Source: Zingiber officinale (Eukaryota; Streptophyta; Magnoliopsida; Zingiberales; Zingiberaceae). From it: DNA of 64,000 nt. Below, piece after piece: positions 1-64,000 of the stretch. Numbering within the stretch: position 1 is the stretch's first letter; each line of letters begins with the position of its first letter. Made by a program: the position numbers and the translations under genes. The notes under the pieces are model-generated. The model had not been told where the DNA came from and made no database searches. It was given only the letters and a program-made list of their open reading frames with translations. The DNA is taken from positions 32,070,011-32,134,010 of the forward strand of contig NC_056000.1 in NCBI RefSeq assembly GCF_018446385.1, read 5' to 3'.

Positions 1-614
1 TCTTGTGAAAAAGTCAACTCCGGGCACCCGAAAGGGTTTCGGGCACCCCGGATAGCTCCGGGCGCCTCGGACTGCTCCGGGCGCCCTTGAGGGAAAAGTC
101 AACCCCATTGACTTTTTCCAGCCCGGGTTTTCTGCTCCGGCTCCGTTCGCTCAGACCGAGTCTTCCGCTCGCTTGGGTGATCTCTGTCATCCAGAATAGG
201 GCTCACCTGAACCCAACTTCCGGTCTTCTCGAGCAGGCTTCCGCTCCAGCTTCTCGTCCCTTGGAATCGCTGTGTGCTTCCTTCTCGTCCACCAACGTAC
301 TCATCCACAGTCTTCGTCCCTCGATCGCACCCCGTGCCGACCTTCTCACTAGCTGCGTCTCTTGCTCCTCGAGCAGTTTTCCGCTTCAGCTTCTCGTCCC
401 TCGGAACCACCGCACGCTTCCTTCTCGTCTGCCGGTGTATTCTTCCACAGCGCCTCGTCCCTCGGACCCACCGCGTGTCGTCCTTCTCTCTAGCTGCGTC
501 TTCCGCTCGACTACATGTGCTCCTAAGTTCCTGCACACTTAGACACAAGGTTAAAAACACACAGGACCTAACTTAACTTATTGATCACACCAAAACAACC
601 TTGGGGTTCCAACA
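1..614 (-). mobile_element. Partial copia-type LTR, cut by the window edge
   Basis: On the minus strand this begins TGTTGGAACCCC at 614 and continues as a relative of the LTRs at 42160-43125, 45598-46567 and 55170-58531: it shares the tracts about GTGATCAATAAGTTAAGTTAGGTCC, the 'lacks/AGAC' rich coding-like shadow and the repeated CCGGGCGCC motifs. The other end lies outside the window, so solo LTR and full element cannot be told apart. Small open frames in both directions are by-products of GC-rich repeat sequence, not genes. Confidence 0.6.
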
Positions 615-1057
615 GCGACTAGCTAGCTCAGTCCTCTATGCTAGAGCACACAGAGCAACACTCTATAGAAATATGTAGCTAGACTTACCCGGAAGCTCAC
701 AAACTCCTTCTCTGGACCTAACAAGTGATAATAACCTAGACAACCTAATGGAGACTTAAATGACAACATTGTCCCTAAAAACGTCATCTATGATATCCTT
801 TTCCATTCACACAATACCAACAGTAACATCTACTAAAAATGTCATCCATGATATTTTTTTTCATTCCTCCAACAGTATGTCCACCCAACTAAAACACAGT
901 CATCTGTCCCTCACTAAGCCTCCTTTTGTTAGACCCTCCTTCTTCCCATCTCTTATTGTTTTCCACCCGTCCTTCACCAAACCTCCTCTTTCCCGACCCT
1001 CTCTTCTCTTCTCTCCCTGCTTTCCTTCTTCCCCAAGTAAGCACTCTCTCCTTTGTC

Positions 1058-1064
1058 TATAAAA
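1058..1064 (+). promoter_or_regulatory. TATA-like box without a matching gene
   Basis: TATAAAA sits in a C/T-rich region and is followed by a leader-like tract without long frames. It could be the promoter of a retroelement or pararetrovirus fossil, or chance. No downstream gene supports it. Confidence 0.3.
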
Positions 1065-1610
1065 GGCCCCCAAACCTCTCCTTTTGGGGCGTCCACTTCT
1101 CCCACTGCCATCACAACTGTCTAAAATCTCCAAGTGTTCTTCAAGTGTGCTTAAGTGTGTTTTCTTTGTAAGTTTTCTTTTGTAAGCTGTCTTTATGTAC
1201 AAATATGTAACTCTCTGAGTTTTCTGGTTGTAATTCCCTGTAAAATTCTCCGCTAAATAAGATATATGTTTATTTTTATGATGATAAACTGAGTTTTGTA
1301 ACAAAGATATTCTATCTATTTTTCTTGGTTCTTTTCCTTAGCCCTTATCCTAATAACCAATAAGGTAAATGGTAACTGTATTAGGAAGAACCAAAATCAT
1401 ATAAGACCTGTGTGGGCTAAGTAAGAAGGGTATATCCTTAACCCAAAATCTTACGCATAAGCCGGGACACTGATTAAACTGTGAGATCCTGAACAAGTGA
1501 GACTCCCTGGAAAACAAACAAGAACAGAAAACAGAGTAAGCATAAAAAAAAGTAAAAATTTACATCATCATTATATTTACTGCATTATTACATTACTGTT
1601 GTTATTTACT

Positions 1611-1815
1611 ATAATTCCGTAATTCACTACTACTATACTTTTCTTTCTACTATTTACTTTACTATTCACTATTACTATTTATTGTTTATGGTTCATTGTA
1701 TCATTATATTATTGTTACCATTTATTATAATTCCGTAATTCACTACTACTATACTTTCTTTTTTACTATTTATTTACTATTCATTTTTACTATTTATTAT
1801 TTACTGTTCATTATT
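1611..1815. repeat. Tandem duplication, period about 116 bp, AT-rich
   Basis: The motif ATAATTCCGTAATTCACTAC occurs at 1611 and again at 1727, each followed by the same run of TACTATTTA-type words. The second copy is slightly diverged and truncated. Confidence 0.7.
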
Positions 1816-2280
1816 ATTATGGTCTGTTTACTAATTTTTTTAAGAAAATAGGGCTCTCTGTTTCTATTTACTTCTAATGTAATTTTTAAAAAGAAACATA
1901 AAAATAATGGTAAAAAAATAGTGCTCTCTGTTTATTATTTATTTCCAACGTAATTTCTAAAAAAAAAGTAATTTTAAAGTATGATTTAATTTTAATAAAA
2001 TTATTTTAAATGGTTGCTACAATAGCAATAGCAACTACATGCAACTATTATATTTTTATTTAACTGTTGTAATACATTATTTATTGTATTTTAGTTGCTG
2101 TAATACTTTTAATTATTTTAAAGTAATTTAATTAATGATTTTTTGTCCTTTTAATTTTTCCCCGTAAAATTATCCGTTTCCCAAACTAGAGCGCGCGATG
2201 GGCACGACGAACGTGCGGCCCTTCGAGTTCGTGCTCGCTCCAGATCGTGTCCGCCCGCCGTGGAGCACTCGCACGACTTC

Positions 2281-5200
2281 ATGGAGACGTCATCTTCCCC
2301 TTCGTCTTCTTCCTCATCCTCCTCCTCCTTTGCCATCACGAGCACCCACACCACATATACCTCCACCTCCAGCGGCGGCGGCGGCGGCGTGCACATCCCA
2401 GTGGAGATCGTGAGCGAGGAAGAGATGGCGTTCATTGAAGCTGCCCTGGCCTCCACTCGCCCCTTCCTCGCCTCTTCCGCTTGCCCCTCTTCTTCCTCCC
2501 GATTCGCCCTCTTCTCTTCCCTTACCTCCATCCTCCCCTGCTCCTCCGTTCCGCCGACCTCCCCCGGGCCTCGTTCCTTCGCCACGTCGTCGGACATTGA
2601 GGATACCGTCCCGCCGACCTCCCCCGGGTCTCGTTCCTTCGCAACGTCTTCGGGCATTGAGGATATCGTCCCGCCTAGATCCTCCCTTCTCGATCAATTT
2701 CGATCCAAAAGGGGGCTTTCCGTTACTGACTTCACTTCCACGGTAGGTTTCGTAAGGTTGATCGTCGTCAATTATCTGCCCAAAATGTTGTTTCTTTCCA
2801 TTTCAATTGTCGATGTTGTTAAGCTACTTTGGATTAAAGATTTATGAATTTGTTTCCACCTATGTTCATCTATCCATCTATTCCATTCTATAGGATGTTC
2901 ATTTCTCTTTGCTCTTTTGAGATGTCATTTTACTGATCCTTATCTGGAGTGCTATTAATATCAGGAATGGTGCGAAAAGCAAATGGAGTTTTTGCTTCAT
3001 TGGGGAAAGCCAAAGAGAACTGAAGCTATGAAAGCTGGTTCTGATCGTCATAGCCAACTCGAAAAGGAGGTGAGTCGTTGAAAGAGACGATCATGCAAAA
3101 TTTTCATAAATCCCAACATTCCTCTTTTGTAAATTGTGTGAAACTGATTCACTAAATTTAAGATGCCTAATCTCATTTTTGAAGTATAATGAATTCTCAT
3201 GAATATTTATCAATTTTCTAGTTTGTGGGAATAGGAACTGGAATTTCAAATCTAGAACACTAAATTATACTCGTATAGTTGTATGTTATGTTATAGATCA
3301 TGTAAAGAAGTAAATTAGATGAAGACATATAAGTGTTAGAACCCTAATTTCTGATGAATCTAAGGAATCTATGAAACACTGGCAATGTTTTTTGTAGTTG
3401 AAATTTCAATTCTTTTAACTGTTAGCATCCTAATTTCCAAGTTCTTTATCATCTCAAAGCAGAAAATCACTAAAAGTATAGAACTGGAATTTTAATTCCA
3501 TAATTTTATTAGTAGACTTGATGTTTTTGATTTTTTTTATTTGTGGATGTTGCGGTCTGGATGAGCTTTAAGTAAACACACATAGCTGCTTTACTTGCAC
3601 ATGAATTTTAAAACACATACTTACTTTTTTTATGCAACCTACTATACTTTATTAGCTCTAAATCTGAATCTTGTGTATTAGATGGTAACTTTAAGAGTTC
3701 TACAATTTGCCATCTGTTAGTTTGTGTCTCTTTTGTGTTGGAAGTTAATGAAAAGAAATGGTACTTATATTTTTTAGCTTAAGATTTAACAGGTGTCAGA
3801 AAAGATTGAACTTCATATTAAGACTATTGAAGATTCTTGGGCAATAAGATTGATGAACTTCATTGTCGGCACAAACCATTTATTATTTGAAGGCATAACC
3901 CGTGAGCTTCCTGTGTATGTATACATTTTATTATTGGTAATTCACTGTTGTCAGAGTGATAGAAGAGACATTTATGTAGTAGTTATTATCAGTTCTTTTT
4001 GCTTCGGTTTCTCCTACACTTGGTTAGTTGGGCTTGTGATAGGAGATAATGGATGGCTGCAACTTTAGCATGGAATCCTGCATAGGATAACATCTTATCT
4101 TTGACTGAAAAGGAATATCTTACATTAATTTCCTCAAATAGCTATTTTTGAAGGTATATTTCTAAAGGTTTGATGATACTAGAGAGGGGTTATTATCTTT
4201 TAGGTGAATGAGATAGGGGAGTTATTACTATAATGGTGATCTGATCAGGTGACCCTTTATCCTGAAAAAATAAATTGTATATATTTGACTCATGATTTGC
4301 CTTATATCAGAGTTGGAGTTATTGAAGGTGTATGGATGGTGGGAGTAATTGATGAAATTAGGATCTCAAGAGATGGAGGTGCTGGTTTACCTTTGTTGGT
4401 GGATACAAAGACACGTCTTAAAGCAACAGTACCTTCCGCAGCACAAAAGAGAAATGGAAGGTAATTTTTTCTTTTGTATATACTTCGTTTTTTTAATCTG
4501 CTGATACTAATCTCACATGTATTAGGAATTCTGTATCATTTGTAACTGTCATCAGCAGTTTTCAAAGAAGGTTGTTTCACTATTCCCATGAAGAAGTTGT
4601 GTATGCATGTTTTCAGTCATTGTCTAGTTAATAATGTTGTGAAATTTCTATGTTCGCACAAAGATAGGTGAGTTAGATATCCAGCAGCAAACTTTGGACC
4701 ATGAATCTAACTGGTCCAGTAAATTATTATATCAAATTCGTATGAACAAGTTGCAATTTGTAAAATTGACTTATCTTGAAGACGTTCCTAGCTCTGTAAA
4801 TGTCCAATTTCAAAAAGATTTTGCAAACTCATGACACATTCACATGGGAAATGTTGGCAATAGAGGATAATGAAGCTCTAATCTAGTCACCTGCTTTAGG
4901 ACAAAAAGGGATTTTGTTGTTAGAACTATCTGTCCTACTCCAATTTTTTTTCCTTTTTTTTTTTTCTGGAAAGAGGTTGAGAATACAAGAGCAAAATTAC
5001 TGATCTTGTCCGAGCGCTGAGTCGACGGACGCTGGGGACGTGGTACTCTCCGCTGTCTCCGACTGGTGGTGTAGATCTCCGGCGAATCTGCAAAGAAGCC
5101 GAGCCGGGAGGGGTTTCTCGGCGACGACCTTCCAACGCTCAAGTCAGGCAGCGAAGAAGCAGAGTAACGTTACTCCTACAGTGATCAAGATTGCATACAT

Positions 5201-8200
5201 TCGTCGAAGTCTAGGGGTCCTTATATAGGACCCCGGGAGGCGTGGGCACGCTTCTCGATGTGTGCATGCTTCCCCAAACATATCTCAGTAGGGTTGTGTC
5301 AGAAAAGCATGCCTGACGCCATTCCGCAATCGTCCGAGCATATCCCGGATGTGACGGTGGAAGATTCCACCGTACGATACTCTGTCCGCTCCGGCCGTCG
5401 ACCATGCTGTTTGTCGGCGGCAGGTGTCTCGAGGATGAAGCTACCAGCTGTCCTTTTTGTCTTCTAGCGTTTCCACCTGCTTCCTGGCCGAGCGGACACT
5501 TCGCTCGGCGCTCTTGGTTTCCGGGAATGCGCCTACCTTGGCCCGGGCGGTGAAGCCCTACTTCTGTGCTCGGATGGAATTGCGCCTTATTGTCATGCGG
5601 CTCCGCTCGACCCATAGACTCTACTTGAGCGTCGGAAACCCGACCCCTAGTCGGGCTGTCTGTCTTTCGTTCGGTCCGGGAGACCCTTGGTCGGATGTCC
5701 GCTCGGCATGACCTCTGTCCGTTCGGCACGACCTTGGGGTTGACTTCCTTGACCGTTGACCTCCACGTGTCGTTGACCTCCCGCCAATGAGGGTCCCCCG
5801 TCCTTACCACCGGATCACATGCCTCCCCCTCAAGTCTAGTCGAAGGAGGCGCTAAGTCCGACTGACTGGACTATGAGTTTAATCGAGCGACATCTACTCT
5901 GCCGCTCCTGATAGTGTACCTCCGTTCGGCTATAGGGAGGTCCAATCGGCCGACCGGCAAGTTGATGGCTATGCCTCGGTAGTTTTGATTTGTATTCACC
6001 GTTTGTCGCGCTACCGTTTTTAAGGACAGTTGGGTCTCCTCGGAATTCGCGTCAATCCTCATTAAGTTGCCCACGCGCGAGTAATGATGTTCATTAAATG
6101 CTGCCCCATCACTGATTGCCACCTGGCAAGTCCGCCGTCATCGTACGGCGAGGGCGTCATCTTCGATGGGACAGATGTCGGTTCAAATCCGACGGTCCGA
6201 TGCCGACGTTCTTTTCGATAACCTGGATCGAACGGTTGCTGTGGACTAAGCCCCGGGTTTATGAAGCGCCGATGCTGATCTTCCTCCTATCGTTCTTGCC
6301 TTCGTGCTTTTGGTGATTCCTCTCGTATCCAGTTTCCCGACGTTCGTTTGCCTCGGCGCCCCGACGAACTTTCGACCTCCCTCTTCTTCACGCTTCGCCT
6401 CCCAGTAAGCCTTCTCCTATCTTTACCTTTTTCTGTGTTCTTCATTCCGGTGGCCTTTGCGCCTATTCAATACAATTCCGACCTCCTCCGTCAACCCTTT
6501 CATTCTTTCTTCCTTTCTTCCTCGGTATTGTCCCGGCGATGGCTAGCACTTCGCAACCTTCTGATCCTTCTCCTGGCCTATGGTATATGACCATGGTAAG
6601 CCGGTTTGACTAGGATGACGCGGGACGCTTCCTTCACGAATTCGAACTTCCTCCTGACCATAGATTAGTTTTGGCCACCTCTTCCGATCGGACCCACAAT
6701 CCGTCGGCCGACACTGTTTGTTTCTTTCGCGACCAATTTGTGGCCGGCCTACGCTTCCCCATACATCCTTTTATCCGTGAAGTTTGTAATTATTTTCGCC
6801 TCCCGCTTGGTCAACTTGTCCCCAACTCTTTTAGGTTGCTCTGCGGCGTAGTGATCCTTTTCAAGCTGCACGGCATTCCCTTAGTCCCCAGAGTGTTCCA
6901 TTATTTTTACTATCCCAAACAGTCCGAGTGGGGTACTTTTCTCTTCTAATCGCGGATCGGTCTTGTCTTTTTCGACAAGATACCGACCTCGAACAAGCAC
7001 TGGAAGGAAAATTATTTTTACCTTCGCTTTCCCGAACGGCCATCCTTTCGCACCAAATGGCAGACCAATGTGCCGAGCCCGCCGGACGTTGGTAAATACA
7101 AGAGCCAGCCGGATTATCTTCATGCAGCCAATCTATTAGCCGACCAGAGGTTCAGTATCAATAAGCTACTTCACGAGGGGGTGTTGTACATATTCGGATT
7201 GAGTCCGATCCGAACGAAGCTTCCGAGCACCATGGGTAAGCGCTTTCCCTGTCCCCGCTCCTTTTGGTCTAACTGATTTATTCTTCTTTTATGCAGCTGA
7301 CATCATGTGGCGCCAAGGCCACCGAGCGGATGAAATTGAAGGCCGCCGAAATAGAAGCAGCAGCGGCTAAGGAGATGGCCGATCTGGGTATCGCGCTAGT
7401 TGGCTCGCATGAGGGCGAGAGCGAAGAGGCTCCAACAGAGGCCCGAGAGTCTACCGGTTGGATCCCTGTAACCAGAGCGATCGGTGATGCTATCTCGTCA
7501 GCCGGTCAGCCTACCTCCGAAGACGTGGGTCAGTCGGCCGACGACTCCCCCTTGATAACACACAAACGTTGTCGAACGGATCTCACATTTGTGGAACCAG
7601 TGACCGAGCCAGTTGACGCCCCCTCTGAAGCGGTCAACCCAGTCCCTGCTTTAACCGAGGCCATCTCTTCGGACCGAACTCCTTCCCAGCTCGACCAACC
7701 AGCGGCCTCCCTCGAAGCACGACCCGTTAGTTCCCTGCCCCGGGTTCGTCTCCGGCTCAGGCGCTTAGGAATAGTTTCTGCTCCGCTCGGCGAGTCATCC
7801 GGTCGATCCATCTCTTCTCAATCCGATCCGAGCGGGCGTCGAACGATCAAGGCCGTCCTCCATCTTCCCACTGAAGAGTTCCTTTTGGCCGCTGATCGGC
7901 CAACTGCTCCGGAGCATCAGGTCACCATCCGAGGACCGCTTGCCAAAGTATGGGAAGATGCGAGGGCTCGCGTTGCCTTGATGACCCCCGGGCAACTCGG
8001 CGATAGCCATCTACAACAAGCAACCGGGGTATGCTCTTTAACCTACTGTATGCTTAATCTTGGTTCTTAACATTATTCCGTCCGAACGGTACTGGGTGGA
8101 GAACATTGTGGTCAGCAATCGCCTGGCTGCCCTGGAGGAAGAATTAAAAAAGCTTCAAATTTTCGGAGGGGCGCCAGCGCAGGGGACATCATACGCCATG

Positions 8201-11200
8201 CTCCGAGCCGAACTGAGCAAATCGGAGAAATTACTGGAGGCCGAACGACACAAGTCCTCTGGCTTGGAAACCAGGATAGCTGGCCTTGAAGCCCAGGTCA
8301 AATCTCACGACCGGGAGATGAAACTGGTGACCAATAGAAAAAATACAGCCATTTCCGATTTAGAGGCCAAGAATCAGCAAGCTCGAGCGCTGGAGCAGCG
8401 TGTCCAGGAGTTAGCCGATCTGCTTTCCCGCTCGGGGGTTTTATAGTCGCCGACCCGACTCTAGAGTTTAACGTCGCCGCTCGACGGTCTTCAAACCGGG
8501 GGGTTTATAGTCGCCGGTCCGACTCTAGAGTTTAACGTCGCCGCTCGACGGTCTTCAAGCCGGGGGGGTTTATAGTCGCCGGTCCGACTCTAGAGTTTAA
8601 CATCGCCGCTCGACGGTCTTCAAGCCGAGGGGTTTATAGTCGCCGGTCCGACTCTAGAGTTTAACGTCGCCGCTCGACGGTCTTCATGTAGGTTGCCGTT
8701 CGGCGAATAATGCTCAGACTCTTCGCAATTTTTCTTATCTTCAATCCTGCAGCCAATGGATATATATGAACGGAACGTACATGAAATGAATTACAATGGT
8801 GCACCTTTTATCCAGCGCGGTACGACTGGAGGTGGTTTACGCTCCATGGTCGATCTAGCCGCCGCCCACCTTCATCTTCCAAGTAGTAGGTACCCAATCG
8901 GAGCTTCTCGACGACTTTAAAGGGCCCCGCCCAGGGAGCTGCCATTTTGCTCACATCGCCGACCGGCTTCACCTTCTTCCGTATAAGATCACCGACCTGG
9001 AATGCTTTGGGAATTACATGCCTGTTGTAATTCTGCTTCATTCTCTGCCTGTACGCCATCAGCCGGACGGTCACTTTAGCTCTTGCTTCGTCCACCAGGT
9101 CCAACTCCAGCTGCCTCCGCTCGGCATTGTCCTCATCGTAGCTTTGGATCCGATCGGACTCCACTCCGACCTCGACTGGGACGACCGCCTCGCCGTCGTA
9201 CACCAAGTGGAACGGTGCTACTCCCGTTCCCTCCTTTGGGGTTGTGCGGATGACCCATAGTACGCCGGGTAGCTCATCTACCCAACTTCCTCCTATGTGA
9301 TCGAGCCGAACCCGAAGTATTCGCAGGATCTCCCGATTGACCACTTCGGCTTGACCGTTGCTCTGATGATACGCCACGGAAGTGAAGTGTTGTTCGATGT
9401 CGTATCTTTTGCACCATTCTTTGAGCTCCTGACCAACAAATTGTCGGCCGTTATCCGAGATGAGTCGACGACGGATGCCGAACCGACAGATTATATGCCG
9501 CCAGATGAACTTTTTGATCATCTGCTCGGTTATCTTGGCTAGTGGTTCGGCTTCGACCCATTTGGAGAAGTAGTCGACTGCCACTAGTAGGAACCTCCGC
9601 TGACCGGTCGCCATGGGGAAAGGCCCTACGATATCCATGCCCCATTGGTCGAACGGGCAGGATACTGTGGACGCCTTCATTTCTGTCGTAGGCCTATGGG
9701 AGAAATTGTGGTACCTTTGACAAGAGAGGCAGGTAGCGACGGTCCGAGCGACGTCTTCTTGTAGAGTTAGCCAGAAGTATCCGACCAGCAGGATCTTCCT
9801 AGCCAGAGACCGGCTGCCCGGATGACCTCCGCAAGATCCTTGGTGTACCTCTTGGAGAATGTACTCTGCGTCCTCCGAGCTGACGCACTTTAACAGCGGT
9901 CGGGAGAATGTCTTCTTGTAAAGTTGGTCCCCGATGAGCGTGAATCGGCCGGCTCTCCTCCTCAATAGTTGGGCTTCCTCCCGATCGGACGGCGTGGCCT
10001 CCGATCGTAAAAATTCAATTATAGATGTCCTCCAATCGCTTGGGAATGTGAGACATTCCATCCGGTCGATGTGCGCCACCAGGGACACTTGCTCGATTGG
10101 TTGCTGGATGACGACCGGCGATATCGAACTGGCAAGCTTGGCTTGCTCATCCGCAGACTGGTTCTCGGCTCGGGGGATCTTCTGTATGACAACTTCTATG
10201 AAGTTGGTCCTGAGCTTTTCAAAGGCCTCCGCATAGAGCCTGAGCCTCGCGTTGTTTATCTCGAAGGATCCTGAGAGTTGCTGAGCGGCCAACTAGGAGT
10301 CTGAGAACAGAGTCACCCGGCTGGCTCCTACGTGCCGCGCGGCCTGCAGGCCAGCTATTAGGACTTCGTACTCCGCTTCATTATTGGTTGCTCGATAGTC
10401 CAGCCGGACGGACAGGTGCATCCGCTCTTCTTGAGGGGAAAACAACAGGATGTCAATTCCGCTCCCGAGCCGAGTGGACGATCCGTCTACAAATACTTTC
10501 CACATAGCTTCGGGCTCGTGGTTTTGCACTTCAGTCACAAAATCTGCCAAGGACTGGGTCTTAATCGCTGAGCGGGGCTGATATTGAATGACGAACTCAC
10601 TCAGCTTCGTTGTCCACTTGATGAGCCGCTCGGACGCTTCTGGATTCAGGAGCACTCTTCCCAGCGGGCTGTTCGTCATCACGATGATTGTATGCGCTAA
10701 GAAATAAGGGTGTAATCTCTGCGCGGCGAGGATCAAGGCAAAAGTCAATTTCTCGAGACCAGTGTAGCGAACTTCAGCATCCTTTAGAATGTGGCTTAAA
10801 AAGTACACGGGCTGCTCTTCGTCGTTCGGCCTTACTAATGCCGAGCCTACAGCATGCTCGGTCAAAGACAAGTAAATACGGAGCGGCTATCCTACAGCCA
10901 GTTTGGCCAGCACGGGTAACGAATTGAGATAAGTCTTCAGCTCCTCGAACGCCCGATCGCATTCCTCGTCCCATTGAAACTTGGTAGCCTTGCGCAGAAT
11001 CTTGAAAAAAGGGGGAGATGAATCGTGATAGCGCCGTTATCCGACCAGTGAGGCGTTGTACTTCTCGAAGATTTCTGGGAGGAGGCATATCTTGCAATGC
11101 TTTTACCTTGCTGGGGTTCGCTTCTATGCCCCGCTCGGTCATAATATAGCCCAAGAAACGCCCGCCCTTTGCTCCGAACAAGCACTTCTGTGGGTTCAGC

Positions 11201-14200
11201 TTGACCCCGTATCTCCTCAGTGTCTGGAAAGTTTCTTCCAAATCCGCATAAATGTCCGCCGCTCGGAAGGATTTGATAAGTATATCATCCACATACACTT
11301 CCAAGTTGCGCCCGATCTGCTCCCGGAATACCTTATTCATTAGCCGCTGGTAGGTAGCTCCCGCGTTCTTCAGTCCGAACGGCATTACGTTGTAACAGTA
11401 AGTGTCGTCTGACTTTCTCTTGGTTTTCTCGGGCGAGCGGCACATGATGGTAGCCCTGATATGCATCCAACATGCATATTAGCTCGCATCCGGTCGTGGA
11501 GTCTACCAGTTGATCGATTCGGGGCAAGTGGTAGAAATCCTTTGGGCAGGCCTTGTTCAGATCCTGGAAGTCGATGCAGACTCTTCACTTGTTGCCTGGT
11601 TTGGAGACCAGCACCACGTTTGCGAGCCAGCTCGGGAACTGCACCTCCCGTATGTGGCCAGCCTCCAAGAGCTTCTCCACCTCCGCCCGAATGATGATAT
11701 TCTGTTCGGCACTGAAGTCCCTCTTCCTTTGCTTTACCGGCCGAGCATCCGGTCGAACGTGGACCTCGTGCTACGCTATGCTCGGCGAGACTCCTGGCAG
11801 CTCATGGGTCGACCAAGCGAAAACGTCGCAATTTTTCTGGAGGCAGCCGATCAGCTTCTCTTTCTGACTTCCCTCCAAGTCGGCTGTTATGAAAGTCGTG
11901 GCCTCCGGTCGGGAAGGGTTGATCTGTACCTCCTCTTTTTCTTCATAAACTAGAGAAGGTGGCTTTTCGGTTATAACGTTTACCTCGACTCGTGGCACTT
12001 TCCGAACGGATCTAGCCTCGGCTCGGACCATCTCTACGTAGCATCGCCGGGTTGCAAGCTGATCTCCTCGGACCTCCCCAACTTGATCTTCCACCGGGAA
12101 CTTGATCTTCTGGCAGAAGGTGGAGACGACCGCTCGGAACTCGTTGAGAGTCGGTCGTCCCAGGATAACATTGTACGCGGAGGGAGCGTCGACCACGATG
12201 AAGTTAGCGGTCCGCGTTCTTCTGAGTGGCTCCTCCCCCAGCGAGATAGCCAGCCGGACTTGTCCGACCGGCAAAACTTCGTTACCGGTGAATCCGTAGA
12301 GGGGGGTTGTCATCGGCAGTAACTCGGCTCGGTCAATTTGCAATTGGTCAAATGCCTTCCGGAAGATGACGTTGACCGAGTTGCCTGTATCAATGAAAAT
12401 GCGGTGAATAGTGTAGTTAGTTATTACCGCTCGAATGATGAGGGGCGTCATCATGCGGGACTTCGACTCCTTCGAGGTCCCTCGGCCCAAAGCTGATCTC
12501 GGGCCCGTTCGTCCGCTCCTGACTGCAGCCAACTGCATGGATAGTGAGTTGCCTTGCATTCGCCTTTCGTGCCCTGTTGGAATCTCCTCCGGTTGGGCCT
12601 CCTGCGATGATGTTGATTTCGCCCCTCGGGGTATTTCCTCTGTTCTCTTCCTCCCGAGCGGACGACTTAGGTCGTTCATGCGACGCCCGAGGATTAGCTC
12701 TGTGCGGCTGGTGAAGGTGTCGCTCGGGTGATTGTCTAGCTGCTCGCCGTCCGACCTCTTGGTGCCGATGTCGCCTATCAGGCGATGGGGATCGGCGACG
12801 ATAACTCCTGGAAGCGGGATGAGCGATTGGAGGGAGACTCCGACAATCCCGGGTGTTGGGTGTGGCGGATTGGTGGAGCGAGCAGAACATGGGAGTCCAC
12901 ACCTTCCCTTTTGGCCTAGGTCGATCGACCGCTACTTGTTGAACGACTTGCGGCCTTGCTTGCTGATGGGGACGACCCATCTCTGCGCGGGTCCTCTTGG
13001 CGGTTGATAATTGGAAGGCGGCTTCCGCTCGGCTGGGACTGGTGGCTCGGCTGGTGTTTCTTTTTTCCTCGCCATCTGAGCTTCCTCCACGTTGATGTAC
13101 TATTGGCCTTGTTCAACATGTCGTTGTAGCTGCGGGGGGCCTTTCTAACGAGCGCACGGAAGAAATCCCCGTCCACGAGCTCCTGTGTAAATGCATTCAT
13201 CATAGTTTCTGAGGTGGCCGTCGAGATGTCCATAGCCACCTGGTTGAAGCGTTGGATGTAGGCCCGGAGCGACTCCCTCGATCCTTGTTTGATGGCGAAT
13301 AGGCTGACGCTGGTTTTCTGATAGCGTCTGCTACTCGCGAAGTGGTGGAGAAAAGCCGTGCGGAACTCTTTGAAGCTTGTTATTGATCTGTCCGGCAGCC
13401 TCCGGAACCACCGTTGTGCCGACCCAGAAAGGGTGGTGAGGAACACTCGGCACTTCACCCCATCTGTATATTGATGTAAAGTGGCGGTGTTGTCGAACTT
13501 ACCCAGATGGTCATCCGGGCCGGTGGTCCCGTTGTATTCTCCGATCGCCGGAGGCGCATAATGCTTTGGTAGTGGGTCTCTCAGGATGGCGTCGGAGAAC
13601 TGCCGATTGATCCGCTCAGGGGATGAATCCGTCCGAGGCGCCTTGCCCTTCCTAGCGTCACGGATAGGCGCCTCGTCGGATGATCCCTGGTTGGTTAGAG
13701 CCAATTCTGATGGCGTCTGGAATAGTGCTCGATGGAATGGAATAGGGGTGGCCGACGCGTCTCCTGGTGTGCCGGTCTGCCCCTTGTTCTGAGCCCATGT
13801 AGAATATTGTTCCGGTCGGTCCTCCATTGCCGCTCGACCTCCAGAGACGGATGTGGCATGCTGCGTTATCCTTTCTGCTTGAGCCTTCTGCTGTTGCTCA
13901 ACCATCTTTGCGGCTCGCGCTTGAATGAGTGCTTCGAGCTCCTCAGGAGAGAGCGTTATCAGGAGTTGACGTCCAGCTTCTTCCATCTTCTAGGCTCGGA
14001 TTCAGGTGCGTTCCCACAGACGGCGCCAATTTGATCCTGTCCGAGCGCTGAGTCGACGGACGCTGGGGACGTGGCACTCTCCACTGTCTCCGACTGGTGG
14101 TATAGATCTTCGGCGAACCTGCAAAGAAGCCGAGCCGGGAGGGGTTTCCCGGCGACGACCCTCCGACGCTCAAGTCAGGCAGCGAAGAAGCAGAGTAACG

Positions 14201-16113
14201 TTACTGTGGCTACAGTGATCAAGATTGCATACCTTCGTCGAAGTCTGGGGGTCCTTATATAGGACCCCGGGGAGGCGTGAGCACGCTTCTCGATGCGTAC
14301 ACGCTTCCCCAAACATACCTCAGTAGGGTTGTGTCAGAAAAGCATGTCTGACGTCATTCCGCAATCGTCCGAGTATATCCCGGATGTGACGGTGGAAGCT
14401 TCCACCGTACAATACTTTGTCCGCTCCGACCGCCGACCATGCTGTTTGTCGGCGGCAGGTGTCTTGAGGATGAAGCTACCAGCTGTCCTTTTTGTCTTCT
14501 AGCGTTTCCACCTGCTTCCTGGCCGAGCGGACACCCCGCTCGGCGCTCTTGGTTTCCGGGAATGCGCCTACCTTGGCCCGGGCGGTGAAGCCCTGCTTCT
14601 GTGCTCGGATGGAATTGCGCCTTATTGTCATGCGGCTCGGCCAGGCGGCTCCGCTCGGCCCATAGACTCTACTTGAGCGTCGGAAACCCGACCCTGGGTC
14701 GGACTGTCTTTCCTCCGGTCTGGGAGACCCTTGGTCGGATGTCCGCTCGGCATGACCTCTGTCCGTTCGGCACGACCTTGGGGTTGACTTCCTTGACCGT
14801 TGACCTCCACGTGTCGTTGACCTCCCGCCAATGAGGATCCCCCGTCCTTACCACCGGATCGATTACCATGTTACTGACATTAGTCCTAAGGGCTGATCTA
14901 CCACTTACTTAGCAATTTGAGTCTTGTAACGTTTTGTTTTTCTGTTTCTTTGAAGAATGTCCACTTGGTTTCTAGTTGTTCTAGATAAATCAGTATCAGA
15001 GCTCTTTTAGACATAATGTGCCAGCTTAAGCTTATGCAATTCCTTTAGTTAGGGAAGGAAGAAAAGAAGGATGAGAATTAATGATACTGCCTAAATTTAT
15101 ATCTCAAGAAGATAATTGCATCTACCCAGGTCCATTGAAATATTCATCCAATAGTGGATATTCAAGAATATCATTTCTGGTTCAACATTTCTTCTATGTA
15201 TTCTCATTAGGAACTCTTTGGTTAATATGTGTGAACATCTTCTTAAACTATTAAATACGATATTTTGTTAAATCAATATGCTCATAGGTACATAATAATG
15301 CTTTTGTCGATGAGATTCTTATAATCACATAACATGACTAGTCCTATTTTTTATTTGTAATATTCAGGCTTCAGTTGATGTGCTACAAATTCCTCTGGGA
15401 CAATTTGGTGACCAATACCTTCCCCACAGAACATTTCTTTCGTCGCTTTGAATTGAATCGCCAATACACACTGACTGGAGACATCAAGAAATACATCGAT
15501 TCATTTGGACTTGACTTAAAGGTAGATGCATTACAGTTTTGTATTCTAGATCAGATTCCTATGTTAATTGCTTATTACAAGATGCATGGCATTGTTTAAA
15601 TAGACACCGGCGTTTCAGCTATAACTTTCTTTAAATGATTTTATTTTTCCTTGTTAAAGTATAGGAAGCTGAGGCTTTGGCTTTTCGTAGTACTCTTGTT
15701 TGTGATCCCATTTATTTATTGCCTACAGACTCTTGATGATGTATTATCTCATTTCCGATATACATCCAGTTTGCTATCCCAATCCGACGAACAACTCCTC
15801 CTGAGGTAACAACCACAAGATGGACTTACAATGAAGTATTTTCTTTCAACTAAATGACAAACTTAGGAGTACATTGTTTTATTCATGCAGATACGAGTTA
15901 CAATCCGATCAGTCATTACTAGAAGAATACTATTTTCCCTATGATTCTAATTGGCTTAAGACACAGATCAACAGGGGCCTTGAGTTTTGGTTGGGACACA
16001 GGGAAGCAAGCTTTGTGTCAGAAGATGAGAAATGGAAATGTCAGTTCTGTGATTTTGTCTCCGATTGTCCAATATCAGTTAATTCGTCCAGGGACCGCAC
16101 AAGAAGTAAATAA
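2281..16113 (+). CDS. EXO5: Exonuclease V (EXO5/DEM1 family), seven exons
   Basis: A predicted 430-aa single-strand DNA exonuclease of the RecB-like PD-(D/E)XK superfamily, involved in genome maintenance; plant members are often annotated as organellar. Exons: 2281-2742, 2965-3069, 3793-3914, 4311-4460, 15368-15521, 15729-15805, 15891-16113, all GT-AG, with frame kept throughout. Seen: the start of the conserved N-terminal block HIPVEIVSEEEMAFIEAAL; first Fe-S cysteine C157 in EWCEKQ; catalytic GVID (D244) and VDTKTR (D261, K263); C-terminal FWLGHREAS and the Fe-S cysteines C407, C410 and C416. The ATG at 2281 is the first in-frame one; it opens a Ser/Gly-rich variable leader. Intron 4 (4461-15367) is about 10.9 kb because a gypsy element sits in it. 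No coding residue looks damaged, so the gene may work if that intron is removed. Confidence 0.93.
2551..2670 (+). repeat. In-frame 60-bp tandem duplication in EXO5 exon 1
   Basis: Two 60-bp units (2551-2610, 2611-2670) differ at only a few bases and encode twice a 20-residue segment beginning PPTSPG and ending SxIED plus two residues. It lies in the low-complexity leader between the N-terminal conserved block and the nuclease domain. Confidence 0.9.
5001..5817 (-). repeat. 3' LTR of the Tat element
   Basis: 817 bp, beginning TGATCTTGTC on the plus strand and ending GGATCA, so TG...CA in the element's own direction. Its partner is at 14032-14861. The polypurine tract lies next to it at about 5818-5836 (plus-strand CATGCCTCCCCCTC). 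Confidence 0.93.
5214..5234 (-). promoter_or_regulatory. Palindromic TATA box of the Tat LTR
   Basis: Arms GGGGTCC and GGACCCC flank TTATATA. Read on the minus strand the centre is TATATAAGG, a good plant TATA box, placed as expected in an LTR promoter. The same palindrome lies at 14248-14268. Confidence 0.7.
6540..8446 (+). other. Antisense ORF region of the Tat element (fossil)
   Basis: Between integrase and the 3' LTR the plus strand, opposite to gag-pol, has coding-like sequence. The first part (about 6540-7240) resembles the 'putative gypsy type transposon' domain (Transposase_28): FFRDQFVAGLRFPIHPFIRE and LPLGQLVPNSFRLLCG. The second (about 7295-8446) is acidic and then a coiled coil. 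The parts are separated by intron-like stretches with consensus borders (a donor GTAAGC near 7234, an acceptor TTTATGCAG near 7296). Tat relatives such as Retand and Grande are known to carry antisense ORFs downstream of pol. It looks partly decayed. Confidence 0.75.
8434..8690. repeat. Four tandem copies of a ~63-bp unit inside the Tat element
   Basis: Each unit contains TTTATAGTCGCCG, CCGACTCTAGAGTTTAAC and GTCGCCGCTCGACGGTCTTC. The array lies exactly between the end of the antisense ORF and the end of the integrase region, where the two coding directions converge. Confidence 0.92.
8808..10290 (-). mobile_element. Integrase region of the Tat element
   Basis: Minus strand. In order: the tail of the archaeal-type RNase H (ENQSADEQAKLASS), an HHCC zinc module (HQGSCGGHPG ... 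CLSCQRYH), the DDE core (VDYFSKWVEAEP, LISDNGRQF, HQSNGQAEVVNRE) and a C-terminal GPF-like segment (WAGPFKVVEKL...GTYYLEDEGG). This is the best-preserved pol segment. Plus-strand frames across it are shadows. Confidence 0.92.
10293..10871 (-). mobile_element. RNase H and archaeal-type RNase H region of the Tat element
   Basis: The first part has the RT-linked RNase H pattern (PVYFLSHILKDAEVRYTGLEK, the start of the tether-to-RNase H region). The second begins MWKVFVDGSSTRLGSG and continues through NNEAEYEVLIAGL, the signature of the extra RNase H that defines the Tat group. Confidence 0.88.
10900..11750 (-). mobile_element. Reverse transcriptase region of the Tat element
   Basis: Recognisable blocks include MPFGLKNAGATYQRLMNKVF, the catalytic YVDDILIKS, LNPQKCLFG and RFLGYIMTERGIEANPSK. 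Several reading frames are used, so it looks broken. Confidence 0.88.
11771..12679 (-). mobile_element. Protease and gag-pol linker region of the Tat element
   Basis: Contains a retropepsin-like motif FIDTGNSVNVIF after HRI, and VILGRPTLNEFRA, then a linker towards RT. The upstream part is a basic spacer toward gag. Confidence 0.82.
12916..13986 (-). mobile_element. gag region of the Tat element
   Basis: The minus-strand frame opens with ATG at 13986 and carries the plant gypsy Gag core: GTTGPDDHLGKFDNTA, FLTTLSGSAQRWFRRLP, FLHHFASSRRYQKTS and ESLRAYIQRFNQVAMDI. The PBS (minus-strand TTGGCGCCGTCTGTGGG) lies just upstream at about 14015-14031. Confidence 0.9.
14032..14861 (-). repeat. 5' LTR of the Tat element
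   Basis: 830 bp, plus-strand TGATCCTGTC ... CCACCGGATCG. It is next to the PBS and is matched by the LTR at 5001-5817. The palindromic TATA box is at 14248-14268. Confidence 0.93.
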
Positions 16114-17358
16114 CCAGCTTTTAGTTACACATTTTGTCTCGGTCATTCAATGCTTGCACAAGATGAGACAATTGCATTACAACTTATAGAAAGTTTACAA
16201 ACTGATAAAAATTCGCTGACACTTTGAAACTGTCCAAGAAAGTCCACTCCTGCAATCGATTTGGATTGAAATTGCCCTCATCCATTTCGTTTCATTTCCA
16301 CTGATCATGGAACCAATTTTACCTACTACATTTTTTTTTGTCTATTTATTTCCTATGGATAATTCATTATTATGTACTTTTGCTTTGAACTACAAGTTGC
16401 ATTCTTTTTGCCTTCCTTGCATATTGTTGTTTTGCAAGAGTATTTGATGAGATTAGATGGCTAAAGTTCGAGCTACCATATTTCATTTTTTTTTTCTTTC
16501 CGAGTCATGCATCCTTTGATCACACAGTGGTTTAAAATACGGTTTCGAGCTAGGGTATCTCGCCTAGAACAATATGATTTTGATGTTGTATCAACATCCT
16601 GAGCCCAATGGTACTAATGTGGAATTATACAAGCATACTAAGAAGGGCAAACATAAAAGGATGTCCTCTTTAATTTTTTTTAATCAAAAGAATGTATCAT
16701 CCCACTACACCACTTATAAAATTAAGGAAAGTGCATTGTTCTATTGATTTTGACTTTTTGGCAAGCTATTTTTAAGTTTAAAGCATGATTAAGTTTGTAT
16801 TATAGTAGTTATAGTTTCGTAGTTATTAGAGTATTCATATCAATTTTCCTATTCAAAATATATAATTTAGAATAAAAAATTAACTTTATTAAATTTAGAT
16901 GTCTATTTTTCAATATATCATATATCATTTTTCCTATTTATGTATTGTTCATAAATGTAAAATTTAAGAAATTGATAGGATAGTCGAAGTAAATATTTTT
17001 AACTATCCTATTTAAAATTTAAAGTAAAATTTTTAAATAGAGTATTTGATATGAATGTTCTTATAACATGAATTATAGTAATTGCTATAACATAAATTTT
17101 ATTGAACAAGTCGATTAATTCAGAATTTAAATTTAAAATCGGCTGACCTAATACCATATTTAAGGATAATTATGTAATTTTACAAAGGGACGGAGGTGGA
17201 CGTCCATTTGATACAAATAAAATTAAAAAAACGTCATTACGATGATTTGAACCATTATAATTCCTACCATTCAAACCCAACATAAAAGAGCATTTGAGTC
17301 ATCCTTGTTCTTCCCCCATTTTAACTCCTTAATGTACACTTAATCGCCGTCAATTTCT
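16114..17358. other. Intergenic, AT-rich, nothing recognised
   Basis: This stretch lies between the 3' ends of EXO5 (+) and the AIF-like gene (-), so it holds both 3' UTRs. No conserved frame, tRNA-like structure or transposon end was seen. Confidence 0.6.
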
Positions 17359-19072
17359 TCACACGCTCAGCAACTTCCTCGTCTTGCGCAGGAACACCTC
17401 CCTGGTTTTGATCAGCCCGGGGAGGAAGCCGGACATGGTGGTGAACGGTAGCTGCGCCACCGCGTCCTTCTTCCCCAGCGACACCATCGCGATAGCAACC
17501 GACGGCTTGTACTTGCCCAGCTTCACCTCCTTCCCCTCCTTCCCGGCCAATTCCCCCTTCAGCATCGCCTTCAAGTTCTTCGCCACGATCGCCGCGTGCC
17601 TCTGCGCCAGTATCCCCTGTTTCCGCTCCTAAAAATTGCACCGGTCAATTAGTAATTTATTTGCTTCCGTTCGTGAAGAGCGATTGACTATTTTAAGCGA
17701 TCGGAGAGTTACGTGAATGTCGACGATGTCTCCGACGGCGAAGATGTTGCTCCGGCCTTTGACTCGCAGGTGCTCGTCGACCATGAGCTGGCCGCGCTTG
17801 TCGAGACGATCGCTGAGCACGGATTCCTGGAGCCACGACGAGCCCAGCGGGTTGTTGACGCAGACGAAGTGGACGTCGGCGGCGATGGCCTCGCCGGCGG
17901 AGGTGATGTAGATTCCGTTGGAGTCGGGAAGGGAGTTCAGATCGATGGTCTGCTCTAGGAGGACGTCTACGTTCTTGGACCGCAGCCACTCCAGGGCCTT
18001 GTTGCCGGCCTTGCAGCCGATGAACCCCAGAAGCCTCGAGCCGCTGTGGACCAGAGTGACCTTCTTCTCCGGGTAGTTCGACGCGATGTCGGAAGCGAGC
18101 TCAACGCCGCTCGGCCCGCCGCCGATGATCAGAACGGAGCTAGAAGACCTCATCTTCAAGTTAGCTGAAAAAAAAAGGGATAAATTCCAATCAACTACGA
18201 CTCAAATATTAGCAAAATTTCACTTTGGTCCTTTCTCACATCGAGTTTATAAAAAACTTTCACTTCATGGGGTAAATAAAAAAATGATAAAATTCAACGA
18301 AAAAAGATTGAAGGAGATAGTGAAGCAAGACAAGGCCAAAAAAAGGCAAGAAAAAAAAGTTATGTATCTCATTTCTCTTAGGAATCTTAACTATGCATTC
18401 TATTGTAGTATTAGCGAAAATAAGTTCAAATAGAGTTGTTTAAGGAGGAAAAGGTAATTTTATAAACTTGTGGGGGATGATAATTTTTCCTGTGGGGTAA
18501 AATTAACATCTTCGGTAACTAAAATGGTGGAAATGGAAAATGCCTTCTCTGAATTCTTCGATTCTTTCTCGCCGGCAACCGGGAGACGAGTAGGAGTGGC
18601 CGGTGGCCACAACGAGGTAGTCGTATCCCACGCGCCCTCCGTCCGACGTCACGACCTCCGTCTCCGTGACGCCGACCGCCGACGCGACGACGAGATTGCC
18701 GTTGACGAGGTAATCGGCGTGGTTGATGACGGCCTTGTCGGCGATCGCCGGCTCCACCGTCGTCCTCATCGTCGCCCACGGAATCTCAAAGTACTCCTTC
18801 CTGCTCATCAAGCAATTCAGAGATCAACCGAGCGAACACGCATAATTCTGATCTCGAAGCAGAGTAATCATGACGTACTGGTCGATGAGGACGACGTCGG
18901 CGTGGTACTGGAGGTACTTGGCGACGATGGATCCCGAAATTCCGCCGCCGACGACCACAACGCGCTTCCATCGGCCGCTTCCGGAGCCGGAGGAGTCGAC
19001 GCGGGTGCAGAGAATCGGCTCGCTGGCGGAGCGGATGGGGGCGGTGGGCACGAGTTGGTTTCCGGCCTCCAT
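17359..19072 (-). CDS. AIF homolog A / FSP1-like FAD-dependent NAD(P)H oxidoreductase
   Basis: Predicted 390-aa flavoprotein of the apoptosis-inducing-factor homolog A (AMID/FSP1) family, which passes electrons from NAD(P)H to quinones at membranes; the exact plant substrate is unknown. Exons on the minus strand: 19072-18879, 18800-18544, 18164-17713, 17628-17359. Seen: FAD-binding VVVVGGGISG (G42-G47), VVATGH, NAD(P)-binding VLIIGGGPSGVELA (G165-G170), the FAD-contacting FAVGDIVDI near 292-300, and a C-terminal TMSGFLPGLIKTREVF block. The ATG at 19072 is the first in frame. Intron 2 as modelled starts with GC; a GT donor 24 bases further on also keeps frame but adds eight residues to a conserved junction. 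A long plus-strand frame over exon 1 is a GC-rich shadow. Confidence 0.9.
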
Positions 19073-19099
19073 CTCGAGATGGAGGAGGAGGAGAAGCCG

Positions 19100-19192
19100 G
19101 TGGTGAAGTTGGCGGCGGCGGCGGCGGCGGCGGAGGTGGTGGTGGAGGAGGAGGAGGCCAAGCGGGGCGGCGGAGAGGGCGGGGCGGCGGCT
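19100..19192. repeat. GGC/GGA trinucleotide-rich tract in the 5' region of the AIF-like gene
   Basis: Runs of GGCGGC then GGTGGT and GGAGGA, immediately upstream of the start codon, probably in the 5' UTR. It has no ATG in frame with the gene. Confidence 0.7.
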
Positions 19193-19587
19193 TAATAAGG
19201 TGGTGGGTTTAATTTGGTTGCAAACATGAACCAACCAACCTCAACCGCCTTAACGTTGTTGCTTAATTTTAGGGGGTCTCAAGCTGGCTTATGTATCGAT
19301 TCATCGTCTCGATCCCCCAATTGTATTAACAAACTTGATTCGATCGGTTCGAATTTGAATTCATTATCCGCAAAACCGACAATATTAGATATACCTAAAA
19401 ATACAATCCAAATAATACTTCGTCTACTTCTATTTTTACTTCTTCATCGTAAGGCATTGAAAATTCGATATATATTAGAATTTAGTTTACTTTGATTTCA
19501 TGACAATCAATGACCTTACTCGAGAAGAGTTATAATAATCCATAATCCATCCGGAAGAGCTAACTATTAGACCTTACTCGAGAATAT
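19193..19587. other. Intergenic, nothing recognised
   Basis: AT-rich spacer containing two copies of GACCTTACTCGAGAA (near 19510 and 19571). No gene. Confidence 0.5.
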
Positions 19588-19795
19588 CAGTTCGGATTCT
19601 CTGCCCTTAAATTTTTCTGTCCCCGTGTCCTTTGCTGATTGGACGGACCAAATTACATTTCAAGGTATCATGACATTTTTAAGATGTGTGCAGTATCCTC
19701 GTGATGTGCAAGGTATCCTTGAGATGCAATTTGATCCGTCCGATCGATAAAGGAACACGAGGATAGAGAAATTTAGGGACAGAGGATCCAAACTC
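19588..19795. mobile_element. Foldback MITE, Mutator-like
   Basis: A 208-bp element that is almost entirely an inverted repeat: the left arm reads CAGTTCGGATTCTCTG... and the reverse complement of the right arm GAGTTTGGATCCTCTG..., continuing about 90 bp each. It is flanked by a 9-bp duplication, CGAGAATAT at 19579-19587 and CGAGAATAC at 19796-19804 (8 of 9 match). Arm length and the 9-bp duplication fit a Mutator-derived MITE. Confidence 0.82.
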
Positions 19796-20699
19796 CGAGA
19801 ATACTAAATATCAACTTGAAATAAAATTACTGTATATCTAAGCTTGGGGAACTTGATGTAGGGGCATCCTATACTAAAACCTAAGGATTGTATAGGAAGT
19901 CCAAAATGACCTAATTTGGGGAAAGAGGTCCAAAATAACCTAATTTCTTTGTTTTCCGTACTACACTCCAATGCCTTCTTTGGTTAGGTTTACAAATTGT
20001 ATCCAAGCACATGACCACCCCAATGCAAGTGCTAAACTTTCTAAAAAATTTCTTCTATTTTTGATGTGACACCCATGAAATGAAATGACATGTCCTTGTT
20101 GTCCTTTTAAGGTTCATTTATCCCTAGATTTTCAAGAGATATTGCCCACCAAGTTGATTAGGTTGACGTCAAACTTTTAGGTTTTGATACTACAATTTGG
20201 GGAATGTGGCAACAAAATATGAGGGAGCTTAATTTAATCATCACATGTCCATTATTTAATTTGTTCTAGGTTTAGGTTCGAGTCGTCGTTAGGCCTAATG
20301 GATGCGTTTGGAGACATCTTATTGTGATAAGAAAGATACGAATGATATTATTAGCGAAGCAAATGACCATAACACTAGCCTAATTTTAGATTATTTCGTT
20401 TCGTATATTCTATTTAGTTATCTCTCGGCCACAAATAATAAAGCAGATTCATGAAGCCTAGTAATAGAAAGATAAATGGTGTAAAATTCATAAGTCTAGG
20501 ACTAAACTATTAATTTTACATCTTTGAAAATTCAGTTTTTTACCCAAAGGAGAGGTAATGTTTCTTTATTTACGTAAAAAAGCATCCTAATTTTAACATT
20601 AGCAAAAAAACATAGCACAACAAAATAATGTTATTTTCTTCGTATCCCTCCCGTCAACCTCCTAAATCCCCTCTTTTTCTGGTCGTCTTCAATCCTCTC

Positions 20700-21240
20700 T
20701 CTATGATTAAAAAGGGAGTCTCATATTAAGCTCATGGTGAATTTGATATTTTCCCATATTAGATCTACTCTCAGACCCAACGTGAGTCTGATATTTTCTA
20801 TATCAGGCATAGCGTGAGCCTGATAGGCTCAGCTTGGACTTGATATTTTTCATATCAGGCTCACACTGGGCTTAATATTTTCTCATATCATGCATGTTGG
20901 GGTTGATATGAAAAATATCAAGTCACACTAGACTTGATATGTGGGAAAAGGCGAAATCGCTGGCCCCCAGCGTCCCCATCGCACCCGACCCCAGGCCATC
21001 ACGAGGGAGGTAAATCACGACAGGCGAGAGGGCAAGTGGTTGTGGGATGAGTTGCACAAGATCCAGAGATTTACGCCCTAATAGTCTTGCGGTTCAACCC
21101 CGTGACCTCATGTGACAAGCATGTCATCATTTATCATCTCAGATAACCTGTGGGGTTCACACTAGGCCTGATATGGTCCAATATTAGATCGCCTGATATT
21201 TTTTCATATCAAGTTCATGTATTGAAAAGTAGCGTGAGAT
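20700..21240. repeat. Dispersed repeat with GATAT-rich inverted words
   Basis: Multiple short words such as TTGATATTTTCCCATAT, ATATCAGGCTCACA and TGATATGAAAAATATCA occur in both directions. The same vocabulary (gatatcaggccc, cccatatcaggccc) marks the tandem repeat at 31790-34140 and the stretch at 62980-63440. Likely remnants of one repeat family. Confidence 0.55.
20946..21176 (+). mobile_element. Possible SINE-like insertion in the GATAT repeat
   Basis: A GC-rich segment of about 230 bp interrupts the AT-rich repeat. It has a pol III B-box-like GGTTCAACCCC at 21091 and an A-box-like GGCAAGTGGTTG about 60 bases upstream. No clear target duplication or poly-A tail was found, so SINE is only a suggestion. 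Confidence 0.3.
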
Positions 21241-21297
21241 TTTGATAATTTTAAAATTAAGGTGTTTCTTTTGATTAAATGAGAAAACGTGGCCGCT

Positions 21298-21304
21298 ATA
21301 AAAC
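21298..21304 (+). promoter_or_regulatory. TATA box of the LBD gene
   Basis: TATAAAA, 84 bases before the ATG at 21382, in GGCCGCTATAAAACGCAGCC. Confidence 0.65.
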
Positions 21305-21381
21305 GCAGCCCCACCCAAAATTGAGATAAATGTCGATTTGTCTCCTCATCATCATTCACCAAGTAACGCCTACTCCTTCTC

Positions 21382-22130
21382 ATGGCCTCAAGTCACAAGA
21401 CCTTCTCCGCCTCGTCGTCCCTTCCTTCGCCTTCGTCCGCGATCGTGCTTAGCCCTTGCGCGGCCTGTAAGCTCCTACGTCGACGATGCACGGACAAGTG
21501 TATGCTCGCCCCTTACTTTTCGCCCTCGGACCTTCAAAAGTTCACTAATGTCCATCGTATCTTTGGTGCAAGCAATATCATCAAAGTTTTACAGGTTTTC
21601 AATCGATCAACTCTTTATAACTTTTTCCGCTCCAAGTGTTTTTATTCTCTTAGTCGAACGATTGATTTATATTTTAACAATTTTTGCTCCGCGAGATTTG
21701 TTGTTTGATTTTAAACTTGGGTTTTCGTCGAATGTTTTCTATACTGATCATATGACAGGAAATTCCCCTGAGTCAACGGGCGGACGCCGTGAGCAGTATG
21801 GCGTACGAGGCCGACGCCCGAGTCCGGGACCCGGTGTAAGGCAGCGCCGGCTCTGTTTTCCGGCTGCAGAAGAAGGTGGACGAGCTCCGAGCTCAGCTCG
21901 CGCGCGCGCAGGCGGAGGCCGTCAACGCCCACGCCCACAACGCCAACCTCGTCGCCCTCCTTCGCCGCCGGCGCACGACGTGCCGCTACTCGGCCACCAC
22001 CACCATCGTCGCGGCCTCGCCGCCGGCGACAACTCCACTCTGCTTCCTAGACGAGGAGCCCTCATTCTTCCTCGACGACGACGACGCCTGCCGTGGTGCC
22101 GCTCAGGGAGCGGCGCCGCTTTGGACGTGA
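21382..22130 (+). pseudogene. LOB-domain (LBD) transcription factor, class I, with in-frame stop
   Basis: Two exons (21382-21594, 21759-22130; GT-AG). Exon 1 encodes the zinc-finger-like block CAACKLLRRRCTDKC (CX2CX6CX3C) and FGASNIIKVLQ, the start of the GAS block. Exon 2 continues EIPLSQRADAVSSMAYEAD, then ARVRDPV, then TAA at 21837-21839 where the family has Tyr (DPVYG). In the same frame after the stop the rest of an LBD protein follows: GSAGSVFRLQKKVDELRAQL, the leucine-zipper-like coiled coil, and an acidic tail to 22130. LBD proteins bind DNA to control organ boundaries and lateral organs. With the stop the product would be 97 aa and lack the dimerising helix. Closest to LBD1/LBD11-type by eye. 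A sequencing error or a null allele is possible. Confidence 0.85.
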
Positions 22131-22362
22131 TCACTGCGACGACTAATAGAGTTAGCTATGGATTAATCGTTTTAATTAGTTAGATAATCATGATTAAGTG
22201 AGGCAAGGATAATTTGTTTATGTCATAATAATCAAATGATTAATAAATACATTTTTTTTTTAAAAAAACTATTTTTTGGAGCCTTTCCCATTTATATTCA
22301 ATCAATACTCAATGTAACTTCGAAGAAGACTATATATGACTAGTTGTCGCATCTCCGGCTAT
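22131..22362. other. LBD 3' region, no other gene
   Basis: AT-rich 3' flank. Nothing else recognised. Confidence 0.5.
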
Positions 22363-23640
22363 CGGGTAAACCCTAAGTAGATAAGGTAGGGCTAGAGTTA
22401 GATCCAAAATGGACACTAGTGTATGCTTGACCTATAAGTAGACGAAGCACCAAGTGGCGATTGGAATTTTACATGTAAACAAGTCTTTGCAATTTGATTT
22501 GTATGGCACGAGACAATTTAGAAGTCCTCCATTTAGTGATTTGTCTCTTTATTTTTCCACTTAGAAGTACTACTAGTTGTTAATGTTTTTTCCACCATCA
22601 TTTCATTTGGAATTCCTCTTCTTCGCATGGTTATTATAGGTATCGGTGTTTTAAGAGCTTAACGAAAAATATAAGTATTTATGTGGTCTGACCGAGCTAA
22701 TTAGTCTAGTGCACTAGTTGAACCAACTAAGGATACGATTTATATTTGCTAGCTTTTGTCTTAAATACAATATGGTAGTGTTCCATCGGGATCTTATCCT
22801 ACAAGTTATATAATAGAGAAGAAGAAAGCTCTTAGGGGTTGTTTACTAGGGATGATAGGAAGTAGGAAAGGAGACCCTAATATCTATCGTCACGTTGCTA
22901 TGCTATGAGCAATTCAATCATTTATAACTTTAGCACGAACAAATTCAATGCTGTGGGAGAACCAAGCGGGAGTTAGTTCTGATTATAGGGTTTCTCACTG
23001 TACACAACTCTAAGGGTGAACACACTCTGGACAACAACCTAATTCACTTCAAGGTGTATGCAAAAGTAAACGATGAAATCTTAGTCACTAATGAGTACAA
23101 ATTTGGGTAAACCCTAAGTAGATAAGGTATGGTTAGAGTTAGATCGAAAATGGACATTAGTGTATACTTGACTAACGAGTAGATGAGGCCCCAAGTGGTG
23201 ATTGGAATTTTACATGTAAATAAGTCTTTGCAATTTGATTTGTATTGCACCTCCATTTAGTGATTTGTCTCTTTTTTTTCACTTAAAAGTGCTAAGTACT
23301 TTTTTCTTCATATGGTTATTATCGGTATCGATATTTTTTAGAGCTTAACGAAAAATATGAATATTTATGTGGTTCGACCAGACAAGTTTAGGGTACTAGT
23401 AGAACCAACTAAGGACACCGTATAACTTCTCTATCTTAAATACAGTATGATGTTCCATCGGGATTATCCTGCAAGTTATATAATAGTGAAGATAAAAAAA
23501 GTTCTTAGGGGTTGTTTACTAGGGATGATAGGAAGTAGGGAAGGGTGCCCTAATATCTATCGTCAATACTCTACTATAAGCAATTCAATCATGTAATTTT
23601 AGCACGAATAAATTCAATCATGTGGGAGAACGGGATTTAA
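22363..23640. repeat. Direct duplication, period about 743 bp
   Basis: Copy 1 (about 22363-22960) and copy 2 (about 23106-23640) share GGGTAAACCCTAAGTAGATA, TTGCAATTTGATTTGTAT, GTTATATAATAG and GGGGTTGTTTACTAGGGATG in the same order, with scattered substitutions and small deletions. No coding capacity was seen. Confidence 0.85.
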
Positions 23641-23847
23641 AAGGAGAATCTATAGGTTTGTAAAATTAAAAGAGGCCTAAAATGAAAAATGAGTAAAATT
23701 CGCTTTCTTTTAGATTTTGAAGAAAGGAAATTGATGAATGTGCTGTAATATTTCTAACCTTCAACACCCCCATAGTTTCTCTCTGAGTAATTAGCAAAAC
23801 TTATAAAACCTATCTTCCCCTCTTCCCTTCCTTCGTCTTTTTTTAGG

Positions 23848-24890
23848 GGCATTTGGTTCTTTCTTAGGAATAGGATCGGAATGAGAATCATATTATTGTG
23901 GAATGAGAATGAGTATGAGCATGAATATCACTCTTAAAAGTAATATTTGATTAGTTGAATATTTTCTATCGGAATAAATCAAAATTCCCTTTTTTACCTT
24001 TAAAGGGAAATAAGAGAAAAAAATAGATGTGAGATAAGAATATGATGAGAGAGAATGATGAGAGAGAAAGTGTGATGGGAAAGAATGAAGAGAGGGAAAG
24101 TGTGATGAGAGGAAATGAAGAAAAAAAGTGTAATGGGAGAGCATGATGAGAGAAGATGAGAGAGAAAATATGATGAAAGAGAAAGTAGAATGGGGGAGGA
24201 TGAAGAGAGAGAAAGAGCAATGAGAAAAAATGAGGAGAGAGAGTGTGATGGGAAATATTGAGGAGAGAGAAAGTATGATAAGAGAGAAAGTGTGATGAGA
24301 AAAAAAGAGAAAGCGAGTGTAATAGGAGAGATTGATGAGAGAAAAGTATGATGAGAGAGAAAATATGATGAGAAAGAAAGTGTGTTAAGATAAAAAGGGA
24401 GAGAGTGTGATAGGAGAGATTGATGTGAGAGAAAGTGCGATGGGAGAGAAAGTGTGATGAGAGAGAAAGTGCGATGAGAAAAAAAGAGAAAAGAGAGTAT
24501 GATGGGAGAGAAAATATGATGAGAACAAAAAGAGAGAAGAAAGTGTGATGAAAGAGATTTAAGAGAGAGAAAGTGTGTGATAGATAGAAAATATGATGAA
24601 AGAGAACAGAGAAAGTGATATGAAAGAAAAATTAAATAAATATATTTTAATATTTGATATTAAGGGGGGAATTTTAGTGTTAGGTCAAGAATATTTTTGG
24701 AATAAGGAAATATTTTGATTGTTGAAAATAGAGTAATGATTCATTGAAGGGGACATGGGAATGAGTCATTAATTAATTATAAGGATTCATTCTCTTAATT
24801 ATATTTCCATTTGTATAATCTAAATATTAACAATGACAATTAATAATTACTATTTTCATTCCCCACTCTTATTCTTCTTTGTAAATCTTT
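23848..24890. repeat. Purine-rich minisatellite, possibly inside a decayed DNA transposon
   Basis: About 24020-24610 is an irregular tandem array of GATGAGAGAGAAAGTGTGAT-type units, almost pure purine on the plus strand. The left flank begins GGGGCATTTGGTTC followed by GGAATGAGAATGAG words, like ends of hAT or Harbinger MITEs, and the right flank has matching CATTCC words; no clean terminal inverted repeat was found. Confidence 0.6.
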
Positions 24891-24904
24891 TTCTCCTCAC
24901 TACT

Positions 24905-24924
24905 CACACACACACACACACACA

Positions 24925-24963
<39 letters not shown>
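24905..24963. repeat. Compound (CA)n(CT)n microsatellite
   Basis: An uninterrupted CA tract of about 12 repeats runs into about 18 CT repeats. It lies about 300 bp upstream of the 5' UTR intron of the PWWP gene, where CT-rich tracts are common in plant core promoters. Confidence 0.95.
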
Positions 24964-24965
<2 letters not shown>

Positions 24966-25255
24966 AGTAAACAGGAGGCCCAAACCGTTGGCAGTGGGCG
25001 GTCTCGGCCTACAGTATCCCAGGGGATTTGAACGCCGCTTACCGCCACCGGGCAGTGAACAATACCCCCGGCTGTCGCCCGCTCTCGAACACGAGACTAC
25101 TTGGCGCTCAGTGTTCAAAAACCGCCCCGGTGTACTTACCGATCCGTGAGCTGACCTCGTCCCCCAAATCCAACCCCATTCGTCCCCTTTATTCTCGTCC
25201 AGTTCCATTCCCCATTTTTTTCTCGATCTGGAAACAGCAAGAAATTACGATCGAG

Positions 25256-25430
25256 GTAAGCTGCAATAAGTTGACTTTCTGTGCAATTTCTCTTCAATTA
25301 TTCGGTTTTTTTTCTTGAAGGCATGGTGTTTGATCGCGTTTTTCGATCTCCGAGAATGGCTTTGTAAGATTTCTAGGGTTTGCGATTCGATGAAAAAAAT
25401 TCATACTTTCTTAGGGTTTTACCTGTCCAG
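25256..25430 (+). other. Probable 5' UTR intron of the PWWP gene
   Basis: Donor TCGAG|GTAAGC at 25256 and acceptor CCTGTCCAG|GCCAC ending at 25430, leaving the ATG six bases into the next exon. Leader introns often raise expression in plants. Confidence 0.6.
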
Positions 25431-25435
25431 GCCAC

Positions 25436-27451
25436 ATGGATTCTGAGATTAAGCCCGGAGATGGCTTCCTCGACCTCAACTTCGCTGCTGGAGAACAGCC
25501 GGAAACCCTAACCGGAGTGGAGGAAGCTGAACAAGCTGAGGCGGCGATTGGCAAACACGATGACGGGACGGACTCCGGAGGCGGCGGTTTAGCTGAAACC
25601 GAGAAGGTTACCGTGGAAGCCGAAGATACGGAGGCAGACGATGATGTGGTCGATGAGAAATCGAAGGACCGAAGTGTGAGATCCAGTGCAAAGCGAAAGA
25701 AGGGAAGGCGGCGGAAATCTGCTGCGGTTCTCGATGAGCATGATTCTTGTTGCTGCCCCTTTCAGGATGAGAACAAGACTGTGTTTGCAGTTTCTGATTT
25801 GGTTTGGGGTAAGGTGAGGAGCCACCCATGGTGGCCGGCTCAAATATTCGATCCTTTTGATGCCTCCGAGATGGCATCGAACAATCGGAAAAAGGATCAC
25901 TATCTAGTTGCTTATTTCGGAGACAAAACCTTCGCTTGGTGCGATGATTCACAGTTGAAGCCTTTCCAGAAACACTTTTCGCAGTTGGCAAACCAAAACA
26001 GCATGGACGTGTTTCTAACCGCTAAGAATGCCGCGCTTCAGGAGGTTTCACGGCGTGTTGATTTGGGAATGGCATGCCCCTGTTTTAGGGATGAAGGTTA
26101 TGCTAGACTTCGGGACTCGAAGTTTGAGAATGCTGGTGTACGAGAAGGAACTACCAACTATGCTGTTGACCGGTCCTGGATCGCAAGCTCCTTTGATCCT
26201 CTTAGGTTAATTGGTTCTATCCGAGCATTGGCACGGTCACTGAATGAAGGGGTAGACAAGTTGGAGCTCGTAATATTCAAATCTCAGTTGAAAGCCTTCT
26301 ATCGCTCAAAAGGGTATTCTGAACTTCCGGTGTTCGTTGTTGGGGCAGGACTAGAGGATAACATTGAGGCTTCTCTATCAAAATTTTTAGATAGTGCTTC
26401 TAGGAAGAAGAGTAAGTCAGGCGACAAAGGGAGCTCGGTTGGCAAAGAGAAGCTTGGTTCGGTATCTAAGGAAAAGATATCAGGTAAAGAAGTTGCAGGC
26501 CTCTTAAGTTCGACTTCTTCTGATGAAGTTTCTATGAAGAGAAAGTCAAGAGATAATGGTGGTTCAGTTAACAAAGGGAAACAGGGTTCACAATCTAAGA
26601 ACAAAAGATCAGGCAAAGAAGTTGCTGATCGCCCAAATCAAACTTCTAAGCTGATCGGCAAACAGGAGCAGAGTCCACCATCCAAACTGAAAAAATCAGG
26701 TAAAAGATTCTTTGATCCCTCTCCAGATACTGATTCGAGAAAGACAAAGTCAGTACGCCGGTGGAGCTCTGTTGGCACAGAGAGACATGTAGTTGAGTGT
26801 GGTAGGAAAAGGAAGAGTGTGTCAAAACTGATCGAAGAGAGTGATCATCAGGGTTCAGATGATGACAAAGGTACTTCACGTTCATCTCACAGAAAACTGG
26901 AAGTGGAAGATTTTGATGTCGATGATATAGGGAAGGGAAAGGAGAAAAAACTCGACGCATTAGGAGATTTCGTGTCCAAATCACAGACTTCAAGTTCTAG
27001 ACAACAGTCCAAGTTCGGGGAACTGATGCGCCGAGTGGCAGGGCAGATGACGGGATCACCTCCTATGCTGAAGCCTAATGGTGAAACAGTTCGTAGAAGC
27101 TCATCTAAAGTGACCCGTAGAAAACGGGGCAGCAGTGCTATCCTTAAACAGAAGAAGTCTATGCGAGAAACTAATAGCGTCTCAAATGGAAATTCCTCAG
27201 ATGAGATGCGTCCAGCAGGCACTGCAGTTAGTGAGGATGAAAAATCAGTATCCAATGGGCAGGACACCGAAGAACAACAAATGAAGAAGCAAAAGAAGCA
27301 GCAGCAACCTGATGAACAACAAATTTCGGATATGAATTCGGAGGGTAATTCATTAAATCCAAGTAACAGGTCCTCAGAGTTTTCAACGAAAGACTACTTG
27401 CCTTCTGAAGCTGAACCTGACACAACCTTTTCAGGTATGGTCGTTGTGTGA
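25436..27451 (+). CDS. PWWP-domain chromatin protein
   Basis: A single coding exon of 671 codons. N terminus acidic (residues 1-70), then a basic nuclear-localisation-like patch (AKRKKGRRRKS, near 84-94), then a PWWP domain from about 117 (VFAVSDLVWGKVRSHPWWPA; motif near 129-135) to about 205, with YFGDKTFAWC. PWWP domains read methylated histone H3; plant members work in chromatin and flowering control, and this subfamily is related to the PWWP proteins annotated as PDPs, but the exact one is not clear. Residues 320-400 hold two copies of a ~32-residue Lys/Ser-rich unit ending SGKEVA. The remaining C-terminal part is disordered, rich in Lys, Ser and Gln. The last codons (FSGMVVV) overlap a possible GT donor, so a further exon cannot be excluded. 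Confidence 0.88.
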   Translation: MDSEIKPGDGFLDLNFAAGEQPETLTGVEEAEQAEAAIGKHDDGTDSGGGGLAETEKVTVEAEDTEADDDVVDEKSKDRSVRSSAKRKKGRRRKSAAVLDEHDSCCCPFQDENKTVFAVSDLVWGKVRSHPWWPAQIFDPFDASEMASNNRKKDHYLVAYFGDKTFAWCDDSQLKPFQKHFSQLANQNSMDVFLTAKNAALQEVSRRVDLGMACPCFRDEGYARLRDSKFENAGVREGTTNYAVDRSWIASSFDPLRLIGSIRALARSLNEGVDKLELVIFKSQLKAFYRSKGYSELPVFVVGAGLEDNIEASLSKFLDSASRKKSKSGDKGSSVGKEKLGSVSKEKISGKEVAGLLSSTSSDEVSMKRKSRDNGGSVNKGKQGSQSKNKRSGKEVADRPNQTSKLIGKQEQSPPSKLKKSGKRFFDPSPDTDSRKTKSVRRWSSVGTERHVVECGRKRKSVSKLIEESDHQGSDDDKGTSRSSHRKLEVEDFDVDDIGKGKEKKLDALGDFVSKSQTSSSRQQSKFGELMRRVAGQMTGSPPMLKPNGETVRRSSSKVTRRKRGSSAILKQKKSMRETNSVSNGNSSDEMRPAGTAVSEDEKSVSNGQDTEEQQMKKQKKQQQPDEQQISDMNSEGNSLNPSNRSSEFSTKDYLPSEAEPDTTFSGMVVV

Positions 27452-28296
27452 TCATTCGTTGTTGTTCTTATTATGTTCTTATTATCATCCATGATTGTTC
27501 AGTTCACAAGAACGAAGTTATTTCAGACGTGATGTGTGTCGATGCCCATGGATGAGATGATGGGTACGCTGTTCTGGATGACCATATTTAGCTCTTCTAG
27601 ATTTTTTCATTTTCTCGTTGGCCGATTTTAGTTCTTTGAACTGGTATATCGTTCTCATTGTGCAATATTTATTTGCTCCTCGCAAATGCTTCGATAATAT
27701 AAGCTACTACATAATCAGTTAGGGTATGTTGTAGTTATATTAATAGTACAGTGAGCTCCTTCTGTTGGCTTAACTATTTATGGTTGCTGGTCATTGGTAT
27801 GTTTTAGAGAATTGTGACTTTTTATTTCGTCTGCAACGTATGCAAGCAGCAAATCATAACTTTTAGTTGTTTCATCAGTCAGATGGATGTCAGATATCAG
27901 ACGTGAGTAGGGTAGCAGATGAAGACACGGATTATCATTGTCTAGTTATCGAACAAGAGTAGGCGAGTAGATTGAAGACTCAGTGTATCGTTACTTTTCC
28001 CTTTTCGGTCAGTGAATCTTGAATCGCGCGCCATTTCTACACTGTTGTTTAGTAAACGTGAGAGAAGTAAGATTAATCCTCTTGCTATAGCGAAAACCCA
28101 TGCTCTTATTCAAACCAGAAACATTCATATGATAAAGCAACATGGACGGCATTCATACGAAATCAAATCAACAACTGTTCTTGGTAGAGAAGTAAAGCCA
28201 AAACCTGAACATTTACCATCTGCTAAACGTTTATTAAAAAGAACCTTGAATCCTTGCGCATACGTCAACTCTTTCAGAAATAACTGACCGAGTTCC
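27452..28296. other. Convergent 3' regions of the PWWP and APX genes
   Basis: The two genes point at each other across about 850 bp. No independent gene; a 91-codon plus-strand frame at 28012 has no recognisable domain and overlaps the APX 3' end. Confidence 0.6.
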
Positions 28297-30309
<2,013 letters not shown>

Positions 30310-30358
30310 CTCGCCGCTTCGCCTCTTCGATTCATCGCCTTCTGCCACCACTCTTCCC

Positions 30359-30365
30359 TTTTATA
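30359..30365 (-). promoter_or_regulatory. Candidate TATA box of APX
   Basis: Minus-strand GGCTATAAAAGGG, about 50 bases before the ATG. It would give a very short leader; if the true leader is longer this is only a TATA-like word in the UTR. Confidence 0.45.
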
Positions 30366-31636
30366 GCCACAGCGAAGAGTGGAGCACGATACCCGGGGCC
30401 ATTGTCGCTTCTCCACCGTCGACTGCGATCTCCGCCATATCGACGGCTGAGACGGAGCCAATGGGACCAGGTGTGAACGCAGAAGATTCCTCCTGTTCTT
30501 CCCAGACACAAAGTCTTCGAGCTATTCTGATGGCCTACCGTGGCGGGCCCTACAGGGTACTAGTCTGGGCGGCGGTTTCCAAAAGCTGTCGTGTAAAGTA
30601 AAGAATTCCTTAAATATTCGAATATTTATTATTATCTAAATAAATCGACAGCGACTCCATGTTTATCAGAATTATAATTATAATTAACTTTTAATTATAA
30701 TGTTTTTTTAAAAAAAACATGTTGATTTAATTTTTATTTTAATCCTTCCGTTGTTATTGACAGTTACTTATTATCATTCTATTGCTGTATTGCATAGTTA
30801 AATATTTTCCGTATCTTTTAATAATTTTCAAAACCTTTTCTTTCCCCTTTTCTATTAGTTGACCATAAATTATAATTAATTAATTTCAAATTTTCATTCA
30901 TTTCCATTTTAAATGCAACAATTAATTAAAAATCCTTAAATTTTATTTAATGCCTTTATGTGATTATATATATAATGACCTTCTATTATGTTATTGCTAT
31001 TTTTGTCTATTTCCCTAATATGAAATTTGGAATGTAATGAAGTTTTTAAATAATAATTTTTAATAATATTTAGAACATTTTAATATTCCATGCCCATTTT
31101 ACCATTTTTATATTTACTCATATGAATTATCAAATTATGAACTACATTTTCCATAATTAGTTTATTTATCCTAAAAAGTTCAAAGGCAATAGTAAAAAAA
31201 ACACATCATTTAAAAAAATAAAATTAAAAGAGCATCTTCCTATATTTTTGTATTAAAAATATGCTTAACAGCTATGATATAGCTGCTAGGATATAACTGC
31301 TATAATGAGTTAAAATAAATTATTTTTAAATTCAATTTAATCAAAATATACTGTATATAAAATAATTTTATATAAAAACTATTTATAACTTGATTAATAT
31401 TTTTGAATTTAATCACATCACTTTAAAAAAAATCAAATTCTTAAAATTACCGTAATGGCATTTAGTAGTTATTTGAGATCGGCTTCAACAATTATTTGAA
31501 TTAAATTTAAATAATATTCAAATAAATTAATTAAAAAAGCAAAAAAATAGTTCGGTACACACGAAGCATCCATTTGGAGTCCCAGAGAAGGACAATATTA
31601 TCCTATTGTTTTATAGAAAGTTATTTTTTTGGATTC

Positions 31637-31638
<2 letters not shown>

Positions 31639-31697
<59 letters not shown>
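31639..31697. repeat. (AT)n microsatellite, about 29 repeats
   Basis: Uninterrupted AT dinucleotides from GGATTCGA|ATAT to ATATAATTTTAAAATTG. Confidence 0.95.
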
Positions 31698-31702
<5 letters not shown>

Positions 31703-32710
31703 AAAATTGATTATGATTTTCCCTGAGTTCATTTTTTTATTTAGGTTATAGTTTTGAGTAGAGTATCGGAGGCATTCGACGGTGGATGGATTGTATAATC
31801 CCTAGTTGGGCTCAATATGAATAATATCAGACTTACATTGGATCTAATATTATCACATATCATACCCTACGTGAGCCTTATATGATTCCTCCTTGGCTGT
31901 TTTGTTCATTGATCACAATAAAAATTTTAATCCCGATATCTAAAACTTCACATTATATTTATGTTGTGTAAATTAAAAGCTTGGTAGCAGTTACGATTTT
32001 TTTTTTTCAAAAATTCAAATAGGCTAGGTTCAATAGTTAAATTTACATCTATAGGGTACACTTGGAAATATAAAAAAGTCTTGTAAATTTGATTTAAACT
32101 AAAATTAAGTTATGATTTTAATGAAATCGTTTTTGTTGTTTTTGTAAAATAAAATTTGATAGGATTTGTTATTCATAAAAATCCATAGGGTGCACTGTTC
32201 CGTGCGAACTGGCATACCACAAAAACTTCATTTTTAATGGTTAGAACTAAATTTTGAATCATATCTAGTTTCTTCTAGTTCAGCCCTTTCTAGTAATTGT
32301 GAATTTAAAGATATCTAAATATCCTAGGTTCATCAGTGGATTTCAGTCAAATCCACAGATGGACCTATATATGTCTAATTGTACACATTTCAATTATTAT
32401 GAATTGTTGGTGTTACGAGGACTCTAATAGTGTTATCCATTACTTATTTAAAACTCTCCATAGGTGCTCCAACGTGACGATAAATTTAGCATGAACGCGG
32501 GCCTAACATGAATGATATCAAGCTCACGTTAGATCTTATATGAATGATATCAGGCCCGCGTTAAACCTGATATTATCCCATATCATGTCCAACATGACCC
32601 TTATATGATTCCTCCTTAGCTGCTTTGTTCATTGATCACAATCAAAAATTTAATCTCGATATCTAAAACTTCACATCATATCTCTATTGTGTAAACTAAA
32701 AATTGGTAGT

Positions 32711-33492
32711 TGATCCTGTCCGAATCGCCGAACCAAAGGACGCTGGGCACGTGACACACTCCTAGTCGAGGGTGTAGGCCTCCGTCTGGTCGCACGAATC
32801 TCCGGCGAACCAGCACAGAAGTCGGGCCGGGAAGGGGTTCCCGACGGCGACCCTCCGACGCTCAAGTCAGGTAAGCGAGTGGTGGAAAAAGTGGCTCCGA
32901 AGCTTGTAGAATGCGTACCTCCGGCGAAGTAAGAGGCTCTTTATATAGAGCGGTGAAAGAACTAATGCACGTCCACCGAGGCGCATACGTGTCCGCAGCC
33001 CATACCTCGGTATGTACCTGTCAGAGAGTTTACCTGACACCATACTGCTACAGTCCAATCACGTCTTCGATGGGACAACAGAACACCCTGTTGTCAGACT
33101 AGGAGTATGGCTTAGCCATACGACTTGACGGCTGTCAGCAGATGTTCCTGTCCATATTTACCCACCGCCCGGCCGGGACGTCCGTCCGGCCGGCGCGAAG
33201 AGCGTCGTCCGTACGACCTTAATTCCCTGCGCCAGCCGGCCGACACGCCCATTATGTCCTGCCTTCTCTTAGGCTTTCCGTTTGGTCATTATTTACTATT
33301 TCATTGAGCGTCGGAACCCCGACCCCTGTCAGGGCGTCTTTCACTATCAGACGTTTACGGGTAGGCCGATCGGCCTGCCCTTTTTTCATGCGTCCGGTCG
33401 GCTCACCCTTCTTCGACAGACCACCTGGCCCTTTGACCTCCACGTGGCGTTGACCCCTCGTTAGGGGGTCCCGGGCTCTTACCACCGGATCA
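32711..33492 (-). mobile_element. Solo LTR, Tat-type gypsy subfamily
   Basis: 782 bp from TGATCCTGTCCGAATCG to CCACCGGATCA on the plus strand, flanked by perfect GTAGT duplications (32706-32710, 33493-33497). Both ends and many internal words match the LTRs at 5001-5817 and 14032-14861, but the interior is diverged, so it is a sister subfamily. A solo LTR is what unequal recombination between two LTRs leaves. Confidence 0.95.
32936..32951 (-). promoter_or_regulatory. Palindromic TATA box of the solo LTR
   Basis: Arms GCTCT and AGAGC around TTATAT; the minus strand reads CTCTATATAAAGAG. It is in the same position as the GGGGTCC/GGACCCC palindrome of the related LTRs but with different arms. 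Confidence 0.6.
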
Positions 33493-34162
33493 GTAGTGGT
33501 TGCAATTTTTGTTAGAAATTCAAATAGGCTAAATCTAACAGTTGGATTTAAGTCTACAAGGTGAACTTAGAAATATAAAAAAGCCTTATAAATTTAGTTT
33601 GAACTAAAATTAAGTTATGATTTTAACAAAATGGTTCTTATTATTTTTGTAAAATAAAATTTGATAGAGTTTGTTGTTCATAGAAATCCATCAGGTGCAC
33701 TGTTCAGTGCCAATTTGCACGCCACAAGAACTTTATTTTTAGTGGTTAGAATTAAGTTTTGACACAATATCTAGCTTCTCTTCGCTCAACACTTACTAGT
33801 AATTATGAATTTGAAGAAATCCAAATACCCTAAGTTCATCCGTGGGTTTCAGTCAAGACTCACTAATAGACCTAGACAAGTCTGATTGCACCCATTTCAA
33901 GCATTGTGAGTTGCTGGTATTGCGAGGACTCCAACGATGTTATCCATTACTTATTTAAAGCACTCTAGAAGTACTCCAACGTGACGATAAATTTAAGCAT
34001 AATCGTGGGTCTGATATCAATCATATTATGCCCATGTTGAGAATGATATTATCCCATATCAGGCCCAACGTGGGCCTTATATGATTCCTCCTTGGTCACT
34101 TTATTCATTGATCACAGGTAAGATTTTGATCTCGATATCTAAAACTTCACACCATATCTCTG

Positions 34163-34714
34163 TTGTTGTAAGATACAACAATTAAATAATAAGTATTATT
34201 GGAGAAATAAACTTATAGAATTTTCTGAGAATTTTTATAATTTTTTTGAGATTTAAGTAGAGGTCGTATGACACATTTAAAGGGGATGAGTCGATTAGAC
34301 TTAGAGAAAGCTTGTTTTGAGTACACGATTTAAGTGGGAGTTGATTATATTGATTAGCATTAATTTGAATTTAATTAATCTAGGCATATAAATTAAACTT
34401 AAGTTCTATCTCCTTATTTCCCCTATCTTCCCCGATTTCTCCTCTCCTGGCCTCCTCAAGTTGCTGCTTAACGTCGTGTGACCCATCATCGTCAGCCCGT
34501 CTCCAGCCACAAGCAAGACATCTCCTCCTTAGACAATGGTCTCGACAAGAGGCCGATCGATGCGCCAGCTGCTCATGCCCTAATCGCACTCTCCCGAGTC
34601 CCCTTTCTTCCTATTGCGAGCACCACTGTTGCTATCTTGCCACCGGCTGCCATGAGCTGACGACCGACACATGTGCACTCCTCCTCCCTTTGTTGGTGCC
34701 TTGCCTACCAGCCA
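34163..34714 (+). mobile_element. Gypsy-like LTR, first fragment of a nested target
   Basis: Starts TGTTGTAAGATAC and has the AT-rich TTTGAATTTAATTAATCTAGG then C/T-rich word order common at the 5' part of large gypsy LTRs. Removing the insertions joins it with 41834-42154, 46573-47959 and 55145-55169. The identity as an LTR rests on texture and continuity, so it is tentative; age must exceed all four nested insertions. Confidence 0.45.
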
Positions 34715-34719
34715 TAGTT

Positions 34720-36094
34720 TGTTGGATCGAGATGCGCTAGAGGGGGGGGGGTGAATAGCGCTCGTGGCTATTTCGTTCGATTCGTAAAACACTCGAGTAA
34801 AAACACAGCGGAATAAAGAAAATAAGCACACAGAGACAGGAGGATTTACTTCGTTCGGAGCCTTGATCGACTCCTACTCGAAGGCCCACGATCCTTGATC
34901 GCTTTCCGTGGGCAACAACTATAAGCTCGTATAATTATTACAAACTAATTACAAATGTAACTGTAATTAAAGTTATACCGACAACAGTGGTAGAAAAGTC
35001 TGAGCTCCGGGTCGTCGGAATGTTGCAGCAGCACTTCCGAAGCAATACTTGAGCAGAACACAGCACGAGGAAGCTTTTTCTTTTGTTGTCCATTGCTGCT
35101 GCTCGAACCCCTCTTATAAAGGGTGTTCAAGGCGCCTTAAACCCCTCCAAGGCGCCTCCAGGCTAGCCGCGTCACCCGCGTGGATCAGAACTGACCTGGT
35201 CGAACTTTATCTTGTTCAAGGCGCCTTCAACCTCTCCAAGGTGCCTTCATCAACTTGTTCAAGGCGCCTTCAGCCTCTCCAAGGCGCCTTGAAGCTTGCT
35301 TCGTAGCCAGCTCAGGTTTTGCACCCGAGGCGCCTCCAAGCTCCATGGAGGCGCCTCGGACACTGTTCATCCGAGGTTAATCTTTGCACTTTGGTCCCTG
35401 CAAGATACATTAATCCCAAATATACCCTGCAACACAAAGTTAGCACATAAAGCATAATAGAAATGATAATGACAGTCTCCGGACTGTCCGAGTCTGACTT
35501 CGGGTTTCCAACCGGAAACCCTAGGTCGACCCGACGCCTACTGTTCCCTCTGCGGGGAACGGATCCTCACCTACTCCACTTAGGAGATTTACCTGATGCC
35601 AATCCGGTCCTCCAGACCGACTGGACTTTTCGCCTAGGGTTACCACCCCCTAGGACCTAGGGTTACCGCCCCCTAGGATTTTTCTCCACCTAGGGTTACC
35701 ACCCCCTAGGACCTAAGGTTGCTGCCCCTTAGGGTTTTCCTCCACCTAGGGTTCCCGCCCCCTAGGACCTAAGGTTGCCGCCCCTTAGGGTTTTCCTCCA
35801 CCTAGGGTTCCCGCCCCCTAGGACCTAAGGTTGCCGCCCCTTAGGGTTTTCCTCCACCTAGGGTTACCACCCCCTAGGACCTAAGGTTGCCCCCCCTTAG
35901 GATTTTCCTTCACCTAAGGTTACCACCCCCTAGGACCTAAGGTTACCCCCCTTAGGATTTTCCCCTGCCTAACCGCTGTTAGGACTTTCCTGAAACCTTA
36001 TTTAACCACGTTAGATAACAAGGAATCTTAACTTTGAATCCCTTTGCCATTATCAAAACTGAGGTTCGTTCATCGGATGCTTACTGCACCAACA
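34720..36094 (-). repeat. 3' LTR of the SIRE-like element
   Basis: 1375 bp. It contains a GGCGCC palindrome cluster (35133-35357) and a CCTAGGG/CCTAAGG hairpin array (35629-35970). Confidence 0.92.
35629..35970. repeat. CCTAGGG / CCTAAGG hairpin array, left LTR
   Basis: About six units of roughly 58 bp, each with CCTAGGGTTACC, ACCCCCTAGG, ACCTAAGGTTGCC and CCCCTTAGG. Two kinds of inverted repeat alternate: CCTAGGG with CCCTAGG, and CCTAAGG with CCTTAGG. The partner array is at 41361-41705. Confidence 0.9.
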
Positions 36095-38945
36095 ATCTCC
36101 CCCTTTTTGATTATGGCAACTGAAATTCAAAGTTAAGTAAAAATACAATAAAGATACACATAAATAAGCACAGGCATAAATAAAGCATAGGCACATTCAA
36201 AACAAAATTTTCGTTTTAATTTTCTTTGAATTTCAATTTATAATTTTCTTTGAATTTCTTCCTACTCTCTTCCTTTGCCATATATCAAAATACCCAAGAG
36301 AGTGAAGAAAATCTAGGCCTTAGCTTAACTTTCAAAGAGAATTTTCAATCTTAACTTTCAAAGAGAAAAATAGAGGGTTAAGCATACTTTTGATAAACAC
36401 TTAGTTTTTCTTGTAAGACTTTTAGCTAGGTGAAATCATAATTTTGAAAGTAAAATTCTTCCTTTAGTTTGAGAGATACTTTTAGCTGAGATAAAGTTAT
36501 TTTGTCTTTAAACAGTAACTTAGCAAATTTTTGTGATTTCAAAAAAATTTTGTTTTTCAAAAAAATTGTTTTGATGAAATTTTGAGAATGCTTTTACTTA
36601 GCATTTTTAGCAGAACTTAGCATTTGAAAACAATTGCTTTGAGAGACACTTAGCTAAATTTCTCTTCTTTTTTTTGTTTTAAACACTTTAAAAAGTACTT
36701 AGCTAAATGTTTTTGAAAAAAATATTTTTAGCTAAATTTGAACATACTTAGCTATGTTTTCATCTTAAAAATGATTGCGTCGAGAAAATATCTTGCCAAG
36801 TAGCTAAGTTTAGAAAATAATTTAACTAAGTTTAGTTAGAGAAAACTTAATTAAGTACTTAGCTTTGAAAATATTTAGCTTATAGAGGAGTTATAATTTA
36901 AAAGTCAGGTCATAAATAATTTTAATTTTAAAGTTAAGTTAAAAATAGCTTGAATTTTCGAAGATATGCCAAAAATAGTTTTTAATTTTAAGGTCAAGTC
37001 AAAATTTTTAAAGAAAAACTAATTTTAAAACCGACTCAAAATCACTCCCCCTTAATTAATGTCTTAATAAATTTTTGAGTTCAGGAGTTCAAGCATGAGA
37101 GGTTAAAAAATTATTTTCCTAATTTTTCATCTCACTCATTCTATATTAACAAGCATGTTTAGCATATGAGTGAGTGTGAGATGGAGTTTACTTTAATTTA
37201 CAACATTGAAAATATCAGTTAGAATTCCAAATAAGTGATCATTATTTTGAAGATTTAAAAATTAATTGAGTTTAGAATTTCAAAGAATTTAATAACTTCT
37301 GAAAAGGGTTTTGAAATTAATTTTTAACAGGATATTTCAAATGATTTTTTTAAAGTAGTTTTGAAATAATTTTGAAATTAATTTTTCAAGGGATTTTTCA
37401 AATGATTTTGAAATGATCATTTTTCAAATGATTTTACAAATAACTTTTAAGTTTTAAAGATTTTTAAAATGATTTTTAAAAGATTCTTCAAATAATTAAG
37501 TTTTAAAAGATTTTTCAAATAAATTTAAAAGAATTTTGAAATTAAGTTTTAAAGATTTGAAATGATTTTGAAAATATTTTTCAAATAATTTTGAAATAAA
37601 GTTTTAAAATTTTGAAATGATTTTGAAAAGATTTTTCAAATAATTTAAAAGAATTTTGAAATTAAGTTTTAAAGATTTTGAAAAGATTTTTCAAATAAAT
37701 TTAAAAGAATTTTGAAATTAAGTTTTAAAGATTTGAAATGATTTTGAAAATATTTTTCAAATAATTTTGAAATGAAGTTTTAAAATTTTGAAATGATTTT
37801 GAAAAGATTTTTCAAATAATTTAAAAGAATTTTGAAATTAAGTTTTAAAGATTTTGAAATGATTTTGAAAAGATTTTTCAAATAAATTTAAAAGAATTTT
37901 GAAATTAAGTTTTAAATATTTTGAAATGATTTTAAAAAGATTTTTCAAATAAATTTTAAAAGAATTTTGAAATTAAGTTTTAAAGATTTTGAAAAGATTT
38001 TTCAAATAATTTTAAAATGAAGTTTTAAAAGATTTTGAAATGATTTTGAAAAGATTTTTCAAATAAATTTTAAAAGAATTTTGAAATTAACTTTTAAAGA
38101 TTTTGAAATGATTTTAAAAAGATTTTTCAAATAAATTTTAAAAGAAGTTTGAAATGAAGTTTTGAAAAGATTTATAATTTTGAAATTAAGTTTTGAAAAT
38201 ATTTTGAAATTAAGTTTTGAAAATATTTTGAAATTAAGTTTTAGATTTTTTTTTAAAATAACTATCAGTTTGAATTTTTTAAATTCCTTAGTCATCTCAC
38301 CCATATAAATTTTCAATCAGGGAATCCTATAATTTTTGTGAGATGAATTGAGGTTCAATTTAAGGGTTTGATTTAACTTTGTGTTAGATTCAGGTTTAGC
38401 TTTGGGTTCAACAAGTAAGCATTCTTTGGATAAACTTCTGGGCTATGGTGAGTCATAAGGAACTCATTAAAGTAACAATGCCTTCGAGGTTTTCCAAATA
38501 GTCCTACCCATTGAACTTAATACTAAACTTTGGTCTAACTAGTTATGATCCATTTAAGGGTAGCTTCGGTCAGTTCCACTTGGCCAAATGCACCAGGTCG
38601 AAGCCATATCTTCCTAGACATGCGATGCCCAAGCTTCCCTAACGTACTATCATCCAAAAACTTCACCAGTACCGAGGGTCAAGTTAAACCTAGCCCATTT
38701 TATCTAACCTTAATTACCCTACCGGGTAGTCTACTCTTGTTTTACCAATTTTGGGTAGATTAGGTTCAGTTACCCTGTCGGGTAGTTCAGTTGGGGGTGC
38801 CAGCGAGTCTAGATCCTCCATCTATATTTTATTTGATTTGAATTCAAATTATTTGAATTTTGATTTAAGTTCGAATTTTGAGTTTTGTATTTTAAAATTT
38901 TAATTTAATTTCAAAATTTTAATTTAATTTTAAATTTAATTTGAA
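36095..38945. repeat. AT-rich internal region of the SIRE-like element, with degenerate tandem repeat
   Basis: No coding sequence. From about 37250 to 38240 the words AAAGATTTTTCAAATAA, AAAAGAATTTTGAAATTAAG and TTTTAAAGATTTTGAAATG recur in irregular order, a low-complexity array of about 55-90 bp periods. This is where pol would be in an autonomous element. Confidence 0.8.
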
Positions 38946-40136
38946 TTATGTTCTTAATATTGTTTTTCTATTAGCTCCCCCTGGATCATAGCCTCGATAT
39001 GGTCTATCAAGGTAATAGACTTGATCTTTGGGGACCCAATAGTGACCAGTTCCAACTTGATTAACCAAGTTAGATTTTGGCACCCATGCTTGGACAATTT
39101 TTATATTATTTCTATTAACTAGCGATAAATATGATTTGTATTTTATTTTAGTTTTAAATCCAAGTCCAGTTTTGTTGTAAACGGCTCGCTGTTTTCCAAG
39201 AATCAGGTCCAGATTCTTGGAGCCCAAGGTGAACCGTTCCAGCGTGTCCTTGAGTTCTTTAATTTGAGCTTTCAAATTAGAATTTTCTTCCTCAAGTTGT
39301 TGGACTTGAGTTGAACTTCCAATTTGAACTGACTCAGTTAAAGAGCTCGAGTCAGTCGCTTCCTTAAGGGCTGTTACCTCCTTTTGGAGCAACTTAACCT
39401 GGACGTTGGATTTAGCCAACTTTTTTACTAAGTAAGGTAATAATTCATGCAAGTTATCTAATTGAAATTCTGCGAGTAGTGAACTTACAGTGGGTTTTGG
39501 TCCTTCGGAAACGAATACGGATTCGTGGCTTCGATCAGACTCAGTCTCGGATTCGCTCTCGGTTTCTGACTCATACTCGGACTCAGTTTCCCCCACGGTT
39601 GCTAGTACTGGTAGAGCGAGGAAGCTCGTCGGTTCTTCTTCGTCGGACCCGGATTCATCTGAAGACTCGGACCATTTCTTTTCCTCTGTCTTACTTGTAC
39701 CTGCAACCATCGTAATACCTTCCTCGGCCGAAGTAGTATTATTCTGCTCATCTAATTCAAATAAATCATTTATTAAATTATGCTTACTTACTTGAGCGTC
39801 AGAAGTGCCCTCGTGTAGTTCCATCAACTTTTGCCACAACTCTTTTGCACTTGCGAAGGGGCCGATGCGGTTCAGTTCTTCATTGATTAGGCCACATTGT
39901 AGCATGCAGGTTGCTTTGGCATCGGCTTCAACTTTTTTCATTGTGCTAGAATCCCAGTTGATGCATGAGATAAGTTCTCCGGTGTCGTCACGTGGAAGTT
40001 CGAGTCCGGTCTGGATGATGATCCACATCTCGACTTGCGTCATGAGGTGGTATTCCATCCGGTTCTTCCAGTATCCAAAGTCCTCGCCAGAAAAGAGCGG
40101 CGGTCGGACAGTGTAGAATCCTTCTTGGAATGCCAT
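38946..40136 (-). mobile_element. gag-like region of the SIRE-like element
   Basis: Starts with ATG at 40136 (MAFQEGFYTVRPPLFSGEDF). It holds the copia Gag/UBN2 core: YWKNRMEYHLMTQ, FASAKELWQKLMELHEGTSD. After this come an acidic Ser/Glu-rich stretch and a coiled coil (VKLLQKEVTALKEAT, QLEEENSNLKAQIKELKD). The C-terminal GTGHYWVPKDQVYY resembles the segment before protease in SIRE-like elements. No zinc knuckle was seen. Confidence 0.85.
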
Positions 40137-40475
40137 TTTTAAAAGAACATTGCACACAAAAAATAGCAAAAAATGTACCAGGACTTGATCCTGGATTAGC
40201 AGTACGGTATGGAAGGATAGAAATAGAAGTTCACGAATTAAAAAAAAATAATAAAATATTTTTTAAAAAATATTATTTCAAATTTCTGAAATTATGATAT
40301 TTCGCTAATGCTGACTTATGGTGAAAAGATGAGAATGAGTTTTTCGAAAATAATTTTGGAGGGAAAAACGAAAGGCGTAAGGTTTTATTTCTAACCTATA
40401 CAAACGACAAAGCCACAAAAAAAATGTTTGAATGGTGGTTGCACCAGTTCAAAGCGACCCTACTCTGATACCAAT

Positions 40476-41828
40476 TGTTGGATCGAGATGCGCTAGAGGG
40501 GGGATGAATAGCGCTCGTGGCTATTTCGTTCAATTCGAAAAACACTCAAGTAAAAACGCAGCGGAATAAAGAAAATAAGCACACAGAGACAGGAGGATTT
40601 ACTTCGTTCGGAGCCTTGATCGACTCCTACTCGAAGGCCCGCGATCCTTGATCACTTTCCGTGGGCAACAACTATAAGCTCGTATAATTATTACAAACTA
40701 ATTACAAATGTAACTGTAATTAAAGTTATACCGACAACAGTGGTAGAAAAGTCTGAGCTCCGAGTCGTCGGAATGTTGCAGCAGCACTTCCGAAGCAATA
40801 CTTGAGCAGAACACAGCACGAGGAAGCTTTTTCTTTTGTTGTCCATTGCTGCTGCTCGAACCCCTCTTATAAAGGGTGTTCAAGGCGCCTTAAACCCCTC
40901 CAAGGCGCCTCCAGGCTAGCCGCGTCACCCGCGTGGATCAGAACTGACCTGGTCGAACTTTATCTTGTTCAATGCGCCTTCAACCTCTCCAAGGCGCCTT
41001 CAGCCTCTCCAAGGCGCCTTGAAGCTTGCTTCGTAGCCAGCTCAGGTTTTGCATCCGAGGCGCCTCTAAGCTCCATAGAGGCGCCTCGGACACTGTTCAT
41101 CCGAGGTTAATCTTTGTACTTTGGTCCCTGCAAGATACATTAATCCCAAATATACCCTGCAGCACAAAGTTAGCACATAAAGCATAATAGAAATGATAAT
41201 GACAGTCTCCAGACTGTCCGAGTCTGACTTCGGGTTTCCAACTGGAAACCCTAGGTCGACCCGACGCCTACTGTTCCCTCTGCGGGGAACGCGTCCTCAC
41301 CTACTCCACTCAGGAGATTTACCTGATGTCAGTCCGGTCCTCCAGACCGAATGGACTTTCCGCCTAGGGTTACCACCCCCTAGGACCTAGGGTTACCGCC
41401 CCCTAGGGTTTTTCTCCACCTAGGGTTACCACCCCCTAGGACCTAAGGTTGCCGCCCCTTAGGGGTTTCCTCCACCTAGGGTTACCGCCCCCTAGGACCT
41501 AAGGTTGCCGCCCCTTAGGGTTTTCCTCCACCTAGGGTTCCCGCCTCCTAGGACCTAAGGTTGCCGCCCCTTAGGGTTTTCCTCCACCTAGGGTTACCGC
41601 CCCCTATGACCTAAGGTTGCCCCCCCCCTTAGGATTTTCCTTCACCTAGGGTTACCACCCCCTAGGACCTACGGTTACCCCCCCATTAGGATTTTCCCCT
41701 GCCTAACCGCAGTTAGGACTTTCCTGAAACCTTATTTAACCACGTTAGATAACAAGGAATCTTAACTTTGAATCCCTTTGCCATTATCAAAACTGAGGTT
41801 CGATCGTCGGATGCTTACTGCACCAACA
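40476..41828 (-). repeat. 5' LTR of the SIRE-like element
   Basis: 1353 bp, highly similar to 34720-36094, with the same hairpin arrays (GGCGCC at 40882-41087; CCTAGGG at 41361-41705). Confidence 0.92.
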
Positions 41829-42159
41829 TAGTTGTTTGGCATTGTCGCGCACGTCACCTGGTTCTACGATCCACTGCCGGCGAAGTTTCCTTGCTCCCCT
41901 CCAAACGACATTTCCTCCTCTTCATAGTCCTGACTCCCTTGTTCATCTTAGCGCCTCCACCTTCACTCAATCGCTACCATCACTGGTCGATCGCTTGGTG
42001 CCGCCGTCGTCAGAAGGGGGGAAACAACGCGAGGGGGTCTAGAGCTACCCTCCCTCTTACTTGAGGATAAGAGTAGTAGTTGCTGCAATCTTAGGAGTCA
42101 TCAGTAGCAAATCCATAGCTTCCCTTCCTTGCACCACTACAGGACACCCGCCTCTAGGG

Positions 42160-45100
42160 TGTAAGCACCCCATGGTGATTTTGATGTGATCAATCCAGTC
42201 AAGTTAGGTCCTGTGTACTTGATCTTGTGTTTAAGTGTGCAGGAGCTTAAGAATACAAGAAATCAAGCGGAAGACACAACTAGCGAGAAGGATGACATGG
42301 GAAGTGAGTCAATGAGCTTGGTGCATCCGAGGGATGAGGTGTTGTGGAAGAGTACGCTAGCGGACGAGAAGGAAGTGCGCGATGCTTCTAAGGGACTAGA
42401 AGCCAGAGCGGAAGACTGCGATCGAGGAGTGAAGGTCAGAGTTGGTTTTATGTGAGCTTAATTCTGGAAGATTAGAGGATCACTCAAGTGATTGGAGAAG
42501 AAGGTAGCGACCGGAGAAGGCACCAGATGGTCAGCACATGGTTGATCGATCTGGATGCTCATACCACTTTGGTGTCAAAAGGGCACCTCGACACAGTGGA
42601 TCAACTTTCAGTCCATGCCAGTAGCAGATCGGACGCCAGGACTGAGCTTGGGCACCCGAGAGTGGATAAAAAATTATCTTGGCACCGTTATGAAGGTCAT
42701 TATGTGGAGATAGAATTTGCAATGCTAGGGGCGTCTGGGTAGGGTACGGGCCCTTGGATTAAGCCATGTCAGCAAATGGTCAGATTCAACCAGCAGGTTA
42801 TAAATAGAGTCCTGGTCTCAGTAGTTCAACATAATACTTGTAACTGAGTTCTGCACTTTAGTTTCTAGTTCTTCTCTTTACTTTTCTGAGCTTTCAACAT
42901 TGTAAGATGCTACTCTACCTTTGGTAGAAGGAGATTTTAGTGAGTTACATTTTCCTTTGATTAACAATCTTCTTATTGTAAATCAAGTAAATATTTTTGC
43001 CTCTTTCTTTGTTTTATGCAATTAACTTTCTGTTTCTTAACAAGTGTTTATCTAACTTAGTTCAAACATTGAGAAAGGGTATTTTGTAATTTCAGGCAAT
43101 TCACCTCTATTGTCGACCACCAACAAGTGATATCAGAGCAAGGATGCTTCAAAAGGACTAACTGCTGACCAAAGCAAAGATATTGATTATCGGACCAAGC
43201 CTTAATTCGCCAAAGTTCGAGGGGGAGTTCACATATTAGAAACGCTTAATGGAGGTATTTCTAAGAGTAGATTTTGAAATTCTTTTAATAATAAAGTACA
43301 TTTTTGTAGTTCCAAGGATGAACAAGGAGAAGAGAAAGAAGAAAATCAATGGACGAAGAAGGAACAAAGTAACTTCGTAGCCAACAGCAGAGCAGAATAT
43401 CACTTACTAAGTGTATTACCGCTTTAAGAAGTCAATTGTATCAGAATCTACACCTCGGCCAAAGAACTCTAGAGAAATTTTTAGAGCTCTATGAAGGCAT
43501 GTCTGAAGCAAAGCTTGCACGATAGGATATTATTTGGAGCAAGCTAACAAACCTCCGCTTAGAAAAAGGTGAGAAGGTGGCTCAACTACACGTAAAGATT
43601 AAGGAGCTAATCACCAGACTGATCAATCTCAACGAAACGGTAACCAAGAAGGACTCAGTCCTCTATGCACTCAATGCATTTCCCAGAACTCTAGAGTGGA
43701 CCTCTAATAGATATCTATTACATCTCTAAAGACTTGGAGGTAAGTACCTTAGAAGAACTCTTCTCAACATTAGAATTACATGAAACTAGATGTAGGTACA
43801 ATAAAAGAGTCAAGTCAGAATCTGACATTGGAAGCCAATAAGAAGGATGAATCCGAGTTAGACTCATATCTGGATGTAAACCAAGAAGCTTATATGGTAA
43901 GGAAGTTTAAAAAGTTTTTAAAATCTAACAAATTTAAAAATGCAGACTAGAAAAAATCCAAGAACAAAAGAAAGGTTTGATATTAAAATTGCCAAAAAGA
44001 ATGACACATAAGGAGAACTACCTAGAGCTTAAGAAGGAGAAAGACAAAGGGCCAAGGCGAACCAAGCACATGAATCTCAAGGTCACTTGGGATGAAAGTT
44101 CATCATCCGAATCTAAAATAGAAGCATATGATGGACTAGCACTGATGGTTAGTTATGAAGAACCAACTCTAAAGTTAGCATCGATGAAGGGGGAGCCACT
44201 TCATATGAATGCAGTGATGTAGGGGGAGAATCTAGTTTCAGATCTGACATGGTGAGGTATGTCTCTTACCTCCTGATTAATTACACTTTGGAATAAAATC
44301 CATGTCTAAATCAATGTGTAAACTCAAAACAAAAATAAAAAATTAAAAAAGGAAAATCAAGAAATAAAAATAATCTTAGCAAAATCATATTTATTAGAGG
44401 ATTTCGATAAATTAAAAATTGAAAATGCTAAGTTGAAAGAATAAATAGAAAATTTTAAAAATTCTGCATGTTTAAATTTTGATACTTCAAATTTAAGAAA
44501 TTATCAAGGGCTAAATTGGTATTATAGATTCCATAAGGGAAAATCAGAAATGTAACAAGAAAATATATACCAAGAAAATTTCTAATTAATTAAGTAGGTA
44601 GAAACCTATATTGGATTCCAAAATCATGCTTAGGTTAAATTTCCATGCATGTTCTAATTTTATTTTCTTTAATATTTTCAATACATACTTAAAATTGTCT
44701 AACTTTGTTAAATAATTTTTTTTTGAATCCTTTATATTCGAAATTAATTAGATCTTAATTTTTTCGTGAAAAAATATTTTATTACTTATTTGTAGGAAAA
44801 ATTTTAAATTTTTTTATCGATATATTATTTTTTATAAATTTTTTAACAAAAAATATTTTTTTTAAATTAAAATTATTTTACAAAGTTATTTTTAAAAATT
44901 TTATTTTTCTGTGATAAAAGATTGTGTTTTCTATAAAATAATTTTTTTAGAGAAATTTTTTGAATGATATTTATTTTTTCATGAATTTTTTTTTATCAAA
45001 ATACTAATTTTTAATATTAAAAATTCTCTAACATTCAATTTTAAAAATTTATTTATTTTTTTCTACATAATGATTTCAATTTTATATACATAGAAAAATT

Positions 45101-46567
45101 TATAATATTTTTCAAGCTCAAAATTTATTTTTAAACTATTTTTAAAAAAATACATATATCTATATAAAATGATTTATTATTACTTATATCTATTACCGTT
45201 ATTTATGAAAATTTTATTATATTTGGATTATCTATCTTTAATGGTGATAAACATTTTTTAGAATTTTTTAAAGAATGAAAACAATTTTATATTTTTTTTT
45301 CAAAAAATGAGTTTTTAAATAGTAGAAATTTAGATTTTCAAAAAATATATCCCATAATTTTCTAAGTATTCATCATTGTTGGTGTAATCCTTGGAAATTT
45401 TTTCCATATATTTTTTGATATTTTACCCCTATTTTTAATATGATCAAAGGAGGAGAGATAAAGGTTAACTCTAGGGATAGACATATTTTTTTTATTATTT
45501 TAATTTACATATTTAATGCTTTAATTTGAATATTCATTTAATTTTACTTTACCCTAACTTAACTTGGGTTAATAATCCATATAAAAAAGAGGGAGATTGT
45601 AAGTACCCCATGATGATTTTGATGTGATTAATCAAGTCAAGTTAGATCCTGTGTATTTGATCTTTGTGTCTAAGTGTACAGAAGCTTAGGAACACAAGAA
45701 CTTGAGCGAAAGATGCTGCTAGCGACAAGAATGACACAGAAAGGGAGTTGACAGGCTCGGTGCGTCCGAAGGACGAGGTGCTATGCAAGAATACACTGGC
45801 GGACACGAAGGAAGCGCGTGGCATTTTCGAGGAGTAAAAACGTTGGTGCAAGGAGTAAAGGCCAGAGTTGGATTCGAGTGAGCTCGATTCTGGAAGGCCA
45901 GAGGATCACCCAAGTGACCGGAGAAGAAGGCAGCGACCGAAGAAGGCGTCGAATGGCTACACATGGCTGACTGATCCGAGTGCCAGGACCACTTCGGTGC
46001 CGAAAGGGTGCCTCAATACAGTGGATCAACTTTGGGTCCATGTCAGCAATGGTCTAGGCGCCTGGAGAGGGTTCGGGCGCCCGAGAGTGGATAAAAAATT
46101 ATCTTCGCACCATTGCGAAGGTCGTTGCATGGAGATATAGTTTGCCACGCTGGGGGCAACCGGATAGGGTTCGTCCGTTCGGGCGCTCGGGCGCTCGGAC
46201 CAAGCCACATCAGCAAATGGTCAGATTCGACCAGCAAGTTATAAATAAAACCCTTGTCTCAGTAGTTCAACACAATACTTGTAAACGAGTTCTGTACTTT
46301 AGTTTCTAGTTCTGTTTTTTTTTTTTTACTTTTCTGAGTATTCAACATTGTAAGAGGCTACTCCACCTTAGTGAACTACATTTACCTTAGATTAGCAATT
46401 TTCTTATTGCAAACCAAGTAAATATTCTTGCCTCTTTCTTTATTTTATGCATTTAACTTTTATTTTCTTAATAAGTGTTTGTCTAACTTAGTCCAAAGAT
46501 CGAGAAAGAATATTTTTATAATTTCAGGCAATTCACCCCTCTTTTGTCGGTCGCCCAGGGACCAACA
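42160..46567 (+). mobile_element. Ty1/copia element with gag remnant, old
   Basis: 4.4 kb. LTRs 42160-43125 and 45598-46567 (TGTAAG...CAACA), PBS after the first (AGTGATATCAGAGCA), PPT before the second (AAAAAAGAGGGAGATT). Flanks TAGGG and CAGGG are a near-perfect target duplication. The interior has copia Gag-like sequence at about 43200-43980 (e.g. KVAQLHVKIKELITRLINLN) and nothing like pol. The LTRs differ at about a tenth of sites in the first 100 bases by eye, so it is clearly older than its neighbours; broken in many places. Confidence 0.88.
44230..45590. other. AT-rich interior of the 42-46 kb copia element
   Basis: Strongly AT-rich with no reading frame of note. It probably held a spacer between gag remnant and PPT. 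Confidence 0.6.
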
Positions 46568-46572
46568 CAGGG

Positions 46573-47959
46573 ATCCATCATCGGAGGAGTGGTCAGAAAG
46601 GGGTAAATTCTGACCTCGACTTCTAGGGTTCTGTAAATTTGGTTGCTTCTATTAGTGAAATAGAATTTGAATTAACCTTTGGATGTAATTGATTGATTGA
46701 TTGATAGGTTGGGGGTATCCACGGATTTAAGTCTTATTAAGACATAGGCACCCAATCATTGTTCCATCCATCAGGTAAGTTTCTTTCGGTGTTTTTCCCT
46801 CCTTGATTTCCATTTTGGATGATCTATCAGTTGAGAGTTTTTGTGAACCATTGATTCATGTTTTGTTTGAATTGATTAATTGATGGATTCGGTGAGTATG
46901 TGGATAATCCATAATTAATTGGATTAATGAATTGGTTAATTGAGCTTAATTGGATAAATGATCCAGTGCTACTTGGTTTAGGATTAGGGTTATCTAATGC
47001 GTCTATGTATAACTTAGTTATAATATATATCATGTGATGCAGGACACTGATATGAGACAAACATTATGATGTGAGGATAGTTTTAGCATGATCCACATTA
47101 AGGCGGGTACTTCTTGTCGTGTTTCTTTAGTACTTTAATCTTAGTACATGAACTATATTTTGAATAGTTGTTGTATTTACCTTGACTCTATTCATATTCT
47201 TCCTGAGTTTGATACTTACCTGCTTGATCTTTGAGATGATCGATTTGTTATCTATACTGTCTCTTGTTGTCATCCAAGATATGTGGTAGATACATGATAT
47301 CTTGTTTATCTGCATTGATTGCATTTTATACATGTACTTTGTTAAGCATGTTGGTATTACTATTGCATAGTTGGTTGCTATATATATATGTGGTGATGAT
47401 TATTTTCATCTTGCACATCATAGCATTGTATGCATGTTGATAACTATGTCTCCCTTGTGGTTGAGTGAGTTGTCGGTCATTGCTGCTCACTTGGCTGCTT
47501 GGGGTAGTGTGCCTGGAGTGAGTGCAGCTTGTCCTGTCGTGCTTCACTCACTTTACTTAAGGGTAGTGGTAGCTGCAGTGGTAAGCAATAGGGACTCTGT
47601 TGCTATGTAGCTAGTTAGCTACTATGCAAACTATCCACTTGCACCACTTAGGAGTATGCACTGTCTATGTTTATTACCCGCTGAGTCACCCACACTCACC
47701 ATACATTTTACTAGTTTCCTTTCACTAGAGAGCGGGGAGAGGATTTATAGAGTCATCTGGAGATCTTGTCTGCCGTCCCATGTCGCATTAAGTGTCTTCT
47801 TCCATTATTGCTTTCACTCGCTTTATTAGTTTTGAACTTGTACATGTAATATGTATCTTCTGTGTGGATTTTTGGATTTATGGTGCCCTTTTATTTGATT
47901 TTGTACTTGATGTGGTAAGTTGTATTGGTACACAGTCTTGTCAATTTATCTTGTATGAT
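46573..47959 (+). mobile_element. Gypsy-like LTR, third fragment of the nested target
   Basis: Contains the block TATGTTTATTACCCGCTGAG followed by TCACCCACACTCACC and then an AGAGAGCGGGGAGAGG word, an order common near the 3' side of gypsy LTRs. It continues to TATAT at 47960-47964, the target duplication of the next copia element, and resumes at 55145. Small frames here are not genes. Confidence 0.45.
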
Positions 47960-47964
47960 TATAT

Positions 47965-49408
47965 TGTTGGTGCAATATTCCCTAGGTCAAGGTTGACCTG
48001 TTTGACTGGGCTTGAAGTGAGTCAAGCTCGAGTATTGATGATTTGGTTTTGATGTTTGACAATACTTGTAGACAACACATGAACATTGCAGGTGCAATTG
48101 TTCATGTGGGGAGACTGTGAAGGAGAGTCAAGTAGGTCAAAGTTGATTGGATACTTGACTGAAAATCCTAGTGAGTGAAGCTAGGTGAAAGTTATGGTGA
48201 GTGAAGTCAGGCAGAAGGAAACCCTAGTGAGTGAAGCTAGGGGAAAGTCTGGTGAGTGAAGCCAGGCAGATGCGAAGACCTAGTGAGTGAAGCTAGGCAG
48301 AAGGGAAATCCTGGTGAGTGAAGCCAGGTGAAAGTCCTGGTGAGTGAAGCCAGGCACGGGGAAATCCAGATGGGTCAAGGTTGATCAGACATCTGGTGAA
48401 AGTCCAAGTAGGTCAAAGGGATTGACCGGATACTTGGCAAGAGGAGAAAAGTCCAAGTGGGTCAAAGGGATTGACCAGACACTTGGTGAGAGAGTCCTAG
48501 CTGGTCAAGGGTGACCGGATGCTAGGTTCTATGTACCAAAAAGTCATGGTTGACTGGATGTTGGTTTAGGGGGCTTTGTACTTGCTTTTGGGCAAAAACC
48601 AAGATCTGGATTGATCAGCAGATCGATCCAGCAGATCTGGATCGATCAGCCGATCGATTGGATCATGCCCAATCGATCAGCTGATCGATCGGGTGAGTCC
48701 CCATGAACAGAACCCCTTTGGATCGATCCAGAGGTCCCAATCGATCAGTGGATCGATTGGGAGCTGCTGTTTGTGCGCAATAAGCCTTGGATCGATCAGC
48801 CGATCGATCCAGGCTATTCCAGAGAGCACAGAGGAATTCTAGATCGATCAGTTGATCGATCCAAAGCCTCCCCGATCGATTGGGAGCAATCCAATCAATC
48901 GGGATCCGACCATTGGCGTCGTATTTAGATGCAGGCGAGCGTTTCCTTCAGTAGTGCTCACACGATTAATCTCCGATCTTCACCAGCGACTCCACAGCTC
49001 TCTCTCAAGTTCAGATCGCCATTTCTTGAAGATTCTTGGAGGTTCTTCCAAGTCAAGACGCGGATCAAAAGTAAGAAGAGAAGTTAGGGTTAGGGTTTAT
49101 TGTAAGCTTTTGCTTGTATTTCATATCCTTTCCTTTCTTCTTGTATTGAGAGTTTGTAAAGGCTTCTCCGCCTTCGGTAGTTACCGTAGAGGAGTGTGCT
49201 TCATAGTGGAGGGTGCGTGAGTGTGAGGATCCTTGGATTAGTCACCTCTTGTGAGGTGGATACCAAGTAAAATCTATTTATTAGCGTTGTATTTTGTTTC
49301 TTGTACATTTCCGCTACATATCTTTGAAGAAACAAGCAACGCCAACCACGAAGCACGCGACGAGCTATTCACCCCCCCCCCCCCTCTAGCTACTTTTCGG
49401 TCCCAACA
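47965..49408 (+). repeat. 5' LTR of the 47-55 kb copia element
   Basis: 1444 bp. It carries three hairpin classes: GAGTGAAG loops (48167-48357), GGTCAA/TTGACC inner stems (48125-48166 and 48361-48540) and GATCGATC palindromes (48604-48900). Confidence 0.93.
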
Positions 49409-49543
49409 AGTGGTATCAGAGCCAGGTCGCTCTTCACCGGAATCATCGCCGGAAGGGGCAAACAAAACAAGCAAAGCTAGAGGGTGAAGAAGTTGGAGCA
49501 ATTCTACAAGTCGAAGACTTCATCACAAGAAGCTCAACTTCAA

Positions 49544-51343
49544 ATGGAATTCCGAGATGGACTCAAATTCGACACGAGGGTGCCTCCACCATATGCTTCA
49601 ACAAGCTTTGATCTTTGGAAATCAAGGATCGAAAACTTCCTAATGGTAGAGATAGAGCAATGGTTTGCTCTAATGGAAGGATTTGAGGCTCCCACAAATT
49701 CCAAGGGCAAAGTACTCAAGAGGAGCAAGTGGAGCCAAGACCAAATCCAAAGATGTGAGGCCAATGACAAAGTGACCAAGCTTTTGGTCAATTTATTGCC
49801 GAGCAACATCTTGGAGAAAATAGGAGAATTTGAAGATGCCAAAGAGCTATGGAGCAAATTGGCAAAGATTCATGAGATCCCCTCCACTGTACAAGATCAA
49901 GAAGAATCCAAAGAGGGTGACTCATTAGATCAAGACCAAGAGGAGGAAGACTCCGAGGTTGAGAGATGCTCAACTTCCGAAGAAGAAGTCCAAGAAGAAG
50001 CTTCATCTTCAAGGGAATGCAATGAAGGGAACAAGGAGGGAGCATACTCCTTGTTCCATGTATAAGATGATGAAGCCTCCACCTCTAGGATTGAGGGGGA
50101 GCACTTTTTGGTGACACCGGATCAAGAAGAAGGAGAAGTCTCCACATCCGGGTCAAGAAAAGAAGAGGATGAAGAAGCTTCCACCTCCACAAGTCAAGAC
50201 AAATCTAATGGAGGAGCATCACTATCGGATCAAGAGGAAGCCTCTACATCCACATCACATAGAGGACCAAATACCATCCCTATACAAGAAGGTATAAACA
50301 TTTCAATTAAAAGTAAGAATCATATTATATGTTTTAAGTGTAGGGAGAATGGGCACTACAAGAGCAAGTGTCCCAACTTGGCCAAGAAGAAGAGCTAAGT
50401 GGCACCCAAGGGCAAGGAGAAGCTCAAGGAGACCATCCCCGGAACAAAAAGAAGCAAGGAGCACATTGTGTGTTTTTTTTGCAATCAAAAGGGACATTAC
50501 CAGAGTCAATGTCCAAAGGGAAAGAAGGTGGTCAAGGCTCAAGGAGGAAGCTCAACTCAAGGGGGAGCCTTCAAGGTAAAAAGAAAGGTAACTTTTATTG
50601 AGCCTACCCCTTTAAATTATGGTAAAAAGCATGCTAGTTCTAACCTATATCATTTTAATGTTATTTACCATGAGAATAGGAGGCATGACAAAGTTAAGGA
50701 AAGTCATGTAGCTTATCATGCTAAGACCTCTCAACCTAGGTTTAGAAAGGTAGATAGGAACTTAGGCAAGAACCCTAAGGATTCTAGGTATGTGCCTAAG
50801 AAGAAGAAAAATCAAGGTTTTAGTGAAAAACCTAAGGTTGAAGAATTATGGAAGGAAAATCAAGTCTTGAGGTCAAGACTTGATAAATTAGAGAGGACTC
50901 TTAGAAAAATCACGAATATAACACAAGGGTCCAAGAGTCAAAACCTAAGTCTAGGAGTACAACAAGGGTCATCAAATGGTCATAGAGGTTTGGGATACAA
51001 ACCTAAGGCTAAAAAGGATGAAGTGTCTTACCATAGCGTTCCATATAGTTATGGAACCAACCCTAGGTCTGAGGGGCAAGCCAAAAATACTAGGGAGGTC
51101 ATCCTTAAGAGTATTTTTACAACTAAAGTGACTAAGACTTCTAAGAAATCTAATAAAGTCACTAAAAAAGTCACAAGGGAAGAAATCCCTAGGGTTGACC
51201 TAGAAAAGGTGACCAAGGCTTCTAAGAAGCCAAACAAGGTCACTAGGAAGGTATCTAGGGAAGTTATCCCTAGTGAATACCTAGAGCATCCAAGGAGCAC
51301 CAATAGGTTTTGGGTTCCTAGGAGCATCTTCTCTACCCCATAG
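49544..51343 (+). mobile_element. gag-like region with two CCHC zinc knuckles
   Basis: First ATG at 49544 (MEFRDGLKFDTRVPPPYAST). The Gag core (LWKSRIENFLMVEIEQW, DAKELWSKLAKIHE) is followed by an acidic Ser/Glu-rich part. Two CCHC knuckles follow: CFKCRENGHYKSKC and CFFCNQKGHYQSQC. The rest is basic with KVTKxSKKxNKVTKKV-type repeats. The region looks broken about once. Confidence 0.87.
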
Positions 51344-53666
51344 ATGGGTTAGAGAGTGTTAACTCTAAGGAGAAGGGTAGTTAACCCAACTTTGAAGAAA
51401 TTGACACTCAAAGAGCATTTTCAAGGTTATTATTAACCTTTGAAAATGAAGTAGATTTATGATTTACTCTTTAAAAGAGTATAATGTGTCATATTTTGAG
51501 AAATTGGATGAAATTCTAAGTGACACAATTTGAGAAAATCATAAGAAATACCAAGTTGAGATTTTGGTATTTTCTTAGTGCTAATCTTGTGGAAAAATGA
51601 AATATGCCAACATTTGAGGAATAATGCTTAATTTCAATTGGCATAAGTTAATCAAGAGAATTAGAAATATCAATTTAGTTTTTGGCATTTTCTTGAAGCA
51701 CTTTGGACAAATCTAGGTTAGATTTTAAGCTAGCTAAGGGTTAAGGATACTTAGGTAGGTAATCTAGGTATTTTATCTATGCTAACTTGCCATGATTTGT
51801 TTGCTCATTATATGTCATGACATCATATTTAGTTTTGTATTTTGCACTCATGCCTTATTATGAAAATACAAAAATATCATGTCATGCATTCATACATCAT
51901 GTAGCTATAGGAATCTTTCTTTTGAAAGCTATTTCATTTTGATGTATGCCATAACATATCATGCATTATTTTTCATTCCTTAAAATTAAGGACAAATGAC
52001 ATTTATCAACAAGTACAAACAAGTGGTAGCAAGAGGTACAAGTGTATCAACAAGTGACATCCTAGGTGGATGTTCAATATCTACAAAATGTCTAAATAGA
52101 TATGCATGATCCCTAGATTAGGATAAAACCAAATTTTACATCTCACAAAGACCTATAAGATGACTTGTATGTGTTTTGTGCACAATAGATACAAGTGAGA
52201 TGTTAGGATGATGAACAAAACTCAATATGCTGATTTAGTGCATTCTTTTGAGTTTTAAGTTCATCAAAACACATAGTTATGTGTTTTCCCATCATTGGGA
52301 AAGCTAATGTACAAGTCATGTGCATTAAGCCCAAGGAACATGGTGGGATATTGGGTTTTAAAATCGTTTTAAAATGCTTTTGGAAAACCTTGGTGAAGGC
52401 TATCTTTTGATAGTAATCATCATTGAATAGTTAGACACAAACTAGAAGAAAACACTAAAGTGTTTGTAAGTTCTCTAGTTTGTGTCAATCTTGAAAAATA
52501 TGAAGTATTTTCTTATAAAATTATTTTTCCATGATAATATATGCCCTAAATAATGTCTACACAAATTTTCACAAGTTTTGGATTTTTGTAGATTTTTCTA
52601 GGGGTTTTTGAAGTTGACTGAAATGGAATTTCAGTAACTATCAGAACTCCAATCGATCACCCGATCGATTGGAGTGTCTCAATCAATCGACCGATCGATT
52701 GAGAAGGCTATTCTCGCGAGCAGAAGCTCGCTGGATCGATCAGTCGATCGATCCAGACTGGCTGAATCGATCAGTGGATCGATTCAAAGTAGTTCAATCG
52801 ATTGAGACCCAACTCCAATCGATTGAGGAAGCTGATTTTGGGTGGGAAAGCCTGATTTCAGCATTCCAAACCAGGTTTAGTCGAGGTAACCATTCCAAAC
52901 CCATCAAAATATATTTTTATACATAAAAAGGGTGTTTTCATGTTGAAAACAAAGATGGATTGGTTGGGGAAGACTAAATTGAAGTTTAGGTTGAGGTTTG
53001 GTTTCAATATTGAATGTTTGAACCTCAAAACTTCTAAATTTAGGTTTGCTAAAGGTTTAGGGATTCCAAGTCATTGTTGGTGCAATGACAAAAGGTACGA
53101 CCATGTCTTCAGGGGGAGTTACTCTTTAAGGACATGAAAATTATTTTTCATACACCTTGGGAGGTGGTTAACCTTCTTTTAGAGAAAATGCTCAAGGTTG
53201 GGCATTGAAATTAATAGGGAGTGGATATCCTCATTGTTTAAGTGGAGTTTGCTCATGGATGAGTATTTGATAAAAAAAATGAAGGGTATGGGACCTTCAT
53301 TTGGGTTATCCAAGTGGTTAATGCTCAAGGGTGAGTATTGATGATAATAAAGGGTATGGGATCTTTATTATCGTGTTGATCACAACGAGTGAAGTTGTGA
53401 ACAACGATAAGCAACTCTTCAGGGGGAGAGGTTGTGGTTGATGTGTGCCCAAAGATGGGGGCATGTTTATGATGTGTGCCATTAGGGGGAGAATGCATGG
53501 TTAAGTTATGCCTTCAGTACCTAAAGGGGGAGTTTGCCCTCTAGAAAAGGAGAAGAATCGAGGGAACCATCATTCAGATATTGGCATGAAGGGAGTTGAG
53601 GCTATGGGATTAGCCTAATTTCCTAACTTAACATGTGGTATTGTCAAACATAAAAAAGGGGGAGAT
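51344..53666. other. Non-coding interior of the 47-55 kb copia element
   Basis: Occupies the place of pol but shows no protease, integrase, RT or RNase H motif. At 52649-52815 it has the same kind of GATCGATC palindromes as the LTRs. Confidence 0.75.
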
Positions 53667-55139
53667 TGTTGGTGCAATATTCTCTAGGTCAAGGTTGACC
53701 TGTTTGACTGAGCTTAAAGTGAGTCAAGCTCGAGTCTTGATGATTTGGTTTCGATGTTTGACAATACTTGTAGACAACACATGAACATTGCAGGTGCAAT
53801 TGTTCATGTGGGGAGACTATGAAGGAGAGTCAAGTAGGTCAAAGTTGACTGGATACTTAACTGAAAATCCTGGTGAGTGAAGCTAGGTGAAAGTCATGGT
53901 GAGTGAAGCCAGGCAGAAGGAAACCCTAGTAAGTGAAGCTAGGTGAAAGTCCTGGTGAGTGAAGCCAGGCAGATGAGAAGACCTAGTGAGTGAAGTTAGG
54001 AAGAAGGAAAATCCTGGTGAGTGAAGCCAGGTGAAAGTCCTGGTGAGTGAAGCCAGGCACGGGGAAATCCAGATGGGTCAAGGTTGACCAGACATCTGGT
54101 GAAAGTCCAAGTAGGTCAAAGGGATTGACCGGATACTTGGCAAGAGGAGAAAAGTCCAAGTGGGTCAAAGGGATTGACCAGACACTTGGTGAGAGAGTCC
54201 TAGCTAGTCAAGGGTGACCGGATGTTAGGTTTTATGTACCAACAAGTCATGGTTGACTGGATGTTGGTTTAGGGGGCTTTGGACTTACTTTTGGGCAAAA
54301 ATCAAGATCTGGATTGATCAGTGGATTGATCCAGCAGATCTGGATCGATCAGCCGATCGATCCAGCAGATCTGGATCGATCAACCGATCGATTGGATCAT
54401 GCCCAATCGATCAGCTGATCGATCGGGTGAGTCCCCACGAACAGGGATCGATCCGTGGATCGATCCAGAGGTCCCAATCGATCAGTGGATCGATTGGGAG
54501 CTGCTGTTTGTGCGCGATAAGCCCTGGATCGATCAGCCGATCGATCCAGGCTATTCCAGAGAGCACAGAGGAATTCTGGATCGATCAGTTGATCGATCCA
54601 AAGCCTCCCCGATCGATTGGGAGCAATCCAATCGATCGGGATCCGACCGTTGGCGTCGTATTTAGCTGCAGGCCGGTGTTTCCTTCAGTAGTGCTCACAC
54701 GATTCATCTCCGATCTTCACCAGCGACTCCACAACTCTCTCTCAAGTTCAGATCGCCAGTTCTTGAAGATTCTTGGAGGTTCTTCCAAGTCAAGAGGCGG
54801 ATCAAAAGCAAGAAGAGAAGTTAGGGTTAGGGTTTATTGTAAGCTTTTGCTTGTATTTCATATCCTTTCCTTTCTTCTTGTATTGAGAGTTTATAAAGGC
54901 TTCTCCGCCTTCGGTAGTTACCGTAGAGGAGTGTGTTTCATTGTGGAGGGTGCGTGAGTGTGTGGATCCTTGGATTAGTCACCTCTTGTGAGGTGGATAC
55001 CAAGTAAAATCTATTTGTTAGCGTTGTATTTTGTTTCTTGTACATTTCCGCTGCACATCTTTGAAGAAACAAGCAACGCCAACCACGAAGCACGCGACGA
55101 GCTATTCACCCCCCCTCTTGCTACTTTTCGGTCCCAACA
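53667..55139 (+). repeat. 3' LTR of the 47-55 kb copia element
   Basis: 1473 bp. It matches 47965-49408 with an extra GATCGATC palindrome unit and the same hairpin classes (53868-54058, 54063-54235, 54303-54645). Confidence 0.93.
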
Positions 55140-55650
55140 TATATTTTTCACAGTCGTGTAGGTTGTGTATGTAGGTCCCGTGTGGCCGATAAGAGGGGGT
55201 GAATTGCCCTGCACAATAAAAATAAGTATACCTTTTTCAAACTCTTGGGCTTAAACAATTACACACTTAACAAAAAGATAATGAAATCAAAAGAGTATGA
55301 GACAAATAATTTTACTTGGTTTGTAATCAGAGAATTGCTACTCTAAGGAAACTAGGCTCACTATGAATATCTCCTTCTCGAACAAAACATCTGAAGTGGA
55401 GAAGCCTCATACACGAAAATGAAGCTTGGAAATGAAAAACAGAACGAATTTCATAGTACAGAAGTGTGTTTATAAAAATGAAGAATATCAGGGCTATATT
55501 TATAGCTCACTAGTCGAATCTAATAGTTGGCTGACGTGGCATGATCCGGGTGTTCAGACCCTCTTCAGGAGCCCCAGCATGGAAAAACTCTATCTCCATG
55601 CAACGACCAAGTGATAAAGTTTTATCCATCTCTGGGAGCCCGGACCATTG

Positions 55651-58085
55651 TGTTAGAATGTATACTAAAAGTCTAGCTTTTTGTATAAACATTTATTTTG
55701 AAATAAGAATCACATTGGTCAAATGTCTACATTTATATGCTAAATGTAGTTATTCATTTAATTTATATTGAAAATAACATGGTGTGTGGTGTCACACAGA
55801 AGATCATGTTATCAATTCCTTCTAAATTATAAATAGTTGCTCACAACCAAGATTGAATGGAACAAACCATTGAAATGATTGTAGTATAATTTGGTATTAG
55901 TTTATCTTGACTATAAAATTATACTAGTACACTCTGAGTGTATTGAGCAGGACCATTTGAGGTTGTTCTTTTTATACTGACTGTAAAAAAGGAACAAGAC
56001 CTCTGTTATTATGGATGTGCGTACTCTTAATCATAATATAATAATAAGCATGTATACTTAATATTTATTTCTTTAATTTATCAAAGGGTGATATTTAGTT
56101 CGTTAAATCAATAGGCCCGATAAGTTGGGAAATGATATTATTTATATGGTGTGTTGTTGATTATAGAATGAAACTGTGTTTTAGTGATCTAGGTTGATGA
56201 TGTCACCTTGAGGAGCTCATAAGAATTGTCATGTAAACTCTACAGGTGGACTTAGTCTGACATGACAATAAGGTTGAGTGGTACTACTCTTGGAGCTAAA
56301 TATTAATTAAGTGAGTTGTCAATAACTCATTTAATTAGTGGGCATATCTTAAACATAGGGAGAGTAACACACTCATGATAAGAAGGAGCCCATATTGTAA
56401 TATGAGATTGGTGCAGTAGTGCAATAATAACTCTTTAGTAGTATGAGTTATTATTGATGAACTTGAGTTGGGTGTTCGGGGCGAACATGGGAAGCTCAAG
56501 CTCATCGGGAGACCAAAACCAATTCCTCCTCCCGGTCCCTGTTGTAGTCTCTTATTTATAAAGCCTTATATCTACACAAAGCCCAGCTTCTTAACCAAGC
56601 TTAAGGGCCGGCAACATCCTTGCTTGGAACCCAAGCAAGGGGTCGGCCAAGCCAAGCTTGGAGCTCAAGCTAGGGCCGACCAAGCCTTGCTTGGTGCCCA
56701 AGCAAGGGGCCGACCATATCATAAGAGAAAAGGGAAGTTTTATTAAAAAATAAATTTTGATAAAGTCTTTCCTTTTATGATGTCATCCACATGGTTTTAA
56801 ACGAGAGTTTTAAATTTTAAAATCTTTCTTTTTATAGCTTTTCTACAAAGAATTAAAAAGAGAGATTTAAAGTCTTTCCTTATTTGTAGTTATCTATAAT
56901 GTGAAAGAAAATTTTAATTTTTTGATAAAACTTTCCTTTTTTTGTAACCATGTTTTAAAAGAGAAGTTTTATTTAAAATCTTTTCTTTTATAGATATCCA
57001 TAAAAGGTTTTAAAAGAGAGAGATTTTAATTTATAAAACATTTCTTTTATAGCTATCCACAAAAAGGATTTTAGAAGAGAGATTTTAATTTTGTTTAAAA
57101 TCTTTCCTTGCTTGGAGCACAAGCTTGTGGCCGGCCATGCCATGATAGAAAAGGAAGTTTTATTTTTTGTTATAAAACTTTCCTTTTTTTGCAATCGCCA
57201 AGGATTATAAAAGAAGAGGAGGTGGTGCCTTATGGTTTAACACACATCTCTTATTCCTCTTCTCTATTCCTTATGGTCGACTCTCCCTCTTCTCCCTTTC
57301 CTCTCCTTTGTGGCCGGCGGCATCAAGAGAGACATTGGTGGTTGATTGCTTGGAGAAGAAGAAGAAAGAAGTGAAGGAGGTATTGCATCCTAGAATCCTT
57401 TGGTGGAAGGTGGCCAAAACTTGGAAACAAAAGAAGAAGCTTGGGTGGATTTCATCTTGGTAGATCGTCGCCACACAACATCCAAGAGAAGGAGAGGAAT
57501 ACAACAGAAGATCAAGAGGCCTATAAGTTACAAAAGGTATAACTAGTTATTTGTTTTCGCATCATGACTAGCTCATCCTTTTGTATATATCTTGAAAAAC
57601 CAAACACAAGAGGTTATCGGTTTTAGGATATCGTTTTGTTATCGATTTTATTTTTCGATTTCATGTTTTTGATATTGTGCTTCTATTGAGGTCTCTGTAG
57701 TTAAACCTAGTTTACTGTAAGAAGTTAAATATTTGATTTTTTTGAAAGGCTTTGTCTAGGAAGTGGTGGATGATCCCATACCCAAGAAGGCCTAGTGCCT
57801 CACCATGTTTAACCTGGAAGTTGATCTTTGAAATAGATATTTAATTAACTTCTGTAATATGGTTTAACTTATGAAGAACACATCGGTTAAACTTGGAGTA
57901 AAAATGTTAAGTATCGTTTCCAATCCAAGTTTAATTTCTGAAGGACAATTTGGATTAATAATGTTAGACATCGTTTGAAATCCAAATTTAACTTCAGTAG
58001 AGCACATGGGTAGCTAGGATAGTTCTATGCTTGTACAAATTTTTGTACAGGGGAACTAGAACGACATTCTGAGTAGCAACCAACA
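55651..58085 (+). mobile_element. Solo LTR of a Ty1/copia element, Angela-like
   Basis: 2435 bp, TGTTAGAATGTATAC...GCAACCAACA, with a perfect CATTG duplication (55646-55650, 58086-58090) inside another LTR. Its word order (AAAAGTCTAGC near the start, GTGGACTTAGTCTGACATG, AATTAAGTGAGTTGTC) is like the long LTRs of the Angela/BARE group. Hairpins with arms CCTTGCTTGG and CCAAGCAAGG lie at 56618-56640 and 56685-56707. Orientation by TG-first word order; clade tentative. Confidence 0.83.
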
Positions 58086-58531
58086 CATTGCTAATGTGGA
58101 CCCAGAAGTTGATCCGCAACGTCGAGGCGCCCATTCGGGTACCCTGGTGGTCTGGGCGCCTGGATCAGTTAACTTTGGTTGACTGGTCTGACGCCTTCTT
58201 CGGTTGCTTGGGTGATTTCAGCCATCCGGAATTGGGCTCACCCGAACCCATTTTCTGGCCTTCTCCTTGAGCAGTCTTCTGCTCTGCCTTCTCGTCCCTT
58301 GGAAACGTCACACGCTTCTTTCTCGTCCGCCAGCTTACTCTTCCGCAGCACTTTACCCCTCGGATGCACCGAGCTCGTCAACTCTTTCCCATGACATCTT
58401 TCTCCCTAGCTGCATGTTTCGCTTGACTTCCTGCACTCCTAAGTTCTTGCATACTTAGACACAAGGATCAAACACAACAGGACCTAACTTGACTTGGTTG
58501 ATCACATCAAAACTACCATAGGGTACTTACA

Positions 58532-60758
58532 ATTTTTTTCCTTTTTAATGTGAGCAATTCAAGTTAAGTTAGGGTAAAATAAAACAAAAATTGTAAAATA
58601 AAAGATAAATAATTTGTAATTAATAAACATGTTATTCAATGCAAAATCAAAATGTACCTCCCCCTATACTTAATCTATAATTCTCCCACTTTGATCAAAT
58701 TAAAAGTAGGGGTATTATTTAAAAATAATTTTGAAATAAATTCTAAGGATACAAAATAGTGACTAATATTCATGAAATTATGAAATTTATATTTTAAAAA
58801 TCTCAATTTTTGCGATTTATAAACTAGTTTTGGAAGAAATTATTTTAAAATTATATTTGATTATTGAAAAAATCTAAAAAAATTTATAATGGTTAAACAA
58901 GTATATCCAAAATAGTGATAAAAATTTCACCGATAAACAACATTAGTATATGCAATAATTAATTATTATATATAGAGATATGTATTTTACAAGGAAAATA
59001 CTTAATAAATAAATTTTAAGCTCTAAAATTTTTACAACTTTTTCACAATGGGTAAAACAGAGAGTCTATCTATAAAAAAATAAAAATTTTAAGAATTTTT
59101 AATATTAAAAATTATTATTTTAATGAAAATTTCGTAGAAAATTAAATAAAAATAAAATTATGAAATAATTTATTGAAAAAGTTAGACAATTTTAAGCAAA
59201 AGGAAAAATATATTAAATCAAATAAAAAATAAAACATGCATAAAAATTTAATTTAGGCATAATTTTAGAATCCAATATAAGTTTCTATCTACTGGATTAA
59301 TTAGATACTTTCTAGCAATAAATTTTCATGATAATTTTTTAATTTGACCTTATGATATCTAAAATGCTAATTTAGTCTATGATTATTTGAAGTAGCAAAA
59401 TTAGAACATGCAAAATTCTTCAAATTTTCTATTTATTCTTTCAATTTTTCATTTTCAATTTTCATCTTGTCGAAATCTTCTAATTGACAAGATTTTGCTA
59501 AAAAAAAATTTAGCTCTTTGTTTTCTTTTAATAATTTTTTTTTATCATTTTCTAAGTGACAGGAATTTTTTGATAGCATTTTAATAAACTTGTATAACTG
59601 GTCATGAGGTAGAGACAGTACTTGACACTCTAGTTATCTGATGCTCCTCCTATAGTGTTGTTTCCCTTTGACGTTGTGTCCCTTTCATAGATGTTCTTGA
59701 TGCTCATTTCGGATGAGCTTGTTTTGTCATCTTCTTGGTGACTTGTTATCAGCGTAAGTTCGGCATGGGCTTCAATCTCCGACTTTGACGATATTTCGTC
59801 CCAAGTCACCTTTAAATTTTTATGTTTTTTTTTGGGCCAGTCTTTTGTCCTTGTCCTTGTTCTTCAGTTTTGGACAGTTGTCTTTGACGTGCCCTTCTTC
59901 TTTGCAGTGATAGCATCTCACTTTCCTTTTTCTTTTCTTGGGCTGCACTTGATTGAATTTATTAGATTGTTTTTTTAAAAAATTCTTACTATAAATGTCG
60001 TTTCGTCATCTTCAAGAGATGTTTCAAAATCTGGTTCGTCCATTTTTACCTTTCAAGTAATGTTTTATTGCTACACCTTCTTTAGATCTGCACATCTAGA
60101 TTCATGAATTTTAAAGGTAAAAAATAATTCTTCTAAATTACTTACTACCTCTAAGTCCCTAGAGATGTAATATGCATCTATTAGAGTTGACTATTCTGGT
60201 GTTCTTGGAAAAGCGTTAAGTGCATACCTTAGTGAATCTCAGTTGACTACCTTTTCTTCAAGATTTGTGAGTTCGATGATCAATTTCTTTAGCTTAGCGT
60301 ACAGTTGAGGGACTGTTTCACCTTCCTTAATCAAAGATTTGTTAGTTAGTTCTGAAGTAGATCTTTCTTGCGAGCTTGGTGGTGGAGGCTCCTTCATGAA
60401 GCTCTAGGAATGTTTCCCAAAGATCTTTTGCAGACTTGTAGAGTTTGATCCTGTTGACCTTTTGTCGTGGCAGCACACTTAGCAGATAGAATTTTACTTT
60501 TCCATTGACCACAAATTTGGCTTGTTCCTTCTTTATCCAGTTTTCCTCTTTCTTTAGCTCATCGTTGCTATTGGCAGGTACCATAATTTTTAAAATAAGA
60601 AAGATATCGAAATCGATTTTGAAATATACCTATATTTTCTTTTTCCAGTGGATGAAGTCTCCCTCAAACTTAGGCGGGTGGACACTTGCTTCGGCCATCG
60701 TCTTTGGTGCTTCGGTCAATAGTTAATCCTTCTGAAGCAGTTGAGCTCTAGTACCAAT
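58532..60758 (-). mobile_element. Interior of the 55-61 kb copia element with gag remnant
   Basis: Minus strand. Gag-like core at about 60342-60584 (SAKDLWETFLELHEGAST) and a CCHC zinc knuckle CYHCKEEGHVKDNC near 59880-59925. The remainder is AT-rich without pol motifs. Confidence 0.8.
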
Positions 60759-62039
60759 TATAGGTCCTGTGCGGCTAGCAAGAGGGGGTGAATTTCCCTG
60801 CACAATAAAAACAAGTATACCTTTCTCAAACTCTTGGGCTTAAACAATTACACACTTAATAAAGAGATAATAAAATCAAAAGAGTATAAGACAAATAATT
60901 TTACTTGGTTTACAATCAGAGGATTACTACTCGAAGAAAAGTAGGCTCACTATGAAGATCTCCTTCTCGAACAAAAAGTCGGAGGTGGAGAAGCCTAATA
61001 TATAAAAATGAAGCTCAGAAATGGAAAATAGAACGAATTTCGAAGTATACAAGTGTGTTATTCAAAATGAAGAAGACCATGGCTCTATGTATAACCCACT
61101 GGTCGAATTTGAATATTTGATAATGTGGCACGATCTGAGCACCCGGACACTCTCCGGGCACCCCTAGCATGGGAAAACTCAATCTCCACGTAACAACTAT
61201 GCAATGGCCAAGTGATAATGTTTTATCCATCTCTGAGCACCCGAATTTGCTCTAGGCACCCAGACCATTGCTGACATAGACCCAGAAGTTGATCGACAGT
61301 GTCGAGGCGCTCGTTCAGGCACCCTGTGTTAGAATTTGAGGGATGTCCTAAGGTAATCGCCTTACGATTTTTTTCTATTTATTTGATAAGTATAGATTCA
61401 CTATTTGAATGCATATTATATGTTTGATTGTTTTAAACTCATTTATTGAATGCCCGTAATATAATTCATAACATGAGAGAATTTGTGATTGGATTACAAC
61501 TAGTGATTATATCTACATGTGCAATTATGAATATATTGAAATTTCCCTAGTCGTCGAATTGATGCATTCGGATATCATTAATTCTGTAAGACTAGCACGG
61601 GTTATACTCCTTGGTTCGGCTAAGTAGCTATTTTTTCACTAGCTGGAGACATTGGGATATCGAGAGTTAAACGTGGATGTTGGTTATGGTAAATAGTTCA
61701 TTGGAGTGACTCACTATAAGACTTCATATGGTTCTATACATATATATAGATATGTCTGTGAAATTCTTACTGTAGCACGAGTGCAAGTTTCCTTCTACTT
61801 GAGGTATACAAGTCATCTTGGTCATAACTCACTTAGATATAGTGGAAGATCTCTATATGCTTGGTCATAATCTCCAACGACCTTCTTCATCACTTTCTCC
61901 CGGGCTATGTATGCATTTCTATATGATATGATTACTCTAAACTTAGCTTTTATATCTGATATAATCATATTTAATTTGTACTATTCATTATAAACAAATT
62001 TCTCTTCAACAAAAGACGCTACGAATGAGAAAGAGCATA

Positions 62040-62580
62040 TTTGATAATCAACACTCTCCCTAACAATGTCACATTAGTGTTCTTGTATATATTTCATAAC
62101 AATGAATTCGGCATCCCCCCGGATAACTACTCTCCATGTACATAGTTGATTGAAGCAGATTGCTTTAACTCTATTTGCCCGGATGTCAAGTGAGTCATCT
62201 CTCATACGTTTAACCATGATTTATTTCATAAGTGTATTCTTGAACTCTTGTCGAGATGAAATATTCTGTCCAATAAAAAATTCATACTCATCTGTTGCCT
62301 CTCCAATTGCCCTTTGTAGCAATCTAGAATTCAAAATATATAGATCATCAGCTATTAGGAACTCCTCCTCTAAGTCATTGTATTATTCTTAGGGAAATTT
62401 ATATTGTTCAATCTGTATATCATCAACTAAGAATTCTTGTACATCTGTATTACATTGTAATTCCTCTACAATTCGGATATAATACTCTTTCTCCTCACTC
62501 CAAGTAGGCTTAAAGTATTCAACAAGTGTTGTGGAAGGATTCAAAACCTCATCTTCTAGGATAATTCTTCATTTAGATCA
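62040..62580 (-). pseudogene. MuDR-type transposase fragment (MULE), N-terminal domain
   Basis: The minus strand in a single frame reads EYFKPTWSEEKEYYIRIVEE, later NDLEEEFLIADDLYILNSRL, then EATDEYEFFIGQNISSRQEF, VKRMRDDSLDIRANRVKAIC, FNQLCTWRVVIRGDAEFIVM and KYIQEH. This is the DNA-binding N-terminal region of plant MuDR transposases (GQxFxSxxEFK ... C..CxWR ... KYxxEHxC). Stops interrupt it at about 62575 and 62568, twice near 62390, at about 62222 and at about 62074; no DDE domain follows. A decayed fragment. Confidence 0.75.
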
Positions 62581-62799
62581 AATATCAAATTGCTTATATT
62601 TCTATTTGTATTCTACACACCACTATACTTAGAAGATGATGGAATATTATTCTGGATAAATATACTACATTAACTCCATGTCCCATGGCATAATTTATAT
62701 TAAGCGTATTCCATATCTCAGAGAGAATTTATTCAGGAATATGATTATCCCTGAGAAATAAATTACAAACTAATTTAGAAAAGTTACAACTATATAATC

Positions 62800-63440
62800 A
62801 AGTGGTATTGTAATTCAAAGAGCAAGTAACGATAGATATGGTGCACATACTAGATTTTCATAATTTATTAGTGGTTTTGACAGAATCCCACTGATGAACC
62901 TACGATTTTTATATTTTAGCAAAATCACAATCGCTTCATTGACTGAGGAAAAAGTATATATGGTGTAAAACTAAAGTTGTAACCAAGGATTAAAGTGTGC
63001 CTCAAATGATACCATGTTGGGCCTGAAATGGATATTAAACCCAATGTGGACCTGATATGGGATTATATCATACCCACATTCATGCTAAAATTTATCATAA
63101 TGTTGGAGCACCTCTGGGGAGCTTTAAATAAATAATGGATAGTACCATTTGAGTCCTTGCAACACCAGAAACTTACAAGACTTCAAATGGGTGCAATCAA
63201 ACATGTCTAAGTCTATTAGTGGATTTTGGTTAAAACCCACTGATTGACTTATGTATTTGGATTTATGTAAACTCTCAATCACTACAAAGGGTTGAGCGAG
63301 AAGAAGATAGATATGATATCAAAACAAAGTATTGATCAAGGAACAAAGTGAGTCTGATATAATTGCATATCAGACCCAACTTGCTAATATCTACCATATT
63401 AGCCAAATGTGCACGAGCAAAATCTAGCTGAAATCTAGCA
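62800..63440 (-). repeat. Inverted relative of the 0.7-kb tandem repeat
   Basis: Reading the minus strand gives the same words as 31790-34140 (CTCCAACATTATGATAAATTTTAGCATG, CCCATATCAGG, CTAATAGACTTAGACATG). Within it the words recur with a spacing of about 350-380 bases, so it is a partly deleted array. Confidence 0.65.
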
Positions 63441-64000
63441 TCACAATGGAGCACCTCACAAACCGATTAAGTAATTGAGGACACTATATTGTAGATGTTG
63501 TTCCATAATTCTTCCCCAGACATCCATTGACAGTATAAAAACTATTTTTGTAATTACCTTTTGCTATAAAAGTGTACACTATTTTTTTATTACACTACAA
63601 ACCAATTTTGTAGTAGCAAATTGATACGTATATCGCTAAATATATATTTGTCTTCTTCTACCAATTTCACTCTTGCTTGAAATTTTTCCTTCACCGGTAA
63701 TGTTCTTCAACGACGTTGTTCTTGGTCCTTTGAAGTCGCCTCTTGAAACCCTTACGACAATATCCCACTCTAATTACTCTTTTGCAATCCTGCCAAACTG
63801 CAAGAGGAGGTCTGGTTTCGTGTTTATAAGAGAAGGGAGAAGGTTCAAGGAGAGAAAGGGTGAGACCACGTGCATATGAACCATAGAAATAATTTTTGAA
63901 TAAAAATATGGTTCGAATGCCTTAGAAAATGAGATAGTGAAAGAGGAGATTAGTGGGAGGTATGGAAGGGGAGCTTCACATATTTTACTATGTCTTTTAA

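Follow-up and report, generated by a model that had tools for sequence, protein, structure and literature searches.

A hairpin array in the LTRs of a Sirevirus-type copia element of Zingiber officinale, apparently non-random and in part under constraint

Introduction

Why should the LTR of a retrotransposon carry a row of short hairpins whose cores are alike and whose outer arms differ from one hairpin to the next, yet match within each? The question is raised by a 64,000-nucleotide stretch of the Zingiber officinale genome (here called the window; NCBI RefSeq assembly GCF_018446385.1, contig NC_056000.1, positions 32,070,011 to 32,134,010, forward strand), which is part of contig C15; the assembly comprises 211 contigs that total 3.09 Gb. 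An initial annotation, made from the letters alone, had noted three successive classes of inverted repeat in the LTR of a copia element, had taken joint change of the outer arms as a sign of selected secondary structure, and knew of no described element of this kind. All coordinates below are positions in the window.

Palindromic LTRs are an established trait of Sirevirus elements. In the sections of Bousios et al. (2010; PMC2829016) used here, palindromic LTR ‘repeated motifs’ are recorded in 13 of 21 published elements, as high-copy sequences upstream of the TATA box, some elements having further copies in the linker, where they accompanied an envelope-like gene; the other traits given there are a polypurine octamer 10 bp before the 3' LTR, octamer copies in the linker, an AT/TG attachment site and a poly-C run. 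The LTR palindromes of maize Sireviruses are summarized, in the sections used of two later papers, as a fast-evolving, small-RNA-rich cis region with strong predicted folding (Bousios et al. 2016, via PMC10760457, PMC5311732), and why elements keep palindromes that invite silencing is treated as conjecture (PMC10760457, same section). In the related genus Amomum, SIRE-lineage copia elements are described as prevalent (PMC11066291, in the part consulted).

Results

The host element

The array lies in an LTR element spanning 47965-55139, flanked by the target-site duplication TATAT (47960-47964 and 55140-55144). Its features, other than the array of the 5' LTR, are as follows.

47965..49408, + strand: 5' LTR, TGTTGG...CCCAACA, 1444 bp
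48922..48929, + strand: TATA-like site TATTTAGA, just 3' of the class c palindromes; putative promoter element
49372..49384, + strand: poly-C run near the LTR 3' end, the Sirevirus integrase signal
49411..49422, + strand: primer binding site tggtatcagagc, as read from the sequence
49481-50065, 50066-50398 and 50399-51343, + strand: gag region, three open stretches, stop-interrupted
52645..52833 (limits approximate), + strand: second class c palindrome cluster, in the linker from gag to the 3' LTR, with varied matched arms
53111, 53421, 53484, 53525 and 53657 (span 53111..53664), + strand: five AGGGGGAG polypurine octamers in the linker
53638..53651 (left arm) and 53754-53767 (right arm, in the 3' LTR), + strand: PPT-junction inverted repeat GTATTGTCAAACAT, 14 bp, perfect
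53667..55139, + strand: 3' LTR, carrying the same hairpin arrays as the 5' LTR

The primer binding site is, we presume, of the initiator Met-tRNA type. Over about the first 1.0 kb of the LTRs, 46 of 1034 aligned sites differ, and the array, as the initial annotation had said, recurs in the right LTR; the identity is 95-97%. Most of the LTR copies displayed have the TATA-like site 3' of class c (TTTATAG, GATATAG and GATAAAG being among the forms in some other copies), and since the hairpin arrays lie upstream of it, they would belong to U3.

Judged by these features, the element is of the Sirevirus type of copia and has gag-like frames, no pol having been found in it; a copia host had been proposed. 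The traits present are the octamer spacing, the octamer copies, the AT/TG site, palindromic motifs, the poly-C run and a CCHC Gag. The last octamer (53657-53664) sits exactly 10 bp before the 3' LTR at 53667, as in Sirevirus, the junction reads AGGGGGAG-AT-TGTTGG, and two extra octamers occur within the gag region (50094, 50560). An inverted repeat is present at the PPT junction, but its placement differs from the published one: between it and the octamer lie 5 A, and its right arm starts 87 bp into the LTR, as against a mean of 28 bp in the sections of PMC2829016 used.

Of the gag region, 50066-50398 and 50399-51343 hold one CCHC knuckle each; both zf-CCHC matches exceed the Pfam cut-off and Retrotran_gag_2 stays below it (23.6 bits, cut-off 27). 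No pol domain was matched by Pfam in 10 scanned of the 15 open stretches of at least 45 aa that overlap 51344-53640, so the roughly 2.3 kb between gag and the 3' LTR yielded no pol in the stretches scanned, and no envelope-like gene showed among the open stretches scanned with Pfam, a scan not aimed at such genes. TR-GAG elements are non-autonomous LTR elements that have LTRs and gag-like reading frames and are without pol. Set beside them by this general description, the element resembles them in its LTRs, gag-like frames and lack of a pol match, but differs in keeping the Sirevirus junction features.

As an observation apart, 49481-53666 holds gag-like frames and no pol was found there, though LTRs with the same hairpins are extremely numerous. 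A candidate autonomous partner, a 3.4-kb piece inside a 12-kb spaced LTR pair, was rejected, having by eye an opposite-strand gag-like frame and not pol; with opposite-strand hairpins flanking it on both sides, its sequence suggests a nested element.

Layout of the array

Thirteen hairpins of classes a and b and a cluster of ATCGAT palindromes (class c) fill 48127-48899, where the three classes had originally been placed.

48127..48159, + strand: b1, GTCAAGTA/TACTTGAC, inner GGTCAA..TTGATT (G·U pairs), 3-nt 3' bulge
48167..48354, + strand: class a array, 19-nt hairpins starting at 48167, 48193, 48223, 48248, 48279, 48310 and 48336, with purine-rich linkers
48366..48396, + strand: b2, CCAGATG/CATCTGG
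48404..48437, + strand: b3, CCAAGTA/TACTTGG
48453..48486, + strand: b4, CCAAGTG/CACTTGG
48496..48526, + strand: b5, CCTAGC/GCTAGG
48535..48565, + strand: b6, ACCAA/TTGGT, weaker and imperfect in the window copy
48602..48899, + strand: class c ATCGAT palindromes, Sirevirus-type repeated motifs

The seven class a units share the loop TGAGTGAAG and have arms CCTAG/CTAGG or CCTGG/CCAGG, two of them imperfectly (TATGG/TCAGG and TCTGG/CCAGG). Class b combines a variable outer stem with an inner stem of the GGTCAA/TTGACC type and, in the folds of five of its six hairpins, a 3-nt bulge on the 3' side only. The inner stem had been described as constant; the core type does recur, but the 3' arms of b1 and b2 read TTGATT and TTGATC in the window copy. 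A seventh class b-like core at the LTR start (47985-47998) has unmatched outer arms.

Two features of composition were also seen: purines on the + strand make up 75% of linkers and 61% of hairpins in 48127-48565, and the a/b array has a CpG observed/expected of 0.18, adjoining class c one of 0.94. A diverged LTR (L097) carries further hairpin-like units, CCAAGTATGGAGACTTGG and GAGAGGGCTCGGTAGCTCGTTCTC, that were not noticed in the window.

Comparison with shuffled sequence

Perfect arms of at least 6 nt with loops of 3-14 nt cover 182 of the 776 nt of the full array, compared with 26.6 +/- 17.2 (maximum 74) in 200 dinucleotide shuffles. Class c supplies most of this excess (146 nt alone vs 27.0 shuffled, maximum 90); classes a and b alone reach 36 nt vs 10.3 +/- 9.8 (maximum 40), which is not above all shuffles, their arms being only 5-8 bp and hence weakly registered by this measure. 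The entire stretch folds far better than its shuffles on either strand (z -10.9 on +, -11.7 on -, 20 shuffles each). Folded singly, 9 of the 13 a/b hairpins, three of the seven class a units among them, have z between -1.95 and -3.78, and b1 alone has an MFE of -10.3 (z -3.5). Searched with Rfam covariance models at E up to 1, the sequence gave 14 matches, none of which came near its gathering score.

Class c is of a published kind

Class c is the ‘repeated motif’ published for Sirevirus elements, and the statement that no such element had been described was wrong for this class. In Table 3 of PMC2829016, as far as the sections used extend, the Tnd-1 motif is ACAATCGATTGT, an ATCGAT-core palindrome, and the Osr8, Osr10 and Vitis motifs have CGGTC/GACCG; both cores occur in class c here. 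Some details differ from those sections: class c spacers measure 3-6 nt vs 0-1 nt for the published CGGTC motifs, and class c begins about 640 bp into the LTR vs 200-400 for the published motifs. The LTR palindromes of maize Sireviruses, in the sections consulted, likewise show strong predicted folding, but their motif CACCGGAC..GTCCGGTG differs from the hairpins here; they form a small-RNA hotspot, while what was read here is sequence.

Across 91 loci, one of them the 3' LTR in the window and the other 90 retrieved from the genome, the core of the window's family, ATCGATC..GATCGAT, is found in 315 hairpins and that of sister families, ATCGGTC..GACCGAT, in 54, with 6 + 5 mixed; 67 loci have only the first (A-T) form, 8 only the second (G-C), 6 both and 10 neither. 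The scarcity of mixed cores argues that the two sides of the core pair changed together between families. Within the family, none of six pairs variable on both sides was compensatory, so ongoing joint change of the arms was not supported there.

In 14 loci (L085, L086, L091-L096, L098, L104, L105, L107, L110, L111), palindromes of the GATCGGTC/GACCGATC type replace or stand beside those of the GATCGATC type, and the class a and b hairpins are unchanged in those read, as if U3 modules had been exchanged.

Class a: abundant, with covariation mainly from one change

Classes a and b, in which the loop or core is constant and the matched arms vary, with a bulge on one side and purine linkers, are absent from the motif table of PMC2829016 in the sections used, and no description of such LTR hairpin arrays or their covariation was found among the matches listed in the literature searched, in which subscription papers were partly covered. 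A similarity search with 48125-48900 gave 6,934 candidates at first look; 40 of them were scored. Genome-wide, pairs of the TGAGTGAAG loop 10-30 nt apart number 241,673, and the reversed pattern 7.

At the variable pair, exact class a units number 110,714 with G-C, 99,394 with A-U, 7,846 with G·U and 4,783 with A·C, Watson-Crick states making up 94.3% of the four. Taken as mass, repeated covariation this would support the original claim of arms changing together, but that interpretation was in the main rejected: a unit anchored by position, the last one ahead of b2, has G-C at 74 of 80 loci and A-U at 0 of 80. Class a arrays are strings of two unit types, many of them alternating A,G,A,G. On the strength of the anchored unit, class a covariation would mostly go back to one old double change, amplified.

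Class b: matched arms and compensatory change

In class b the claim of arms changing together fares better. The typical arms of the six class b paralogs are matched at every position, 42 of 42, against a permutation mean of 26.3, and of all 720 permutations only the true pairing reaches 42; the six types were hand-picked from the commonest forms, the unmatched LTR-start core was left out, 72 of 462 class b cores fell outside all six types, and b3 is a close paralog of b4, all of which favours pairing in this result. Among orthologous copies, class b has four stem pairs that vary on both sides, and two of these are compensatory, as against 49 of 3372 non-array column pairs (Fisher p 0.0013); linked column pairs give false compensation at 1.3-1.5% (100/7750, 49/3372).

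The b2 inner pair stands out. In 83 rows it is G-C 51 times, A-T 26, G·U 6 and A·C 0, and in 33 distinct sequences A-U 15, G-C 15 and G·U 3. Two-sided-change cells number 16 in b2; shuffling gives 4.5 on average, with 16 attained in 0 of 500 shuffles, and slid versions have no more than 2. But only two b2 pairs show any two-sided change, which 70 of 500 shuffles also reach. One pair of b5 is C-G 26 times and T-A 8 times (the b3 and b5 matches may include paralogs), and one pair of b6 is C-G 59 times and T-A 6 times, with other states too; in the b6 inner pair, which changes between A-T and G-C, the mixed states are A·C (10) and never G·U. These alignments point to modest orthologous compensatory change in class b, and partly support class b as a stronger case for covariation than class a.

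Constraint before and after insertion

The two LTRs of an element allow changes to be dated relative to insertion: those in one LTR (private) arose after it, and those in which both LTRs depart from the majority (shared) before it. Of 26 aligned LTR pairs, 23 were used, three being dropped as not true pairs. The counts are of cells, not independent events, and related elements inflate the shared class, so the p-values are optimistic.

The outer arms of class b have 30 shared and 29 private changes, vs 576 and 184 in control non-array LTR (Fisher p 8e-5); an alignment-based version gives 23 and 20 (p 0.002). They would thus have changed about threefold less than the control before insertion, and have decayed after it. 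Linkers have 67 shared vs 8 private changes. The inner stems of class b (46 vs 21, p 0.24) show no clear constraint, and its bulges (22 vs 8) and loops (33 vs 5) no clear difference from the control. Alignment-based shared/private ratios are 2.78 for the class a zone, which is not constrained as a whole, 1.95 for class c palindromes and 2.67 for class c spacers, against 3.13 in the control.

A unit-by-unit count, giving 16 shared vs 61.5 private changes in class a stems outside the variable pair, 12.5 vs 25 in class a loops and 17 vs 18 in class b outer arms, takes only units with few mismatches, which cuts shared changes, and is not leaned on for class a. Of the 26 LTR pairs, 15 were chosen from class a units with G·U or A·C, which biases class a counts and does not affect class b directly. 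Private changes converting one Watson-Crick pair to another on both sides after insertion account for 3.5 of 78 in class a, and in class b for 0 of 26, a rarity that argues against frequent arm-from-arm repair in host replication.

Wobble pairs

Single changes in class a give G·U over A·C at 7,846 vs 4,783 (1.64) and U·G over C·A at 4,083 vs 3,364 (1.21), an excess of wobble of about 1.4 once arm bias is cancelled. In an 88-row LTR alignment, however, C>T : G>A on the + strand is 1.38 at the LTR start and 1.40 in the LTR 3' part, 1.09 in a short third non-array stretch between b and c, 1.24 in the a+b region and 1.09 in class c. Since the strand bias matches the wobble excess in two of the three non-array stretches, the excess was withdrawn as a sign of RNA-level selection, and RNA-specific selection is not supported by these counts. 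Class b orthologs have 64 G·U vs 37 A·C, not clearly above the bias and not independent, and the private changes in the wobble comparison split 41 to 38. A + strand bias of about 1.4 could of itself mimic wobble-preserving evolution.

Discussion

The array is real, non-random and, it appears, in part under constraint, an elaboration of the Sirevirus U3 and not a new kind of element. We give about even credence to its being a structured U3 domain selected during retrotransposition, derived from the palindromic U3 of Sirevirus-type copia elements. During replication, selection would keep the class b outer arms matched and so slow their change, and once a copy has inserted the arms would decay freely; pairing, and not one sequence, would be what is kept, the arms differing between units. 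Arms that vary yet match, together with a one-sided bulge, suggest that the structure acts single-stranded; if, as we assume, the stretch is transcribed, the likeliest candidate is the 3' LTR's U3 within genomic RNA. Of the selected secondary structure first proposed, then, the constraint on class b outer arms before insertion stands, and selection specific to RNA is not supported.

It could be argued that concerted evolution is all there is, the class a types and a few class b units having arisen once and been amplified, so that copies are counted repeatedly. This is probably true of most of class a, given the anchored unit and the many alternating arrays, and linked columns do produce some false compensation. 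As the sole explanation of the array we hold it rather unlikely: several different matched arm pairs in class b are left unexplained, as are the substitutions in b2, b3 and b5 and the constraint on outer arms. For class b it is compatible with a selected U3 domain, and the confidences given here are not exclusive.

The palindromes might instead act as DNA, as sites for dimeric transcription factors that set LTR transcription, RNA pairing being a by-product. The GGTCAA/TTGACC core resembles paired W-boxes. A core of this GGTCAA..TTGACC type recurs across the class b types, the arrays lie upstream of the TATA-like site, and wobble shows no preference above background bias; a regulatory role for repeated motifs is raised as conjecture in the sections used of PMC2829016. 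We nevertheless consider such sites unlikely to be the explanation, since outer arms that vary between units and still match cannot all be read by a single factor, the 3-nt bulge is on one side only, the constraint falls on the outer arms more than on the core, and the class a loop, of 9 nt, is asymmetric.

Template switching in hairpins, which copies one arm onto the other and could mimic compensation without function, is described for DNA replication (PMC8794818, in the part used) and would need few events among plentiful palindromes to give the covariation seen, but is improbable here, as it alone predicts no deficit of arm relative to linker changes between elements and arm changes after insertion went unrepaired, a point that bears on host replication and not on reverse transcription.

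If a structured U3 domain is selected, the row of hairpins would present repeated loops and bulges to a binding protein, perhaps Gag or a host factor. More speculatively, and with low confidence, the genomic RNA may carry at its 3' end a modular domain formed by classes a and b together, with exchangeable matched arms and multiple binding sites. It is an equally tentative suggestion that these sites were selected for Gag, in packaging, or for a host protein, and are common to very numerous element families.

The class c kind was known, and for classes a and b we found no earlier description. LTR pairs supply records from both before and after insertion, and the constraint on class b outer arms would be confined to the former. 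With 241,673 close loop pairs in one genome, the costs and benefits of such structure to the elements may be testable on sequence alone.
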